NCBI GenBank assembly: GCA_023078555.1
Contig: CM041196.1
Span: forward strand, 5,281,658-5,345,657
Direction of reading: 5' to 3'
From: Ulva prolifera
Taxonomy: Eukaryota; Chlorophyta; Ulvophyceae; Ulvales; Ulvaceae
Length of the DNA stretch: 64,000 bases
Positions 1-64,000 of this stretch are shown here, piece by piece. A model generated the notes under the pieces. That model did no database searches. It was not told where the DNA came from and saw only the letters and a list, made by a program, of their open reading frames with translations. The stretch's first letter is position 1. Each line of letters begins with the position of its first letter. The position numbers and the translations under genes were made by a program.

Positions 1-553
1 TAGCCAGTGTATAGAACTCAGTTGCCTCAGTTGTAGTGAGCACCACCACTCTGACTGCGTCAAGCCGGTACAAGCCGAACGCAAGTGTCACTTACACCAC
101 TTCTGCACAGAAACCACCTGAGCAGCATCAATTGATCACTGCTGTCGGCCTCACACATCAGCATCCGCGTAAAGGTATGTCCTTTAGTGGAGTCACTGTA
201 CCAGTTCTTTCAAAGCCTCTTGAATATTTTCAGGATCATCAGACACCAGCCTGTAGTGCGCTTCCCAAGACGACTCCAGGGCCTCATGGAAAAACTGCAT
301 GTTGGCACAGTACTGTGATTGGTATGCATGACATTCACTTTGTGATGGCCAGTCCGACGCACGAGGCTGCCTCTGTACGACGGTCATGCGCAGGCCCTTC
401 CGACAGCGTGCACACCTGCAGGATGGCCGGCCCACTCTTGTCGTCGTACTTCCCGGCGCTGGCCCGATCACTCACTGTAACAATTCCTACTTTGGCATGA
501 TCTCCTATTGAATCTGCGCTGCCGCCTTTACTTGGCACATCCATGGCGCCCAT
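1..553 (-). CDS. CNX1G: Molybdopterin adenylyltransferase (MogA / Cnx1 G-domain type), 3' part outside window
   Basis: This enzyme adenylylates molybdopterin before molybdenum insertion in Moco synthesis, in the cytosol. Exon 1 (553-416, 46 residues) begins MGAMDVPSKGG and carries HAKVGIVTVSDRASAG followed by YDDKSGPAIL, the start of the MogA fold. Exon 2 (294-202, 31 residues, phase 0) reads FFHEALESSWEAHYRLVSDD and then ENIQEALKEL, matching the second MogA segment up to the region before the TTGGTGP loop. The donor is GAACTG^GTACAG. The TTGGTGP exon and the remainder are not found between 1 and 201, so that stretch is taken as intron and the gene continues off the left edge. The start at 553 is the first Met in frame. 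An added upstream exon (for example a targeting peptide) cannot be excluded. The family assignment is firm, but whether the full protein also has an E domain cannot be seen. Confidence 0.82.
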
Positions 554-556
554 TGC

Positions 557-2751
557 GTGTACCTAGTCTTGGTGATGGACTCACACCACGGGACGCTGCT
601 TTCGTCACGTACCGCAGGTACGCATGCCCCCGTTTCCAGCGTCATAGAGCAAGGAGTTTTGATAGGTGAAGTCTTCGTCATCTTGGATTCCTTTCTCGCA
701 TGTTCTGATGGAGAGGATGTGAGTGGCGTTGGGGTGTATGGTGCAGACAGTGTCTCTGTGTCGCTTGCCTTTTCTGGCGTCGGCTGAGCAGATGTACTTG
801 ATAAATCAGTCAGATTGAGTTGCAACATGCTCTGACTGCCTGCCTGGTACCCGCTGCTGCCAGTTCTGCCTTGCCCGATAAAGTGCTGTTCGTCATCACG
901 TACCTGGTAGAGGCACCTTGCAGCTCTGTGCTGCAACGCTCGCCAGCATGCACCAAAGCCTGCCACATGCCACAACACAGGGAAGCTGCAGTAGGGCTGC
1001 CCACGCAGGCAAACAGTCGAAGGCATGGCACACTCATTGTGCAAGTTGTTGCTCATCAGATTTAAACTGATGATGGGGCGTGCTGCAGTTGCGCCGGTGT
1101 GGAGGGTGAAGTACCTCGACTGTTCCTGGGTTTTGGAGATGGCACTGTCCGCATAAACATGCCTATCTGATCATGCCCACATGCATGCACCTCCCAAATG
1201 GTGTGGTCACCAGGGATGCGCCTGCCATGCCGGCAGCCAGGGACTCAGCGCTGATGAGCACCTCTCCAGTGACGGGGTCAAGGAGGCTGCTGAAGCCAGA
1301 CGAGCAAGCTCGCAGGTAGGCAAAATGCTGCCACTACACTGCAGCACGCCACCCGCTTGCGCAACAGTGCGAGAACGTCACGGGGGTGCCATGGTGAGGC
1401 AGGAAAAGTAAAGTACATCTGGATTCACAGAGCCACATGGCACTCTGAGTTCAGGAGACTGGAATCGTGCAATGCCACTGCATGCAGTGAGGTCAGGGAC
1501 TACGCCGAACCTACCTAGCAGCACCCTGCGCTCCCTCTACGTACAACGGCGCCGTGTAGAGCCGCGGCGCGAGGGCGGGCCGCTCAGCGTCCTCCGTACG
1601 GCGACGGGCTCGCCACCGCCCGGCTCCGCCGCCTAGGAGCGGATAACTTGCGGCTGAGCACGTCCTGGCTCAAAAGCGGGTGTGTTCCGTGTGGGGCCGG
1701 GCGGCAGATGGCTTCAGTATGCTCACCGTGGTCGTGCCTAGCACCTGCTGTGTTGAGGCTGGTGCCCAGGCGGGGGGGGGGGGGGGGGGGGGGGGGGGGG
1801 TGTGATGCCCGCTTGGGTGTGCTTTGGGGGCACGACAAGGTCGTATGAGCCCCACGTTGTGCGGGCCATGGAACCTGCCCCTACGACAGAGTCGCGTGAT
1901 GAGGTGGACATCGAGCAGACGGGGATGCAGGCGGGTCAAATAAAGCACTACTGCATCTTTGGCTGAAGCCGAATACCACTTTTGCGCCGAGTTTCGCATG
2001 AGATGTTTAAACTCGAGGTCTCTGATCTACATGTTGCATTTTGTGATGTACTTTTTCCATTTTGTATTGCATCACTGCATCGTATGTGGAGCTGGAATAA
2101 GCACATTGACTCGATTGTTTGATCCGCGCTGGTCATCTGTGTAAATTGCCGCCGATCGTGGTCCCATCGGTGCTTCTGCAAAACTGGCTTGGTGTATTTG
2201 TTTGCTTTGCCATATAATGGCCCGGTATGTGTAACTAGGAAGATCGGTGCTTCTGCAAAACTTGCCACAAACGTCGCCCATCCACGACCTCGCAACGTTG
2301 ACACTACATTTGCCACAGAATGCAGCTATGTCTCATCCTGCACAACTGCGCTACATCTTCTCCTCCGCTGTCCGACTCTGCGATGTCCATGCGTCCTGAC
2401 GAATTCATGGCTGTGCACGTACACAGACCGCCCGGTGATGAGCTCATACTCTCTCGACACGAAGGATGTCAAGATGTGAGGCGCCCGCTAATCTGGAGCA
2501 CGAATGAGGGGTCACGTGACTGCGAACATGTGGTGTTTGGTGCCCTCCATGATTCTCGTTCACAAACAACGCGACGAACAATTATGTGACACAGGCAGAC
2601 TGACCCGCAGAGCAGCCTCGTGAAAACGTCATCAGCGCTTTATATCAATTGCAACCATTGCACCGTGGACAGTTTGTCTGATTTGTTGTGATCTTAAGTC
2701 TCTCAGTCTGCTTCCATCGTTCGAGATACCAACGCGCCAAACTGTTGCACG
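557..2751. other. Stretch without a recognised gene
   Basis: This lies between the divergent starts of the Moco gene and the small gene at 2752, so it probably holds both promoters. It contains a 29-nt G homopolymer (1772-1800) and a 20-bp sequence repeated at about 2166 and 2243. A minus-strand open frame over 505-1056 is rich in Ser/Thr/Pro but has no recognisable domain. No TATA-like element is convincing. Confidence 0.4.
1772..1800. repeat. Poly-G homopolymer tract (29 nt)
   Basis: An uninterrupted run of 29 G on the plus strand, preceded by C at 1771 and ended by TGTGATG. It is the longest homopolymer in the window. It may form quadruplex structures, and its length may be imprecise in sequencing. 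Confidence 0.9.
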
Positions 2752-3520
2752 ATGACCTTCTCTGTCAAAGCGCCTGCCAGCCGTGATGAGCGCCTGCAGT
2801 ACGCGCGCGAGTTCGCTCTACTACGACTTATGCAGATGGAGGGAAAAGGCTCCCTTTCTTCTGAGGTGTGTGCCGGCTTTGCCGTCCCGTGCTCTGACGT
2901 ACACTCCAGTGCAGTGCCGCGACCGTTTGCTCTGGCCGAACGCCTGGAAGGCATGCCTGGCGAGGGACTTGCGCGGATGAAACTCGAATTTATGCATGTG
3001 ATTGAGCTGTGCTGTTGCTGGTGCAGAATGTAACGAAGTACGCGGACGAAAGCAACTCTGACGCTGTCAAGGAGCTGGTTGCCAAAGGGGAGGTGCCGTT
3101 CAGTGACTTCGCATCGGTGTTCAAGAAGACGCCTGAGGTACGCTCCACCAGCTGGAAGACATGTGTACGTCCGCGCTCGGCCGCGTGTGGCCTGCCGTTC
3201 GATGTCGATGTGACCCAGTTGCCGTGCACCCATACACACAGCTGGGATCTGCGACGGCATGCCCGAGAACGGCACGACATCCAAAATCGCGCCCCAAACT
3301 CTCTCACGAATGACCATTCGCGCAGTAATGAGCATACTTCGCGTGTCGATAGCGCCCAGCAGCGCCAAAACTCGGTGATTTGGAGCAGTTTGACCAACTG
3401 GTGCAAGGGTTGGGCGCAGTCTGGAGGAGGAGCAGTGGAGCCGAAGACCACGTTGCAGCTCCGCTTGTGTGCCTGGTGGCGAGCTCATGGTTGTACATGC
3501 AGGACATTGTGTGTTGGTGA
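2752..3520 (+). CDS. Small protein of unknown function, three tentative exons
   Basis: Exon 1 (2752-2865) starts MTFSVKAPASRDERLQYARE and ends at GAG^GTGTGT. Exon 2 (3027-3137) starts NVTKYADESNSDAVKELVA after GTGCAG and ends at GAG^GTACGC. Both junctions are phase 0, and both segments have the charged composition of real coding sequence. A third exon from about 3389 (FDQLVQGLGAVWRRSSG) keeps the frame and stops at 3520, giving about 118 residues. I do not recognise a family. Exon 3 and the end are weaker: a good donor (GTGAGA) lies just before the stop, so the gene might continue. It ends well before the dehydrogenase start at 3946. Confidence 0.42.
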
Positions 3521-3945
3521 GATGCGGTGGGGCACAGTGGTGAGATGGTGGTGGCGGTGGAGAGGTGGTAGCCACCAGTGCGACACGGATGAACGGTGCG
3601 GTGCCTGGGGACAAGGGCACAGAGTACAGGTTGCAGTGTGGTTGAGGTGCTGGTGTTGCACACAGACCGCACAAACTGCGGGGCCAGCTTGATGGGTGGG
3701 TCGCCTGACGTGCAAGGAAGGGGCGTGGCAGAGGTGCGTATGGTCAGCAGCGTAAAGCAACATACTCAGATCTGCAGCCGTTCCAGAGGGGGTTTTGCCA
3801 ACAACGATCGCTGATCGTGCAGCAGGGTAGCTGCCCAGAGCGCAAAGACCCAGTAGCACTGCAGGGAACATCACGCACAGTGCAGGCACTCTTGCAATTA
3901 CTACTGCCAATTTTTGTAGAGCAATGGTCGCAAGTGAACTGGAGA

Positions 3946-5428
3946 ATGGCTGTTGCTCCAGACTTTGTGGTAAGGCTTGACGTTGCGCCCCAGTCAGGAC
4001 ACTGATAGAACAGTTGCTGCGCGTGCAGGACGCCCCAGAGGGCGACGGCAACGCCGTCGGCATGACCGCCCGCGACGATTCCGGCATCATGAAGTCCGAG
4101 AAGTTCACGCGCCGATCCCCCCGCGACAACGACGTCGTGTTGCAGATCACATACTGCGGCATGTGCCACTCGGACGTGCACCAGCTGCGCGGCGAGTGGG
4201 GCGGCTCGCAGTACCCGATGATCCCCGGCCACGAAATCATCGGCGTCGTGATCGACACCGGCGACAAGGTGACCAAGTTCAAGGTCGGGGACTCGGCGGC
4301 TGTAGGGTGCATGGTGGATTCCTGCCTCAGCTGCAACCACTGCAAGAATGGGGATGAGCAGTACTGCCGGGAGGGCATGGTCGGGACCTACAATAGCAAG
4401 TGCGCAGTCGATTCTAGCGAGCCTACACTGCCTGTGCTGACTGCTGCTTGTGTCAACAGAATGAATGTACAGCTTCCGTATGCGTTTGGATGTTTGGGCT
4501 GTGACCTGGCGCTGCGCGTGTCTGTTTATTCACATGTCCTGCGGAGCAAAATGCAGCAGGTGAGCAGCAGTTTCAGTACATCCCATTGAGACGGCGACGC
4601 CTGTGCATGCACATGATCAAGTTGTGGCCACAAGCACCCATCCGTGTGACAAGTTGGCTGATGACGTGCTGTTGTCGGCGGCACTGCGTACATGCACAAT
4701 CTGAGCCTGCTGCACATTGTAGGGGCTCTGATGGTGAGATGACGATGGGCGGTTACTCCACGCACCTCGTCTGCCGCGAGGAATTTGTCCTCAGCCTGCC
4801 AGAGAACATCCACTCCCCAGGCGCCGCGCCCCTGCTCTGCGCCGGCATCACCACCTACTCCCCGATGAAGCACTATGGCGCTGACAAGGCCGGCATGCGT
4901 ATCGGCGTCGTCGGCTGCGGCGGTCTCGGCCACATGGCCATCAAGCTTGCCAAGGCCTTCGACCAGCACGTGACCGTCATCTCGCGGAGCTACCGCAAGA
5001 AGGAGATGGCGACGACGGAGCTCAAGGCGGACGCGTTCATCGCGACGAGCGACGAAGATGCGATTGCGGCGTGCAACGAGTCGTTCGATGCGATTATTGA
5101 CACCGTCTCTGCGGAGCACGACATCAACGAGCTGCTCGGGATGCTCAAGGTGGACGGGAAGCTGATCTGTGTGGGTGTGAGCCCTCAGCCGTACCAGCTC
5201 GCGGCGGCGCAGCTGGTGATGAAGCGGCGGATGATCGGTGGGAGCCTGATCGGGGGGATCAAGGAGACGCAGGAGGTGTTGGACTTTTGCGCGGAGCATG
5301 GCGTGACGGCGACGGTCGAGCAGATCCCCGCGAGCCGCGTGAACGAGGCGATCGACCGCATCGTGTCGGGTGATGTGCACTTCCGCTTCGCAATCGACAT
5401 GCTCGGCTCCTTGATCCACACCAAGTAG
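3946..5428 (+). CDS. CAD: Zinc-dependent alcohol dehydrogenase, cinnamyl-alcohol-dehydrogenase-like
   Basis: A medium-chain NAD(P)H oxidoreductase predicted to interconvert aldehydes and alcohols. Three exons (3946-3969, 4029-4399, 4723-5428) sum to 1,101 nt, or 366 residues, the usual CAD length. Exon 1 encodes only MAVAPDFV. Exon 2 has the catalytic-zinc Cys51 in YCGMCHSD and His76 in PGHE, then the structural-zinc cysteine cluster CLSCNHCKNGDEQYC. Exon 3 carries the Rossmann motif GVVGCGGLGHMAIKLAKAF, followed by SRSYRKKE. The Ser and Lys there are typical of NADP(H)-preferring CADs. The terminal segment is FRFAIDMLGSLIHTK. The start is set by the in-phase splice from the 8-codon first exon. 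No ATG precedes DAPEGDGNAV in exon 2. Substrate is not predictable, since algae lack lignin and such proteins often act on other aldehydes. Confidence 0.9.
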
Positions 5429-7523
5429 GCCGGAATGCAATCGTGGTGGTGGACGCCATTGACAATTCGTCAGGATTTGATGGTATGGGCTTAATTCAGG
5501 AAACGATGGACAGGATTGCGTAATGCCTGCTGGCTGTGTTGCAATGTTGGTATGCTGGGGGGGGAATGGTCTTGTGGAAGCTGTGTACCACGCCGATGAC
5601 GGTGGTAGTATTGCCCGTTGCAAGTATGAATACGTCATGGCTGTTGGGTGTTTCGGTGGGGATGGTTCTGTGTCGTCACCCACGTTTCTTCATCTCAGAA
5701 TTGCGATGAGAAAGGTAGCTGGTTGACCAGTTGTCGTGTGCAGTGGGTGTGCCCTGCGCCACTGTTTGTATCCAAGCCAGCTCCACTTCCCACATGAGTA
5801 TGGTTCATGCCATTTCTTTATCACTTTTGGCGTTTGGCAGTCTGCCCACTATTGGGTGCACAACGGATGCAGACTGCTTCAGGAGGACTGTGCTGTGTTG
5901 GCGTGGTACACATGTCGATTGCAATGAGTGATGATGATGATTAAGTCATGAATCTAGGCTCAGCCGCAGTCTTTCTGTGCCAAGGCCAGTGAGTTGTGCA
6001 CACACAAACCAAAGTATACCTGTATATACTTATGCATCTCGGCACTGCATTAGCTATGCCTTACCCCTACGCACTGTATGTGACATTGCTGAGGAAGGCC
6101 AGGAGCAGAACACTTGTCATCCTACTGCAGCACTGTTGGATATGGTACACTGTGTGCACTTCGCCGCAGCCACATCCTGCGTTGGACCCCTACACCTCCA
6201 AGAGAACAGGATCATAAACCACATCACGGAGTAGAACACAGCCACACGAGGTTGTGACCAGTATTCGACAGCGGGCGTTCATATGTCATGATATATCCAT
6301 AACCCTCACATATCACCGAGATTCTACCCACTTACAACCTGTATATGCCACTGCAGTGTGGTGTTGGCAAGTGGTGCCTCCCCTAGTCCAGAGTATGCGC
6401 CGAGGTGAACCGAGCTAGGCTACAGTCCAGGCTGTGTATCGAGTCATAGTACCGATAACATGCCAATATGGAACGTTGGGAGGATCCACGGTTTGTCTTC
6501 GCATTTGCACTGCCGCCATGCATCCGCCACGGGGGCTGGTGTCTGTGCGTGGCAGCGCCTGCGGTGGCCACTATGGAGGTGGAGGTATGCATACCACTCC
6601 TGCTCTGGACCAATTGCACATGTGGTGGGCGAGGTACACGTTCTGCCAGTTGGAAGGGAGGGTGTCCTGAAGCCAGAAGTGGTGCAGGCTGACAGAAGCT
6701 TGCTTTGTGCATCTGATCCCCGGGGTCGCCTTCGACCAGTGCCGACGTTGCCTGGTGCAGCCTCAACGCCAGGAATCGGGAGAGGATGTCGCCAGGTACT
6801 AGGCAGGTAGCAAGGGGACAGTGACGGCCGGTGCAGAGAGAGACAAGGGTCTGACATCCAGCTCTCACGGCAGTTTTGCATCAGTAGTAGCAAAAACTTA
6901 CAGTTACATAACTGTCCACATCTCCTCATGCATTCCTGTCCTGGTCGCAGCTCAATCAGCTACAACTTAATATAGCGCAGGCGCGGGCAACCACGGGACG
7001 CATTTTCAGCCATCACAACGCAGAGCCACCCCGTGGCTCGTTCGTGAGTCAGCCCGGCGCTTGCACACAGCAACGCAACAAACAAGCGACACACCATCGC
7101 AACGGCTGCCGGCATGTAAATCAACTCAACTACGCCACCCACTACATACGTACAACCCTGGCACTGTCTTCGCACACATCGTGATGCAACACATCTCTCC
7201 AGCTCACAGCAGTCTCTCGTCACCACAACAGGCGGCATGATTCTTTTTTCTCGTGATCAGTCGGGCTACGACTGACACAGTGCCGGAAGCAGGTGGCGGC
7301 AGCCTGAGGTCGGCTGTCCGTTTCCGGCCGAGCAGTATCCCGTCTCAAGGTGCACGTCGCGAACACTCAGACCGGGCGGGCGCACCCGGGCCGGCGCACC
7401 CGGGCCGGCGCACCCGTGCGAGACGCCGGCACAGCCGCCGCAGCACAGCGCGCACAGCCACTGAGGCCCCCCACTGAGGCCCACTGCCTTGATTGAGCGC
7501 CGCTGCAGCTGCTGTGTGTCTTG
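5429..7523. other. Intergenic stretch between convergent genes
   Basis: This holds the 3' flanks of the dehydrogenase (plus) and the ANK-RING ligase (minus). Open frames of up to 161 residues on both strands (for example 6383-6929) overlap each other and show no domain or consistent splice chain. A 14-bp GC-rich tandem repeat sits at 7381-7417. I see no gene. Confidence 0.4.
7381..7417. repeat. 14-bp GC-rich tandem repeat, about 2.6 copies
   Basis: Unit CGCACCCGGGCCGG repeated directly, about 110 nt downstream (in minus orientation) of the ANK-RING stop codon. Likely part of its 3' UTR. Confidence 0.8.
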
Positions 7524-10500
7524 TCACCAGAAGACGGGCACGATCGTGTCGGCGCGGGCGTTGCACACCGGGCACGTCCCGTGCTCCCGGAACCACCGCT
7601 CCGCACACTGCTTGCACGCGCATGCATGCAGGCTCTCCCCGTGGCCGTGCAGGAAGCCAAACGCCTTCGGCCGCTCCATGCAGATGACACAAAGCATCTG
7701 CTCGTTTTCCGGGTCCTCGTCACCCCCGTTCTCGTTCGCCTGCAGCCGCACGTGCACGCTTACGCATGTGCCGCCGACCGTGGCACACCGCATTGCTGGC
7801 GTATATCATGCGCAATTGTGGTGGAGGTTTTGGCACAGCACAGCCGAGGGTTGCCGATGCTGCAGGACGCGGAGTACACAGCACACAGTCCCGGACATCA
7901 GATCTGTCAGTGCCCAATGGATGTGGTGGCTCAATCATACATACACAGCAAGGGGAATGCTCTTGTGCTCCGTGCGGGGCTTCAATCTTTGGCTGGCATC
8001 ACCGGTAGGGCTGTGGTACGTGCTCGTGCCCGGCCAAGTGCCATGACTGCGTGAGTGGATATGCGTGTGAATTCCTAGCGATGGCTCGCTGCCCGGCCTC
8101 TGTCCTTTGTAACTACATACACAGTAGCCTTGCGAGTGGATTCCGAGAAACGGCTCCATTCCCGGCCTCTGTCCTTTGTAACTACATACACAGTAGCCTT
8201 GCGAGTGGATTCCGAGAAACGGCTCCATTCCCGGCCTCTGTCCTTTGTAACTACATACACAGCACGCAGCAGAGCGGTGGACCGTACCGGCGCGGCGGCG
8301 GCGGAGGCTGCCGCAAGGCCGGCGGCCGCCGTTGCGGCCGGCGGCACATGCCCCGGCTTCGCCGCGGCACCCGGCCGCATCATGTGCTCCGGCGGCGGCG
8401 GCACCGCCGGTGCTGGCGGTGCTGCGATCGGTTGAGGACGGTCTGCGGTCGGGATGGCCGGATAGGCTGGCGCCGAAGGCACAGGCGGCGCCGAGGGCGC
8501 CGCAGGCGCTGCCGGTGCGCCTGACGGCGCGCCCGGCGGCGGGCCCTGTTGTGGCCGCGCCGCCGCCGCCGTCGGCGCCGGGGCGGAGGCGAGACCACCA
8601 GCAGGCCCGCGGCCGGCGAGGTTATTGTTGACGATGCTGAGGAGTGTGTGCGGGGCGCCGCCGTGGCCGGGGCGCGTGGAGCCCTTGAAGACGAGGCAGA
8701 TACGGCCGGAGCTGGGGTCGTGGTTGTATGCGACGTTGGCCGGCGGCGCGTGCGTCTGGTGCAGCATCTGCAGCACCGCCTCACACTGTCAGCTACTTTA
8801 CAAGGACAAGGAACAGCAGGCCGTCGCAAGTTGTTTATAGCGCCCGCTCACAGCAGACACTGTGGCCCGACCTGCTCAGGCGTGCACTATGCGTGCCGCC
8901 GCCAACACATCCACGAGTGCTGCGCGAATGCCACAAGACCCAGCTTGAATTGCGGCATCACGCAGCTGGGCTAGGAGCGACCTGTCAATCGAGCCAGGCT
9001 GGACCGCCTCGCCTGCGCGGGACGCGCATGCATGGACGCACGCCGCGGGCGCCCGCGGCTGTCGGCCACAGCCATCGGCCGCCCGAGGCCATGCATGAGT
9101 GGCCACCACTGCTGCGGACGACGCAACGATGACATCGGAGGGCGCACCATGACAAACAGCTGGTTGGGGCCGCTGCCCCTCTGCGACGCAAACATCTGCG
9201 CGCCGTCCGTCCACAGCTTGCTCGTCGGCACCGCGGCGTCGTATGTGAGGTAGAGGTAGAGCTGCGTGTGCTGCACGGAGTGGCCGCCGCCGGAGGTGCC
9301 GGGGGGCGGCAGGCGCGGCACGACGACCGCCCAGAACTCCTTGAAGTCCCGCACGAGGCCGAAGAACGTCGCGACCTTGAGCTGCATGTACGCGCCGAGG
9401 TGGCTTAGGCGCTCCATGTCGCGCACGAGGGCGGTCGCCTTGCGGAGGATGGCGAGGTCGTACGCCGTGTCCCCTGCGCAGGTATCTTTGTGTTAAAATG
9501 ACAAAGTGAGACAGGCCGCAGCACCGCGGAGGGTGTATCTTTTTGTTAAAATGACGAAAACATCATGGTAAAATGATAAACGAAAATGAAGTGAGAGAGG
9601 CCGCAGCACCGCCAGGGCCGCGCACAAGCACACCAACGCCACCGACACCACCAGGTGTATCTGTGCGGCCGCCGTGCTGCGGGATGGCCCCGGTGCAGTT
9701 GCATGAAGGAGTGGCCCGGTGCACGATGGTGGGGCGGGGAGCTGCATGCAGGGGCTGCTTTGTGCAGGGGCGAAGGCCGCACTTGGCGTGTGGAAATGTA
9801 TGCTGCGTTGATGCAGGTGAAGGATGAATGCACAATGTGTGCTGGCTTTGTTCAACATGCAGGAAGTCATGCTCGGTGTGAAGCTGAATGGCGGGCTCGC
9901 TGGCGTCGCGTTTGGCTGAAAGACGTACAGCTAGCCAAACTTTAGCTAGGTAGAAGGGGACAAAAACGAGCCCCCCGCGGAATCCTTGAGAGCGGCAAAA
10001 ATTGCGCTATTCAGCGCCGCAAGGGTGAAGAATACGAGCTGTGGCCTATCCAGGGTGTGGACAACACTGGGAGTGGGAGTGGATTCTGAGGGGCAAGCCT
10101 TGCGCGTAGAAAAACATGTGACACCAGGGCGACCGCAGTACGCAGCGGATGCGGCTGTTGGCAGGTGGCGAAGCCACTACGCGTGATGCAAGCACTCCGG
10201 AGGGTTACGCCTGAATGATGTATGAATGTTGTGCGGCGTAATGATTTCCACGAACGTGGAGAGTGGATGTGATGCGGTGCAGCATGATGCACACATGGTA
10301 CATGTGGACCACAGCACAGACTGATCGGCATCGCACCATGGTGGTTTTCAACAAAAGGACTTGCACCAGCTGCCATAAGCATCTGTGCAATGGGGATCTT
10401 CACGGTGGCGGCGGCCTCGTGGAGGGGAGTACCTCCATCTCGTCGGGACGAGCATGCATTGATGTTGGCTCCTTTTCGGATCAGCTGCACTTCTCCACAA

Positions 10501-11018
10501 CGCTCAGAGCATGGACCACAAGCTGATGCTAAGGAGGCCTCTGACAGGCAGAGCCCCCAGCAAAGCGGCTATTTGCGTTGCGTACGTGGGGATCCATTTC
10601 ACTCCCATCTGGAGAGTTTGGCAGCGCACCAGTGCAACAGCCTCTTGTTGGCCCATCTGTGCAGCAAGGCACAACGCAGTCTGCCCTTCGCGATTCCCAC
10701 CCCACTCTAACTCTTGCATGACGGTGTATACCGATGGAGAAGCATGGTCTGCCATGTTCTCTAGCAGTCTCTGCAGGCGAATTGCTTCAGTACGTCATCG
10801 TGGCGCGTCGTGTGGCAAGCCACAGAGTGATCCCCACCATCAACAATCAGAGTGTTGATGCACTGGGTTCATAGAGCTTGCTGTGCGTGGACGCCTGTTA
10901 CGTGGGCTCATGTACCACGAGATGGGGCCCATACCTGCAGGGCGTTGAAGTCATTCCGACGAACGGAAGCAAATATCTGCTCTTGCAGGGGCCTTTGCCG
11001 GCCAAATCCAAATACCAT
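7524..11018 (-). CDS. XBAT35: Ankyrin-repeat RING E3 ubiquitin ligase, XBAT35-like
   Basis: Predicted E3 ubiquitin ligase. Six exons chain in phase: 11018-10935, 10770-10630, 10484-10337, 9473-9148, 8785 to about 8261, and 7739-7524, giving about 479 residues. The N-terminus (MVFGFGRQRPLQEQIFASV) leads into ankyrin repeats (GQTALCLAAQMGQQEAVAL, then GGTPLHEAAATVKIPIAQML and MAAGASPFVENHHGDTAYDL). The middle exon matches the plant XBAT35 segment after the ankyrins (LRDFKEFWAVVVPR-like: LVRDFKEFWAVVVPRLPPP). A Pro/Ala-rich linker precedes the C-terminal RING, which reads CVICMERPKAFGFLHG, then CACKQCAERWF and CPVCNARADTIVPVFW. The RING has MDM2-like spacing (C2H2C4 character) rather than the short XBAT spacing. 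The exon 5 donor is uncertain because the downstream intron carries a 69-bp minisatellite that remains open in frame. The gene is divergent from the uL15m gene. Confidence 0.85.
8092..8262. repeat. 69-bp minisatellite, about 2.5 copies, inside the ANK-RING gene
   Basis: Copies begin at 8092, 8161 and 8230, with exact 69-bp spacing and near identity. On the gene's coding (minus) strand, 69 bp is 23 codons and each unit reads VYVVTKDRGREWSRF plus SESTRKAT, open in the same frame as exon 5 until a stop at about 8075. I place it in intron 5, but read-through would add these units to the protein. Confidence 0.9.
9480..9617. repeat. Degenerate tandem duplication in intron 3 of the ANK-RING gene
   Basis: The segment containing TATCTTTGTGTTAAAATGAC and AGGCCGCAGCACCGC (9482-9530) recurs at about 9534-9610, with an AT-rich insertion between the two halves of the second copy. 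It lies immediately upstream of the exon 4 acceptor on the coding strand. Confidence 0.7.
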
Positions 11019-11555
11019 CCTATGGTGTTACAAGCTTCGCCTCAAATGTCGGGGTTTCTTGAGGCCGAGATTTGAATTGGTCCGATCGGAAGCAGTGATC
11101 GTGAGACAGGTGGCTCGGCTGTAAATACGCAACGATCAGGAAACCATGACACTTGAGGTTGTACACCGGGGTGGTTTACTTTCGCATGACATCACTGCCC
11201 CTGCATGTACCTCATCCGCTTACCATGTCTCCGGGTAAGGATCCCTACACCACCACTGCTCAGCAGCCTCTTTCCAACATGGCTGTCCACGGCACACGAT
11301 TGATCTTGGCTTGCAAAACGCATGCCCATCGACCCTTGACGTGTGTGAGCACTACATGCGATCGCAAAACCGCAAAACTGTATCGCTGTCGCGGTGACCT
11401 TCCAGCGTTGTTCTGAAGATTCGCAAGTTCAGTCTCCTCTTGGATGTATCTGTCGCAAGTTTAAGCAGCAATGAGATGGCTGTGTGATCAACTGTCGTAG
11501 TATGGCGTCGAGTTAGAGGTGTGCATTTGCTCGACGCGATTGGCGACGAGAAGGA
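11019..11555. promoter_or_regulatory. Shared intergenic promoter region of a divergent pair
   Basis: This 537-bp region separates the predicted start codons of the ANK-RING ligase (minus) and mitochondrial uL15m (plus). Both promoters and 5' UTRs must lie here if the start codons are right. No clear TATA box or other known element is visible. Confidence 0.45.
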
Positions 11556-13608
11556 ATGCGAGCAGCCACGCGGTGCCTGCTCGATGCCTCCCAGAGTATC
11601 TTGTCAGAGCATTCTTCTGGAGTGTGGGCTAGCGTATATGGAATTGTAAGGCAGCTGCAGCAGGCAAGGGGCGTGGCGCGCGCCGGTCACACATGCGCGC
11701 GTCCCTCGGCATTCAGGGGGAATGGGACATTCCCCAGTCCTGAACTGCAATGGAGATGTTCCTCATTAAGCAGTTCTACTATGATGTACCGGCCCGGGAA
11801 CTTGCTACCCGACTGGAACACAGATGCGATGTACAGCACATCGGCGCCAGGCATGGGCAGTCCAGTGAACGCCAAAGCACAAAAATCGTCTCCACAGTAC
11901 CGCCGAGTGACACTGTCGAACCTGAAGCCATCTAGTAGGAAATACCGCAAGCGGCGGGCCAGGGGAGGTGGGGACAAACGGGCTGGCCGCGGTCACAAGG
12001 GCCAGAAATCTCGCTCAGGTGCTTCAACCGCCCCCAAATGCATTCCACTGACCGCACCTGCCTCTGCGATGACACTGCATGTTCTCTTGGGTGTCTTTCG
12101 GGGAAAGGCCGAGTGCCACCGCTTGAAGTAAGACCATCCAGCTGTCGTAGCTTGACACCCCTCCCTAATGGCAACGTCCATTTGTACATCTCGCATCATG
12201 CCCACCAACAGAAGAAGCAGGCTTCGAAGGCACACGGCGATGTACAAGCGTACTACAACTGCAGGGACTGGCAAGCCGGCCCTGTTCTTCGAAGGCGGCC
12301 AAACGCCGTTCTGGAAAATGCTTCCCAAGAGAGGCTTCAAAAACCGCTTCAGCTGGAAGTACGACAACGTCTTGCTGGCGGAAATAGAAGCTGCAGTACG
12401 ATGTGGCCGGCTGGACCCAACACGGGTCATCACAGTGAAGCACCTGTATGATGCTGGCTTGATAGAGAAGAAGGCCTACAACCGTGACGGTGTCCAGGTG
12501 CTCCGCTGCTGCCATCCGCACAGCATCGAATGACACACCAGCGCCGTGAGTCAAGATCATGCCTGTTCAATACATTATGGGAGCCAGCATCACCCATGCA
12601 GCATCGCCGAATGCTCATCTCAGCGCCTGCGTTTGATGTTCAGTGACAGCATCATGCTGGTTGCTGAGTCATTGCAGAGTTGCGGATGGTGCCATGGGGA
12701 CGGCATGTGCTGCACATGCTCGTTTCTATACACGCGTGTCGTCTCTGGGTCCGCCCAGCTGCCCAATTTGCATGAGTTTGCTCTCTTTGCCTGTTTGGCA
12801 ATTGCATGGCGGAGCACCGAAACAACATCTAGGCACTGTGCCATTGCTGCCCCATGTTGGGGAGGGCTGCTGTGTACGCTTTTGCATGCGCATCCACTGA
12901 TTAGCTCATGCTCTTCTCAACCCGGCCTTCAGTCCTGCCTGTTGCATGAAGAGGGCACATGGCTGTCCCTCTGTTCGAAATTGGTTTGCGTCGCATCTAG
13001 AGGGACATCTGAGTCTTGTCTCCAGCAATGGTTACAGAAACCGGGTGCAGAAACAGTAGGCGAAGCCATCTCATCCAAAGCAGCGTCTGCACAAACTCAT
13101 GCTGCAGCAGCCCATGTTTCCAGCAATAGATCTTTTCAGGCCACAGCGATGAGTCCTGCTGTGGAGCTGTGGCAGCTGTATGAGCAGCATGCACTCTGCT
13201 ACCCCAGTCGTTTCTTTGAGTCACAAGAGCTCTTGCCTGCAGATTCTAGCAAAGCAGCCGTCACGGTGGAAGCGGTCTCGGCTCGAGGCACGAGGCGTGG
13301 CCATTCCAGAGAAGTTCAGCATTCCAATTGACCTCGAAGCCCAAAGAGTCAGCGAGCCTGCGAGGGCTCAGATAGAGGCTGCTGGGGGCCGTGTCCAGCG
13401 CCTGTACTACAACAAGCTGGGCATGCGAGCTGTCCTGCTGCCAGAGTGGTTTGCGAAAAAGGGGCGACTCGTGCCACGAGCAGTGCAGCTGGTGCCATTC
13501 AAGATCCGATGGCGCTTTGATGGTGTAGGAAAGATTCCAGCACGGGATGCGCCTGCGCTGGAGGATGTACCGCCGCCGGTGAAGGAAGCAATCAGGGCCA
13601 CCGGTTGA
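11556..13608 (+). CDS. MRPL15: Mitochondrial large-subunit ribosomal protein uL15m
   Basis: Structural protein of the mitochondrial ribosome large subunit. Three exons (11556-12018, 12265-12497, 13243-13608) sum to 1,062 nt, or 353 residues. Exon 1 has an Arg/Ser-rich, acid-poor leader (MRAATRCLLDASQSILSEHS) suited to a mitochondrial presequence, then the L15 signature VTLSNLKPSSRKYRKRRARG and AGRGHKGQKSRSG. Exon 2 has FEGGQTPFWKMLPKRGFKNRF and the linker ending NRDGVQ. Exon 3 continues ILAKQPSRWKRSRLEARG and then RVSEPARAQIEAAGGRVQ, followed by PEWFAKKGRLVPRAV, the eukaryotic mitochondrial-type C-terminus. Splice phases (1 and 0) are consistent. A TGTAA motif follows the stop by about 60 nt. 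A long open frame within intron 2 is a chance frame. Confidence 0.93.
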
Positions 13609-13670
13609 GGGCGGCCTTAATGTTGCTGTAGCCGTGGCGTGTGTGAGTGTGTGGCCATCCTGTCGTATCT

Positions 13671-13675
13671 GTAAC
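13671..13675 (+). terminator. TGTAA polyadenylation-type motif after uL15m
   Basis: TGTAA, the usual green-algal polyadenylation signal, about 60 nt after the uL15m stop codon. Position fits; no cleavage site can be seen directly. Confidence 0.5.
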
Positions 13676-14668
13676 AGACCTTTGTGTGAGAGCTATCCTA
13701 TTTCGTCGGAAAGGCGACTAGCATTATTTCCAGCCTGTTAAATGAGCATTCGCTGACTGGTGTAGCCTCCTGAGGTCCTGGGGTCTGCAGCCGGTGGATA
13801 CGTGGTCAGCGATTGCAGCCACAGAACGGTACATTGCATTTGCGCACATTTGCGACGCGATGGATTGCCACATCACTTGACGCGAATCGTCTCCGACACA
13901 TACATAAACGATTTCCTGTCTGTTGTTCGTAATTCACAAAACTGCATTCTGTGATAACCGTGTCGGTGTCAGGTGAGCACTACAAGCGCTAGAGCCATTG
14001 CCATCTTCTCTACGTACCAGCGTTATCGACGGCTATTTTGGTAGAAGAAGATGGCTGCAACAGAGACATCTCTGTGCGCTCTCCTCTTACAACGCTCGTA
14101 TACATCAGCGATCTGCTCGCCTGGTGCAGTTGTGTCGAACGCAATGTCTCGTGGCGTTTGAACTACAGCGTGCTGTTACGTACGACTGAATGCCTATCAA
14201 CTGAAAAACTGCCGCTAACGATGTCGAAGTAAATTTATGTACTGCTTCTGCATGTGCACCTGTGAATCGTTGTAGCTGGAGCTCTTGGAGCTGAGTATGT
14301 GATGATCAGCCTCAGGCTAGAGGCCACGTCGCGATTGCCACTGTGCCCAGTCTCTTGAGCCTCATGGCAAGAGGCCCTGTAAATCGCTATTGAAGCACAC
14401 TTCATGACGTGATGTCATTCACTGCGGCTCAATCCTTATATTTCCAGCTGCGTCGTTCTCTCAAACACTGCTGGCACGTCGCAGGTGGTCCAAGTGCTCC
14501 TGGTTCTCCAACCCACCGTCGATCCGCCTACAAGCCTCGGCAGAGGCTGCTCCAAATAATGACCCCGCGTGTAAAGCAGCGAAAATCGGCGGGGCCGCTG
14601 CTCACAATCGCTTTGCAGGGCGGTCAGCCGTGCCACTGGCCACAACAGCCCCTCTAGACGGCTCGCCA
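13676..14668. other. Stretch without a recognised gene
   Basis: Between uL15m and the first Met I can assign to the AAA ATPase. It may hold the promoter and further 5' exons of that gene (a possible acceptor, TTTGCAG, lies near 14619). Short frames around 14.0 kb show no recognisable domain. Confidence 0.35.
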
Positions 14669-15678
14669 ATGATCAGCAACCACACAGCTGAACCCAAGGT
14701 CCAAGATCCAAGGCCAACTTCCACCGCTGTCCAATCTGGCGAACTTCGCCAGGCAAGCGGGGCTGGGCCTAGAATGACACCTGTGCCCCATGTCAGGGCA
14801 CCAGTAGCACAGCCTCGTCCAGGCCACACATGTGACGGCTCTGCAGCAGCTCAGCGTGCTCCAAGCTACGTATCTCCATGGAAGTTCGACTGGGAGCATA
14901 TGAACTGGGAGAATGCATCAGCCGACACTTCAGCTGGTGCAGATGTCAAAGCTGCCCTGGCCGCCCGCAGGTGCACCACTCCAGCTGTCTCCACCTGGCA
15001 TCCCTGACTACCATTCCACAGCGTCGCTTTCAAACATGCTGTGACAGTCCTGTACATCACCACCGGGGGGCTACATATCAAGCTTCCACACGCCACAGTA
15101 CATTTTTGCATCAGTTGTGGTTTGGAGTGGAGTCCTGTTCTTCGCACAAGGCAAGGCTGTGGCCATCCAGTGATATGGCAGCTACGCCACTGGATCCTTG
15201 CACGACGCGACAGCATAGCGCCCATATCACTTGATTGCCACAACGGTCCTGCCTGGGACACAGCGAGTCAATGTACCTCTTCATTCCACCTGCATTACTC
15301 AGCGCTCCCAGAGCTTGGTCAGCCGTGGTGACCTGAGTGGCCGATGCGATCGCTGGCAAGAGGCTGGGTAAGGGTACATGATTGACTTGAATTACCTTTC
15401 ACACGCAACATGGGTGCTCCCGCTGCAGGTGGGGCGACAGCCGCGATGACCTCGGCGCCGCCGCCCTTCGCCGCACCGGCCCCTTCCAGGTCACCGGCCC
15501 CGCGAAGCGCCTCCGTGCAACCGTCTCGCGCTCCTCGGCCGCCAACAGCGCCGCCTCAGGCTTCCATGCCGTGGTCGGATGCTCGGCCGCAAAGGAGCAG
15601 CTGCGGCGGCTGGTGGTGACGCCGCTCCGCCACCCCAAAGTCTTCCGGAAGCTCGGCGTCGCGTCGGTGCCGTCAGTC

Positions 15679-15710
<32 letters not shown>

Positions 15711-18403
15711 ATTCCTCGCTAGTGCGCTGGCCGAGGAGTGCGACTGCCCCATCTTTGTGCGCCCCCGCCCCCATGTTTACTATAGTCATGCTGTAGCAAT
15801 TGATTGTCCAAGCAGCCGATAACTCCAAATCATATTCATGTAGAAGCTCTTCTCTGCAGCTTGAAATGATCAATGACCCGGCCCCCTCTCTCTTGTGATT
15901 GTACAAAATCAGTGATATAACTGCCATAACACTGGACTTTTTTTTTTTTTGGGACTGTCACCCTCGTCCGCGTGACTGCCTTACCTACCGTGTATTGACG
16001 CATTTGAGCGTTTCACACACGAACGTGTTGCCATCTACCAGTCAAAAGTTTGTATAGAACGTGGTCACTGAGACAAGTTGAGACTACATGTTACTGTGAG
16101 CCTGTCACAATCCTGGACACATCGATAGTGAGAACGGCAGTTACTCTGCAGGTCATCAACGGCGCCGACATTGCAGCAGGCAGCTCCGCTGGCGACCGCC
16201 TGAACAAAACCGCCGCCGCTGCCGCTGCTGCGGCCCCATGCATTGTCTTCATTGACGAGATCGACGCCGCTGCCGCCAACCGCGCCACCACCTCCTCCGA
16301 CGAGGCCGCCGCCTCCGCGGCCCGCCTCCTCGCCTTCCTCGACACGCTGCGCCGCGGCGGCAGCGGCCGCGGTAATGGCGGCGCCGGCCCGGCGTCCGCC
16401 CCCGGGTCGGCCGCCATTTCCGTCATCGCGGCCACGAGTGCGCGTGTGCACCTCGACCCCGCCGTCTGCCGCCCCGGCCGCCTAGACACCGAGATTCTGA
16501 TCGGGCCGCCGACGACTGCAGAGCGGGAAGAACTCCTCTCAGTGTCCCTCGGCAAACTTCCCGGTGGCGCTGATGCGAACTTCGCGGACATCGCGCACTG
16601 CACGCCGGGGTTCACGGCATCCGACTGCTGCGCTGTGGCTACCGGTGCAGTCATGCATGCAGTCACGCGTGCTGTGGAGCAGGCCGAGGAGTGTGTGCTC
16701 GCTGCACTCGATGCGCCACAGCATGGAAACAGTCACGGAGGTGATGGCGAGCAGACAGCAAGTGGCTCGGGAGTCGTGCTCACGGATGATGAACTGATGG
16801 AGAAGGTTCGCATCACCGCAGACGACGTGGCGTGCGCGCTGCGTGACGTGGAGCCCAGCGCTCTGCGTGCTGTGGCTCCAGAGGTACCACGGCTCACGTG
16901 GGCGGACATCTCCGGCCTGAAAGATGTGAAGCAAACGCTACAGGAGCTCGTCGAGTGGCCTCTGCTGTACGGCGATCGTATGGAGCGTTACGGCCTCGCG
17001 CCGCCGAGTGGCGCGCTGCTGTACGGCCCCCCAGGATGCGGCAAGACCCTACTCGCGCGCGCTGCGGCGTCCTCGGTCGGAGCAAACTTCATCGCGGTGT
17101 CCGGGCCCGAGCTGCTCGACAAGTGGCTGGGGGGATCTGAGGCGCGTGTGCGCGAGGTATTTGCCGCGGCGCGTGCATCGGCGCCATGCATCGTGTTCTT
17201 TGATGAGGTGGATGCGCTGGCGACGCGGCGGGATGGCGGCGGAGGAGTCGGGGCGGCAGCTGGAAGCGGCGCCGAGGCGCGAGTGCTGGACCAGCTGCTG
17301 ACTGAGATGGACGGCGTGGGGGGGCGCAAGGGTGTGCTGGTGCTTGCAGCAACCAACAGGCCGGAGGCGATTGACCCCGCTCTGCTGCGGCCCGGCCGTG
17401 TGGACCATGTGTGCTTGGTGCGCTGCTCATGGCCATGCGTGTGCCGCATGCTGGAAGGTTCCTTTTTGTCTCGCTCTCCGGAATTTTCTTGTCTCGATTG
17501 TGTGCAAGCCTCTGTTGGTGTCACTCAGCAGGAGCAGATGTTGTGGGCGGTTGCAACACATGTCATTGCTTGTTCATCTGGTTTGCGGCCGTGGCTGTTG
17601 CCGGACGGCGCCTCGCTGCCGCCCACAGCTGCAGCATGCGCAGCATGTCCGTGTGCAATCGTCTGGCACAAGCTGCTTCTGTGTGAGCATGCATGCTCGC
17701 TTTTCGCCGGCGATGCTGACATCGAAGTCCGGTGCAGGTCGGTCTGCCAGATGCCGAGGCCCGCCTGGCAATGCTGGAGCGAAGCTTCCAGAAGGTTCAC
17801 CTTTCACCCGATGTCGACTTGGCCGCATATGCGGACGGCCTCGAGGGCGCGACGGGCGCCGACATCGCGCATGCATGCCGCGAAGCCCTCATGTGCCTCC
17901 TCCGCCGCGACCTCTCTCACAGCCGTGCAGTGCTCGGTTCCAGCATGCATGACCAGCATGCGTCATCCGCACCCGACGCGGCTGCTGAAGAAGATGATTT
18001 GCTGCTGACGGTGGAGGACATGGCGGCGACGGTCGTCCGTGCTCGGCGGTCTGTCAGCCCGGAAGAGGTCACACGCTTCGAGGGCATGCGTGACGCGTTG
18101 CTGAGCGGCTCCCTGCCACCGCAGCCTCCCCGCGCCGGTGGTGGTGCCGGTGAGCAGGTGGAGCAGCTGGCGAAGGCGATGCTGAAGGAGCGGGCGACGG
18201 CGCGCATCACGCAGCTGCAGGGGCTGCTGCGGGATGCTGCCGGTGTGATGCAGGCGCAGCAGGAGATGCTGCAGGCGAACGGTGTTGAGGAGGTGCAGGG
18301 TGGCAAGTGCGGGGAGGCTGGAGCTGTGTGGGACAAGGTGATGGCTGCAGTGGCTGCTCTGGGGGATGGGGAGGAGGTAGAGGGCGAGGCGCCAGCTGCA
18401 TAG
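14669..18403 (+). CDS. AFG2: Double-domain AAA ATPase of the AFG2/SPATA5 (CDC48-family) type
   Basis: Predicted hexameric protein unfoldase. Plant CIP111 and yeast Afg2 relatives act in 60S ribosome maturation. Exons are tentatively 14669-14970, then firmly 15429-15756, 16152-17417 and 17738-18403; all phases agree, giving 853 residues from the Met at 14669. D1 has Walker A GPPGTGKT (about residue 189) and Walker B IVFIDEID. The inter-domain segment DVEPSALRAVAPEVPRLTW and ISGLKDVKQTLQELVEWPL match AFG2-type D2 entry. D2 has GPPGCGKT (about residue 502), pore loop DKWLGGSEARVREVF, FFDEVD and ATNRPEAIDPALLRPGR. D1 has INGADIAAGSSAGDRLNK where the aromatic pore loop is expected. After D2 there is an extra helical tail of about 100 residues (EQLAKAMLKERATARITQLQ). 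The N-terminal exon is weakly supported and more 5' exons are possible. Confidence 0.82.
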
Positions 18404-20499
18404 ATCGCTGAGGATGAACCGGCGGGGATGTTGGTGGAATGAAGGTGTTGTCTAAAATGATGGGTTTGATTTTCCTAGAGTGCTGCAGCATATGGTGTTG
18501 GCTAAATGCCGGATGTGCACTGTGAGTGGTTCAGCATTGTCATATTGCACAGTGGCTGTGATGATCTCCTGTGCCTTAATGTCAGCTTGTGATAGAATGC
18601 GATGGTGTTTGCGATGGTATATTTCGGAAAAAGAATGTAGTGAAGTGTGCAGGCAGATCGCTCACAGATAGCCGATGCTCAGCACGTGACAACTTCAGAT
18701 GATATGGGGTGTAGACTTATATTCTGTTTTGATATGGATCAATGAGTAGCATGGAAGTATAGCTCGATCTGCAACGTACACATCTACAATGTAAGCATCG
18801 ACATTTCACTACTCATCGCAGGCGCATGGTTCCACCAGTATCAATCCACCGTCCACAATGACCCATGAGCAGCAGGATGAGACAATTTCAGATCTGCACA
18901 GTGCTGCAATCTTCAATGGAAGAACATCAGTTAATGCGCACGTAACGTCCTGTTCATGGAACACACCAATATGCCACATTCAGGCCACCCATGTTTGCGT
19001 CACAGTAGCTCTGGCCTCTCAGTCGCCAAGCCCCGACCGGCTGATGACAGCCAAGTTCCACCAGATTCAGGGCAACATATAGTTCAATGCGTCATACATA
19101 TCCAATTCGTGGGGCGGAAGGGTGGACATGGGAACACCTGTTGAACAGGCTCCAACCTTACAGGCCTGGCCTGATCATGGCCACATGTGGTACGTCATCA
19201 ATGACGCAATTATGTGAGTATGTGAACATGTCCCTCCGTACAAATTGATTTTGAACCGGAAGCAACATCCGCTGTATATGACATGTAGTTACTTTGCGCA
19301 TGCAACTGTACATGGTTGATGTGTAACATCCGAGGCGGCTCTGCTGGTGGACACTCTCAAACGTCGAGGCACACATGGAGAGAGGCTGGAGACAGTCTGG
19401 CTAAAGATCTGGTGGGCGGCTGCAAAACAGTCCTGGATCCATGGGCCGTCCGCTTCATTGTCTTGTTTTGAGAAGGCAATGTAAACTGTGCTGCACTGTT
19501 CAAAGTTAGATGTTGAGACCTTGTCCAGAAGTGTCAAACCCTCGTGGTACGTTAAACATCTGGAGGCTGCTCAAGTGTTGAACAAGGACAGTTGCGCAGT
19601 AAATGAGAAGGAAATGCGTGTTTCTGCGTCTGTTTGCTGGTGTTCTGCCACTTCCGTGGGCATGAGCATACAAGGGAGCCCTGCTGACGCAGTCAGCAAT
19701 CAGGTTCACCAAACTGCGCCGTCACTCTGTCGAAATTGCATTTTCTAGGATCAGGCCGAGAGCTCGAGTGACCAGCGGTATGGGTGGATTAGAAGTCAGG
19801 AAGCACAAGCGCAGAATGAGACGCAATTGCCTGGTTATGTATCGAAGCATACACGAAGCAAATCTGTCATGCTCCTATTAGGCCTTGCAGCGATCAAGTA
19901 GCAGTGAACAATAACAACAGAAAGTAGTATCATTCATGGCAGACAGCGCACAAAGAACACCAGTGCACCCAGCGACTGTACAATACATGCTTTGAACAGA
20001 AACACTGGCCCGTAAACTCCGGGGGCTACGACCCGGCGCACCACAGGTGCCGAACTACAAATGAATCCATGTACGCCACAAATCTAGCTGGCATCCTACC
20101 CACAGAGGCTTCTGTGGCAACCAACGGCAACTAACGCCGGGGTCATGGTGCACAAGCATTCTGCGGCCGACTTCCACTGCTCAACCTGATGAGCGCCGAG
20201 CCAGCGCCTAGCTGTAGGAGCAACACCGAAGACCACAGCATATCCGCTCCACGCCCAAACACACCGCCACGGCCACCGGCAGCTGCGAGGCGCCAGAGCC
20301 GGCCTCCCATGGACACAAGCACAACGCTATTGCACACACCAGCCAAGCAGCAGCGTGACGCACATGCGCCAGAGGACGGCCCACCGGCGCGCACCGCTCC
20401 GCCGAGCCGCAGCAGTCGCATGCATAGACATCGACGCGCGGGCTGAGGCGGCAGCACGCGCGCCCGGCCGCCGCAACCTCCCGGGCGCCCCCGCCGCGC
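18404..20499. other. Intergenic stretch between convergent genes
   Basis: This holds the 3' flanks of the AAA ATPase (a TGTAA lies at about 18788, nearly 390 nt after the stop) and of eIF3g. Only short overlapping frames are present. No domain, RNA gene or repeat was recognised. Confidence 0.4.
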
Positions 20500-22268
20500 T
20501 CACCGCTGCTCCCGCGGCGCCGCCATCTCCACCCGCAGAATCATGTTCTCGTACCCGTAGCCGTCGAGGATCTCGATCGCCTTGAGCGCCGCCATCTTGG
20601 AGCGGAAGTTCACAAACGCAAAGCCGCGGTGCTCCCCGGTGTCGCGGTCGTACACGACGCACACCCGCGACACGTCCCCGAAGCGCCCAAAGAGGTCGCG
20701 CAGAGCGCCCTCGTCCACCGTCTCGGACAGGTTGGACACCCGCAGGCTGTGGTCGGCCTCGCGCGGCCGATCCGACACGTAGCCGGCCTTGCGGGAGGGC
20801 GGCACGTAGACGCCGTCCTTGCGCGCGGCGCCCGCGGCGCCCGCGGCCATGTCGGTGGGGGGGGCCTCCGGCTCAGGCAGCAGGCCCTGGGCGCGCATGA
20901 GCTCACGTTGCCGCCGCTTCTCCTCCATGACGTCGGTCAGCGAGCGGCCCTCCTGCAGAAGCGCTGATGATTGATACAGGAAGCATGGGAGATGCTGCTT
21001 TGAAGTTGTGGGCATGCGTGCGCCGCAACCATGCATTCAGCACAGCCAAGAAAATCTGCAAGAGATGGACGGCTCGTGGACCGGCTCGTGGAACGCAGGC
21101 GCTCTGACGGGGAGCTGCTGCCAAGGCGGGTGTATGTTGCTTTCCTGTCGCCACACGGCTGCAAGGCATGCGTGCGTTAGGGGGTGCAAGCATGGCATCC
21201 TGTCGAGAGCATTGCTGCAAGCTCGCGCAGCTGTAGGTATGATGCTGCATAGAGTCATGCGGTGACATTTAGCCCTGACATCGAGTGAACAGTGGTATCA
21301 CAAGCGGGCATGGGTGAGGGAGCAGCAGCATCGATGTGCAACCGCGCGACAATTTGGATGAGACAGGGATGGATGATAGCTCGCCCAGACTCTTTTGCAG
21401 TCTGGCGGTCTCTAATGCGCTCACAGAGGCTGCAAAAGTGCGACTGAATGCTGTATGGCCAATGCAGACAGGCCGATGCAATACAGTATTGACCAGGATT
21501 GTGGTCGTTGTAATTTGGTGTACGCAATGCTGATGCTGATGACGTACATCCATGTCTTGCGCAGTGACGCTTGGGTACAAAGGGGTCTATGGCAAAGCTG
21601 CAGCTGGAGCAGATCACTGGCTCGTACAAAGCATTCATGCAGCATGACTAGCCCCGTTGTGTGCTTCAAAGCAGGTACATCGTTGATACCAGCCATTGAG
21701 AACGGTCGATATGGCTGTGCTTGGGTCCGCTCGTGAGAGCGTAAGACCGGGAAAGCATTATGTGCATCAGCTGTGCGTACCATGGCAGACTTGGCAGCAT
21801 TCGTGTCCTTCTTCTCCTCCTTCTTTGGTAGATTCGTGCGCTCAAACGTCACTTGATCTACTGATTGCACTGTGACACCCCTGTTGCCTTGTGACCCTGC
21901 CAGGCCGAACTTTGGCCACTGCTTCCTCTCAGCAGTAATCTGGAAAGTGGCTTCCGGTCAAGACTGACGTGTTTGCGAACCCGCTGGCGCCAAGCTTTTA
22001 TGATCACAATGGTTCCTCGATGGTGTGTTTGTGTCAAAGAACCAAGGGCGCATGGCGGGCATGGCAGCCAAGTGGTGCTGCTCACCTCATAAACCTTTGT
22101 TTGGACCTTCACTAGCTGGATCTTGGTGATCTTCTTCATAGCCACACCTTTCGGATTTTTATAGTATTCTGTTTTGGTAATGATGCCTCTGTCGTTTGGC
22201 CCAACAGTAGTGGACTCTGGAAGGGCGTCCTCATCGTCGTCGGCGTCTCCCCAACGTCTACGCATCAT
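20500..22268 (-). CDS. EIF3G: Eukaryotic translation initiation factor 3 subunit G
   Basis: RNA-binding subunit of eIF3, acting in scanning and re-initiation in the cytoplasm. Three exons (22268-22086, 21840-21781, 20952-20500) are all phase 0 and sum to 231 residues. Exon 1 (MMRRRWGDADDDEDALPEST, then GIITKTEYYKNPKGVAMKKI) is the acidic N-terminal eIF3g domain. Exon 2 is 20 residues (RTNLPKKEEKKDTNAAKSAM). Exon 3 has a charged linker, DGVYVPPSRKAG, and a C-terminal RRM with RNP2 LRVSNLSE and RNP1 RGFAFVNF. Family members are commonly 270-320 residues and carry a CCHC-type zinc knuckle between the two ends. I found none here, including within the 828-nt intron 2 on the coding strand. The RRM and N-terminus make the identity firm. 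Confidence 0.9.
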
Positions 22269-24325
22269 CTTGGCGCCCGAATCTGTGCCACTGACCGAAC
22301 TACTTTGATGTATCTGAATAAAGTGTAAACAAAAATTGCAGGATTAGTGCTGCAATGGAAGACACAGGGCGGCGACTTGAGCTGCGGTGACCGAAGAATT
22401 GACAACAGCGAAGAGAAAGTATGTGATAAGTGGCATCGGCATATGGAGGATTGACGATGGACCTTCCGTCCGGCATCGGCGCAGAGCGCCAGTGACGTTC
22501 GTGCGTGGTGTAACGTGTCGACCAGTGCCAAAGACCGGCGGACGTACGGCGTCCTTTTGCGATGGACGTGGCTTGCCTCGCCTGCAAGGTGTCAGGGCAC
22601 ACAATCCATCAACATGCTCTTCATGCGTTCCTTTAGCGTAGCTGTCCGCCATGCTGCACTTGATCGATAGCTCTGTGGCCGGCACCGGCAAAATGAGACA
22701 ACCAGGCATTCACCTTGCGCCTCTATGATTCTATTTCGCAGGTAATTGGCACTTGAGGATGAATTGCTAAACCCGGTTGCATGCGGTCGTCACCGAATTC
22801 TTGCGTGACACGCCCCGACTGTCTGTATGGCGCCGCTTCGAACGCTCAGTCAGTGTATGTGGTCAAGCTGAGCCATTGCAATCAATCTGGTCACATTGTG
22901 CTCCACCGCTGACGTTGCTTGCCGGGTGACGCCTCTGAAATATTGTCGAGTCTGGCACGCGTCTGGCTTGCAGCGCCGACTGAGCAACAGCTGCTCAAGG
23001 AAATCATCCTGTGAATCAACCATGCTTCGCAGGATGTTGAAGGACAGATCTGCACAACATCCGGGAGTCAAGTATCACACGTGTAGGGGAGGAGAGTCAC
23101 AGTACAGCCGGAACGCGTGCTGATACCCAGATTGGCAAAAACAACCTCTTTGGACCTGATCTAGATGAGACCCATACGCTGGTTCATGTCCCTGACGCCT
23201 GACTGACATCTTCAAAGCTCAAGATTTGAGCATGCATGTCGCAGCTAGTGCTATTCAGCGGATCTGCATGTACATACATCCAGCAAGGCCAGCGGGCGCT
23301 TGGGCTGCGTCCGTAGGCTCCAGCGTGCGCGCATGCACAGTCATCACACGTCGAACCGCAGAAGCCTTTTGATAGCGCTTCCAATGTGTATACCATGTTG
23401 GCCACCACACGAGGCGGCAACGCTGCATTCAAACCTCGACCACTTCGTACGCCACAACCTCCTGTCGCCTCAGCGCTGCACCACTCCGTTGCACATCGCC
23501 AGCACTGACGCAGTTCAGCCGCCACCGCATATGCAGTGGAGGTACACAGAGGGCGATGGCGTGGTTTACAAACCCACAAGCAAGTACCACGAATGCCATG
23601 AATTTGCAGCAGCTGCAGCCCCAGACTTGGAGAACTCAACCATTTCCAGTGATTCACTCGCCTCCCTCAGATAGCTCTGCCGTGCAATTACCCGCATCAT
23701 GGCACCCTGGCGTGCCGCGGGCATGTTTGCATGGGCGGTGCCACCGCCCGTCGTCCACATGCATGCACTGAAGCTCACCGCCGTGCACCCGCACCCCTTT
23801 CGCCATGCGTCAGAGTCGGGCCATGTTGCAGATCGATGCAGATGATGCCTCGATCAGCCTGAAACTGAGCAGGTGCAGTGCGCCACGCAGCCAGCTGTTC
23901 CACACAGAGCAGGAGCACAGTGGCTGCCACACAGTGCTGTGCCGTCTTGGTGGTGCACACCTCAAGCCGTTCGCAGAGAATTAGTGGCCAGAACAGCACT
24001 TCCGTGGCCCCCATATGCTTTCCAAACATCCGGGTGGCCATCATGGGTCCACACCATCGACCCGCAGTGGCGTGTGTCGCAAACACGATCGTGGGGAGGC
24101 AAGCGACCTTGCCTGTGGCATGGCAGGCACAGCACGCAGTGCGGGTTGAAGAACGGGGCCGCAACCGCAGCACGCTGAGCCCGCAGCGGTGGGCGTCCCG
24201 GGTGTCCAGGCCCGCTTGCAGTGGCTCAGCAGGAGCGTCCGACGTGGTGGCATCTGCGGGCAGCAGATGCTGTGCACCTTTCCAGCATGGCTCTGCTGCC
24301 GAATTGCGGCCCGGGTGATGCATGT
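22269..24325. other. Stretch without a recognised gene
   Basis: The right part may include the eIF3g promoter. Candidate frames such as 22850-23071 (minus) and 23300-23674 (plus, ending in an acidic Ser-rich segment) have plausible composition but no recognised domain or supported splice chain. No RNA gene was seen. Confidence 0.35.
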
Positions 24326-24405
24326 AAAGTGAATCTGAATTTACTGAGCCGTATCCTATTGGACATTGACAACTCCGGGTTAACGGGACGTCCGGTACCA
24401 CATAT
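24326..24405. repeat. Dispersed repeat, copy 1 (about 80 bp)
   Basis: Contains GAATTTACTGAGCCGTATCC followed by TATTGGACATTGACAACTCC and TTAACGGGAC ... CACATATG. The same block recurs in the same orientation at 30343-30425. It lies on the 3' side of the minus-strand retrotransposon remnant, so it may be that element's 3' terminus, but this is unproven. Confidence 0.75.
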
Positions 24406-25499
24406 GGCGAAGGGGAGCATGTTGAAAAATCATGACACAGCAAGCGAACGCTTGAGCACTGTGTCCTTCCCAGCTATAGCTCTGGCCAATTTGAAGGGCA
24501 GGGTTGTTGTGGCAGTTGGCTGCGCGGCAAGTGGCGACCCAGCCATGTGGCTGTGAGCTGCCGGCTGCACGAGACTGCGGCCGACAGAGCGATATTGCTG
24601 CGGCGCAATTTCTTGAGGCCGCCGATAGGACTGCTGAGCCCACCGATGCTGCCTTGCCGATGGCTCCCTCGCAGGAGCTCGCCAGTTCAGAAGAGCAAGC
24701 GGCGGCGCTCCCTCCCCCTCCACCCTGCCCTTGGCCACTCTTGGAAGCATCGCCTTGTGCGATCGGGGGACAAGGTTGCACACCCCCTGTTGCTGCTGCC
24801 ACTCGAACGTATTGCGAGCAGGCTGAGCGTAAGCAGCTGCGACGACGCCGTCCCAGGCCGCCATGCTGAGGTGCAGACGGTGGCGGTCGCGAGCGACGCC
24901 GAGCGTGTCCGAGTATGTTGTGTGTGTTACATGGACAAAGTCAGCAAGGCGGGCAGTACCGCGAAAGAAGCAAGCAGACAAAGCACACACCCAGACACCC
25001 ACGCACGCAACACCCACCACGCCCAGAAAACCCATCACCGGCGAAGCAAATGACACAGATACGCAGACCGCCCAGCACACACCCACAGACGCACGCACAG
25101 ACCCCACGGCCCACCCACAACAACACAACCGCTAACATCACAACGCCCGCCGCCGTAACGCAGGGCCACACCCACACGACAGGGCCACACCCAACACACT
25201 GCTGCCTGAGGCCGCCCCTCATGGCCGCCCGACTGCCGGGGGCCGCCCCAGCCCCAAACACCACCCCCACCCCCCAGAGCCACAGCACACCACGCCAGCC
25301 CGGCACACCACCGCACAGCCTCGCCGGCCCACGCCGCACCGTACGTACCCAGGACAACGCATCGCCCAAGCCGTCTCCGCAATCCCTGCACATGCCAACG
25401 AAGGCATCCCGCACGCCCATCGGACCCGGCCTAGCTGGAGTCAGAGGCCATCGGTTGGTGGCGTCAAGCAGACGGGGCTCCCGAGAGGCACCCCACCGC
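24406..25499. other. Non-coding stretch with strand-asymmetric A/C-rich segment
   Basis: From about 24,960 to 25,350 the plus strand is dominated by C and A, with CACACCCAGACACCCACGCA-like runs; T is scarce. The long frames on both strands here are artefacts of this composition. The stretch lies downstream (minus orientation) of the retrotransposon stop at 25500 and could be its 3' UTR. Confidence 0.4.
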
Positions 25500-27495
25500 T
25501 TAGGCCGAATGGCCTGTAAGCAGTGAGAGGTCATCAGACGGGACTGTGAGTCCCGCCAAAACTGCCTTGCCCGCGTGACGTGCCATCAGCGGAGCTGCGG
25601 CGCGCACCTGGCGCGCCACTGCACGACAGAGCGTCGTCGAGAGATCGCGCATTGCGTTCTCCAGGAAACGCCGCCGAGAGGCCGCGCCAGACCCTGCAGC
25701 CACATCAGCAAGCCTGTTGAGGAATGCAAAGGCGGCCGGGCCAACACGGCCGTACGTCTCATGCAACAGCGGGACCAGCGTGAACGCGCCCGCGCCGGCC
25801 CGGACGTACTTTTCGCGTTTGCGCCGGTTGGCGGCCTCTGCCGAGGCACCGTCGTGGAGCGCCGCGGCGCTGACATTCGAGGAAGCCAGCAGGTGGGTGA
25901 CGCACACGTCGCCGATGGCCGGCGCGCCCGGGAAGAACGCGAGGATGTCGCCCCGCTGTGCGGGACCGGGGCACAGCCGGCGACGGGGCAGCTGGTGCCC
26001 GGACCGACTGCTGCGGTGCTTGCGGCACCGCCTGCGCGGTGTGGGGGGCGGCCGCACCAGCGGGGGCGTCGGCGCCGGTCAGCGTTGTGGCAGCACAGGA
26101 GGACGCGAGGACGGCCGCGTACGTGAGGGAAGAGGGTGCCTGGGCGCCATGGGAGAGAGCGGGCGCGACCGCGGCGGGGGCAGGGGAGGTTGCGGTGTGG
26201 TCGGCCGCGGGGGACGGGGTCGCGCTGTCGGGGCATGCTGGAGCAGGCTGCGGGATGGTGGGGGACGGGGCCTGGGCGCCATGAGGAGGAGCGGGCGCGA
26301 CCGAGGGGTGGTTGGGTGAGGAATTGGTGGTAAGTGACGGGGGAGCTGCGTCCGTGCTGTCCGGGACGTTGCGGGCGAGCCCACTGCCGGGGCCGAGGCC
26401 GCGGGGGAGCCTGCTCATGTGAGGCTCGACCGCTGACGCGATCCCGCCGCGTGCCATGATGCGGCGCCATGCCTCCATGACGAGATTGTGGCGGGCCAGG
26501 ACGGTACCCCACAGCGACTTGCAAATCAGCGAGTGCGTATCAGACGCATCACTGCGGCCACAGGGGCATTCAGAGGATGTGTCATCGTCGCCGCTGAGAC
26601 GGGGCAGGAGGACTTCCCCGAGCCGGAGCCGCGCGCACACGCCGAACTCCAGGTCGGACAGGCCCGTCACTGGACCCGGGAGCGCCGTGAGCCAAGCCGA
26701 TGCCATGGCCCCCATGCAGCTGGATAATCTGGCTGCCGCCGCCTGGCCGTCTTCAGTGAACTGGGACGTCCGGCCACTGCCGGCCATGAAGAGCGCAGCA
26801 AACATGGCGGCCTTACGCCCGTCAGCCTCAGCGCGCGATATCGCCCGCTGCAGCTGCGTCAGACGCAGCTTCGCTGTGGTGTCCAGCACCCATGCTGCGG
26901 CGTCAGCAGGGCCGGCGGCGAGGTCGGCGATCGCGTGACCCCACGTCGCGCGCGGCCGGTCAAGGACACCCTGCAGCTCCACGGCTGCGCTGCCGCGGAA
27001 CGGCCGGCCACGCTCAACACCGTCGACCAGCGCACACTGCGCCAGCGCAGCTGATGAACGGCATGCCGCATCCGCCACATCCGCGGTGTAGTGCCGGATC
27101 CGAAGCCCCAGGCTCCGGAGCCCCATGCCGCCGTGGCGGTGAGGCAGGAGGGCCTGCTCGGCCTGAGCCCTGGTCAGGTCAGCCACATCCATGATGTTGC
27201 ACAGGGCGCGCAGCGTGGCGTCCTCGACGGTCGGCAGATAGTCCCGGAGCGCACCCCAGCGCGTGTTGCGGAGAAGGTGTGCCTCCCTGTGCTGGAGGCA
27301 GTAGTACAGGACCGCCCACTTCGACTGCGCCGGCAGTGGCAGCCCGATCAGCTTGTCGATGAGCGCCGTTGTGTGCTGGCAGCGCTGCTTCACGTGGGCT
27401 CCAATGAAGGCGTCGGTGCCAAGCGGCGTGCCGCAGACCACAATCCCGTCCTCGGCGACCGTAGCCTGCAACTGCGCTGCCACTAGCCCCTGCAT
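25500..27495 (-). mobile_element. 5'-truncated non-LTR retrotransposon remnant with restriction-like endonuclease region
   Basis: The minus-strand coding remnant begins at about 27495 and reads VVCGTPLGTDAFIGAHV followed by DKLIGLPLPAQSKWAVLYYC, the region just after the reverse-transcriptase core in algal and oomycete LINEs. Further on is a zinc-binding segment CPCGRSDASDTHSLICKSLW with LARHNLVMEAW. The RLE-like segment GDILAFFPGAPAIGDVCVTH and the typical tail REKYVRAGAGAFTLVPLLHE with YGRVGPAAFAFLNRLA follow, stopping at 25500. The RLE part is in a different frame from the upstream part, so a frameshift near 25990 breaks the element. The catalytic RT domain is missing, so it is a dead 5' truncation. 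Assignment to a clade (NeSL, Utopia or Dualen-like) is not possible by eye. Confidence 0.78.
25500..27495 (-). pseudogene. Broken retrotransposon polyprotein (post-RT region plus RLE)
   Basis: Coding content of the remnant above. Frame A is open from upstream of the homology start down to 25759 but loses homology near 25990. Frame B (26057-25500) carries the RLE-like region. The Pro/Ala-rich spacer between them is in frame A. No intact start or RT core exists. Confidence 0.7.
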
Positions 27496-28517
27496 AGTAT
27501 GTTGTGTGTGTTCGCTGGGGATGAAATTGAGGAGGTTGCTAGCGCGGAGCGTCCTTGCGGCCGCCCGGTTGTTGGAGGGTGGCGAACATGTTATATGCAG
27601 AGGGGGGAGGCAGCGGATGCACCCAGGGTTGCGCCGCTGCCGCGAAAGGTCTGTGAATAAACGAGTGGTTCGACCCATCTCGCCGATCGCAACATGCATG
27701 CAGGCCGCCGTACGCGCCGATCTTTCGACACCACGCACAGCCTGCCGTGAACCAGCTCAGCAACAGCAACTGTCGAAAGCTGTTCACCGCAGCTTCACTG
27801 CAGTGCCATGGTCACCAAGATCTCGTATAGCCCATGAATAATGCTGTTGAAACCACGGAGATATATCTGTTTCCAAGATGCAGCTCTTGAAACTGTTCTG
27901 GGACACGGTCGCGGTACATATGCTGCAACCATCTTGCGCCAGCTGCTTCCTCATCGAGCCGCGAGATCGCATGCGTCAGCACGGAAGCATGCTGCACGTC
28001 TGCTGATGCAGAAGTGTCAATGGCTGACCTGAGGTAGAGATCTGATTCTCAGGTGGCCGTGTTCTGGAGTCACGGCTCAGTCAGTGTCGCGATGCGGCCG
28101 TCTGGCGATGACGGCGCAGTGGACGCCCTTCTGCGTGTTACAGTCAGCGATTTCGGGGCAGACAGCGGGTGCGCCAGCCTTTTCACCTGCAGACCTCCAG
28201 CATCTGCCTACGCTTAGCTGGAGCTCTGTCCACGGGCGCAAGCTCGCGTCTGAAAGCGGTGCTGAACAGGCTGCATGAGCGCCATATATAGTGCCTGGCG
28301 CATATAATCCTGCGTCGCGTCTACGAGCGCAGCGCAAGCATACACGGTCCATGCGCATGCAGTCTGTTGATATATGCTGTACCTGTGTGAAGGCCACTGT
28401 AGCAGTCAACGGCCAGCGCTTTCGGTACTCAGTTTGCGGTTGGCATGGTCCAGCTACCTGCACCTGCCGCGCACCAGCCGTGCGTGCGATTGACCAGTTA
28501 CCTTGAACGTCTCGACC
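27496..28517. other. Stretch without a recognised gene
   Basis: Between the 5' end of the retrotransposon remnant and the first Met of the membrane protease. It may hold that gene's promoter or a transit-peptide exon. Frames on both strands (for example 28077-28616 minus) lack recognisable domains. Confidence 0.35.
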
Positions 28518-31076
28518 ATGCCATGCAGTTCCGCAAGTCTCTCCGACCAGCGATGTGGTGCATTCGCGAAGCGCTCGCGCACATTGCCAGCAGGCCCGCT
28601 CGATGACCTGGAGCATGCAGCGCCAGAATGTACAGGCAAGCCCGGAGCGGCGCCTGACATCATCGCAAAGTGGCGTGTCTTCTCTCCAGCAGCATACACT
28701 CAGGCGCCTGGCTGGGACCTGCCATGGGGCTGGCAGACGATCGTGCTGGCCCTGGTAGTCTGGTCAGTGGTGGAGTTTGTGTTCACGTTCCTCACTGTCG
28801 CAGCCACTCTCATGCTCCTGTTCCAAGGCCAGCCAGGGCCCACGGTGGGGCCTGCTGGCAGCCCCGTCCAGTCCACCGCCATCACTCTATGCTTCCAGGT
28901 GAGGCCTGCTCAGCCCCGCCATCGGGGCCGCACCACACCTGCTTTGACTCAGCTGTCGGATTGTTCAAGGAGCCATCAGCACTGGTGCCCTGGAAAGCTT
29001 GCTTCCAAAGCTTGCTTCAAAAACTCGCTTCCAAAGTTGCCGTTCTGTGTTGGCCAGCTGGCGCTCCCGTGCCAGTTTGATCGGCAGCTCAGATTGTCCA
29101 AGACTACCTCGATTGACAGCTGGACTCAATGTGCTTCCAAGGTCAGGGCTACCACCTGAGCAGCCGTGTAGTGCCTTGCCCTTGGAGTCCTGTACACTTG
29201 CGCTGGCCAGCTTGGTGCACTGCCATGCGATCAAGCTCAGTAAAACGTAGAAGCACCGTCGCTCAACAGTCACATCGCATACTCCATGAAGTAGCCAACA
29301 CAAGGCGCATCCCTCTGGCACAGCTGAACCAGTCCGGCTGCAGCTCATGCTTTGTGCCCGCTTGCTAGCAATCAAGCGCAGGGCACCCAGCACCGCCTGC
29401 CGGTGCATGCAAACGGACAGACCTGTCACTGGCATGCATTATCCACACTCGGCATGGTCGTGATGACCAGGGCCCGACGCTTCAGCAGGCCCCCTCGCGC
29501 GCCGCCCTCCCCCCCCTCACAAACACAGACAGCACTGGAGGCTACAGGTGGTGCTCACAGGCGTCGGCGTCGGGATGGTGTACCTGCTCGGCAGCTGCCA
29601 GCCATACCACCTCCCGAGCGACTGGCTGCACGCATCCCTCCGGGACCCCTTCAAGCCGCCGTGCGGCTGGGCGGCGTGGGCGGTGCTGGGCACGCTGGCG
29701 GCGCCTGCCGCCGCCGTGCTCGCGTCGCTGCTCGGCTACCTGCTGCCGCAGAGCCTGACGGGCGGGGCCGGCACCGTCGAGGGCGTCGCCGGCAGCGGCG
29801 ATGTCCGCGTGTTTGCCATGCTGGCCCTGACGGAAGGTGCTTCACCCCACCGCGTGAGAGCGCGTCTGGCCGCGCCACATGCCGTGCAAGAGTGCAGGCG
29901 AAACCTCAGTGCGTTACACAAAGAACAAACCCAACACACGAACACCCGTGCGCCGATGGTGCACTTCTCTGCCTGATGATGCACTTCGGCCTGCACTTGT
30001 GCCTGGTCGGTGTGTCTCGAAGCACGGGCGAGTACGAGCCGGGGTGAGGCGGTCATGCGCGCGCAGCTGTGCTGATCATTGCTGTGACCTCCCACAACAG
30101 CTTCCACACACATAGCCGCACTGCAGCAGCGCCACACACACTCGCAGCCCCTGGTCCGGAAGGACCGGGAAGCAGCGGAACAAGCGCTGAGGGGGTTCCT
30201 GCCCGCTTGCTTGCAGCCAATTCCTGCACCAAGCCTTGTCGTGGTCTGGTTGACGCGAGTCCTTTGATGATCGGTTTCACGAGGTGCCTGCGATTGGGTC
30301 TGGCGTACCGACGGCCTCCACAGCCCTCCATCGGGCAGGTAATGTAAAGTAAAAGTAAATCTAAATTTACTGAGCCGTATCCTATTGGACATTGACAACT
30401 CCGAATTAACGGGACCACATATGCCGGGACCACATATGCCGGTCGTTGGAGGCGTGGGGAAGCCGTACGTTTTGACCGCGGCGGTGTCTGCGCCCCGCGC
30501 GGGCAGCGCCGCTGCGCTGTGCTGCGCACACTGTGACATTCCACGGACGTGCAGCGACATCGCGCCGCCTGTGGCCACCTCATGCGTGACCTCTGGATCC
30601 TCTGCTAGCAGTCGCTCCGCTACCCTACATAGCCACGTTCAACCCCGGATGGTTGCCTCCGTGGCCTGACCTGTAACTTTCGCCTCGGTGGTCTGCAATG
30701 CAACGGCCAGGGCACGGTCTGAGCCAGGCAGTCTTAGAGCGGTCGGCGTGCAGGTGTGCTGGCGCCGCTGCAGGAGGAAGTCGTCTTCCGGGGGTTCTTC
30801 ATGGCCTCGCTGACGAAGCACATGCCGATGCCGGCCGCCGCCGCCGCCTCCTCCGCCATGTTTGCCGCGCTCCACTTCAACCGCCAGGACTTCCTCAGCG
30901 TCTGGGGCCTCGGGGCCGTGATGGGACTCGCGTACGGCCGCAGCCGCAACCTCCTCACCAGCATGGCAGTGCACAGCGCGTGGAACCTCTGCGTGCTCGC
31001 CTACATGTTCACCTGGCTGCACCATGGCCACACGATTGACGAGATGCAGCATGAGGCGGCCGCGGGGCTTGGGTAG
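28518..31076 (+). CDS. CPBP-family (CAAX protease / bacteriocin-processing) intramembrane metalloprotease
   Basis: Predicted multi-pass membrane protein of the CPBP/ABI (Rce1-like) family; plant members are often chloroplast proteins. Exons 28518-28898, 29548-29836 and 30754-31076 join in phase (0, then 1) for 330 residues. Exon 1 has a hydrophobic helix (IVLALVVWSVVEFVFTFLTV). Exon 2 has two more (WAAWAVLGTLAAPAAAVLAS is one). Exon 3 carries the signature motifs: EEVVFRGF (EExxxR glutamates), FAALHF (FxxxH) and HSAWN (HxxxN), followed by VLAYMFTWL. All proposed catalytic or metal-binding residues are present. The start at 28518 is the first ATG in the open frame; the leader (MPCSSASLSDQRCGAFAKRS) could be a plastid transit peptide, or a further upstream exon may exist. 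Intron 2 contains a copy of the 80-bp dispersed repeat. Confidence 0.85.
30343..30425. repeat. Dispersed repeat, copy 2, within intron 2 of the CPBP gene
   Basis: Same block as 24326-24405 with a few differences: AAATTTACTGAGCCGTATCC, TATTGGACATTGACAACTCC, TTAACGGGACCACATATG. It is followed by a short direct duplication (GGGACCACATATGCC twice, about 30413-30443). Confidence 0.75.
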
Positions 31077-32449
31077 AGGGGGGCCGCTGTCGAGGTGGTG
31101 GTGCTGCAGGCGTGGAATACAGATATGTGACGTGCGGGGCATGCTGTAGCAGTGATGCTATGTAGTGCAAAGGTTGGAATGATCGAGTGTGATTGATGCT
31201 CCGCATCTGGTGAGGCTCTCTGGGTATATCTTTATGATGTACATGATGTTTGAGTGTAAGTGGAAGTCATGGTATGTGATGCCATTCGCTGCAGCTGCCG
31301 CCAGGTTATGTCATTATCTCGAGTCCTGGAGCTCTGCGCTGCTGTGTTCCTGCTGTGCCAGCCAGCCTAGCACTGCCTGGTGCTGTTGGTGAGCACGTTA
31401 GTTCAGTAAGGCGAACGCCACAGGTTAACGTCGGATGTTCGACTCAGTACCTCAATTCGTTATTTTGTGTAAGCTTGACCTTTTGATCCCAATCGCATCA
31501 GTGTGGGGCGGATGGGATGTGCCTCGCCAGTGCCAGCTGGCATGTTGTGCGACATGTGGAGTGACCTGGTTCACACAGTGCCCTGCTTGTGTTCAACGGA
31601 ACCTGTGCGTGCTGCACATTCAACGTGTCGTGCTGTCACCAGTGACTCGTGACGGAAATGATCACAGAACCGACCACACCACCTTGCGGCAGGAGCAATG
31701 AATCAGGAACCCGAAGATGATTGACCGGACCGACTCAACACTGGGGACACTTTCGCTGCTGTGGCCACTGCTTTCACCAGTGCAAGGTCCCTCACAAGGC
31801 TCAGCGGATAGAAAACAGAGCCACACACACTCGTCCACCGTGGCGAGCTGGATGAGGTCCCTGCTGCTGGCACCATCACAAGGACACTCACGCGCCCGCT
31901 GCTTTATGACTCAATCAATCTCATGCCATGCACCGTGCTCCCGCGGGACTCCACCAGGCATCCAGCATCGCTGCAGCGGGTGGCGCAGCAGGCCAGCTGA
32001 ACGCCACCGCGGCACAGCTGAACCTTTCCCCGCACCCGCACTGCTGCGCCGGATGTTCTGCAAGGACATGCAGCAGCTGGAACCAAAGCCCCGCGCCTGA
32101 CGTCCACAGCTTGTTACCCATCCCTGAGCGGCGACCACACAACCTCTTGAAGTAGTACCGGCATCCCGCTCCATAGCCCGGCCCCGCAGCGCCATCGCAC
32201 AATCACGACAGCAGCCTGCCGCGCTCATCACCCGCAATGCGACCACTCCGCCAGGCCGGCCCCGACCCTGAATCCGGCAGCCCTTGCGGCTGCACCCCGC
32301 AGTCCTTCCCCCGCAGTTCGAGGTTCTCGAATTATTGCCCAAGAGGATGAGGGCCCCCATGGGCCAGACACAGCCCTTGCATCGCTTGGTTTCCGTGTGC
32401 AGCACGGGTGAGGGTGATGCTGGGGGGGGCTGGTGTAGGGGGGAGGCCT
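31077..32449. other. Intergenic stretch between convergent genes
   Basis: This holds the 3' flank of the CPBP gene (TGTAA at about 31254, roughly 180 nt after the stop) and of calreticulin. Minus frames over 31.9-32.4 kb are Cys/Gly-rich with no domain. Nothing else is recognised. Confidence 0.4.
31254..31258 (+). terminator. TGTAA polyadenylation-type motif after CPBP gene
   Basis: TGTAA about 178 nt after the stop at 31076, in the expected strand and range for algal 3' UTRs. Confidence 0.4.
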
Positions 32450-35400
32450 TTAGAGCTCATCGCGGGGGGGGTCGACGTACTCGTCCGAATCGCCCTCCGT
32501 CGGCGCAGGCTTGCTGGCCTCGGCGGCCGCGTCCTGCATCCCCGCACATCAATCGAAAGAATAAACAAAAAAAAAATTAAGTTGCAGCTGACAGCAGGAG
32601 GGGGGTGTCTTCGTGCGCTGGCGGTCGATGAGGGGGGCTGTGCTGCGGTATGGCCAACAGTCCAGTGCAACTAACAAAGCAAAAGCCATGGCGCAAGAGT
32701 GGTCTTTGAAGGGTCATCGTGCCAAAACTGGTATAGGGCAGCTACTACAAAGACCTGATGCTCCCTGGCCCGGCGAGAGCGGCGTCGGCTGCACCGGCTG
32801 CACGTGCGGGCTTCCCACGCAGCAAGCGTCTGAAGCCCAGCACAGGACACCTCAACACAACGAACAAACCATAGGCACCCATATCATGCAGCTCAGGCCA
32901 CCGGGTGCTGAGCATCGACCACGCGGGCAGAAGTCATCCCGCTGGAGGCGACCGGCCGGTGCAGCAGCAAGCAGGTTGCGGCGCAGCAAGATGTGGAGCA
33001 GCAGGTGCACAGAGGGCAGCCAGGGGGGCAGTCGAGGCGCAACATCACAACAGACAGCAGGCGCATCGTCATCCTTTGTCCATTGTGGAACCTGGGGAAA
33101 AGCGTTTGGCTGGGTCTGAACGCCCCGAGCATCGAATCGGTTCTGTGCGTACATCCTACGCGACCGGCCTCGACCGTGCCTCAGCTGAATTGGAGGGACA
33201 GATGATGGGATAACTAACAGGACAGCACAGATGTATGCACAGCGGTGATGAGGGTGTTGAGAAGAGAGCGCCCGCACCTGCACCTTCTCGAACATCGCCT
33301 TCTCCGCCTCGGAGTTCTTGCCCCAGGTGTCCTGCGCGAACTGCATCGCCTCGTCCAGCGAGTCCGTGACCATGATGTTATCGAAGATGGACCCCGCCTT
33401 CACCTGCCACAGCTCAAAGGCCACGTACTTCAGGGGGGGCAGCTTGTAGAGCTCCGGATCGTCCACAAAGTCGGGGTTCGGAATCAGCGGCGCCGTCCAC
33501 ATCCCCTGCACCCACCCTGTGTTAATCTGGCTGTAGATCGTAGCCACACCAACAGTTGACATACAGCGGCGCCGTCCACATCCCCTGCACTCACCCGCCC
33601 GTCCGCTGGCTGTAGATGGTGGCCGCTCTGAGAGCAGTCATCCGGGGTGGTCTACCCTGAGCCCTGCGCTGTGGCGGACGTCCACACCGTTACCCGTAAC
33701 GAAAGGCACATTGCATGCATGCATACATGATGACGTGGCGCAATCTGCAGTCCAGTGGTCGCAGCACCACTTGGACGTTGCGATGTACAGGTGGGGTCCG
33801 GCAGTGCAGGGGCCATCACTGGGTTGCACCACCGACGCGCATGAGGCGGCAGAAACATGCCTTGTAGGCGGGGTTCTCGATGCGCCGTGGCCGCCACTCG
33901 CCGCGCCACTCCGGGTTCGTGATCTCCGGCGCCGACCACTCGCCGTCGTCGTCGTCGTCCCAGTCCGCGGGCTTCTTCGCCTCGGGGTCGGGCACCGTCT
34001 TCGGCACATCATCCCAGTCCGCGGGCTTCTTGTCCTCGGGGTCGTCGATCATCGGGTTGTCGTCCCAGTCCTCGGGCTTCTTCGCCTTGGGGTCCTGCAG
34101 CGGTGCCACACCTGTGTGTTGCGGAGTGCATCGGTGCAGCGCAGGAGAGCAGCGGGGTTCCACACACCCAGTATCTCACACAATGGCATGCAACCATGCC
34201 ATTTGTACCGCTGAGTCGCACCGTGGGATGCGGTGGACTTAGGAAGCTGCGTTGTGCAGCGATGCCGAGGCAGGCACGCAGTATATCCACACTACAGGAT
34301 CTCTTGAAGTCCATGCTGTACAGTTGGCCTGCTATGTAAACACATAGTAGTACAGTGGCAGTCGAGCTTTGCAGGATACACGTCTGTGCAGGCTACACGT
34401 CTGCGCAGCTCGACGACAATGTAGTCGAGCTGCGCAGCAGCGGCGTGCATTGATCTGAAGCAAGATGTGGACATGCAGAGCAGACAACACGCACGCAGCT
34501 ACCAGGCGATGCGTTATTTTGATGCGCATGTGCTCGGCACTATGCTGAGTGGCTGGAGCCTGTCGGGTGGTGCGCTGGAGGCATCGTGTGCAAGCAGGTG
34601 GGGGCGACGGCGGCGTACCGAGATCTGCTTCGGTGGGAGCATGTTCCAGTCCTCGTGCAGAGTGCCCTTGCGGCGGGACTCTGTGTCAACAAACACCTGC
34701 ACCCACCGCCTCTTGCACCGGATCCAGTGACACCAGCACAAGTGCCGTGTACTGTGGCTCACAGGCCACTTACATCCCACACCAGCCCCAGACCACAGCC
34801 ACGGAATTCGCGTGGCTGCAACATGCCTGATCAGAAGTTACATTGCCTGCGAAAATTGCATGTCACCCAGGAGTGTTCTCAAGCCAACCTGTGCCTTGAG
34901 TTAGTAGCATTCGGGTGGGTCAAACGGGCGACATTGTGCTGACAACAGCTGCAGGATGCAGATGCCCAGAGGAAGGATGCTGCTGGAGGAACGAGCGGGG
35001 AGCAGCACCTCGAACGATGCATCGGAGCGGATGACGAGGGTGTAGACGTGCGAGAGCTGGTCGGTCTCGGCGGTGATGGGCGACTTGAGCTCGTGGTTCT
35101 CACCCTTGTAGTTGATGATGACATGTACCTTGCGGGTCATGCTGCCACAGATGTCCGGCCCAAACATGATGGAGTAAGGTGTATCCCCGGAGAAGGCCTT
35201 CATCTCCTCCTCCCTGCATTTTTAGGGAACCTGGTGAAATTGGGATTCGCTGAACGGGACTGTCGGATGAGTGATTCTGGCATCAGGGCGGGCATCATGC
35301 TGTGTGATCAACACACGTACGGGAGAATGGTGTGTTCTGATCAAGGCGACTGGGCGTCTTATAGATGCGCAGGTGGTCATGCTGAGGCAGGAACCCCGTC

Positions 35401-36043
35401 TGGCAGCCACTGTCTGCCCAAACCACAAGGAAGACGCACTTGACTGTCTCGGGGACGAGCTTGATGTAGCCTCCACCGCAGTCAAGCATCTGTTCATGCT
35501 TTACGGAGAACTGCACGGTGCTATGCTTTCATTGTTTTGGGTAGGGAAGTCCGGTGGTCAATGCAGCGACCGGCAGGAGGAGGACCTTCGCACTGCGGTT
35601 CTGCGCATTTGGGCGTTGATGATTGCGCGGAAATTTACCTGAAGGACGAGATCCTTGCCAGCATTGCTGAAGGCTGGCTCGATGTCAGCATAGTACGCGA
35701 AGAAACGTGCATCTGGGCCGGTCTGAACACCCTTGGCTTCCGCTTCGTCGCCGTGCCACTTCCCCGACGTCAGCGTGAACTCACCAGCCTCACCAGATTC
35801 TGTCTTCCACGTGGACTTGGTCCATCGCTTGGTCCATGACTCTGCACAAGCTCGAGCGTTCTACGGCTGATCTCCAGATGCTTCGGTGCCAGTGCCCACT
35901 GTGAGAACTGCAGCAAACGCATTATCCAACACACATCCACACGGCACCGCACCATCGTCAAACGTCTCTTTGAATGCAGGTAGAGCGTAAGCAGAAGACA
36001 CCAGCGCGAGTGCAGAAAGGCACCACGCTTGACCAAGCCCCAT
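32450..36043 (-). CDS. CRT1: Calreticulin
   Basis: ER-lumen Ca2+-binding lectin chaperone for monoglucosylated glycoproteins. Eight exons (36043-35953, 35841-35639, 35510-35440, 35213-35009, 34696-34619, 34094-33861, 33505-33278, 32533-32450) sum to 397 residues. A signal peptide ([20 protein letters not shown]) precedes the N-domain KETFDDGESWTK. The lectin site has [16 protein letters not shown] and [11 protein letters not shown], including the disulfide cysteines. The P-domain has three A repeats ([36 protein letters not shown]) and three B repeats from [13 protein letters not shown] to [13 protein letters not shown]. The last exon ends [11 protein letters not shown], an ER-retention signal, with a short C-domain (27 residues) instead of the usual long acidic tail. 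The intron after exon 6 has a GC donor (AAG^GCATGT), the only choice that keeps frame. Confidence 0.96.
33485..33626. repeat. Tandem duplication spanning the calreticulin exon 7 acceptor
   Basis: About 62 bp containing CAGCGGCGCCGTCCACATCC and CTGGCTGTAGAT occurs at 33485-33547 and again at 33564-33626, offset 79 bp. On the coding strand each copy holds a GTGCAG acceptor followed by the first codons of exon 7. Confidence 0.85.
34401..34437. repeat. Perfect 14-bp inverted repeat in calreticulin intron 5
   Basis: CTGCGCAGCTCGAC (34401-34414) and its exact complement GTCGAGCTGCGCAG (34424-34437) are separated by 9 nt. A 16-bp direct repeat (TACACGTCTGYGCAGS) borders it on the left. Confidence 0.85.
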
Positions 36044-37009
36044 GTTGCCGAACGTGTCGTTTGGTCAAAGGAACACTTACGTTACGGATAGAACAATCGC
36101 AATGCTGTGTCAGACATCTGATTGATGCATCTTATCCCTCGTGCGTGCCTGATCGCTCCAGGCTGCATACCTGGAGTTTCTGGGACCGATTGCGCACCGA
36201 GCCCCACTGCATCTCGAGTCTGGGTAGAAAGGGGGGCTACCAGGCGCGTGGACCCGAGGAGGATGGGCACAACATGCTCCTGCGAGCACGCTCACACGCG
36301 CCCGAATGAGCGCAACGAACGCAACTGGACGATGTTGCAAATTCGCCCCAATACAGCAGCATGCGCACAGCTGGCTGCGCGCTCAGTGCCGCATGCCAAC
36401 TATTCCAATTTCCATGGCCAATGCGTAATCTTGTGTCAAGCTGCTCGAGTCGAGACCAGTGACAGCTCCAGTGACTCAAATATGTGCACAGTGCATGAAG
36501 TCATATCACAACTCATGGATGGACACCTGAACACGCCATCATCTGTGCATCACTCGGAGGCTTGGGCGTGTCTACACTTTTCTGTACATGCTGGCAATCG
36601 TGCAGGGAATTGCAATTTGATTGTCATGTTCCCAGCTTGCGCAGCATGCTGTGAACATCTGTGGCCTGATCTGCGGCTGATGAAATGTCAGGTGAACACC
36701 TCCATCCGGCCACTGCAGCGTCGTGGGGCACACGCAAACGTGCACACGTTCTTCGTGCAGGATGTTCCATGGCAAACCTGCATCGATATCTAGGCCTCCC
36801 CACAGGATCTGGTGCCTGCGGCAACACGTAATTACGAACGCCACCAGACCAATTGGCACGGCATACCATTTGAATTCAAGGCCATAGCCACTGCATCATC
36901 TACACTTGCTACAAACACATCCATGCATCGATCCCACGCACAAAGCCGCCTCGAACCGTCAAAACAACTCACTCCAGACCCTACGGCTCTGCCCGCGTTG
37001 CCCCCCTGT
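36044..37009. other. Intergenic stretch upstream of calreticulin
   Basis: Between the calreticulin start and the FANCM stop, both on the minus strand. It should contain the FANCM 3' UTR and calreticulin promoter. Short frames only; no ER-stress element is convincingly recognisable by eye. Confidence 0.4.
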
Positions 37010-40000
37010 CTATATTCTTCTCCGCCCCCGCATACGCGCCACAAGGTCGCGGCTCCCGCCTGACTCCGGGGTGTGCAGGCTGCGCATATACATCGCACGC
37101 TCATCCGTCACCGGTGTGCGCCCCTCAGCCACCATCGCCTGCGTGCTCACAATGAACCCCGCCGGCACGCCCTCCTCGCTCCCAAACTCCTCATCGTCCT
37201 CGTCATCGTCCCCGTCCGCCTCGGCGCAGTCGTCCACAAACACGCACCCCCGCAGCCGTGCGCGCGCGCGCGGCGGCGGCGCCTCGGCGGGGCGGCGGCG
37301 GCCGCGTTGCCGGGCGGCTGCGAGCGGAGCGGAGTCCGTGCTCGCCGGCGTCGCGGAGGCGGGGGTGTGCCGGGGTGCGATGGAGGCGCTCCGCGGCTGC
37401 CCAGAGAATTCAGCAATGCTGATCGACCGAGATTCATCTTCCCCCTGACTGCCTGCATATGCGCCACCACTGCAGGCTCATCCTCAAGCCGGCTAGCATG
37501 CCGGCGCATGCGTGCATGTCGGGGAAAACAAGCGAAGCGATGGCGATCTGTGCGTTGATAGAAGCAAAGAACTTGTTCCACTGCCAGTGCACGTACCGGT
37601 CAGGTCCTCGACAGCCGCCTCCTCCCCGCGGTCGCTATCAGAGTCATCCAGGCACTGCCGCTTGGGCCGGGGCCGACCACGGGCCCGCGGCGCCTCCCCA
37701 TGGCCCAGCTCATCATCCGACGAGTCATGCAGCATCTCCCTCTGCTTCACTAGTTCATGCTCCTGTGTCACCTTGCTAGGGGCTGTTAGCAGTCCCGCCG
37801 CAAGCAGCGGCGACTGGTCCGGGGAGTCGTCCAGCGTCATGTCAATCGCGTCTCCGCTCCCGCCTCCTCCCCCGCCCGCAGCGCTGGGGTGGCCCTTGCC
37901 GTCGCTGCTGCGGGTCACGCCACTGCGCCGCAGCGTGGCCGCACACCACGGCTTCACGTCTGAGCCGTGCACCGCAGCGTGTGCTAGGGCGCTCGTGACG
38001 ACTGGCGTCCCGCCGTGCGCCACGTCATCGGTGGATGTGCTGCTGCGGCCGCCGGGTGCGGCCAGCGGTGCCGCGAGACCCGGCACCGGCACTACAGTAC
38101 CCCCCGCGTTCGCCGCTGCGCCATTGCGTGCGATGTGGCTCGACAGCGCGCATGCAGGCTGCTGCATCGCCAGCCCGGACGGCCGTGCCGGTGTTACGCG
38201 GCCGCACAGCCCAGCAATGCCTGCATCCAATGCAACCCTAGCGACAGGGGCGCACAAAGGGCTGTCCGGACCAGCCGAAACAGACGCAGGCACTTCAGGC
38301 CGGGCGGAGCCAATGCCTAGCTCAAGCCCGGCATGATCAGGGGCGACTGTAGGCCCCGGATGGTCCAGAGGAGCCGCTGCGGTCGGCTGGACGGGGGACA
38401 TGGCGAAGATGTCCGGAACACGGCACGGGCGCGCGGGGTCGGGGGCGGAGCGTGCGGGGGCGGCTGCGCCAGATTCGCTGAGGCGCTGCACTGGCGCCGC
38501 GGCGAGGGGCTGTGTCGGGGCCGCACGGAACGTCACCGGCGTCGGTGCCGCAAATAGCGGCTGTGCACAGGGGGCCGGGGTTGGCTGTGTCGGAGAGCCA
38601 TCGCCGTCGTCCGGCGTGTCCGGGATGCAGTCAGACCCCATGACCCCCGGGAACGATCCGCCGGCAACCACCTCCTGCAACGCAGGGCTGCACGGGGACC
38701 CACGCCCCACGGCGAACCCTTGTGCGCCAAAGGTGGGTGGACAGGCGGGCAGCTTGGCAGAACCATGGGGGCCATGCATGCTGTGGGAGCCCATGCTCGG
38801 GTGCGCCGCCTTAAGAGTTGGAGAGCAGGCGTTCGGGGGTGCGGCGGCAGCCATGCAGGGAGAGGGCTCTGGTATTGCGGCTGGGGCTTCACTGCAGTGT
38901 GCATGTGGCTCATGCATACGCACATCAGGGCCCAGGTAGCCTCGCTCCTCGCCTGGTGCCTCCGAGTCCAGTCCGACCGGCAGGCATTCAATCTCACACG
39001 TCTCTGGGATCACGTCGCCGATAGTCGAAGGCATGACTGGGACACAGTGAGCTGTGGCCACATGTATGGGCGTGTAAGCGGCGGCAGCCGATCGGTTCGG
39101 CGCCAGATCTGGAGGGTCGTGCGAGACAACTTCTGGTTGCACGCCAGCCGGAGCATCAGCGGCGCAGGGCACACCGCTGCTGGGCATGCATGTCTCGGGG
39201 ACCACTCTTGTGTAGGGTGGATGCGGCAGTGGAGACAAGACAGCATCGATACCAGGCCCCGCACCGCTGAGTCGGCTCGCTTGGACCGGCGTGCAACCTT
39301 CAGGAGCCTGCATGCTGCAGGAGTCATGGGCGACACGCCCTCTCTGCTGCGTGGCATGCGCCGCTGCTGTGCTGTGTTGCTGGTCCGCTGCTTCCGGCGG
39401 TGGACTGCTGCAGCGCTCGGGCCCGCTGTGAGAACCGCGTACAGGTGCTGACTGTGCGGGTGCAGCACCGGTGGAGGGCGTAGGCGGGCGCAGACTGTCC
39501 ACAGCGCACAGAGCACCCCCCCAGGCGCCACTGCCGGGACACGCCTGCACGTCAGGCTCCATGACAGTGCCTGCGGCGTCTGCGATTGCAGGTGGGGTGT
39601 CCGAGGCTGCTGGTGAACCTGGGTGCGGCACGGCATCTGTGCCGGGAGGGGACGCTGTGGGTGGCGAGATGGTTGCCGGGGCGCCGGTGGTGTCGGTGGC
39701 AGCGGGAGCCGCCTTGAGGCGCTGTGCCCACGCCCGCCGCCACGCCCCTGTCTCCGCCTGCGGCCGCGCCGTAGCCTTGCGGCTCCGCAGCGGCGCGTCG
39801 TCCTCCTCCTCGTCCTCCATCTGCCGCCTCTTCACGCCCACACGCATGAGCCCCATGCGTTTTGGAGCAGCTGCAGGCTCCGCTGAGCACGCCTGTCGCA
39901 TCGGCTCCGCGGTAGCTTGCGGGTGGGCCACTGCAGACACGGGCTGCTGTGGCTGTGGTGCGGTGGGGGTGGCTGGCGTGACTCCGCCGCTGCCACCCGA

Positions 40001-43000
40001 CGGCAGAGCCACAGCAGCTTCAGCAGAAGGCAGTATGTGTTCAGCATCCAGAGGCGCCGACCGTGCTTCTGCTGCATCACCCGGCAAAGTCCGGGAGCCT
40101 ACGCACGCATCATTGGGCGCACGAGCAGCACCAGCATGCTCCTCATGCATCTGCTGCGCCGCAGCAGTTTCTGCTCCTGCCCCCGGGCCTGAGCTTGTGG
40201 GTGGCCCAACAGAGGCAAGCCCTGCCCCGACGGGCTCATGCATCTGATGCGCAGGCTGCCGACCAGCAACCTCCGCATGTTGGACCGCGACCGGAGCTGC
40301 TCCAGCATCGGTGCCATGGGGCTCACCGCTGCCCCCTGCAGCACCTGGTGTTCCCCCATTGCAGACACCCAAGCTCGCCGCAGCGGCCGTGTCCGCCGCC
40401 GCCGTCCCGCCTTCATCGCTTTTGAGCCTGACACGCACAAACGGCACCTCAGCGGCATGCGCAGCAGCACCCGCGGCCTGCGCAACGGCCACACCACATG
40501 CACCGCTCGACGGGCCTGCGTCAACAGCAGGGGCGGAGAACGCCGCTGCTGGGAGCTGCTCAAGAACCGCGGCAGGCAGCATGGCCTGCGCCAGCGCGGC
40601 GATCGGGTCGTCCGACTCGACCGCAGCCGCGACGTCCTCAGCGCGCACTGGAATGCTCTCCCATGCTGTGCACGCTGCGATCGCCTGGTGCGCAGCACGC
40701 AGCGCGCAAGGGTACGCCTGCCGTGCGGGGACTGCTCCAGGGTCCTGAACGCGGGCCGCACCGACCGCTGTGTCTGCTGCCCCACTGGTTGCGCCGGCGC
40801 CGCGCCCCGCCGTGTGAAGCACATTGCCAGCGTCCGCAGGGGGCCCAGCTGTCGCCGCTGCGCTGCATGCTGCCACTGGGAGCCGGGCAGCCAGCGGGAT
40901 GTCCTCCTCAGCGAGTGCTCCGGCTGGCGCCCCGGCATCGGCGGCGCCCGCCCCGCCCATGTCCCCGTCCGGTGGCGTGTCACCGTCAACCTCAATCGGC
41001 TTCTCCGCCGTTCCGGCATCAGCAGCTGTAGTGAATGAGCGGGGAGCCTTGCGGCAGCCGTAGCGCATGCATGTCTGCTGGTACAGCGCACGCCAAGCCA
41101 GGGGCAGCTCGTCCAGCCACGGCCGCGACAGGGCATACTCAACTGCCCGCTTCCCTGACGGTGTGAACTTGTATTTGCGCGGCTTACGCGTGCGTGGCGC
41201 AGGCACGGAGGCTACAGGCTGGGTGGCAACTTCGTCCTCGATTTCGATTGCCGGGGCCGGCGGTGCATGCATGGGTGTCCGTGCGGCTGTGGCCCCCGGC
41301 TCGATGGCCGCTGCCGGAGCGCTGGTGGAGGGAGGCACCAGCAGCCTGTCTGCAGCATGTCCTGTGGACTGCTGTGCTACAGCCTCGGTGACCAGGACTG
41401 GCGGCGCAGACACCCGTTGTGCGTAGAGCGTGCTGTGTGCTGTGGCCGCTGTGAGATGAGGGGTCGCAGCTGGCCCGACGCGTGGCTCCGCGGAGTTGGC
41501 GAGGCAGGCTGACTTGGCGCGCACGCGCTCCGCGAGAGACAGTGTGGCTGCTGCGGAGGTGTGGCCAGCGAGATCGCATGACCGGGGTGCGGATTCCAGC
41601 TGTGGCGTAGGTGCCACATGTGGCGTTGAGCCTGCCTGTGGCGGCTCTGCAGCAGAACCAGCATGTAAACGTATGCATGGGATGCTGTGACATACATCTG
41701 GTTGAGCATGGGTCACAATCTACTCTTACACTCCTTGCATTTGTTGCAGTCGTACCCGAGCCGTCCGAACAAATGAGAGGCCGCAAGTCAACCACGCATG
41801 CATGCCACCCATGCATGTGAGCACAACGGTCAAAACACGCGAGGACAGTAAATCGATTACATGGCGACTCAGACTAACTACAGCGACCCTAACTCCACTC
41901 TTAATGCAATACACTGCACAATCATTGAGAAAGAAAAGGCGCACCAGCTGCGCCGTATGCATGCAACCCGCTACCAAGACCATCCCCAGCCTCAACAGCG
42001 AGGCGAGCCGGCACCGACACAGACCCTGCCTGCGTAGTGCAGCCCCCACCTGTGGCTCTAACGGCAGGCTGCTGCTCCGTTGCAGCATGCGCAGGCGCTG
42101 CCCCCACCCCTGCGCTGGCGCCACGCCCCACGGCAGCATGCCGCGCCTCCACGGCACCCCCCCTCTGCAGATAGTCGTCCCACATCGACCTGGTGCCTTC
42201 GCAGTCCTCGGCAGCGGCGCCGCCGGCGCCCGGAGCCGCGGTGTCTGCCGCGGCGGCAGCGGGCTCGTCCCCCGTCCGCCGGCTGACGATCCGCTCCATG
42301 ATCGACTTGTGCGAGCGCGTGCGGTCACGCTTCGGCAGCGCGGTGCCGTTCATAACATCGAGGGCGACGCTGCGGGCCTCGCGGATCATATCACAGCGCT
42401 CCCGGACCCCTGGGTCTAGCAGTCGTTCGTCAAGCACCGACGCGAAGTGCTGCTGCCGCATCACCGGCGCAAAGTCCACCGGCAGGATCGTGCTGCGGCC
42501 GCAGAGCTTGAAGTTGATGGCCGCGTCCCGCAGCTGCGCCTGGAGCTGCGTCCGCTTCTGCATACCATACCGCGCCGATCACTCAGTGCAGATCACAGCA
42601 GGTTGCCGGGTCAATTCAGTGATACACAGCCACGCTGGCACAAGCCATGGCTTCTGTAGTCGACTCCTTCGCATGGACGATGATTCATGCACGCGTCCAC
42701 CACTCCAGGGACTTCCCGAAGATTCATGACCACTACCAAGGCAGGCTGCCCTCGCCTGTAGCTGCTAGACACACGGCGAGCTTTCGGGAGCCTGTTGGTG
42801 TGTGCATGCTAAAGCATGAGTACTCCAGTGCACACGTGGACAACGCCTCTGCGCAACAGGGCTGCGGCTGTGCTCATCCATGCATTGGCCAGCCCGTATC
42901 ACTCACACGCAGGCAGCAGAGCTCACAGCCAAGACCACAGACGCGGAGCCTCGAGCCGCACCGCCTCCGCCTGAGTGAACTTGCGCTCCTCGCCGCCCTT

Positions 43001-46000
43001 GGCGAGGATGTGCACGACGCTGCCGGCGCGGTGGCGGCCCATGCGGCCGGTGCGCTGCACGCCGCGTGTCGGGCTCGAGCTGACATCGAGGCACACCACC
43101 AGGTCCACCTCTGGGATGTCCAGACCCTCCTCCCCGATGCACGTCGCCACGAGCGTGTTGACCTTGAGGTCGCGGAAGGCCTGCAGCACCGCCTTCTGCT
43201 CCTTCTGCGTCATCTTGGACTTCTTGTCCTTCGTGCCGCCCTGCCCCACGAACTTCCTGCACTGCGTGCGGTCCGTCTCACCATGGGCCGCTCTGCCACA
43301 GTCGTTGTTGGGGCGCTGTGTCAGAGAGATGACCCAACGATGCGGGAGCACCTCCACAGGCGTCGGCGGTGAGTCGAGCCTCGTGCAAAAGACGTGACTC
43401 ACGTGACGTGAGCGATGATGCAGGTGTGTGAGGAACAAGCAGGTGGTCTGTCGGAGGTTTGTGTGCCCATGGGAGTCTGTATATGGTGTCCAACGACTGT
43501 TGCCGGTCGACGACGGAGCATCTGCATGGTATGCTTCATTGGGCCTGCCCCACATTCAGCACATCGGAGAAGTGCAAGTTATTCAATTCACGACCAGACT
43601 TGCAAAATGCCTAAATTCCAAAATCGGCAACTGCCCAGGTAGCCAAGCGGCCCTGGCATCCCCAGCAGAGTCGCATCAGTGTTACTCGGCGTTCCTGACA
43701 AATTCACTCTGAGCAGAGACCGCGGTGAGTACGGCTGCGCAAGCCTCGGTGCTCAAGCGAGACGCCGTTGCCAGGGGCAGGCCCATGAGCGTACCTGGCA
43801 ATGACGACGTTGCCCTCCATGGCGTTCAGGGCTGTGCACATCTGCTCTGCTCCTTCCTTCAGGCTCGTGAACACCATCGCGCGAGTCGTCTGGCCCTGGG
43901 CTTTCATCTTCTTGAAGTGTGCCCTCAGCACCCTCTGGACCTGCTGCAGTTTCGGGTCGTCCGCTCCTGCGTCTGTCAGAAGCCTGAGGTCATCCCGGAC
44001 CTGCAGCAGCACATCGTGGTCCAAGCCCACACCGGAGTCCAGTTGTGCACATGGGCTGCAGTGTTCTGAGAGGCAGGCGCAGCAACATGCAACATGAATC
44101 CAGGACCTACTGTAGAAAATAAATGGGTGTAGGGTACACCATCTCGATGCATGATCACCATCAACCATGCAACATGCCCGCGACGCCCATTTTGGCTGTG
44201 CCGGCAGGAGCTCGGCATGCACTGGGGCGTCCCCTGCGCGTGTTGATGTGCTCACATGCACATCGGGAAAATCCAAAATCAGCCGGTCCCTGCCCATGCA
44301 CCAAATAGAGTGCTCTAGCAGGTCTGCATGCAACACTTGTAGCACAGACATCACTCATCTTGCACCCGGGCTGCAACAGTAGAAGTGACATAGAGACAGG
44401 CGATGAAAACAGGGGACCCAGTCTCGGAGCTCTACCCCACAGCAGCTAGGGACACGCACCTCACAGAGGTTAGGGAACATGGCGTCCAGGGCTTTGACGT
44501 CTTCCTCGGGATGGTGGCTCTCCCAGTGCCTGAAGCCCGCGGTGGCGCCCGTGCAGCTGAGTTTATTCATCAGCTCAGCAATGAAGCACGCCTGGCTCCG
44601 CACAGCCCAGAGAGCTTTTGTGCTCCTGCACTGACCGGCCTCGTTGAATCAGGCGTCCCTGTTGTGCTGCAGTTCCACAACATCTGCGGATTTGGGACAG
44701 GTATCGCTCCATGGCACATTGCATGTCGACGGCAGACCACGTTGTGGCCTGCCATGCTGTCGTGGTGTGGCCAGAAACATAGGGGCCGCAACAGACGACG
44801 AGCAGCACATGCATCTTGTTATGCCTTTGTGATGACACGTACATGCATACATATTCACAGGAAGATGCTATGTCCCTGGCTCAGCATGCGCAGGGTCAGG
44901 ACCCGCGCCTGCACAGTCAGCTGGTCAGGCATGCACCCAGGAGCTCGAGCCATCGCGCATTGCGCACCAGGCATCACAATGGCCACCAGCAACACGTACG
45001 TTCTACACAGACAGCAGGAGGACATATGCTACCGCCTCGAAACACACCTGGCACCAGCAGACGTTCGCGATCTGTACTGATTGGTGATCGTGAACGCCGA
45101 GGTGGTTGAAGTCGTGGTGTCGATAAGCCCTGCCCGTTCGAGGCGGGACAGCAGCTCGTTCTGAACCACCTTCAGCGCATCCTCGCAGCGCTGCACCGCG
45201 CCGGTGGACTCGACCACGATCCGCTCGCACACCCGCCCGTGGCGGTATTTCTTGACCTCGGGGTCCTCCTCTCCGAAAAACATGACCCGGGAGGCGCGCA
45301 CGTTCGAGATGACCTCCTGGATCTTCTCGCAATCGGAGCCGGGGGTCGCAGAGAGGCCGATGATGCGGAGCGCGGACGCACGGCGCGCGTAGATGCTGCG
45401 GATGGCACACACGATCGCCGCATCGCCGGTCGCCTTGTGGCATTCGTCCACCACGAGGCACACGAGGCGCTCTGCAGGGCACAGCTCCTTCGCGAGGTCG
45501 TTCTGCAGAACCTGCATGTACTGGGCTTGTTCAGGGGCCATCAATCGGCAGGAATGTTTTAGCAGCCCCTGCAAAGGTCGGACGTAGGGCCTGCCTCCGA
45601 GCCTGCATGTGGCTTCGACCCGTAGCGTTTACATTGTTCTTCTCAGTTGGACCCCAATTCAGAGATGAGGGCAAATCAAATGGAAGTGGACGAATGACAC
45701 TGCGCATGTGCACGTGTCTGAAGGACCGCCTCAGTGGCTCTGTCGATAGCCCTGCTGGGTCGTTCACTCAAACAGAGATGAAGAGCTACAAGGTGCCTGT
45801 GTTGATCGGACTGCACAGCCGTTGATGTTGCAGCACAGCTGTTGATATTGCTGCATGACAGTGAAACGGACGACACGTACTGCTCTACTGCAAGACCAAG
45901 CAGCTGAGCTTGCGGGGCAGCAGTCCACGTGGAAGGAATATGGTGTACATGATACAGGTGTGAACAGTTGCCAGCAATGCACAGGCACATCAAGGCCAGC

Positions 46001-49000
46001 GATGTGCCATCGCCCATCGACCAAATATGGCAAGGCGCCTGTTGCTGTACTGTATCGTTGCACTGAGCTGACAAGGCATGCAGCGACAGCCAGTGGGTGA
46101 CCTGTACCTGAGCAGTGCAGAAGAACACAGTCTTCTTTTCCCACAGTTCTCTCCGGGCCGCTGGCTTCATTGATTGCCCAGTCATTACCTCCACGCGGTC
46201 CTCTGGGATGCAGAGAGTCTGAAGGCAGGCCTGGCGCTGCTGCTCGACCAGCGGCCGTGTCGGCGCCACAAACACGACCTTACCCTTCGGAAACCACCTG
46301 CACAAGTATTCGAGCTTGATGGAGAGCAATTTACTGATGCAGTGCGCTTTAATACAATATGGTATTGACAGTATAGACACGCCCTTGGCCATGCAAGGGA
46401 GGCGACGTTCAAGCACGGATACTGTCAGCGGAGATGCGGCTACGCCGCACGTGCTTGGCCTCATACCCGTCTGGTCCTCCCCATTGCAAATGAGGACTAA
46501 TCCAACATCTACGTTCACAAACATGATGCCACCGAAAAGCCCTGTCAGAGACCCTCAGTGGCTGGCACAAGTAATCCTTGCCACAAACCTCTCTCAGGAA
46601 GAATCACAGGCTACCGTCACACAACGGCGGGCGCATGTTTGGTGTTGAGGGAAGGGCTGGAGGCGGACGGGTCACACCTGATGAAGTTGAACATGATCAC
46701 AGCAGCTATCAACGTCTTCCCGAGCCCAGTGGGCAGAGCAATCAATGTGTTCTCAAACAGCCCAGCCTCTGTCATTTTGACTTGATACTCACGAACTTCC
46801 TTGTTTGTGGGGTACGCCCAGTACGTCAGCTCCTCTGCGCTACCGAACGGCACTGCAGCGTTGCCGGAAACAAGAACAGGCGGGACCTCATGTGTTCCAC
46901 GAACGCCCTGCAGCTCTGGCGTGCTGCCCGCCCTGGCTAGCGAGACAGTTCCAGCTGATCCAGCTTCAGGATGGCCATCTGATGCTGCGGTCCCAGCAGC
47001 CTGTGAAAACGGCAGCGTGGCTTGAAGAAGGGGTTTTGATGGCGCCGCGGACGGGAGAGATCGGGATGTGGAGGCATATACAGCATGGGTGGTCGACGGA
47101 GCATCGACACCTTGGCCTGGTGCTTTGACCGGAAGCATGCGCTGCATCCCAGGCTGCTCGGACCTGTGATGCGATGGCGGTGCAGTTTGTGGTCGTACCG
47201 CAGGCTGGGCATTCAGTTGCGGCCTGGCAGGCATTTGCTGAGGCTGCTTTGGCCGCGGCTGGTTCCATGGCTGGCTGGCCTGAGGTGGATGTGTGGGCAG
47301 CTGTGATTGTGGCGCCCATGGCCTCGGCCCGGGCTGGTGTTGAGCTGCATGCATCTGTGAAGCTGGATCTGGCTGCTGCTGGCCTTGGTGAATCGGTCGC
47401 CAGGATGGGGCAGGCTGCTGGGGTTGAGGAAGCTGCTGGCCTAGACAATGTTGAGGGCGTGGCTGCTGAAGGCCTGGCTGCTGAAGACCGGACTGCTGTG
47501 GGGGCAGCTGCTGTGCAGGGGCCGGTTGATGCGGAGGTTGATGCACCTGCGGCTGTTGCGGGCGCGGCTGATGGCCGGGCGGTTGCTGTGGGCTTGGCTG
47601 TTGTGTTGGAGTTTGCTGCGGGCGCAGCTGCTGTGCAGGGGTCAGCGGATATGGAGATTGATGCACCTGCGGCTGATGGCCAGGTGGCTGCTGTGGGCGT
47701 AGCTGTGGAGCAGAGGTCCGCTGAGGGCGTGGCTGTTGTGCGAATGGCTGCTGCGGGAACTGCTGCTGAGCACCTGCCTGCTGCAGGCGAGGCAGTGAAG
47801 TAGATGGTCGATGCAGGTGTGGCCGCTGTTCAGGGCACTGCTGCTGACCCTGCGGGCGTGGCTGGTAGCTAGTCAACTGTTGAGGACGTGGCTGCTGTGG
47901 TGCGCTTTGCTGAGGGCGTAGCAATTGCGTAAAAGCCTGCTGCGGGCGAGGTTGCTGGGTCATCGGTTGTTGAGGTCCTGACGACTGCATTGAGGATTGC
48001 TGGGGGAGCAGCTGAGCAGCAGCTGCGTGTTGCGGGCGTGGCTGCTGAGCTTGGGTCTGCTGTGGTTGTTGCTGCACTACAGCCGCATGCTGTGGGCGCG
48101 ATTGATGGAATTGCGGCTGTTGCGGGCGTGGCTGATGAGTGGCGGTCTGGTGTGGGCGTTGCTGCTGAACGGTCAATTGCTGGGGGGTTCGCTGCTGAAC
48201 ATTCAAGTGCTGCGGTCGAAGCTGATGTTCACTCTGCTGTTGAGGGCTTGGCTGCTGCGTGCAGACCTGCTGTGGCAGTGGCAGCTGGGCATGTGCCTGT
48301 TGCTGGCGCGGCTGCTGAGCAGGTGCCTTTTGTGGGCGCGGCTGATGAACTTGTGGCTGTGGCAGCGACTGTGGCTGCTTCATTGTTTGTCGACTTGGCT
48401 GAGGACCCTGTGTAACTGAGATATACGGCTGTGTTGGCTGCTGCCATGACTCCTGCGCTTGTGGAGCCGGATTGTGAGGAAATCGTTGGTTCTGATAGGA
48501 GGACAGATGTGTCGGGACCAGGTTCTGGCGACCTTGTTGCATGAAAGGAGGATTGCCAGCGACCGAGTCAGTTGGTGCAGTTGGATGCTGCTGCCGATAC
48601 GCGCCACACTGAGCTGTCGTTGGTCTTGCAGGGACAGCTTTCGCCTGAGTCTGCTGATTATGGGGCAATGGCTGCCAGAACGGCTGCTGCTGTTGCATCG
48701 ACCCAGCCGCAGTTGCTGGAACACTGCATCCAAACCTGGGCCCGGTGACACCAGGCGGTCCACATGAGGATCCTGCAGTGAATTGAATTGTAATTGGAGA
48801 TTCAGAAAGGTTGCCAGTGTTGATGAGAACAGGGGCACTTGTGTGAGAACGCACCTGACACACGAGAATGTGGCATCTGGAAATGCCCGGGACCAGTGGC
48901 ATTGAAAACATGGCTGGCCGAGTCAGGCTGCATTGGCCGGGGATGGAAAGCAGGGTTCCATGCAGCATGCGAAAGGTGGCCTTGACACACAGCATTCTGC

Positions 49001-49533
49001 TGGAAGTTTGCGACAACCTGGGGTGAGATACCAGACTTCGTTGCAGGACCCGCTGTGTGTGGCATGAATAGTCTCGCATTTGCGATACGGCCATTTTCTG
49101 TAGAGGGATTCGTGGGGTGGGTGCTGGACGGCTGCAGCACTTGCTTTTGCACAGCCGGATCCGAGATGGACGCTGGCATCACGGACGTACCAGTCTGAGC
49201 AGTCGGACCCGCTGGTCTGCAATCATCATGTCGCGATGCTACGCTAGAAATCATCTGGTTTCCTCCGCCCCGTTGAGAATATTGCTGCATCTGTGCGTCC
49301 CTTTGAGGTGCTCCTTTGTGCATGCTAACACTGCCACAGGTTTGAACGCCGTCTGCTGCTAATCCTGCCGCAGCGACCGCTGGACCGCTTGGATTATGAT
49401 TAGACGGAGCATTGATTTGGAATTTGGCAGCGACTTGAGGTTGACATGCCTCAGGTGGGAGATGCCGCGGGCCTTGCTGTGCATTTGCGATGCGCGAACC
49501 AGAGTTTTCTTTGCTTGAACCATCCCTAAACAT
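37010..49533 (-). CDS. FANCM: FANCM-type DNA translocase (MPH1/FANCM DEAH-family helicase), very large
   Basis: Predicted ATP-dependent branch-point translocase acting at stalled forks and limiting crossovers. Ten exons chain without a phase break: 49533-48855, 48772-46678, 46297-46108, 45511-45078, 44625-44460, 44000-43795, 43256-42962, 42557-41981, 41646-37597, 37452-37010, totalling 3,044 residues. Residues 1 to about 870 are Gln/Pro-rich with imperfect QQPRPQQ-like repeats. The helicase starts at YWAYPTNKEVREYQ. Motif I is LPTGLGKT (about 906), then WFPKGKVVFVAPTRPLVEQQ. Motif II is VVDECHKA (DECH rather than DEAH), motif III LSATPGSD. Later come TRAMVFTSLKEG, GEEGLDIPEVDLVVCLD and motif VI VQRTGRMGR. 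Exon 9 encodes 1,350 residues, Ala/Pro-rich. Exon 10 ends with an acidic stretch, GFIVST and DERAMYMRSLHTPE, resembling the conserved FANCM C-terminal motif. No ERCC4 nuclease-like domain is visible. Most known FANCM proteins are 1,300-2,050 residues. Confidence 0.9.
46900..48700. repeat. Imperfect CAG/CTG-rich coding repeats of the FANCM N-terminus
   Basis: Plus-strand pattern of GCTGCTGTGG/GCTGTTGWGG with interruptions, encoding Gln-Gln-Pro-Arg-Pro-type units on the minus strand. Long Leu/Ala/Val-rich frames on the plus strand here are complementary shadows. Repeat boundaries are approximate. Confidence 0.7.
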
Positions 49534-50728
49534 CTCTCAAATCAGAGCATTTCCCAATGCCAAACTGTCGAGGAGAAACGTTCTTCGCTGCTTCGGCAGT
49601 ATCCGAAGAGCGATGGAGACTTTCGGTCACAACCGCGGCACACAGACCCACTCCAAGTGCCTGTGGGCAAATAGACTCAGCGTAATATGATAGAGCATCG
49701 CTAGAGTACAAATGTGTGGTGATTTTGGCCAAGCTCGACTGCATATCTGGCTTCAATTTGCGGAATCATGGCATTCATGTGCTGTCCCTTGTGCTGTCCA
49801 GAGCAACACGATTGCATAGCACGAACATAAGAATCACATAACACGTCTGCGGCATGACATTCGGCTGCTACGTGCTCTTAGCCGCAATGTTGGTTTTCTT
49901 GGCGTTGACATTTGCGGCCCGTGAACTGTGCGGTGACCAGCTTCGATATCACGCGACATTTTCGCACCCCTTTGAGTGGTAGTGATGCGATGTAACAACA
50001 CGAAATGCTCGCATGAGTACTTGCCGTACATGCAGAAGGCTCAAGCAAGCGCGACAGGACATTGCATCGGTATACCGGATCTGTGTTGTGCGGTTGCACG
50101 GCGACCTGCTGTTTAGACGAGTTCACGCCTTCACATACGACACCGCAACTTAAGCATCGTAATGAGTCGTGCTCGTCGTGGTACCTACTGTCTCACGGTC
50201 TAAATGATGTCTCGAGTCGCTGTTTCGATGTTGTGGCTGGCAATGGCATTTTGATTGAATATGGAGGGGCACCCGATGCCACGCCAACCACTCGCGAAAC
50301 TTCCCGTCAATCGCTGATGATGTGTCAAGTTCTTCTGTCTGCCCCGGCAGTGTTCCTGGGATGCGGCATGCTGGCCGTAATTGCCCGCATTTCTAAGCCG
50401 TTCGCAAACAGAGTCAATCCCTCAAGCAGTGGTGCGCTGATGTCCCTGATGCTCCTATGTTGAGCGGAGAGCAGACATCCATCTGTTCGATAAAATGACG
50501 CGCTGGACTCCAGGCTAAGCCTTCACATGCCGGGTGTAGGGTGAGGTTCACGGGGAGTTCGTCCGCAGTGTGACAGACATGCCGAGCAAATCTGTGCGGG
50601 CAGCATGTCAATTCTGTGTGTAGCTCAGATGCAGGTCTTTATTCAGTGACAAGCGAATACATTGAAGCTTCGAGCTTGTTCAGGTTGGCAGATGTCATTG
50701 GCACATGTCCTGAAAGAAACACATCAGC
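49534..50728. promoter_or_regulatory. Intergenic region of a divergent pair (FANCM / coiled-coil gene)
   Basis: About 1.2 kb between the start codons of FANCM (minus) and the coiled-coil gene (plus). Frames inside it (50062-50463) have no domain. Both promoters should lie here; no specific element is identified. Confidence 0.35.
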
Positions 50729-52957
50729 ATGTTGAAATCATGGTCACCTTCGAATGCAGGAAGCGGTATGACTACATCTACTTGCAACACCCAGTCAGAC
50801 CACCTTGTGTTTATGCCGAGCGGAGCGTCCAGCATGGATCTAACAGAAGCATCGGTCTCAAGAGATCTCACACTCTGCTCCTCCCCAAGTCCTGTACAAA
50901 GTGAAACTCGGTGTCTCCAAGGTTCTGCTGACTCATCCCCGTCCAGCCCGCCCAGTGATGAAACTGCTTCATGCATTGCCGCAGATAGACCTGATACAAT
51001 CAGCGAACCTTCAAATTGCAAGCTCTACAAAACTGCACAAAGCATGCCTGGGTCCCTATCGACCACTTCTCCAACCTCTCCGACGTCTGCCATGAAAGTG
51101 AATCCAGATAGTCCTTCCAGCACCTCATCCTCAGTGCTGGGCAGCGCTGAGCAGCAGGAGAGCCCACGTGGGCAAAGCTCTGATTGTCACTCGACAGCTT
51201 CCTCAGAAAAACCGCAACAACTGCCGAGTCAATGCGTAGGGCAGCTTCAGTCAGATTTGGGTGAGGATCTGGCGGCAAGACTGAAAGACAAGCAAAATTT
51301 ATGTCAGGTTCTGGCGATACAGGATCCAGCCGCCACCGTGCACACTCACCATCCGGGTATGTATGAATAAAAAAGCTTCTTGAAGCACATGTGCTTGCAT
51401 CTTCACCTGTCAGGGCGCCTGTACTATCACATCTGGAGGCCTGCTCTGCATCGGCGCATTGACTGGTTGTTCTTGTCTGCAGCTGCGTGTGCTGTTGATG
51501 ATGGGCCTGTCGAAGGCGGGGCAGTGGCCCACGGCCCAAGAGGCCCTGCCAGGAAAGAAGCACGAGACCGTGCGGACACAATTCATCAGGATGGCACCTG
51601 GGCGCTCAAGCAGGATCAGGAACGTGGCGCAACACAATTGAGGCAGGAAATATCAGACCTTGCTGCACAAGTGCAGATGCTTGTGGGCATGCTTCTTGAT
51701 GCCAGGAGCAGGGAAGCGGACCTGGAACAGGCCCAACGGGAGTGCATCGCAGAGGTGACTGCTGTCAAAGAGAGCATCCGTGTCGAGTCTGAAATCTGCA
51801 GCACAGCCGTAGAGCAGGTCCTCCTCTGAAACATTCATCAGTACAGTGTCTGCATTCCGCCTGTTGTGCAGTAGATGGTCTGCAGCAGGTTGAAACGGGA
51901 CTGGGTGCAGGTACTGCAAGCTCGAGGTAGAGATCACAAAGAACAAAAAGCCCAGTGTTCATCAGGCTCAGGCCAAGATGCAGCGAACGGTCCTGCAGCC
52001 TGCAGTAACAGCGTCTGTGTATCCGAGCAACAGCAGAAGTTGGACATCTGCACCAGCCTCGCCTGCCGCATAGAATACACACCAAACAAGCCGGACAGAT
52101 CGTCTCAAGGCGCGAGCCAGGAATCGCAGTGCCTGTGCTCCCGCATAGCTGTGCTGGAGGCTGAGGCCACTGCTCAGCGCCTCGCAGCAGAGGCTGCATG
52201 GCGCTCCAACTCAGCTCTCAGCCGCAGGCTGTCTGAATTGCTTGGATCGCCACCTTGCAGTGCCATTGACGACCACCTGGTGCACTCCCCACCTGTCAGG
52301 GCACATCTGTCGCAGAGCGACTGGCGCTCCACAGCGCTGGGCTCTGTGGGCAACGCAGAGGCAGACGAGAGGCTCCTTGGAAACACCTGTAGTGATGTCA
52401 CCCACCTGGTTGCCACATCTGGTCAATTCTCATCTGCAGCTGTAGCAGTTTGTGATCGCAGGAGACCTGCTGGATCACCAGGCTGCAGCGTGCGAAGTTG
52501 CCAGACGCCTCGAGAGCTTTCAGGCCAGCCGCAACCTCACCGCGGGCTGTCTGGAGCGCCGCAGGTGCCAGCGAGTGGTCCCTGTCAGCAACTCTATGGC
52601 CTGACAACACCTCCACTTCAGAGAGTCGCTGGTCTACTGGTTCAGGATTCGCAGGTTGGAGGGCATGGGCGGGCAGCAGGGCGATCGACGCCATCGGGCT
52701 GCTTGCGACGAGCTGCGACAGATCCACTGGCAGGTCACAGGTCACCCAGCTTTCGGCAATCACAAAGGCTGCCTCCTGCGTTGCAGTGCCTGCCTGCACA
52801 CATGCATCGATATGCTCCACCGAGCATCCTCGCTGAGCTTGCGCCAGTTGCCTCTCCCGTCAGTGCTGGTCCGGATGCACGCTTGACTCAGCAGGCTGGG
52901 ATGTACCTTGCCGAGAGGTCTTGTCCAAGGCTGTATGCGGTGTGCCCGCTGTTGTAG
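50729..52957 (+). CDS. Coiled-coil protein of unknown function
   Basis: Six exons (50729-51356, 51483-51817, 51911-52421, 52462-52564, 52655-52733, 52787-52957) join with matching phases (1, 0, 1, 2, 0) to 1,827 nt, or 608 residues. The first 220 residues are Ser/Thr/Pro-rich and probably disordered (SSPSSPPSDETASC, TTSPTSPTSAMKVNPDSPSS). Heptad-like charged helices follow: TQLRQEISDLAAQVQMLVGM with READLEQAQRECIAEV, then RIAVLEAEATAQRLAAEAAW and NSALSRRLSELL, then ACEVARRLESFQASRNLTAG and RAACDELRQIHWQ. There is no signal peptide, membrane segment or catalytic motif. Such organisation is common in structural or scaffold proteins, but I do not assign a family. The phase-consistent chain is the main support. 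The start at 50729 is the first ATG in the frame. Confidence 0.62.
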
Positions 52958-53557
52958 CTCTATTGGCAGCGTTTAGTGTGATGCTGGAATATGCTGATGA
53001 CGGAGATCCTGGCATGCACACTAGAACGGCGCATCACATTGTGGCTGGCTGAGAAGCTGTTGATCAGCCTGGCGCAGTTGCAGATCACTTCCAGATAGCC
53101 CATGAGTTTTGTATCAAACATACCTCGAGTGGAACGCTTTGAGCTGGGTGACACCGGCTTGGACTGGCTTGCAAGACGTGAACACCTGAGCACAATGCTT
53201 TGCTACAGGGTACAAATTCGCAAGCTGGCACAGACTTCGTCAGGTCTCCGTTTGGATCAATCATGGGTAGCTCCGTGCAGCACACACAAGCTGCAGTATA
53301 GGTTTCGAGACAAATATTGGCAAGTTCCACTATGAAGGTCTTGAGAGGGGCGCACAAGTGTCCCCAGGAAGCCTCACTTTACAACAATTCAGCGCCGAAC
53401 AGCCCAATTCAGCAGTGTGTGGAGACTGCAGCCATAGTTGCTCATTCATGTACAACAGTCATGTACAGGATCTCGCATATGTCCAACGATTATCCGACAT
53501 CATTTAGAAAACCATATCATTGCTCACAATATTCGGCCGAGCCTATCCTAACAATCA
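52958..53557. other. Intergenic stretch between convergent genes
   Basis: 3' flanks of the coiled-coil gene and the DUF1997 gene. Short frames on both strands with no recognised domain. A TTACA (TGTAA on the minus strand) lies at 53379-53383. Confidence 0.4.
53379..53383 (-). terminator. TGTAA polyadenylation-type motif after DUF1997 gene
   Basis: Minus-strand TGTAA about 175 nt downstream of the stop at 53558. Confidence 0.45.
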
Positions 53558-54308
53558 TCACACTTTCATTCCTTCCATATCCTGAACCATCTTTTTCGCA
53601 AAAGTGTCCATCAACGGGCCCAGCATGGCAGACATGACCGCTGAGCCCATGCCTTCCATGATCGGTTTAGGTGTGAGATTGAACGGGAATGGCATATCGA
53701 CTTTGAGATCAACCAGTGCCTCTGCTTCCACCTCATTGCCTCGTCCTCGTAGCGCCTTGACACTGACAATGGCATCCACGTCATACCTTTCGTTCAGGCC
53801 CATTCGCTCAATTTGTTCAGAAGCCTCGACGGATACCTGTTTGGTTGTGACGATCACTGACTCGGTGCTGGTTGCAACATTGATGTCTGCAGTTGGCCTG
53901 CACGCGCCATGATGGTGCTCCACTTGAAGGGACGTGCCAAATAAGAACATGCTGCGTGGACGCGTGCATTATATTTCTGGTGGCCACATACTTGATGAAT
54001 ACATCCGAGAACTCCAACTTGGGAACTTGCATCTGCCATGCCCCGGTGTTTGTGTCCACGGCCACTAGTTGAGCACCAAGCGGTAGGTCCAGATTCTGCA
54101 GATAGTCTTGTGCATTTGCATTATACACTGGGATTGCGTCTGCATTTACGATCTTGTATCTCTTCTTCCAGGTTGACTTGATGTTGACGACGTGCTGACC
54201 ACTGGTCCGAATGCCATTGGCTCGCGTGACCACCGCGGACCGACCACTGGCACGGCGTCCAGTAGAGTGGATGACTTCTGATGCAGGCATCGACACTACA
54301 GAACACAT
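53558..54308 (-). CDS. DUF1997 (SRPBCC-like) family protein, probably plastid-targeted
   Basis: Two exons (54308-53992, 53897-53558) join at FI-K-PTADINVATSTESV to give 218 residues. The leader MCSVVSMPASEVIHSTGRRA is short, basic and Ser-rich, compatible with a plastid transit peptide. The body has alternating beta-strand-like segments (GQHVVNIKSTWKKRYKIVNA, GAWQMQVPKLEFSDVFI, ERYDVDAIVSVKALRGRG). It ends with the family hallmark: EALVDLKVDMPFPFNLTPKP followed by an amphipathic helix (MSAMLGPLMDTFAKKMVQDM). DUF1997 proteins are widespread in cyanobacteria and plastid lineages; a lipid- or pigment-binding pocket is often proposed from the START-like fold. The intron is short (94 nt) with a strong GTATGT donor. 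Function is unknown. Confidence 0.75.
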
Positions 54309-55189
54309 ACGGATTTGCGTGCAGGTTTGAGATGGTGTGTCCCGCTGGCTACACTAGTACTGAAAGCCGAAGTGAGCTCACCGCTGAAACAAGATATACT
54401 CAGTCCTCACGCACATGATCATCCCATAAATCTGTAGTGAGCATTGCATAATGTGTTCATCACATGCACAGCATCAGAAGCCATGGAGTTCGAGTCGAGG
54501 ATTGTGGCGTGTGGGTGCACATGGCCATGGCGCGCGCGGGTGTTGACCTGCGCACGCAGAGACGGCGCAAATCCGCAGGAAAGTTCAGTGCTCGATTGGC
54601 TCCGCAACAGCGGACACCGCTCCACCAAGATTCCACACCGGCAGTTTAAGGGCTACATAAACATCGCATGTCTCAAGTTGCCGACTGTGAACTCATCCCT
54701 TCGATGCCTGTGAAATCGTGAAGGCCGTACCGTTAGGCACATACCACATGACACCGCCTATGCCCGCGATTCATGTTGAATTGTATCGCTCATAGAACAA
54801 ATCTTTTGTGTTTGCGACAGACAGTTCCTTGGGCACCGGCTTTAAGGAGGGTATGTCCCGATCGCGGGCTGACTGTATTCGGAGCTGTTGGACACGCGAC
54901 ACACCATTGCTCTGTACAGCCGTGCAAGAACACACGATATCATGTATTTTGATAGTGTGTTGACATAGCAGCTGCTTAAGCTCTACGTAGTGATGTCGTG
55001 CGATCAGTATCACATCCACGGGACTGCGCAGCTCCTAGGGACGGCTTGCCTGCTGTCGCAGTAACGGATATGCTGTGATGCTGTATATATCGATCGAAAT
55101 TAATTATCATGTATGACATCGACTTAGTACGATTTGCGGCATAAACGATGGATTACAGGAAGCGCTAGTGCGTGCAGCAAAGCCGCAGG
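54309..55189. promoter_or_regulatory. Intergenic region of a divergent pair (DUF1997 / Ap4A phosphorylase)
   Basis: About 0.9 kb between start codons on opposite strands. Frames inside are short. No specific promoter motif is recognised. Confidence 0.35.
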
Positions 55190-58100
55190 ATGGTCTCCAC
55201 CGCTGGGCACGCGTCCACTCCAGAGGCTGCGATGCTATGGTCCAAGATTCAAGACACTTACGCGAAAGCGATGGAGTCGGGGGCCGCTAAAGGCATCATC
55301 ACCTCCGAAGCCGTCGAGGCTGAAGGCAGCCTAGGAGTCGAGGTCGTTGTTCGCATAGCAGAGGCTCTGGAAGACAAGCCCACCAAGCCCGAGCGCGCGG
55401 AGTATGCATCACCCGCTCCCCCGTTACTGTTTACGGTGACAAACCCGTGATCACGCTTGAATCATCCCTTGCTGCCTGGCACTAGTATTGGTGCTCAACA
55501 CACTCTCGCAGCAATTATGAGTCGTGGCCCCGGGGCGCTGTTATCTATCTTTATCATCCAAACTCTCCGAGTGCAGTGGGGCAGGCTTTGCAAACAAACG
55601 TGACGGTCCTGCAGTCTCGCATCCACTCGTGGCACACGACATGTGTACTTGGCATATGCTGTGCCATAGCAGGGCACGCTGCCACTGCCAAATAATAAAC
55701 ATTAAAGACTGTCTAGCATCACACCACGGCAGCATGCATTCTTTGTGTTCTGTGCTTCTGCACGAATCGGGATGGTGCCACAGATTGTCCGGCTGTGTGT
55801 CATCTCACCACTTGTACCACACGATGGCCTCAGTCATTGTTGACCTGTCACCACTGTTTGTGACAGCGTATGAGCGAAGCTGTTCAGATCCCTGTCGAGT
55901 CTTGCTTGTAGCTATCCCTAAACGTAGCCATGCTGGACTCAGCTTCTTGCTGCAGCACCGTGTTCAACCAGATTGGACCATCCAGCATGTTGGTTCAGTC
56001 AGCACCTGCGTATGGTTAGTATCTATGCATGTATCTCGATATGAAACGGCGAAGGCAAAGTGACACTGCACTGGTCCACTTTGCTGTACATGCTGGATCA
56101 TCTCGTGCTTGAATGCTCGAATATGCTCGAATGCCTCAACTCACTCACACGTGGCAGCATGCCCCACATTGACCTCTGGCACATAGCCAGGCCACACGTC
56201 GGGGTTACTGCCTCTCTGACTTTGTCTTTCCGCCATAGCCAGGTCGTGCTTGTCCAGAGACTCCTGCAGCATACCCCACGAGACCCTCATCTCCCGCTCT
56301 CCACCGCTAGCAACAGCACAAAGCCTGCACCAGCACATACGCAATCGAAGCAGGCGATCTACATTGTGGGATGGCCTGTCAGCTGTATATGTCATCGCCA
56401 CATGTTCTGTGCATGCCACGTGTGCAGTTCTTTGTCATCTGCCACGTCATCATACCCCATCCCATCACAGCGCTTGTAGCCAATAGCTCCTTTCCAAGCG
56501 TCGCCGAGCTCTCACAAAGGCAGCTTTTCCATGCTGCAAAGGGGTGTCAGTCACCTGTCAGGTCGATACCAGGTATGAACGATCAAGAGCTAGGTCCATC
56601 GGGATATTGCCGAGTCCGCCAGGACCCGGGACCATGTCCAATGTAGCGTGATGCAACGAACTGTTAACAGCAGGAGCTGGTGTAGGTCAGGGCAGGTCGT
56701 CAACCCCTTCCTGCCGTACGATGAGGCCCTCTGGGTGCAGCACCTCAGCGACACCCACACGCTGCTGCTCAACAAGTACAACCTCGTGGAGCACCACACG
56801 ATCGTCGTCACCCGGGAATTCCAGAGCCAAGACGAGCCTCTCACGTCCGCAGACCTCACAGCCACCCGGACCGTCATCGATGTGCGCCCGCCCCTGTGCC
56901 CCCTCCCGTGTGAACGTTTTGCCTCCTGTTGTTGTCTCACTTCACCTCTTTCACCACGCTATGTTGGATCAGCCGCGCGGCAGCGACCTGTTGTGCTGCG
57001 TCAGCTGGCTGTGCTGCAGCTTGGTGTGGCAGAGAGGGGAGTTCCGCTTGTGCGTTGTGTGGTGGTGCCCGCCGTTGACAACACCCTCCACCACGCCACC
57101 ACACGGCACTTGTTGCTCATGCGGCACTTTCACAATGCAACGGGGGTCGCCCACTCCCTCCGCCTCCACCCATGCCGCACGTGCACATGGACAGTGTACT
57201 CATCACCTGCCGCACTCCTGTTCATGCAAAGTACAGCCCTGCCGGTTTAGATTCCTGGCCGCGACCGCAGCGCAACCCGGCTGCCCTGACCACAGCCCTC
57301 ATGAGCACACCAACGGAGGTGTCCTGTGTTACCAATTTCCGGTAAGGATTCGGCTTGGTGAATCCAGATTTAGTTCTCTGGCCGACGTGCTCATCACCGT
57401 CACTCATGGCGGCACTGAGCGGCACCGACGGAGCCGCTAGCAACAGTGACGGTCTCGCTGTCACCGACGGCGTTCCTCCAGCTCCAGTCAGAGAGAACGC
57501 AGCGGCACTGATGAAGCCTCTGGTGGCACTGACATCCGACATACGTGGTCCCGATCATCCATAGTTGTCAGTGTCCCAAGCGGATATGTCCAAGTAAACC
57601 CTACCTAACTGACGGGGGCGGCTGCAGGCGATGCCGTACGGGGGCCTGGCCTACTTCAACCACGGCCCGGACTCCGGCAAGAGCCAGGCGCACAAGCACG
57701 TGCAGGTGGTGCCGCTGCCGCTGAGCCGCGAGGTCGACTCGCCGGTGCCGCTGCAGGACGTCCTCGACGAGACGCTGCAGGGCGAGCCCCTCGGCACGGC
57801 GTGCGAGATGCTCAAGCTGCCGTACCGCGCCTACGCCTGCCGCGTCGACCCCAAGTGCGACCCCTGCCGCCGCACCCTCCCCTCCTGTGACTGCCTCTGG
57901 CACAGTGCACACGTTGGTGGCGCTATCGCCACCTCATTTCCTCCTACAGTCCGTGGACCCTCCCCTCCAGCGACCGCAACACCCCTGGCCAGAGGAGGGC
58001 ATGTGAGTAGCATCATTAAGGCGGATCTGTCTCGACTGGCACGCCACCTCATTTCCTCCTTCATGAAGGCGGATCTGTCTCGACTGGCACGCCACCTCAT

Positions 58101-58606
58101 TTCCTCCTTCATGAAGGCGGATCTGTCTCGACTGGCACTCTCTGGACGATGTGCGATCTGCCGAGGAAGTCTTCCAGAGGACCGGGGTTGCTCAGTCGCT
58201 ATCGCTAGGTCAACGCGGGCACTCCACGAGACTCGCCGTTGCATGTGGCTGTGCTAGGTGGCCATGGGGCCCGTGCGGGCAGGACATGCATCGACACGGG
58301 GACATGCAACACGCGCGGTGCCGCTGCAGGTTCAGCCCGGAGGACCTCGAGGTCGCGTACCACGAGCTCATGCGCCTGGCCGGCGTCGATCACGACCCCG
58401 GCCAGGACCTCAAGCCCTCGTACGGGTGGCTGCTGACGCGCTCCTGGATGATGATCGTGCCGCGCTCGGCCGCCGAGTACCAGGGCATCGGCGCCAACGC
58501 GATCAGCTACGCGGGCACCATCTTCATCAAGCGCCCTGAGCTGCAGCATATCCTCCGCAACGAGGGGCCGCTGCAGGTGCTTGCGAAGATGGCGTACCCA
58601 TGGTAG
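55190..58606 (+). CDS. Diadenosine tetraphosphate phosphorylase / ATP adenylyltransferase (APA1/APA2 type)
   Basis: HIT-superfamily enzyme that phosphorolyses Ap4A to ADP and ATP (and performs the related ADP-sulfurylase type reaction). Four exons (55190-55401, 56686-56881, 57628-57854, 58330-58606) join in phase to 303 residues, typical of the family. Exon 1 starts MVSTAGHASTPEAAMLWSKI. Exon 2 has NPFLPYDEALWVQHL, LLNKYNLVEHHTIVVTREF and PLTSADL. Exon 3 has GLAYFNHGPDSGKSQ and the catalytic HKHVQ (His158, His160, Gln162; HxHxQ form). Exon 4 has SYGWLLTRSWMMIVPRS and NAISYAGTIFIKR of the C-terminal domain. Intron 1 is long (1,284 nt). Intron 3 includes a 48-bp minisatellite and is open in frame from exon 3 to 58257. 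The Met at 55190 starts the conserved block; an in-frame alternative start lies 18 nt upstream. Confidence 0.9.
58018..58141. repeat. 48-bp minisatellite, about 2.6 copies, in intron 3 of the Ap4A phosphorylase gene
   Basis: Copies start at 58018, 58066 and 58114. Unit AAGGCGGATCTGTCTCGACT then GGCACGCCACCTCATTTCCT then CCTTCATG. It translates in the exon 3 frame as the 16-residue unit ADLSRLARHLISSFMK. The core GCCACCTCATTTCCTCCT also occurs once more at about 57929. Confidence 0.9.
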
Positions 58607-61183
58607 ACGCCGGCCGCTGCGAGGTCTGCTGGTTTGCAGGGTGTGCTGGCTGCTGGGCGTGCTGCGGACGCCGGTGTGTCCCCAGCTGCCGCTCGGGTGA
58701 CGCGGCATGCTGTCAGAGTTTTTCGGTGACGGTTGGACCCTCAAGCCGGCTGCCAGATGGAAGGGCCTTTGCGGCCGATGGTGACTTGTCTCTCAGCTGC
58801 CCTGTGGACACGAGGGCAGCCGGGGGAGCCTATCGCATGGGTTTGGTAGGCCGTGTGCAGGAGCGGCTGATCGTTTCAGGCTAGCCTTGCCACGGGCATA
58901 GTTTGTTACTTGGCGCCACTGGGCGCCACGTACAGCGGCACGGAGGAGGCTAGTGACAAGGCGGACTGGCGAGGTTCTAGTGTTGTTTTTGGGGTACAAC
59001 AGCGTCGTATCCACGTGTGGAGGATGTGTGCTCCACACTGCCAGCATTTGCAGCATGGTTCCAGCTTCATGTGGGAGGCCTTCTCTCACAAGGTGTCGCA
59101 TGCTGCGTACGGCTGTGTGGTTAGCATTCATGTGCGACTTGACCACCCTCCCTCTGACGCCTTTAGGAGCCTCCCGCAGATCCAAATTCGTGGGAGCGCA
59201 GTGGCAGATAGCTTGTCATATATTGTGAGTGCCGGGCCTGGTCTCGAGGCTGCTTGCGGCTGTGTGGGTGGTCCTGTGCAGCGCTCGGGAGAGGCACGCA
59301 CCGGCTTCGGTTTTGCGAGATGTGAGAGAGCAGGATGGTTCAGGCTGAGGCAGTGTGGCTGAAATAAGATTTGCGGTGGCAGGGCAGGCTGTCAGTCGGG
59401 ACTGAGGGCCGGGCGGCCTGCTGCCCTGCCTGGCATGCAGGCATGTGGTTCACGAATGGTACTCAGGGAGACTCGAATACAGCTTCACGACAGTTCACTA
59501 CCTTTTGTACGACAGTGAACTTTCGCAGCAGCACCGAGGGCCTTTGCAACATTGTGTGTGTCGCTGTGACTCAGCAAAAACACCCACATCCTCATCCCAA
59601 GAGACCTGATTCATTGAGGTGTGGCGCCGTGTCTGCCAACAGAACAACTTGTCGCCGCGCATCCGTCGACTGCAGCTGTGTTGATGTTATTGCTTGGCAG
59701 TGAGGGCCATGCATCTGCCAGAGTGGCTTCTGTCACTACACAGCCCTCATGCTTGCTGCGGCGGCGACTCAATCAGTGTGAGCTCTGTGTTCCTGCATGT
59801 CCGTCGGGGTCCCCTCGAGACGAGGCATACATGTGCAGGCAGAGCATGCTACGCATGATGCATGAGCGCTAGGGAGGATAATCATTTTGGCCCACCATAT
59901 GGAGCTTGGTTCACATATCAGCATTCTGTTGATCAGTACGATGAGCTTGGCTCCGCTAATAGACACCATACATGACGGGAACCACAAATGGGCCACCTGG
60001 ACTAATCATATGCAGTCCGGACGGCCATTTGCACTGGGAAAGCACAATCCAGGTTGCAATCTGCAGTCTATCAAGCAAGAAAACCTCAGCAGTGAACTTG
60101 TGCAGTGATCAACAGGCATCGGACCTCTTCTCAACAAGACATCGCTTGTCAGTCAAGAAAGCAGGCGGCCCCCTTGCACGAGATGCCCCCAGAGCCACCA
60201 GATGTCCAGAAACAAACTTGCACACACCGCGTAGAATTTGCGAGGGCACGCCCGAAAAGCCAGAGACGTGGGCTTAAATATGCAACAGATGATTAAGCAT
60301 GGTCTAAGATTGTGGAGCAATTTAGAGCAGGCAGAGCGGTGGACATTCTGATGCGGAGGCTCATAGGAAGCACAAGTCATGGCAGCCAGCCTATGAATGC
60401 CATCCCCTGTTGCGCACTGCCACAGCTTAAACAGGTGCCCATGAAAAAGATTGAAAGTGTGTCGATCGTGATAGAGGGCGCGACTGGGGAAGGAGCTGAT
60501 CATTGCAGTAAGGTTCCCAGAGTGATCAAATGCAGACAGCAAGGGAGAGCCCGACGCAGGGGGAATGAGCCTCACACCGACTCAATTGCCTGGTTCACAG
60601 CAATGCCTAAGTGGTGTAGTGCGTCTACAAGCACAGATCTGCCCCAGAGGCGAACATTCCCACCTGCCTGAATAGGCAATGCAACACTGCAGACGGAGGA
60701 GCTGACGCAGGCCATACGTGCTACACCATTGTGAAGCAAAAAATAACGAATCCTCCACGTGCTGTTCGGAAGTGTACTGGAACTGTGAACGGAACGCTAC
60801 ATGTGATGCGGGCCTTAACAAGGGAGTTTGAACCACAACCGCTCTGCTCGCGTCAACAGCATGCATCATGGCGCACGCCAAAACTGAATCGAAAGTCAGT
60901 CGACGCGATGTAGCTCAATAAGACGCAACATCGGCAATGGATTCAACAGAAACGACTATTGTGAAATCCGGAGGTGCATTGGGAATTTTTGGCGCAACGA
61001 ACGAGCGATCGGACAGCTTGCGCACGGAAATGAAGATCGAAGTGGAAAGATTGCGGATTTTGGAGATGCGAGGCGATACAAATGCAGATTGAGAGGCTCT
61101 GAAACACGTGCGCTGCTGGTTTTAGTAGGGGCTGGCTACACATGGCAGCACTGACATTGTGCAGCGCAACAACGCTGTCTAAA
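58607..61183. other. Stretch without a recognised gene
   Basis: Between the Ap4A phosphorylase stop and the tandem array. Open frames up to 150 residues exist on both strands (for example 58910-59362, 60153-60575) but none shows a domain, membrane pattern or consistent splice chain. No RNA gene was recognised. Confidence 0.4.
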
Positions 61184-64000
61184 AGGTGGGCGTGAGCGGC
61201 AGATGTCGAGAAGGACGGCAGCGAGAGAGGTAGGGAGGGCAGGGCTGGATCTGTGCGTGGGGAGCGAGAGCGGTGTTTGCACGGGCAGAGGCCTTGGATT
61301 GGGAGGCTCGTGGCTGCTCCGTCCGGGGGAAGACGGCCAGTACACGGGGTGTAGCTAGCATCATCTCGAGTGCAGCACGGTGCAGCCAACCCACCCCTGT
61401 AAAGCCTGCATTTTCAGGGGTACAGACTTAGCAGCACAGCAGGGGGTCCAGCGCACAGGTGAGGGAACGTCAAAAGGGGGCGATACAGCACAGGGGATTC
61501 CCAGGAGATCACTCAGCCCAGTACTAATCCTGCCCAACCAGGCTTAAGTTGCGAGTTCTGATGGGATCGCCTGTTTTCCTGGTGGTATGACCGTATCACA
61601 ACCACCCAGCTGCTTTCACTGTACTTGATCCGCCGCAACACCTGTGAGATGCTTCAATGTGCACCAGGCGCGATGCCCGCAGAGCTACCTGAGGCAATGG
61701 AGCTCGTGGTGCCACCACCGGACGCACGCACGGCGCCGCCGCCTGCATTGCTTGCTGAGAAGCATTCTCTACTGTCAACCTTCCTACGGATCACATCGTG
61801 CTGTTCAGGTGCTGTGATCTGAGGCGACAGGTCGCAGGCACGAAAGCATGCCGCTTCGCTGCGCGCCGCGGCCACACGTCATAGCAGCTGCTTGCGCGAT
61901 CACACATGATCAAGAAAAGGTCATCGATCGAATCCAATGCTGGCGGGGCGGCTCGCAAGACCTCGGCTACGCTGCCGTCGCTGTCAGGCCTGTGCAGCGC
62001 CAGGCAGCTGTGCAGGTGCCACACTGGCAGCCGCCGCCCCCGCTGTGAGCACGGACGACGTCATGCATGGAAAGGACCGCCTAACGGCCTCTCCTGCCGG
62101 CCTCGACACGGTGGCAGGAGGGAGGCCGGGGCGGGCAGGCGAGCGGCAGCTGCTAGCGGGGAGGATCGACACGAGTTTGCAGCCGCATGCGATGCCTTTC
62201 CTTCCATGCTGCTGCAGCATGGAAGATCAAGGGCTGGAGAGTGGAGGCGGCGGCCGGAGCGAGAAGCAGCGGTGCGGCGACGGGCGCAGAGGCGTCCGTG
62301 TGGAGGGGGGCGCGCTGGAGGTGACGCAGCACAGGTGGGCGTGAGCGGCAGATGTCGAGAAGGACGGCAGCGAGAGAGGTAGGGAGGGCAGGGCTGGATC
62401 TGTGCGTGGGGAGCGAGAGCGGTGTTTGCACGGGCAGAGGCCTTGGATTGGGAGGCTCGTGGCTGCTCCGTCCGGGGGAAGACGGCCAGTACACGGGGTG
62501 TAGCTAGCATCATCTCGAGTGCAGCACGGTGCAGCCAACCCACCCCTGTAAAGCCTGCATTTTCAGGGGTACAGACTTAGCAGCACAGCAGGGGGTCCAG
62601 CGCACAGGTGAGGGAACGTCAAAAGGGGGCGATACAGCACAGGGGATTCCCAGGAGATCACTCAGCCCAGTACTAATCCTGCCCAACCAGGCTTAAGTTG
62701 CGAGTTCTGATGGGATCGCCTGTTTTCCTGGTGGTATGACCGTATCACAACCACCCAGCTGCTTTCACTGTACTTGATCCGCCGCAACACCTGTGAGATG
62801 CTTCAATGTGCACCAGGCGCGATGCCCGCAGAGCTACCTGAGGCAATGGAGCTCGTGGTGCCACCACCGGACGCACGCACGGCGCCGCCGCCTGCATTGC
62901 TTGCTGAGAAGCATTCTCTACTGTCAACCTTCCTACGGATCACATCGTGCTGTTCAGGTGCTGTGATCTGAGGCGACAGGTCGCAGGCACGAAAGCATGC
63001 CGCTTCGCTGCGCGCCGCGGCCACACGTCATAGCAGCTGCTTGCGCGATCACACATGATCAAGAAAAGGTCATCGATCGAATCCAATGCTGGCGGGGCGG
63101 CTCGCAAGACCTCGGCTACGCTGCCGTCGCTGTCAGGCCTGTGCAGCGCCAGGCAGCTGTGCAGGTGCCACACTGGCAGCCGCCGCCCCCGCTGTGAGCA
63201 CGGACGACGTCATGCATGGAAAGGACCGCCTAACGGCCTCTCCTGCCGGCCTCGACACGGTGGCAGGAGGGAGGCCGGGGCGGGCAGGCGAGCGGCAGCT
63301 GCTAGCGGGGAGGATCGACACGAGTTTGCAGCCGCATGCGATGCCTTTCCTTCCATGCTGCTGCAGCATGGAAGATCAAGGGCTGGAGAGTGGAGGCGGC
63401 GGCCGGAGCGAGAAGCAGCGGTGCGGCGACGGGCGCAGAGGCGTCCGTGTGGAGGGGGGCGCGCTGGAGGTGACGCAGCACAGGTGGGCGTGAGCGGCAG
63501 ATGTCGAGAAGGACGGCAGCGAGAGAGGTAGGGAGGGCAGGGCTGGATCTGTGCGTGGGGAGCGAGAGCGGTGTTTGCACGGGCAGAGGCCTTGGATTGG
63601 GAGGCTCGTGGCTGCTCCGTCCGGGGGAAGACGGCCAGTACACGGGGTGTAGCTAGCATCATCTCGAGTGCAGCACGGTGCAGCCAACCCACCCCTGTAA
63701 AGCCTGCATTTTCAGGGGTACAGACTTAGCAGCACAGCAGGGGGTCCAGCGCACAGGTGAGGGAACGTCAAAAGGGGGCGATACAGCACAGGGGATTCCC
63801 AGGAGATCACTCAGCCCAGTACTAATCCTGCCCAACCAGGCTTAAGTTGCGAGTTCTGATGGGATCGCCTGTTTTCCTGGTGGTATGACCGTATCACAAC
63901 CACCCAGCTGCTTTCACTGTACTTGATCCGCCGCAACACCTGTGAGATGCTTCAATGTGCACCAGGCGCGATGCCCGCAGAGCTACCTGATGGAGCTCGT
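61184..64000. repeat. Tandem array of a 1,149-bp unit, about 2.45 copies, continuing past the window
   Basis: Units start with AGGTGGGCGTGAGCGGCAGA at 61184, 62333 and 63482, exactly 1,149 bp apart. Copies 1 and 2 appear identical where I compared them. Copy 3 is cut by the window end and lacks GGCAA near 63988. The unit is GC-rich, includes an 11-bp-arm hairpin (62201-62225, 63350-63374) and short frames on both strands that are repeated with it. No rRNA, tRNA or transposase is recognised. It may be a satellite, a recent local duplication or the start of a larger array. Confidence 0.92.
62201..62225. repeat. Perfect hairpin within the 1,149-bp unit
   Basis: CTTCCATGCTG (62201-62211), loop CTG, then CAGCATGGAAG (62215-62225). 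The same hairpin recurs at 63350-63374. The matching position in copy 1 of the array is this one; no further copy is visible in the partial unit. Confidence 0.85.

Follow-up and report, generated by a model that had tools for sequence, protein, structure and literature searches.

Human FANCM carries ERCC4-like and HhH domains at its C-terminus, which plant and fungal members do not need. At the other end, its DEAD/DEAH domain is placed at amino acids 77-590 in the passages drawn on here, so that 76 residues precede the helicase (PMC6743340). Glutamine-rich sequence is also on record for this family. In the part of the source used here, Tetrahymena FANCM is listed among the proteins with several SCDs, polyQ and/or polyQ/N tracts, and Q-rich motifs are described as raising the steady-state level of yeast proteins, a "nanny" function (PMC10942620). 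A Q-rich FANCM can therefore not be claimed as new for the family. Among the literature matches listed, all of them open-licence papers, there was neither an N-terminal extension of FANCM in algae, nor a decapeptide array on FANCM of the kind described below.

The FANCM gene of the green alga Ulva prolifera lies on the minus strand of the window (the whole 64,000-nucleotide stretch of contig CM041196.1 that was analysed), from position 49533 to 37010. Its ten-exon model is in phase, has GT..AG borders at the introns and encodes 2,976 residues. The parts of the gene, in window positions, are:

48855..49533, minus strand: exon 1, residues 1-226, polar with a mild Gln/Pro richness; based on its open frame, GT donor and codon-table scores
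46678..48772, minus strand: exon 2, a single uninterrupted exon that carries the remaining extension and, after it, the helicase start with motif I (LPTGLGKT)
42962..46823, minus strand: SF2 translocase, residues 877 to about 1355, in exons 2-7
46297-46108, 45511-45048, 44595-44460, 44000-43795 and 43256-42962, minus strand: the translocase exons after exon 2
37010..42557, minus strand: C-terminal part, with exons 42557-42050, 41646-37597 and the last exon, mostly Ala-rich and of low complexity
ending at 37010, minus strand: last exon, with an uncertain acceptor at 37317, 37437, 37452 or 37476

The helicase starts with YWAYPTNKEVREYQ at residue 877. Its identification as FANCM, already made in a preliminary description of this DNA, is supported by the in-phase model and by comparison with the PDB, where the best match was FANCM (9el5, E 2.4e-99), followed by the archaeal 1wp9 (E 9.2e-61). 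With 9el5, the algal helicase has its two ATPase lobes in common, as well as the start YPTN..VR.YQ and the motif LPTGLGKT, and 1wp9, a putative ATP-dependent RNA helicase by its PDB title and presumably the Hef helicase, shares the SF2 core. The Pfam families DEAD, ResIII and Helicase_C were all matched in the translocase core. Searching the whole genome (88.9 Mb, 44 contigs) with the exon-4 protein at E <= 0.001 retrieved one match and, judged by this search, FANCM is a single-copy gene. Two contigs of this genome bear exons of the RuBisCO small subunit, in keeping with a photosynthetic organism.

After the helicase, the protein continues with about 1,450 further low-complexity residues, and the exon at 41646-37597 (minus strand) encodes about 1,350 Ala-rich ones. 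Unlike human FANCM with its ERCC4-like/HhH C-terminus, the algal protein gave no Pfam match to ERCC4 or HhH in scans of residues 877-1480, the exon-9 frame and the last exon, and the 1,383-residue frame of exon 9 contained no family at E <= 0.1. Residues 1430-2875 have a net charge of -43, opposite in sign to that of the N-terminal arm. Three short stretches in the C-terminal exon, VVPETCMPSS, DVIPETCEIE and DCIPDTPDDG, resemble one another and may be copies of a docking motif. In the last exon (37317-37010, minus strand), an acidic stretch with a sub-threshold Spt5_N match (E 0.0056, 18.1 bits, cut-off 24.2) is followed by GFIVSTQAMVAEGRTPVTDERAMYMRSL, which we take to resemble the C-termini of FANCM proteins from plants.

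Among the pathway partners, FANCD2 had a match in the genome (E 3.6e-7; controls 0 of 14). For MHF, the genome gave no match to the CENP-S family (control matched in 2 of 14, both archaea) or the CENP-X family (0 of 14), and FANCM-MHF_bd matched neither in residues 877-1480 nor in the genome (0 of 14 controls). This non-detection of the MHF1/MHF2 families is no demonstration of their absence. Elsewhere in the window, a Calreticulin-family exon lies downstream of FANCM (32855-33637, minus strand; Pfam Calreticulin E 2.6e-7), and the gene seems to have further exons as far back as about 36000. An AAA-family ATPase with two AAA stretches is found at 16008-18005 (plus strand). Adjoining FANCM and divergent from it are two open frames at 50714-52954 (plus strand; 50714-51367 and 51875-52954), both without a Pfam match at E <= 0.001.

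The first two exons (49533-48855 and 48772-46678) join in phase over a GT..AG intron and are stop-free from MFRDGSSKENSG into the helicase, with an in-frame TGA two codons upstream of the proposed ATG. The preliminary description had noticed this long open extension and given its length as 870 residues; the extension is borne out, and its measured length is 876 residues, including 181 Gln and 148 Pro. Exon 1 contributes 226 residues and one split codon, exon 2 the other 649 residues, and no Pfam family was matched in the extension at E <= 0.1. The exon-2 part meets no stop before the helicase and shares one exon with it, and thus it is not a separate gene in this frame; as read from the sequence, the common frame of these 649 residues and the helicase is solid. 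Among 1000 phase-free Markov sequences with matching composition at each of the orders 1, 2 and 5, all 876 codons were open in none at any order, the exon-2 part alone in 1, 3 and 5, and exon 1 alone in 19, 29 and 55, respectively. The stop-freedom of exon 1 on its own is not compelling.

The case for exon 1 as part of FANCM is good but not certain, and it draws on codon usage. Its frame was the best of six with the codon table of exon 2 (-12 versus -103 to -187 bits) and with that of the C-terminal part (-22 versus -79 to -110 bits), and the third of six with the helicase codons (-103, two other frames reaching -55 and -95), all scores being below zero, i.e. worse than plain base composition. 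An unspliced start in the frame of exon 2, which is open up to 49178, was rejected, as it scored -39.7 bits over the overlap versus -8.1 bits for the spliced start. An internal duplication in exon 1 is suggestive only: among 500 shuffles, 6 reached its protein score of 73 and the highest scored 86, and its DNA score of 26 lies below the shuffled maximum of 34.

Within the exon-2 part lies a degenerate tandem array of decapeptides:

47832..48371, minus strand: 18 decapeptide units, residues 361-540, in an unbroken 10-residue register with the consensus PRPQQxxxQQ
47433..47792, minus strand: up to 8 further units, residues 554-673, in a shifted register; 3 of the 8 above the 95% shuffle level

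By position, the 18 units read P-R-P-Q-Q-x-x-x-Q/H-Q. Across the tract, Arg shows autocorrelations of 5.6, 5.7 and 4.7 at lags 10, 20 and 30, and Gln recurs at multiples of five residues. A profile built from the 18 units placed 15 of these training units above the 95% shuffle level (9.5), which, together with the three outer candidates that exceeded it, leads us to count 18 units in the array and at most 8 others beside them. Residues 361-540 were chosen since the motif anchors there sit in register, and every unit inside was counted; the units are therefore unselected only inside this stretch.

The codon positions of the 18 units differ in their variability. Mean pairwise differences are 0.364, 0.418 and 0.624 at positions 1, 2 and 3, a ratio of 1.6 between the third and the first two (bootstrap 1.42-1.82; label permutation within codons, P 0.001). 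In the Pro and Gln columns, each kept in 17 of 18 units, the first base never differs among pairs, whereas the third base differs in 0.75 and 0.58 of pairs, respectively. This third-position excess suggests that the array peptide is probably translated and kept at the protein level. With greedy non-overlapping pairs from the whole extension, a procedure which favours the youngest and least diverged unit pairs, the third position was the most variable in 12 of 12 settings and significantly so in one (P 0.008; others P 0.14-0.51). Transitions and transversions were 5:4 in CA? codons versus 7:4 at fourfold sites, with no difference (P 1.0, few events). In the C-terminal part, the third-position excess of the greedy-pair test was non-significant in all six settings. 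The all-pairs repeat statistics rest on 459 overlapping, non-independent pairs and were not counted as proof.

An origin of the tract by CAG/CTG expansion, as put forward in the preliminary description, can be rejected on its make-up. The longest (CAG)n is 9 nt, i.e. three CAGs, the longest Gln run is 4 residues and the repeated unit has 10 codons; Gln is encoded by both its codons (126 CAG to 55 CAA) and Pro by all four.

Gln richness of this degree stands out in the part of the genome that was sampled. With a Gln share of 0.198, the frame of the tract ranks first among 89 stop-free frames of at least 250 codons (next 0.108) in a sample of the window, 20 stretches of 10 kb from the same genome, all on contig C1, and one 3.3-kb locus, the part outside the window amounting to about 0.23% of the genome. 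Outside the window, none of the 21 loci had an open stretch of 150 codons with at least 18% Gln; inside it there are 47 overlapping ones, the richest in this tract. A dispersed repeat or transposon was rejected, as the tract protein retrieved from the genome (E to 0.001) itself and one weak match (C5:665868, E 1.5e-4), which contains two stops. The motif QQP[R/S]PQ occurs seven times in the tract among the 34 genome matches listed (reversed control 4), and the remaining 27 listed include no pair closer together than 30 kb. Given this clustering and the lack of another good tract match, the array looks unique in the genome at that search sensitivity. No relatives were found in virus and prokaryote contig collections, as expected from their content. 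A stretch of C1 (L019, C1:3950001-3960000) carries several long open frames on one strand with repeated peptides, for example STRTLHTDS, and is probably a long tandem satellite.

Synonymous GC per 100 codons is 0.41-0.56 before the helicase and 0.73-0.91 within it, and the first three introns have a GC of 0.45-0.54. In an amino acid by amino acid comparison with the helicase, the Mantel-Haenszel chi2 is 69 for the tract and 72 for exon 1, while exon 1 is indistinguishable from the tract (1.3); the C-terminal part takes an intermediate place (19 versus the helicase, 40 versus the tract). The likeness of exon 1 and the tract suggests that the arm seems to share one history, without codon preference. 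Its synonymous GC, which is similar to that of the neighbouring introns and much lower than in the helicase, is consistent with a later addition or with a weaker constraint on codon choice. The switch near the helicase border is sharp (49533-46824, minus strand), and it could be used as a criterion for recognising late additions to other proteins encoded in this genome. Residues 331-790 have a net charge of +27, and the charge-hydropathy score of residues 228-790 is on the disordered side (-0.248). The same score is a poor guide here, since it also puts exon 1 (0.023), residues 791-876 (0.218) and the Ala-rich part at the C-terminus (0.142) on the ordered side.

We propose, with a probability of about 0.5, that this FANCM has a translated arm of about 876 residues with a maintained decapeptide core and a flexible docking or tethering role. 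The role itself, in which many copies would act together with a flexible chain, is what we infer from these features. An old 30-bp minisatellite would have arisen before an earlier FANCM N-terminus and yielded the array, and a PIP-like motif may still mark this earlier end:

47001..47024, minus strand: QATLPFSQ, residues 810-817, 67 residues before the helicase; putative degenerate PIP-like motif, tentative

The resulting arm would be long, flexible and positively charged and would offer 18 to 26 weak docking sites. At stalled forks it would tether the translocase either to a partner or to the DNA, leaving the ATPase unchanged. A relaxed PIP pattern had no match in the extension, and QATLPFSQ is possibly a PIP-box remnant, by a weak, post hoc match which leans on the human sequence. 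The passages drawn on here describe a PIP-box, termed non-canonical, at amino acids 5-12 of human FANCM, ahead of the helicase from amino acid 77 (PMC6743340, PMC6116012). If QATLPFSQ were a remnant of such a human-type PIP-box, the array would have been added before the ancestral N-terminus. The more far-reaching proposal, that 18 to 26 PRPQQxxxQQ copies, kept by selection and observed here in a single algal FANCM gene, form a multivalent recruitment arm of a new kind for a translocase that remodels forks, placed before an ancestral PCNA-binding N-terminus, appears rather unlikely to us.

Tolerated drift, by which a disordered N-terminus permitted the growth of a 30-bp minisatellite and carries it without any specific job, would sit well with the long low-complexity sequence after the helicase of the same protein, with the background level of synonymous GC in the arm, with the weak result for non-overlapping pairs and with the transition test. 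Free drift would not be expected to leave P, R and Q fixed next to near-saturated synonymous change, with no register slip over 180 residues, and similar Gln richness was absent from the 21 other sampled loci. We consider drift a rather unlikely explanation.

A short FANCM would begin at Met769 or Met772, about 105 residues before the helicase, the upstream frame being untranslated or belonging to another product. The start of the human helicase at amino acid 77 (PMC6743340) is in line with such a protein, and the 266 nt ahead of the proposed start contain six ATGs. What renders a short protein improbable is the codon-position signature of the array, which points to translation in this frame, along with the uninterrupted run from tract to helicase and the preference of two of three codon tables for the exon 1 frame.

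Ser, Thr and Gln make up 34% of the extension (297/876), yet only 13 S/T-Q dipeptides occur versus 24.0 expected from composition, the opposite of an enrichment in ATR targets. By the formal definition of SQ/TQ cluster domains (SCDs; at least 3 S/T-Q per 100 residues), parts of the extension would qualify, for example with 340, 347 and 398, in spite of this shortfall. By analogy with the "nanny" activity, to which STQ content has been linked in the part of the source used (PMC10942620), a Q-rich start might raise the steady-state level of FANCM; the scarcity of S/T-Q and the strict 10-residue register, unneeded in such a leader, make this quite improbable. A putative condensate module, as suggested in the preliminary description, would drive phase separation at damaged forks. 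A long sequence of low complexity with many Arg-containing copies would suit it, but the core has 2.4% aromatic residues, 0.7% Asn and 21% Pro, and few aromatics with much Pro speak against the common condensate types; we regard this reading as highly improbable.

Fork-remodelling helicases have been studied mostly in animals, fungi and land plants. If the algal arm docks FANCM to a partner, it would be a testable candidate for a difference from these, and a counted, register-locked motif is easily shortened or deleted. Cereal prolamins also consist of Q/P-rich tandem repeats with short Pro/Gln units. Their unit is not PRPQQxxxQQ, and the algal array is attached to a DNA translocase. Compared on its solved 494-residue chain alone, 1wp9 shares the helicase core but has no such extension. 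Tetrahymena FANCM is alike in bearing Q-rich motifs; it differs in coming from a ciliate, which reads TAA/TAG as Gln and whose group has proteins rich in Q-motifs, and in that its description, in the part used here, mentions no decapeptide array (PMC10942620). Human FANCM has 76 residues before its helicase, whereas the protein of Ulva prolifera has 876.
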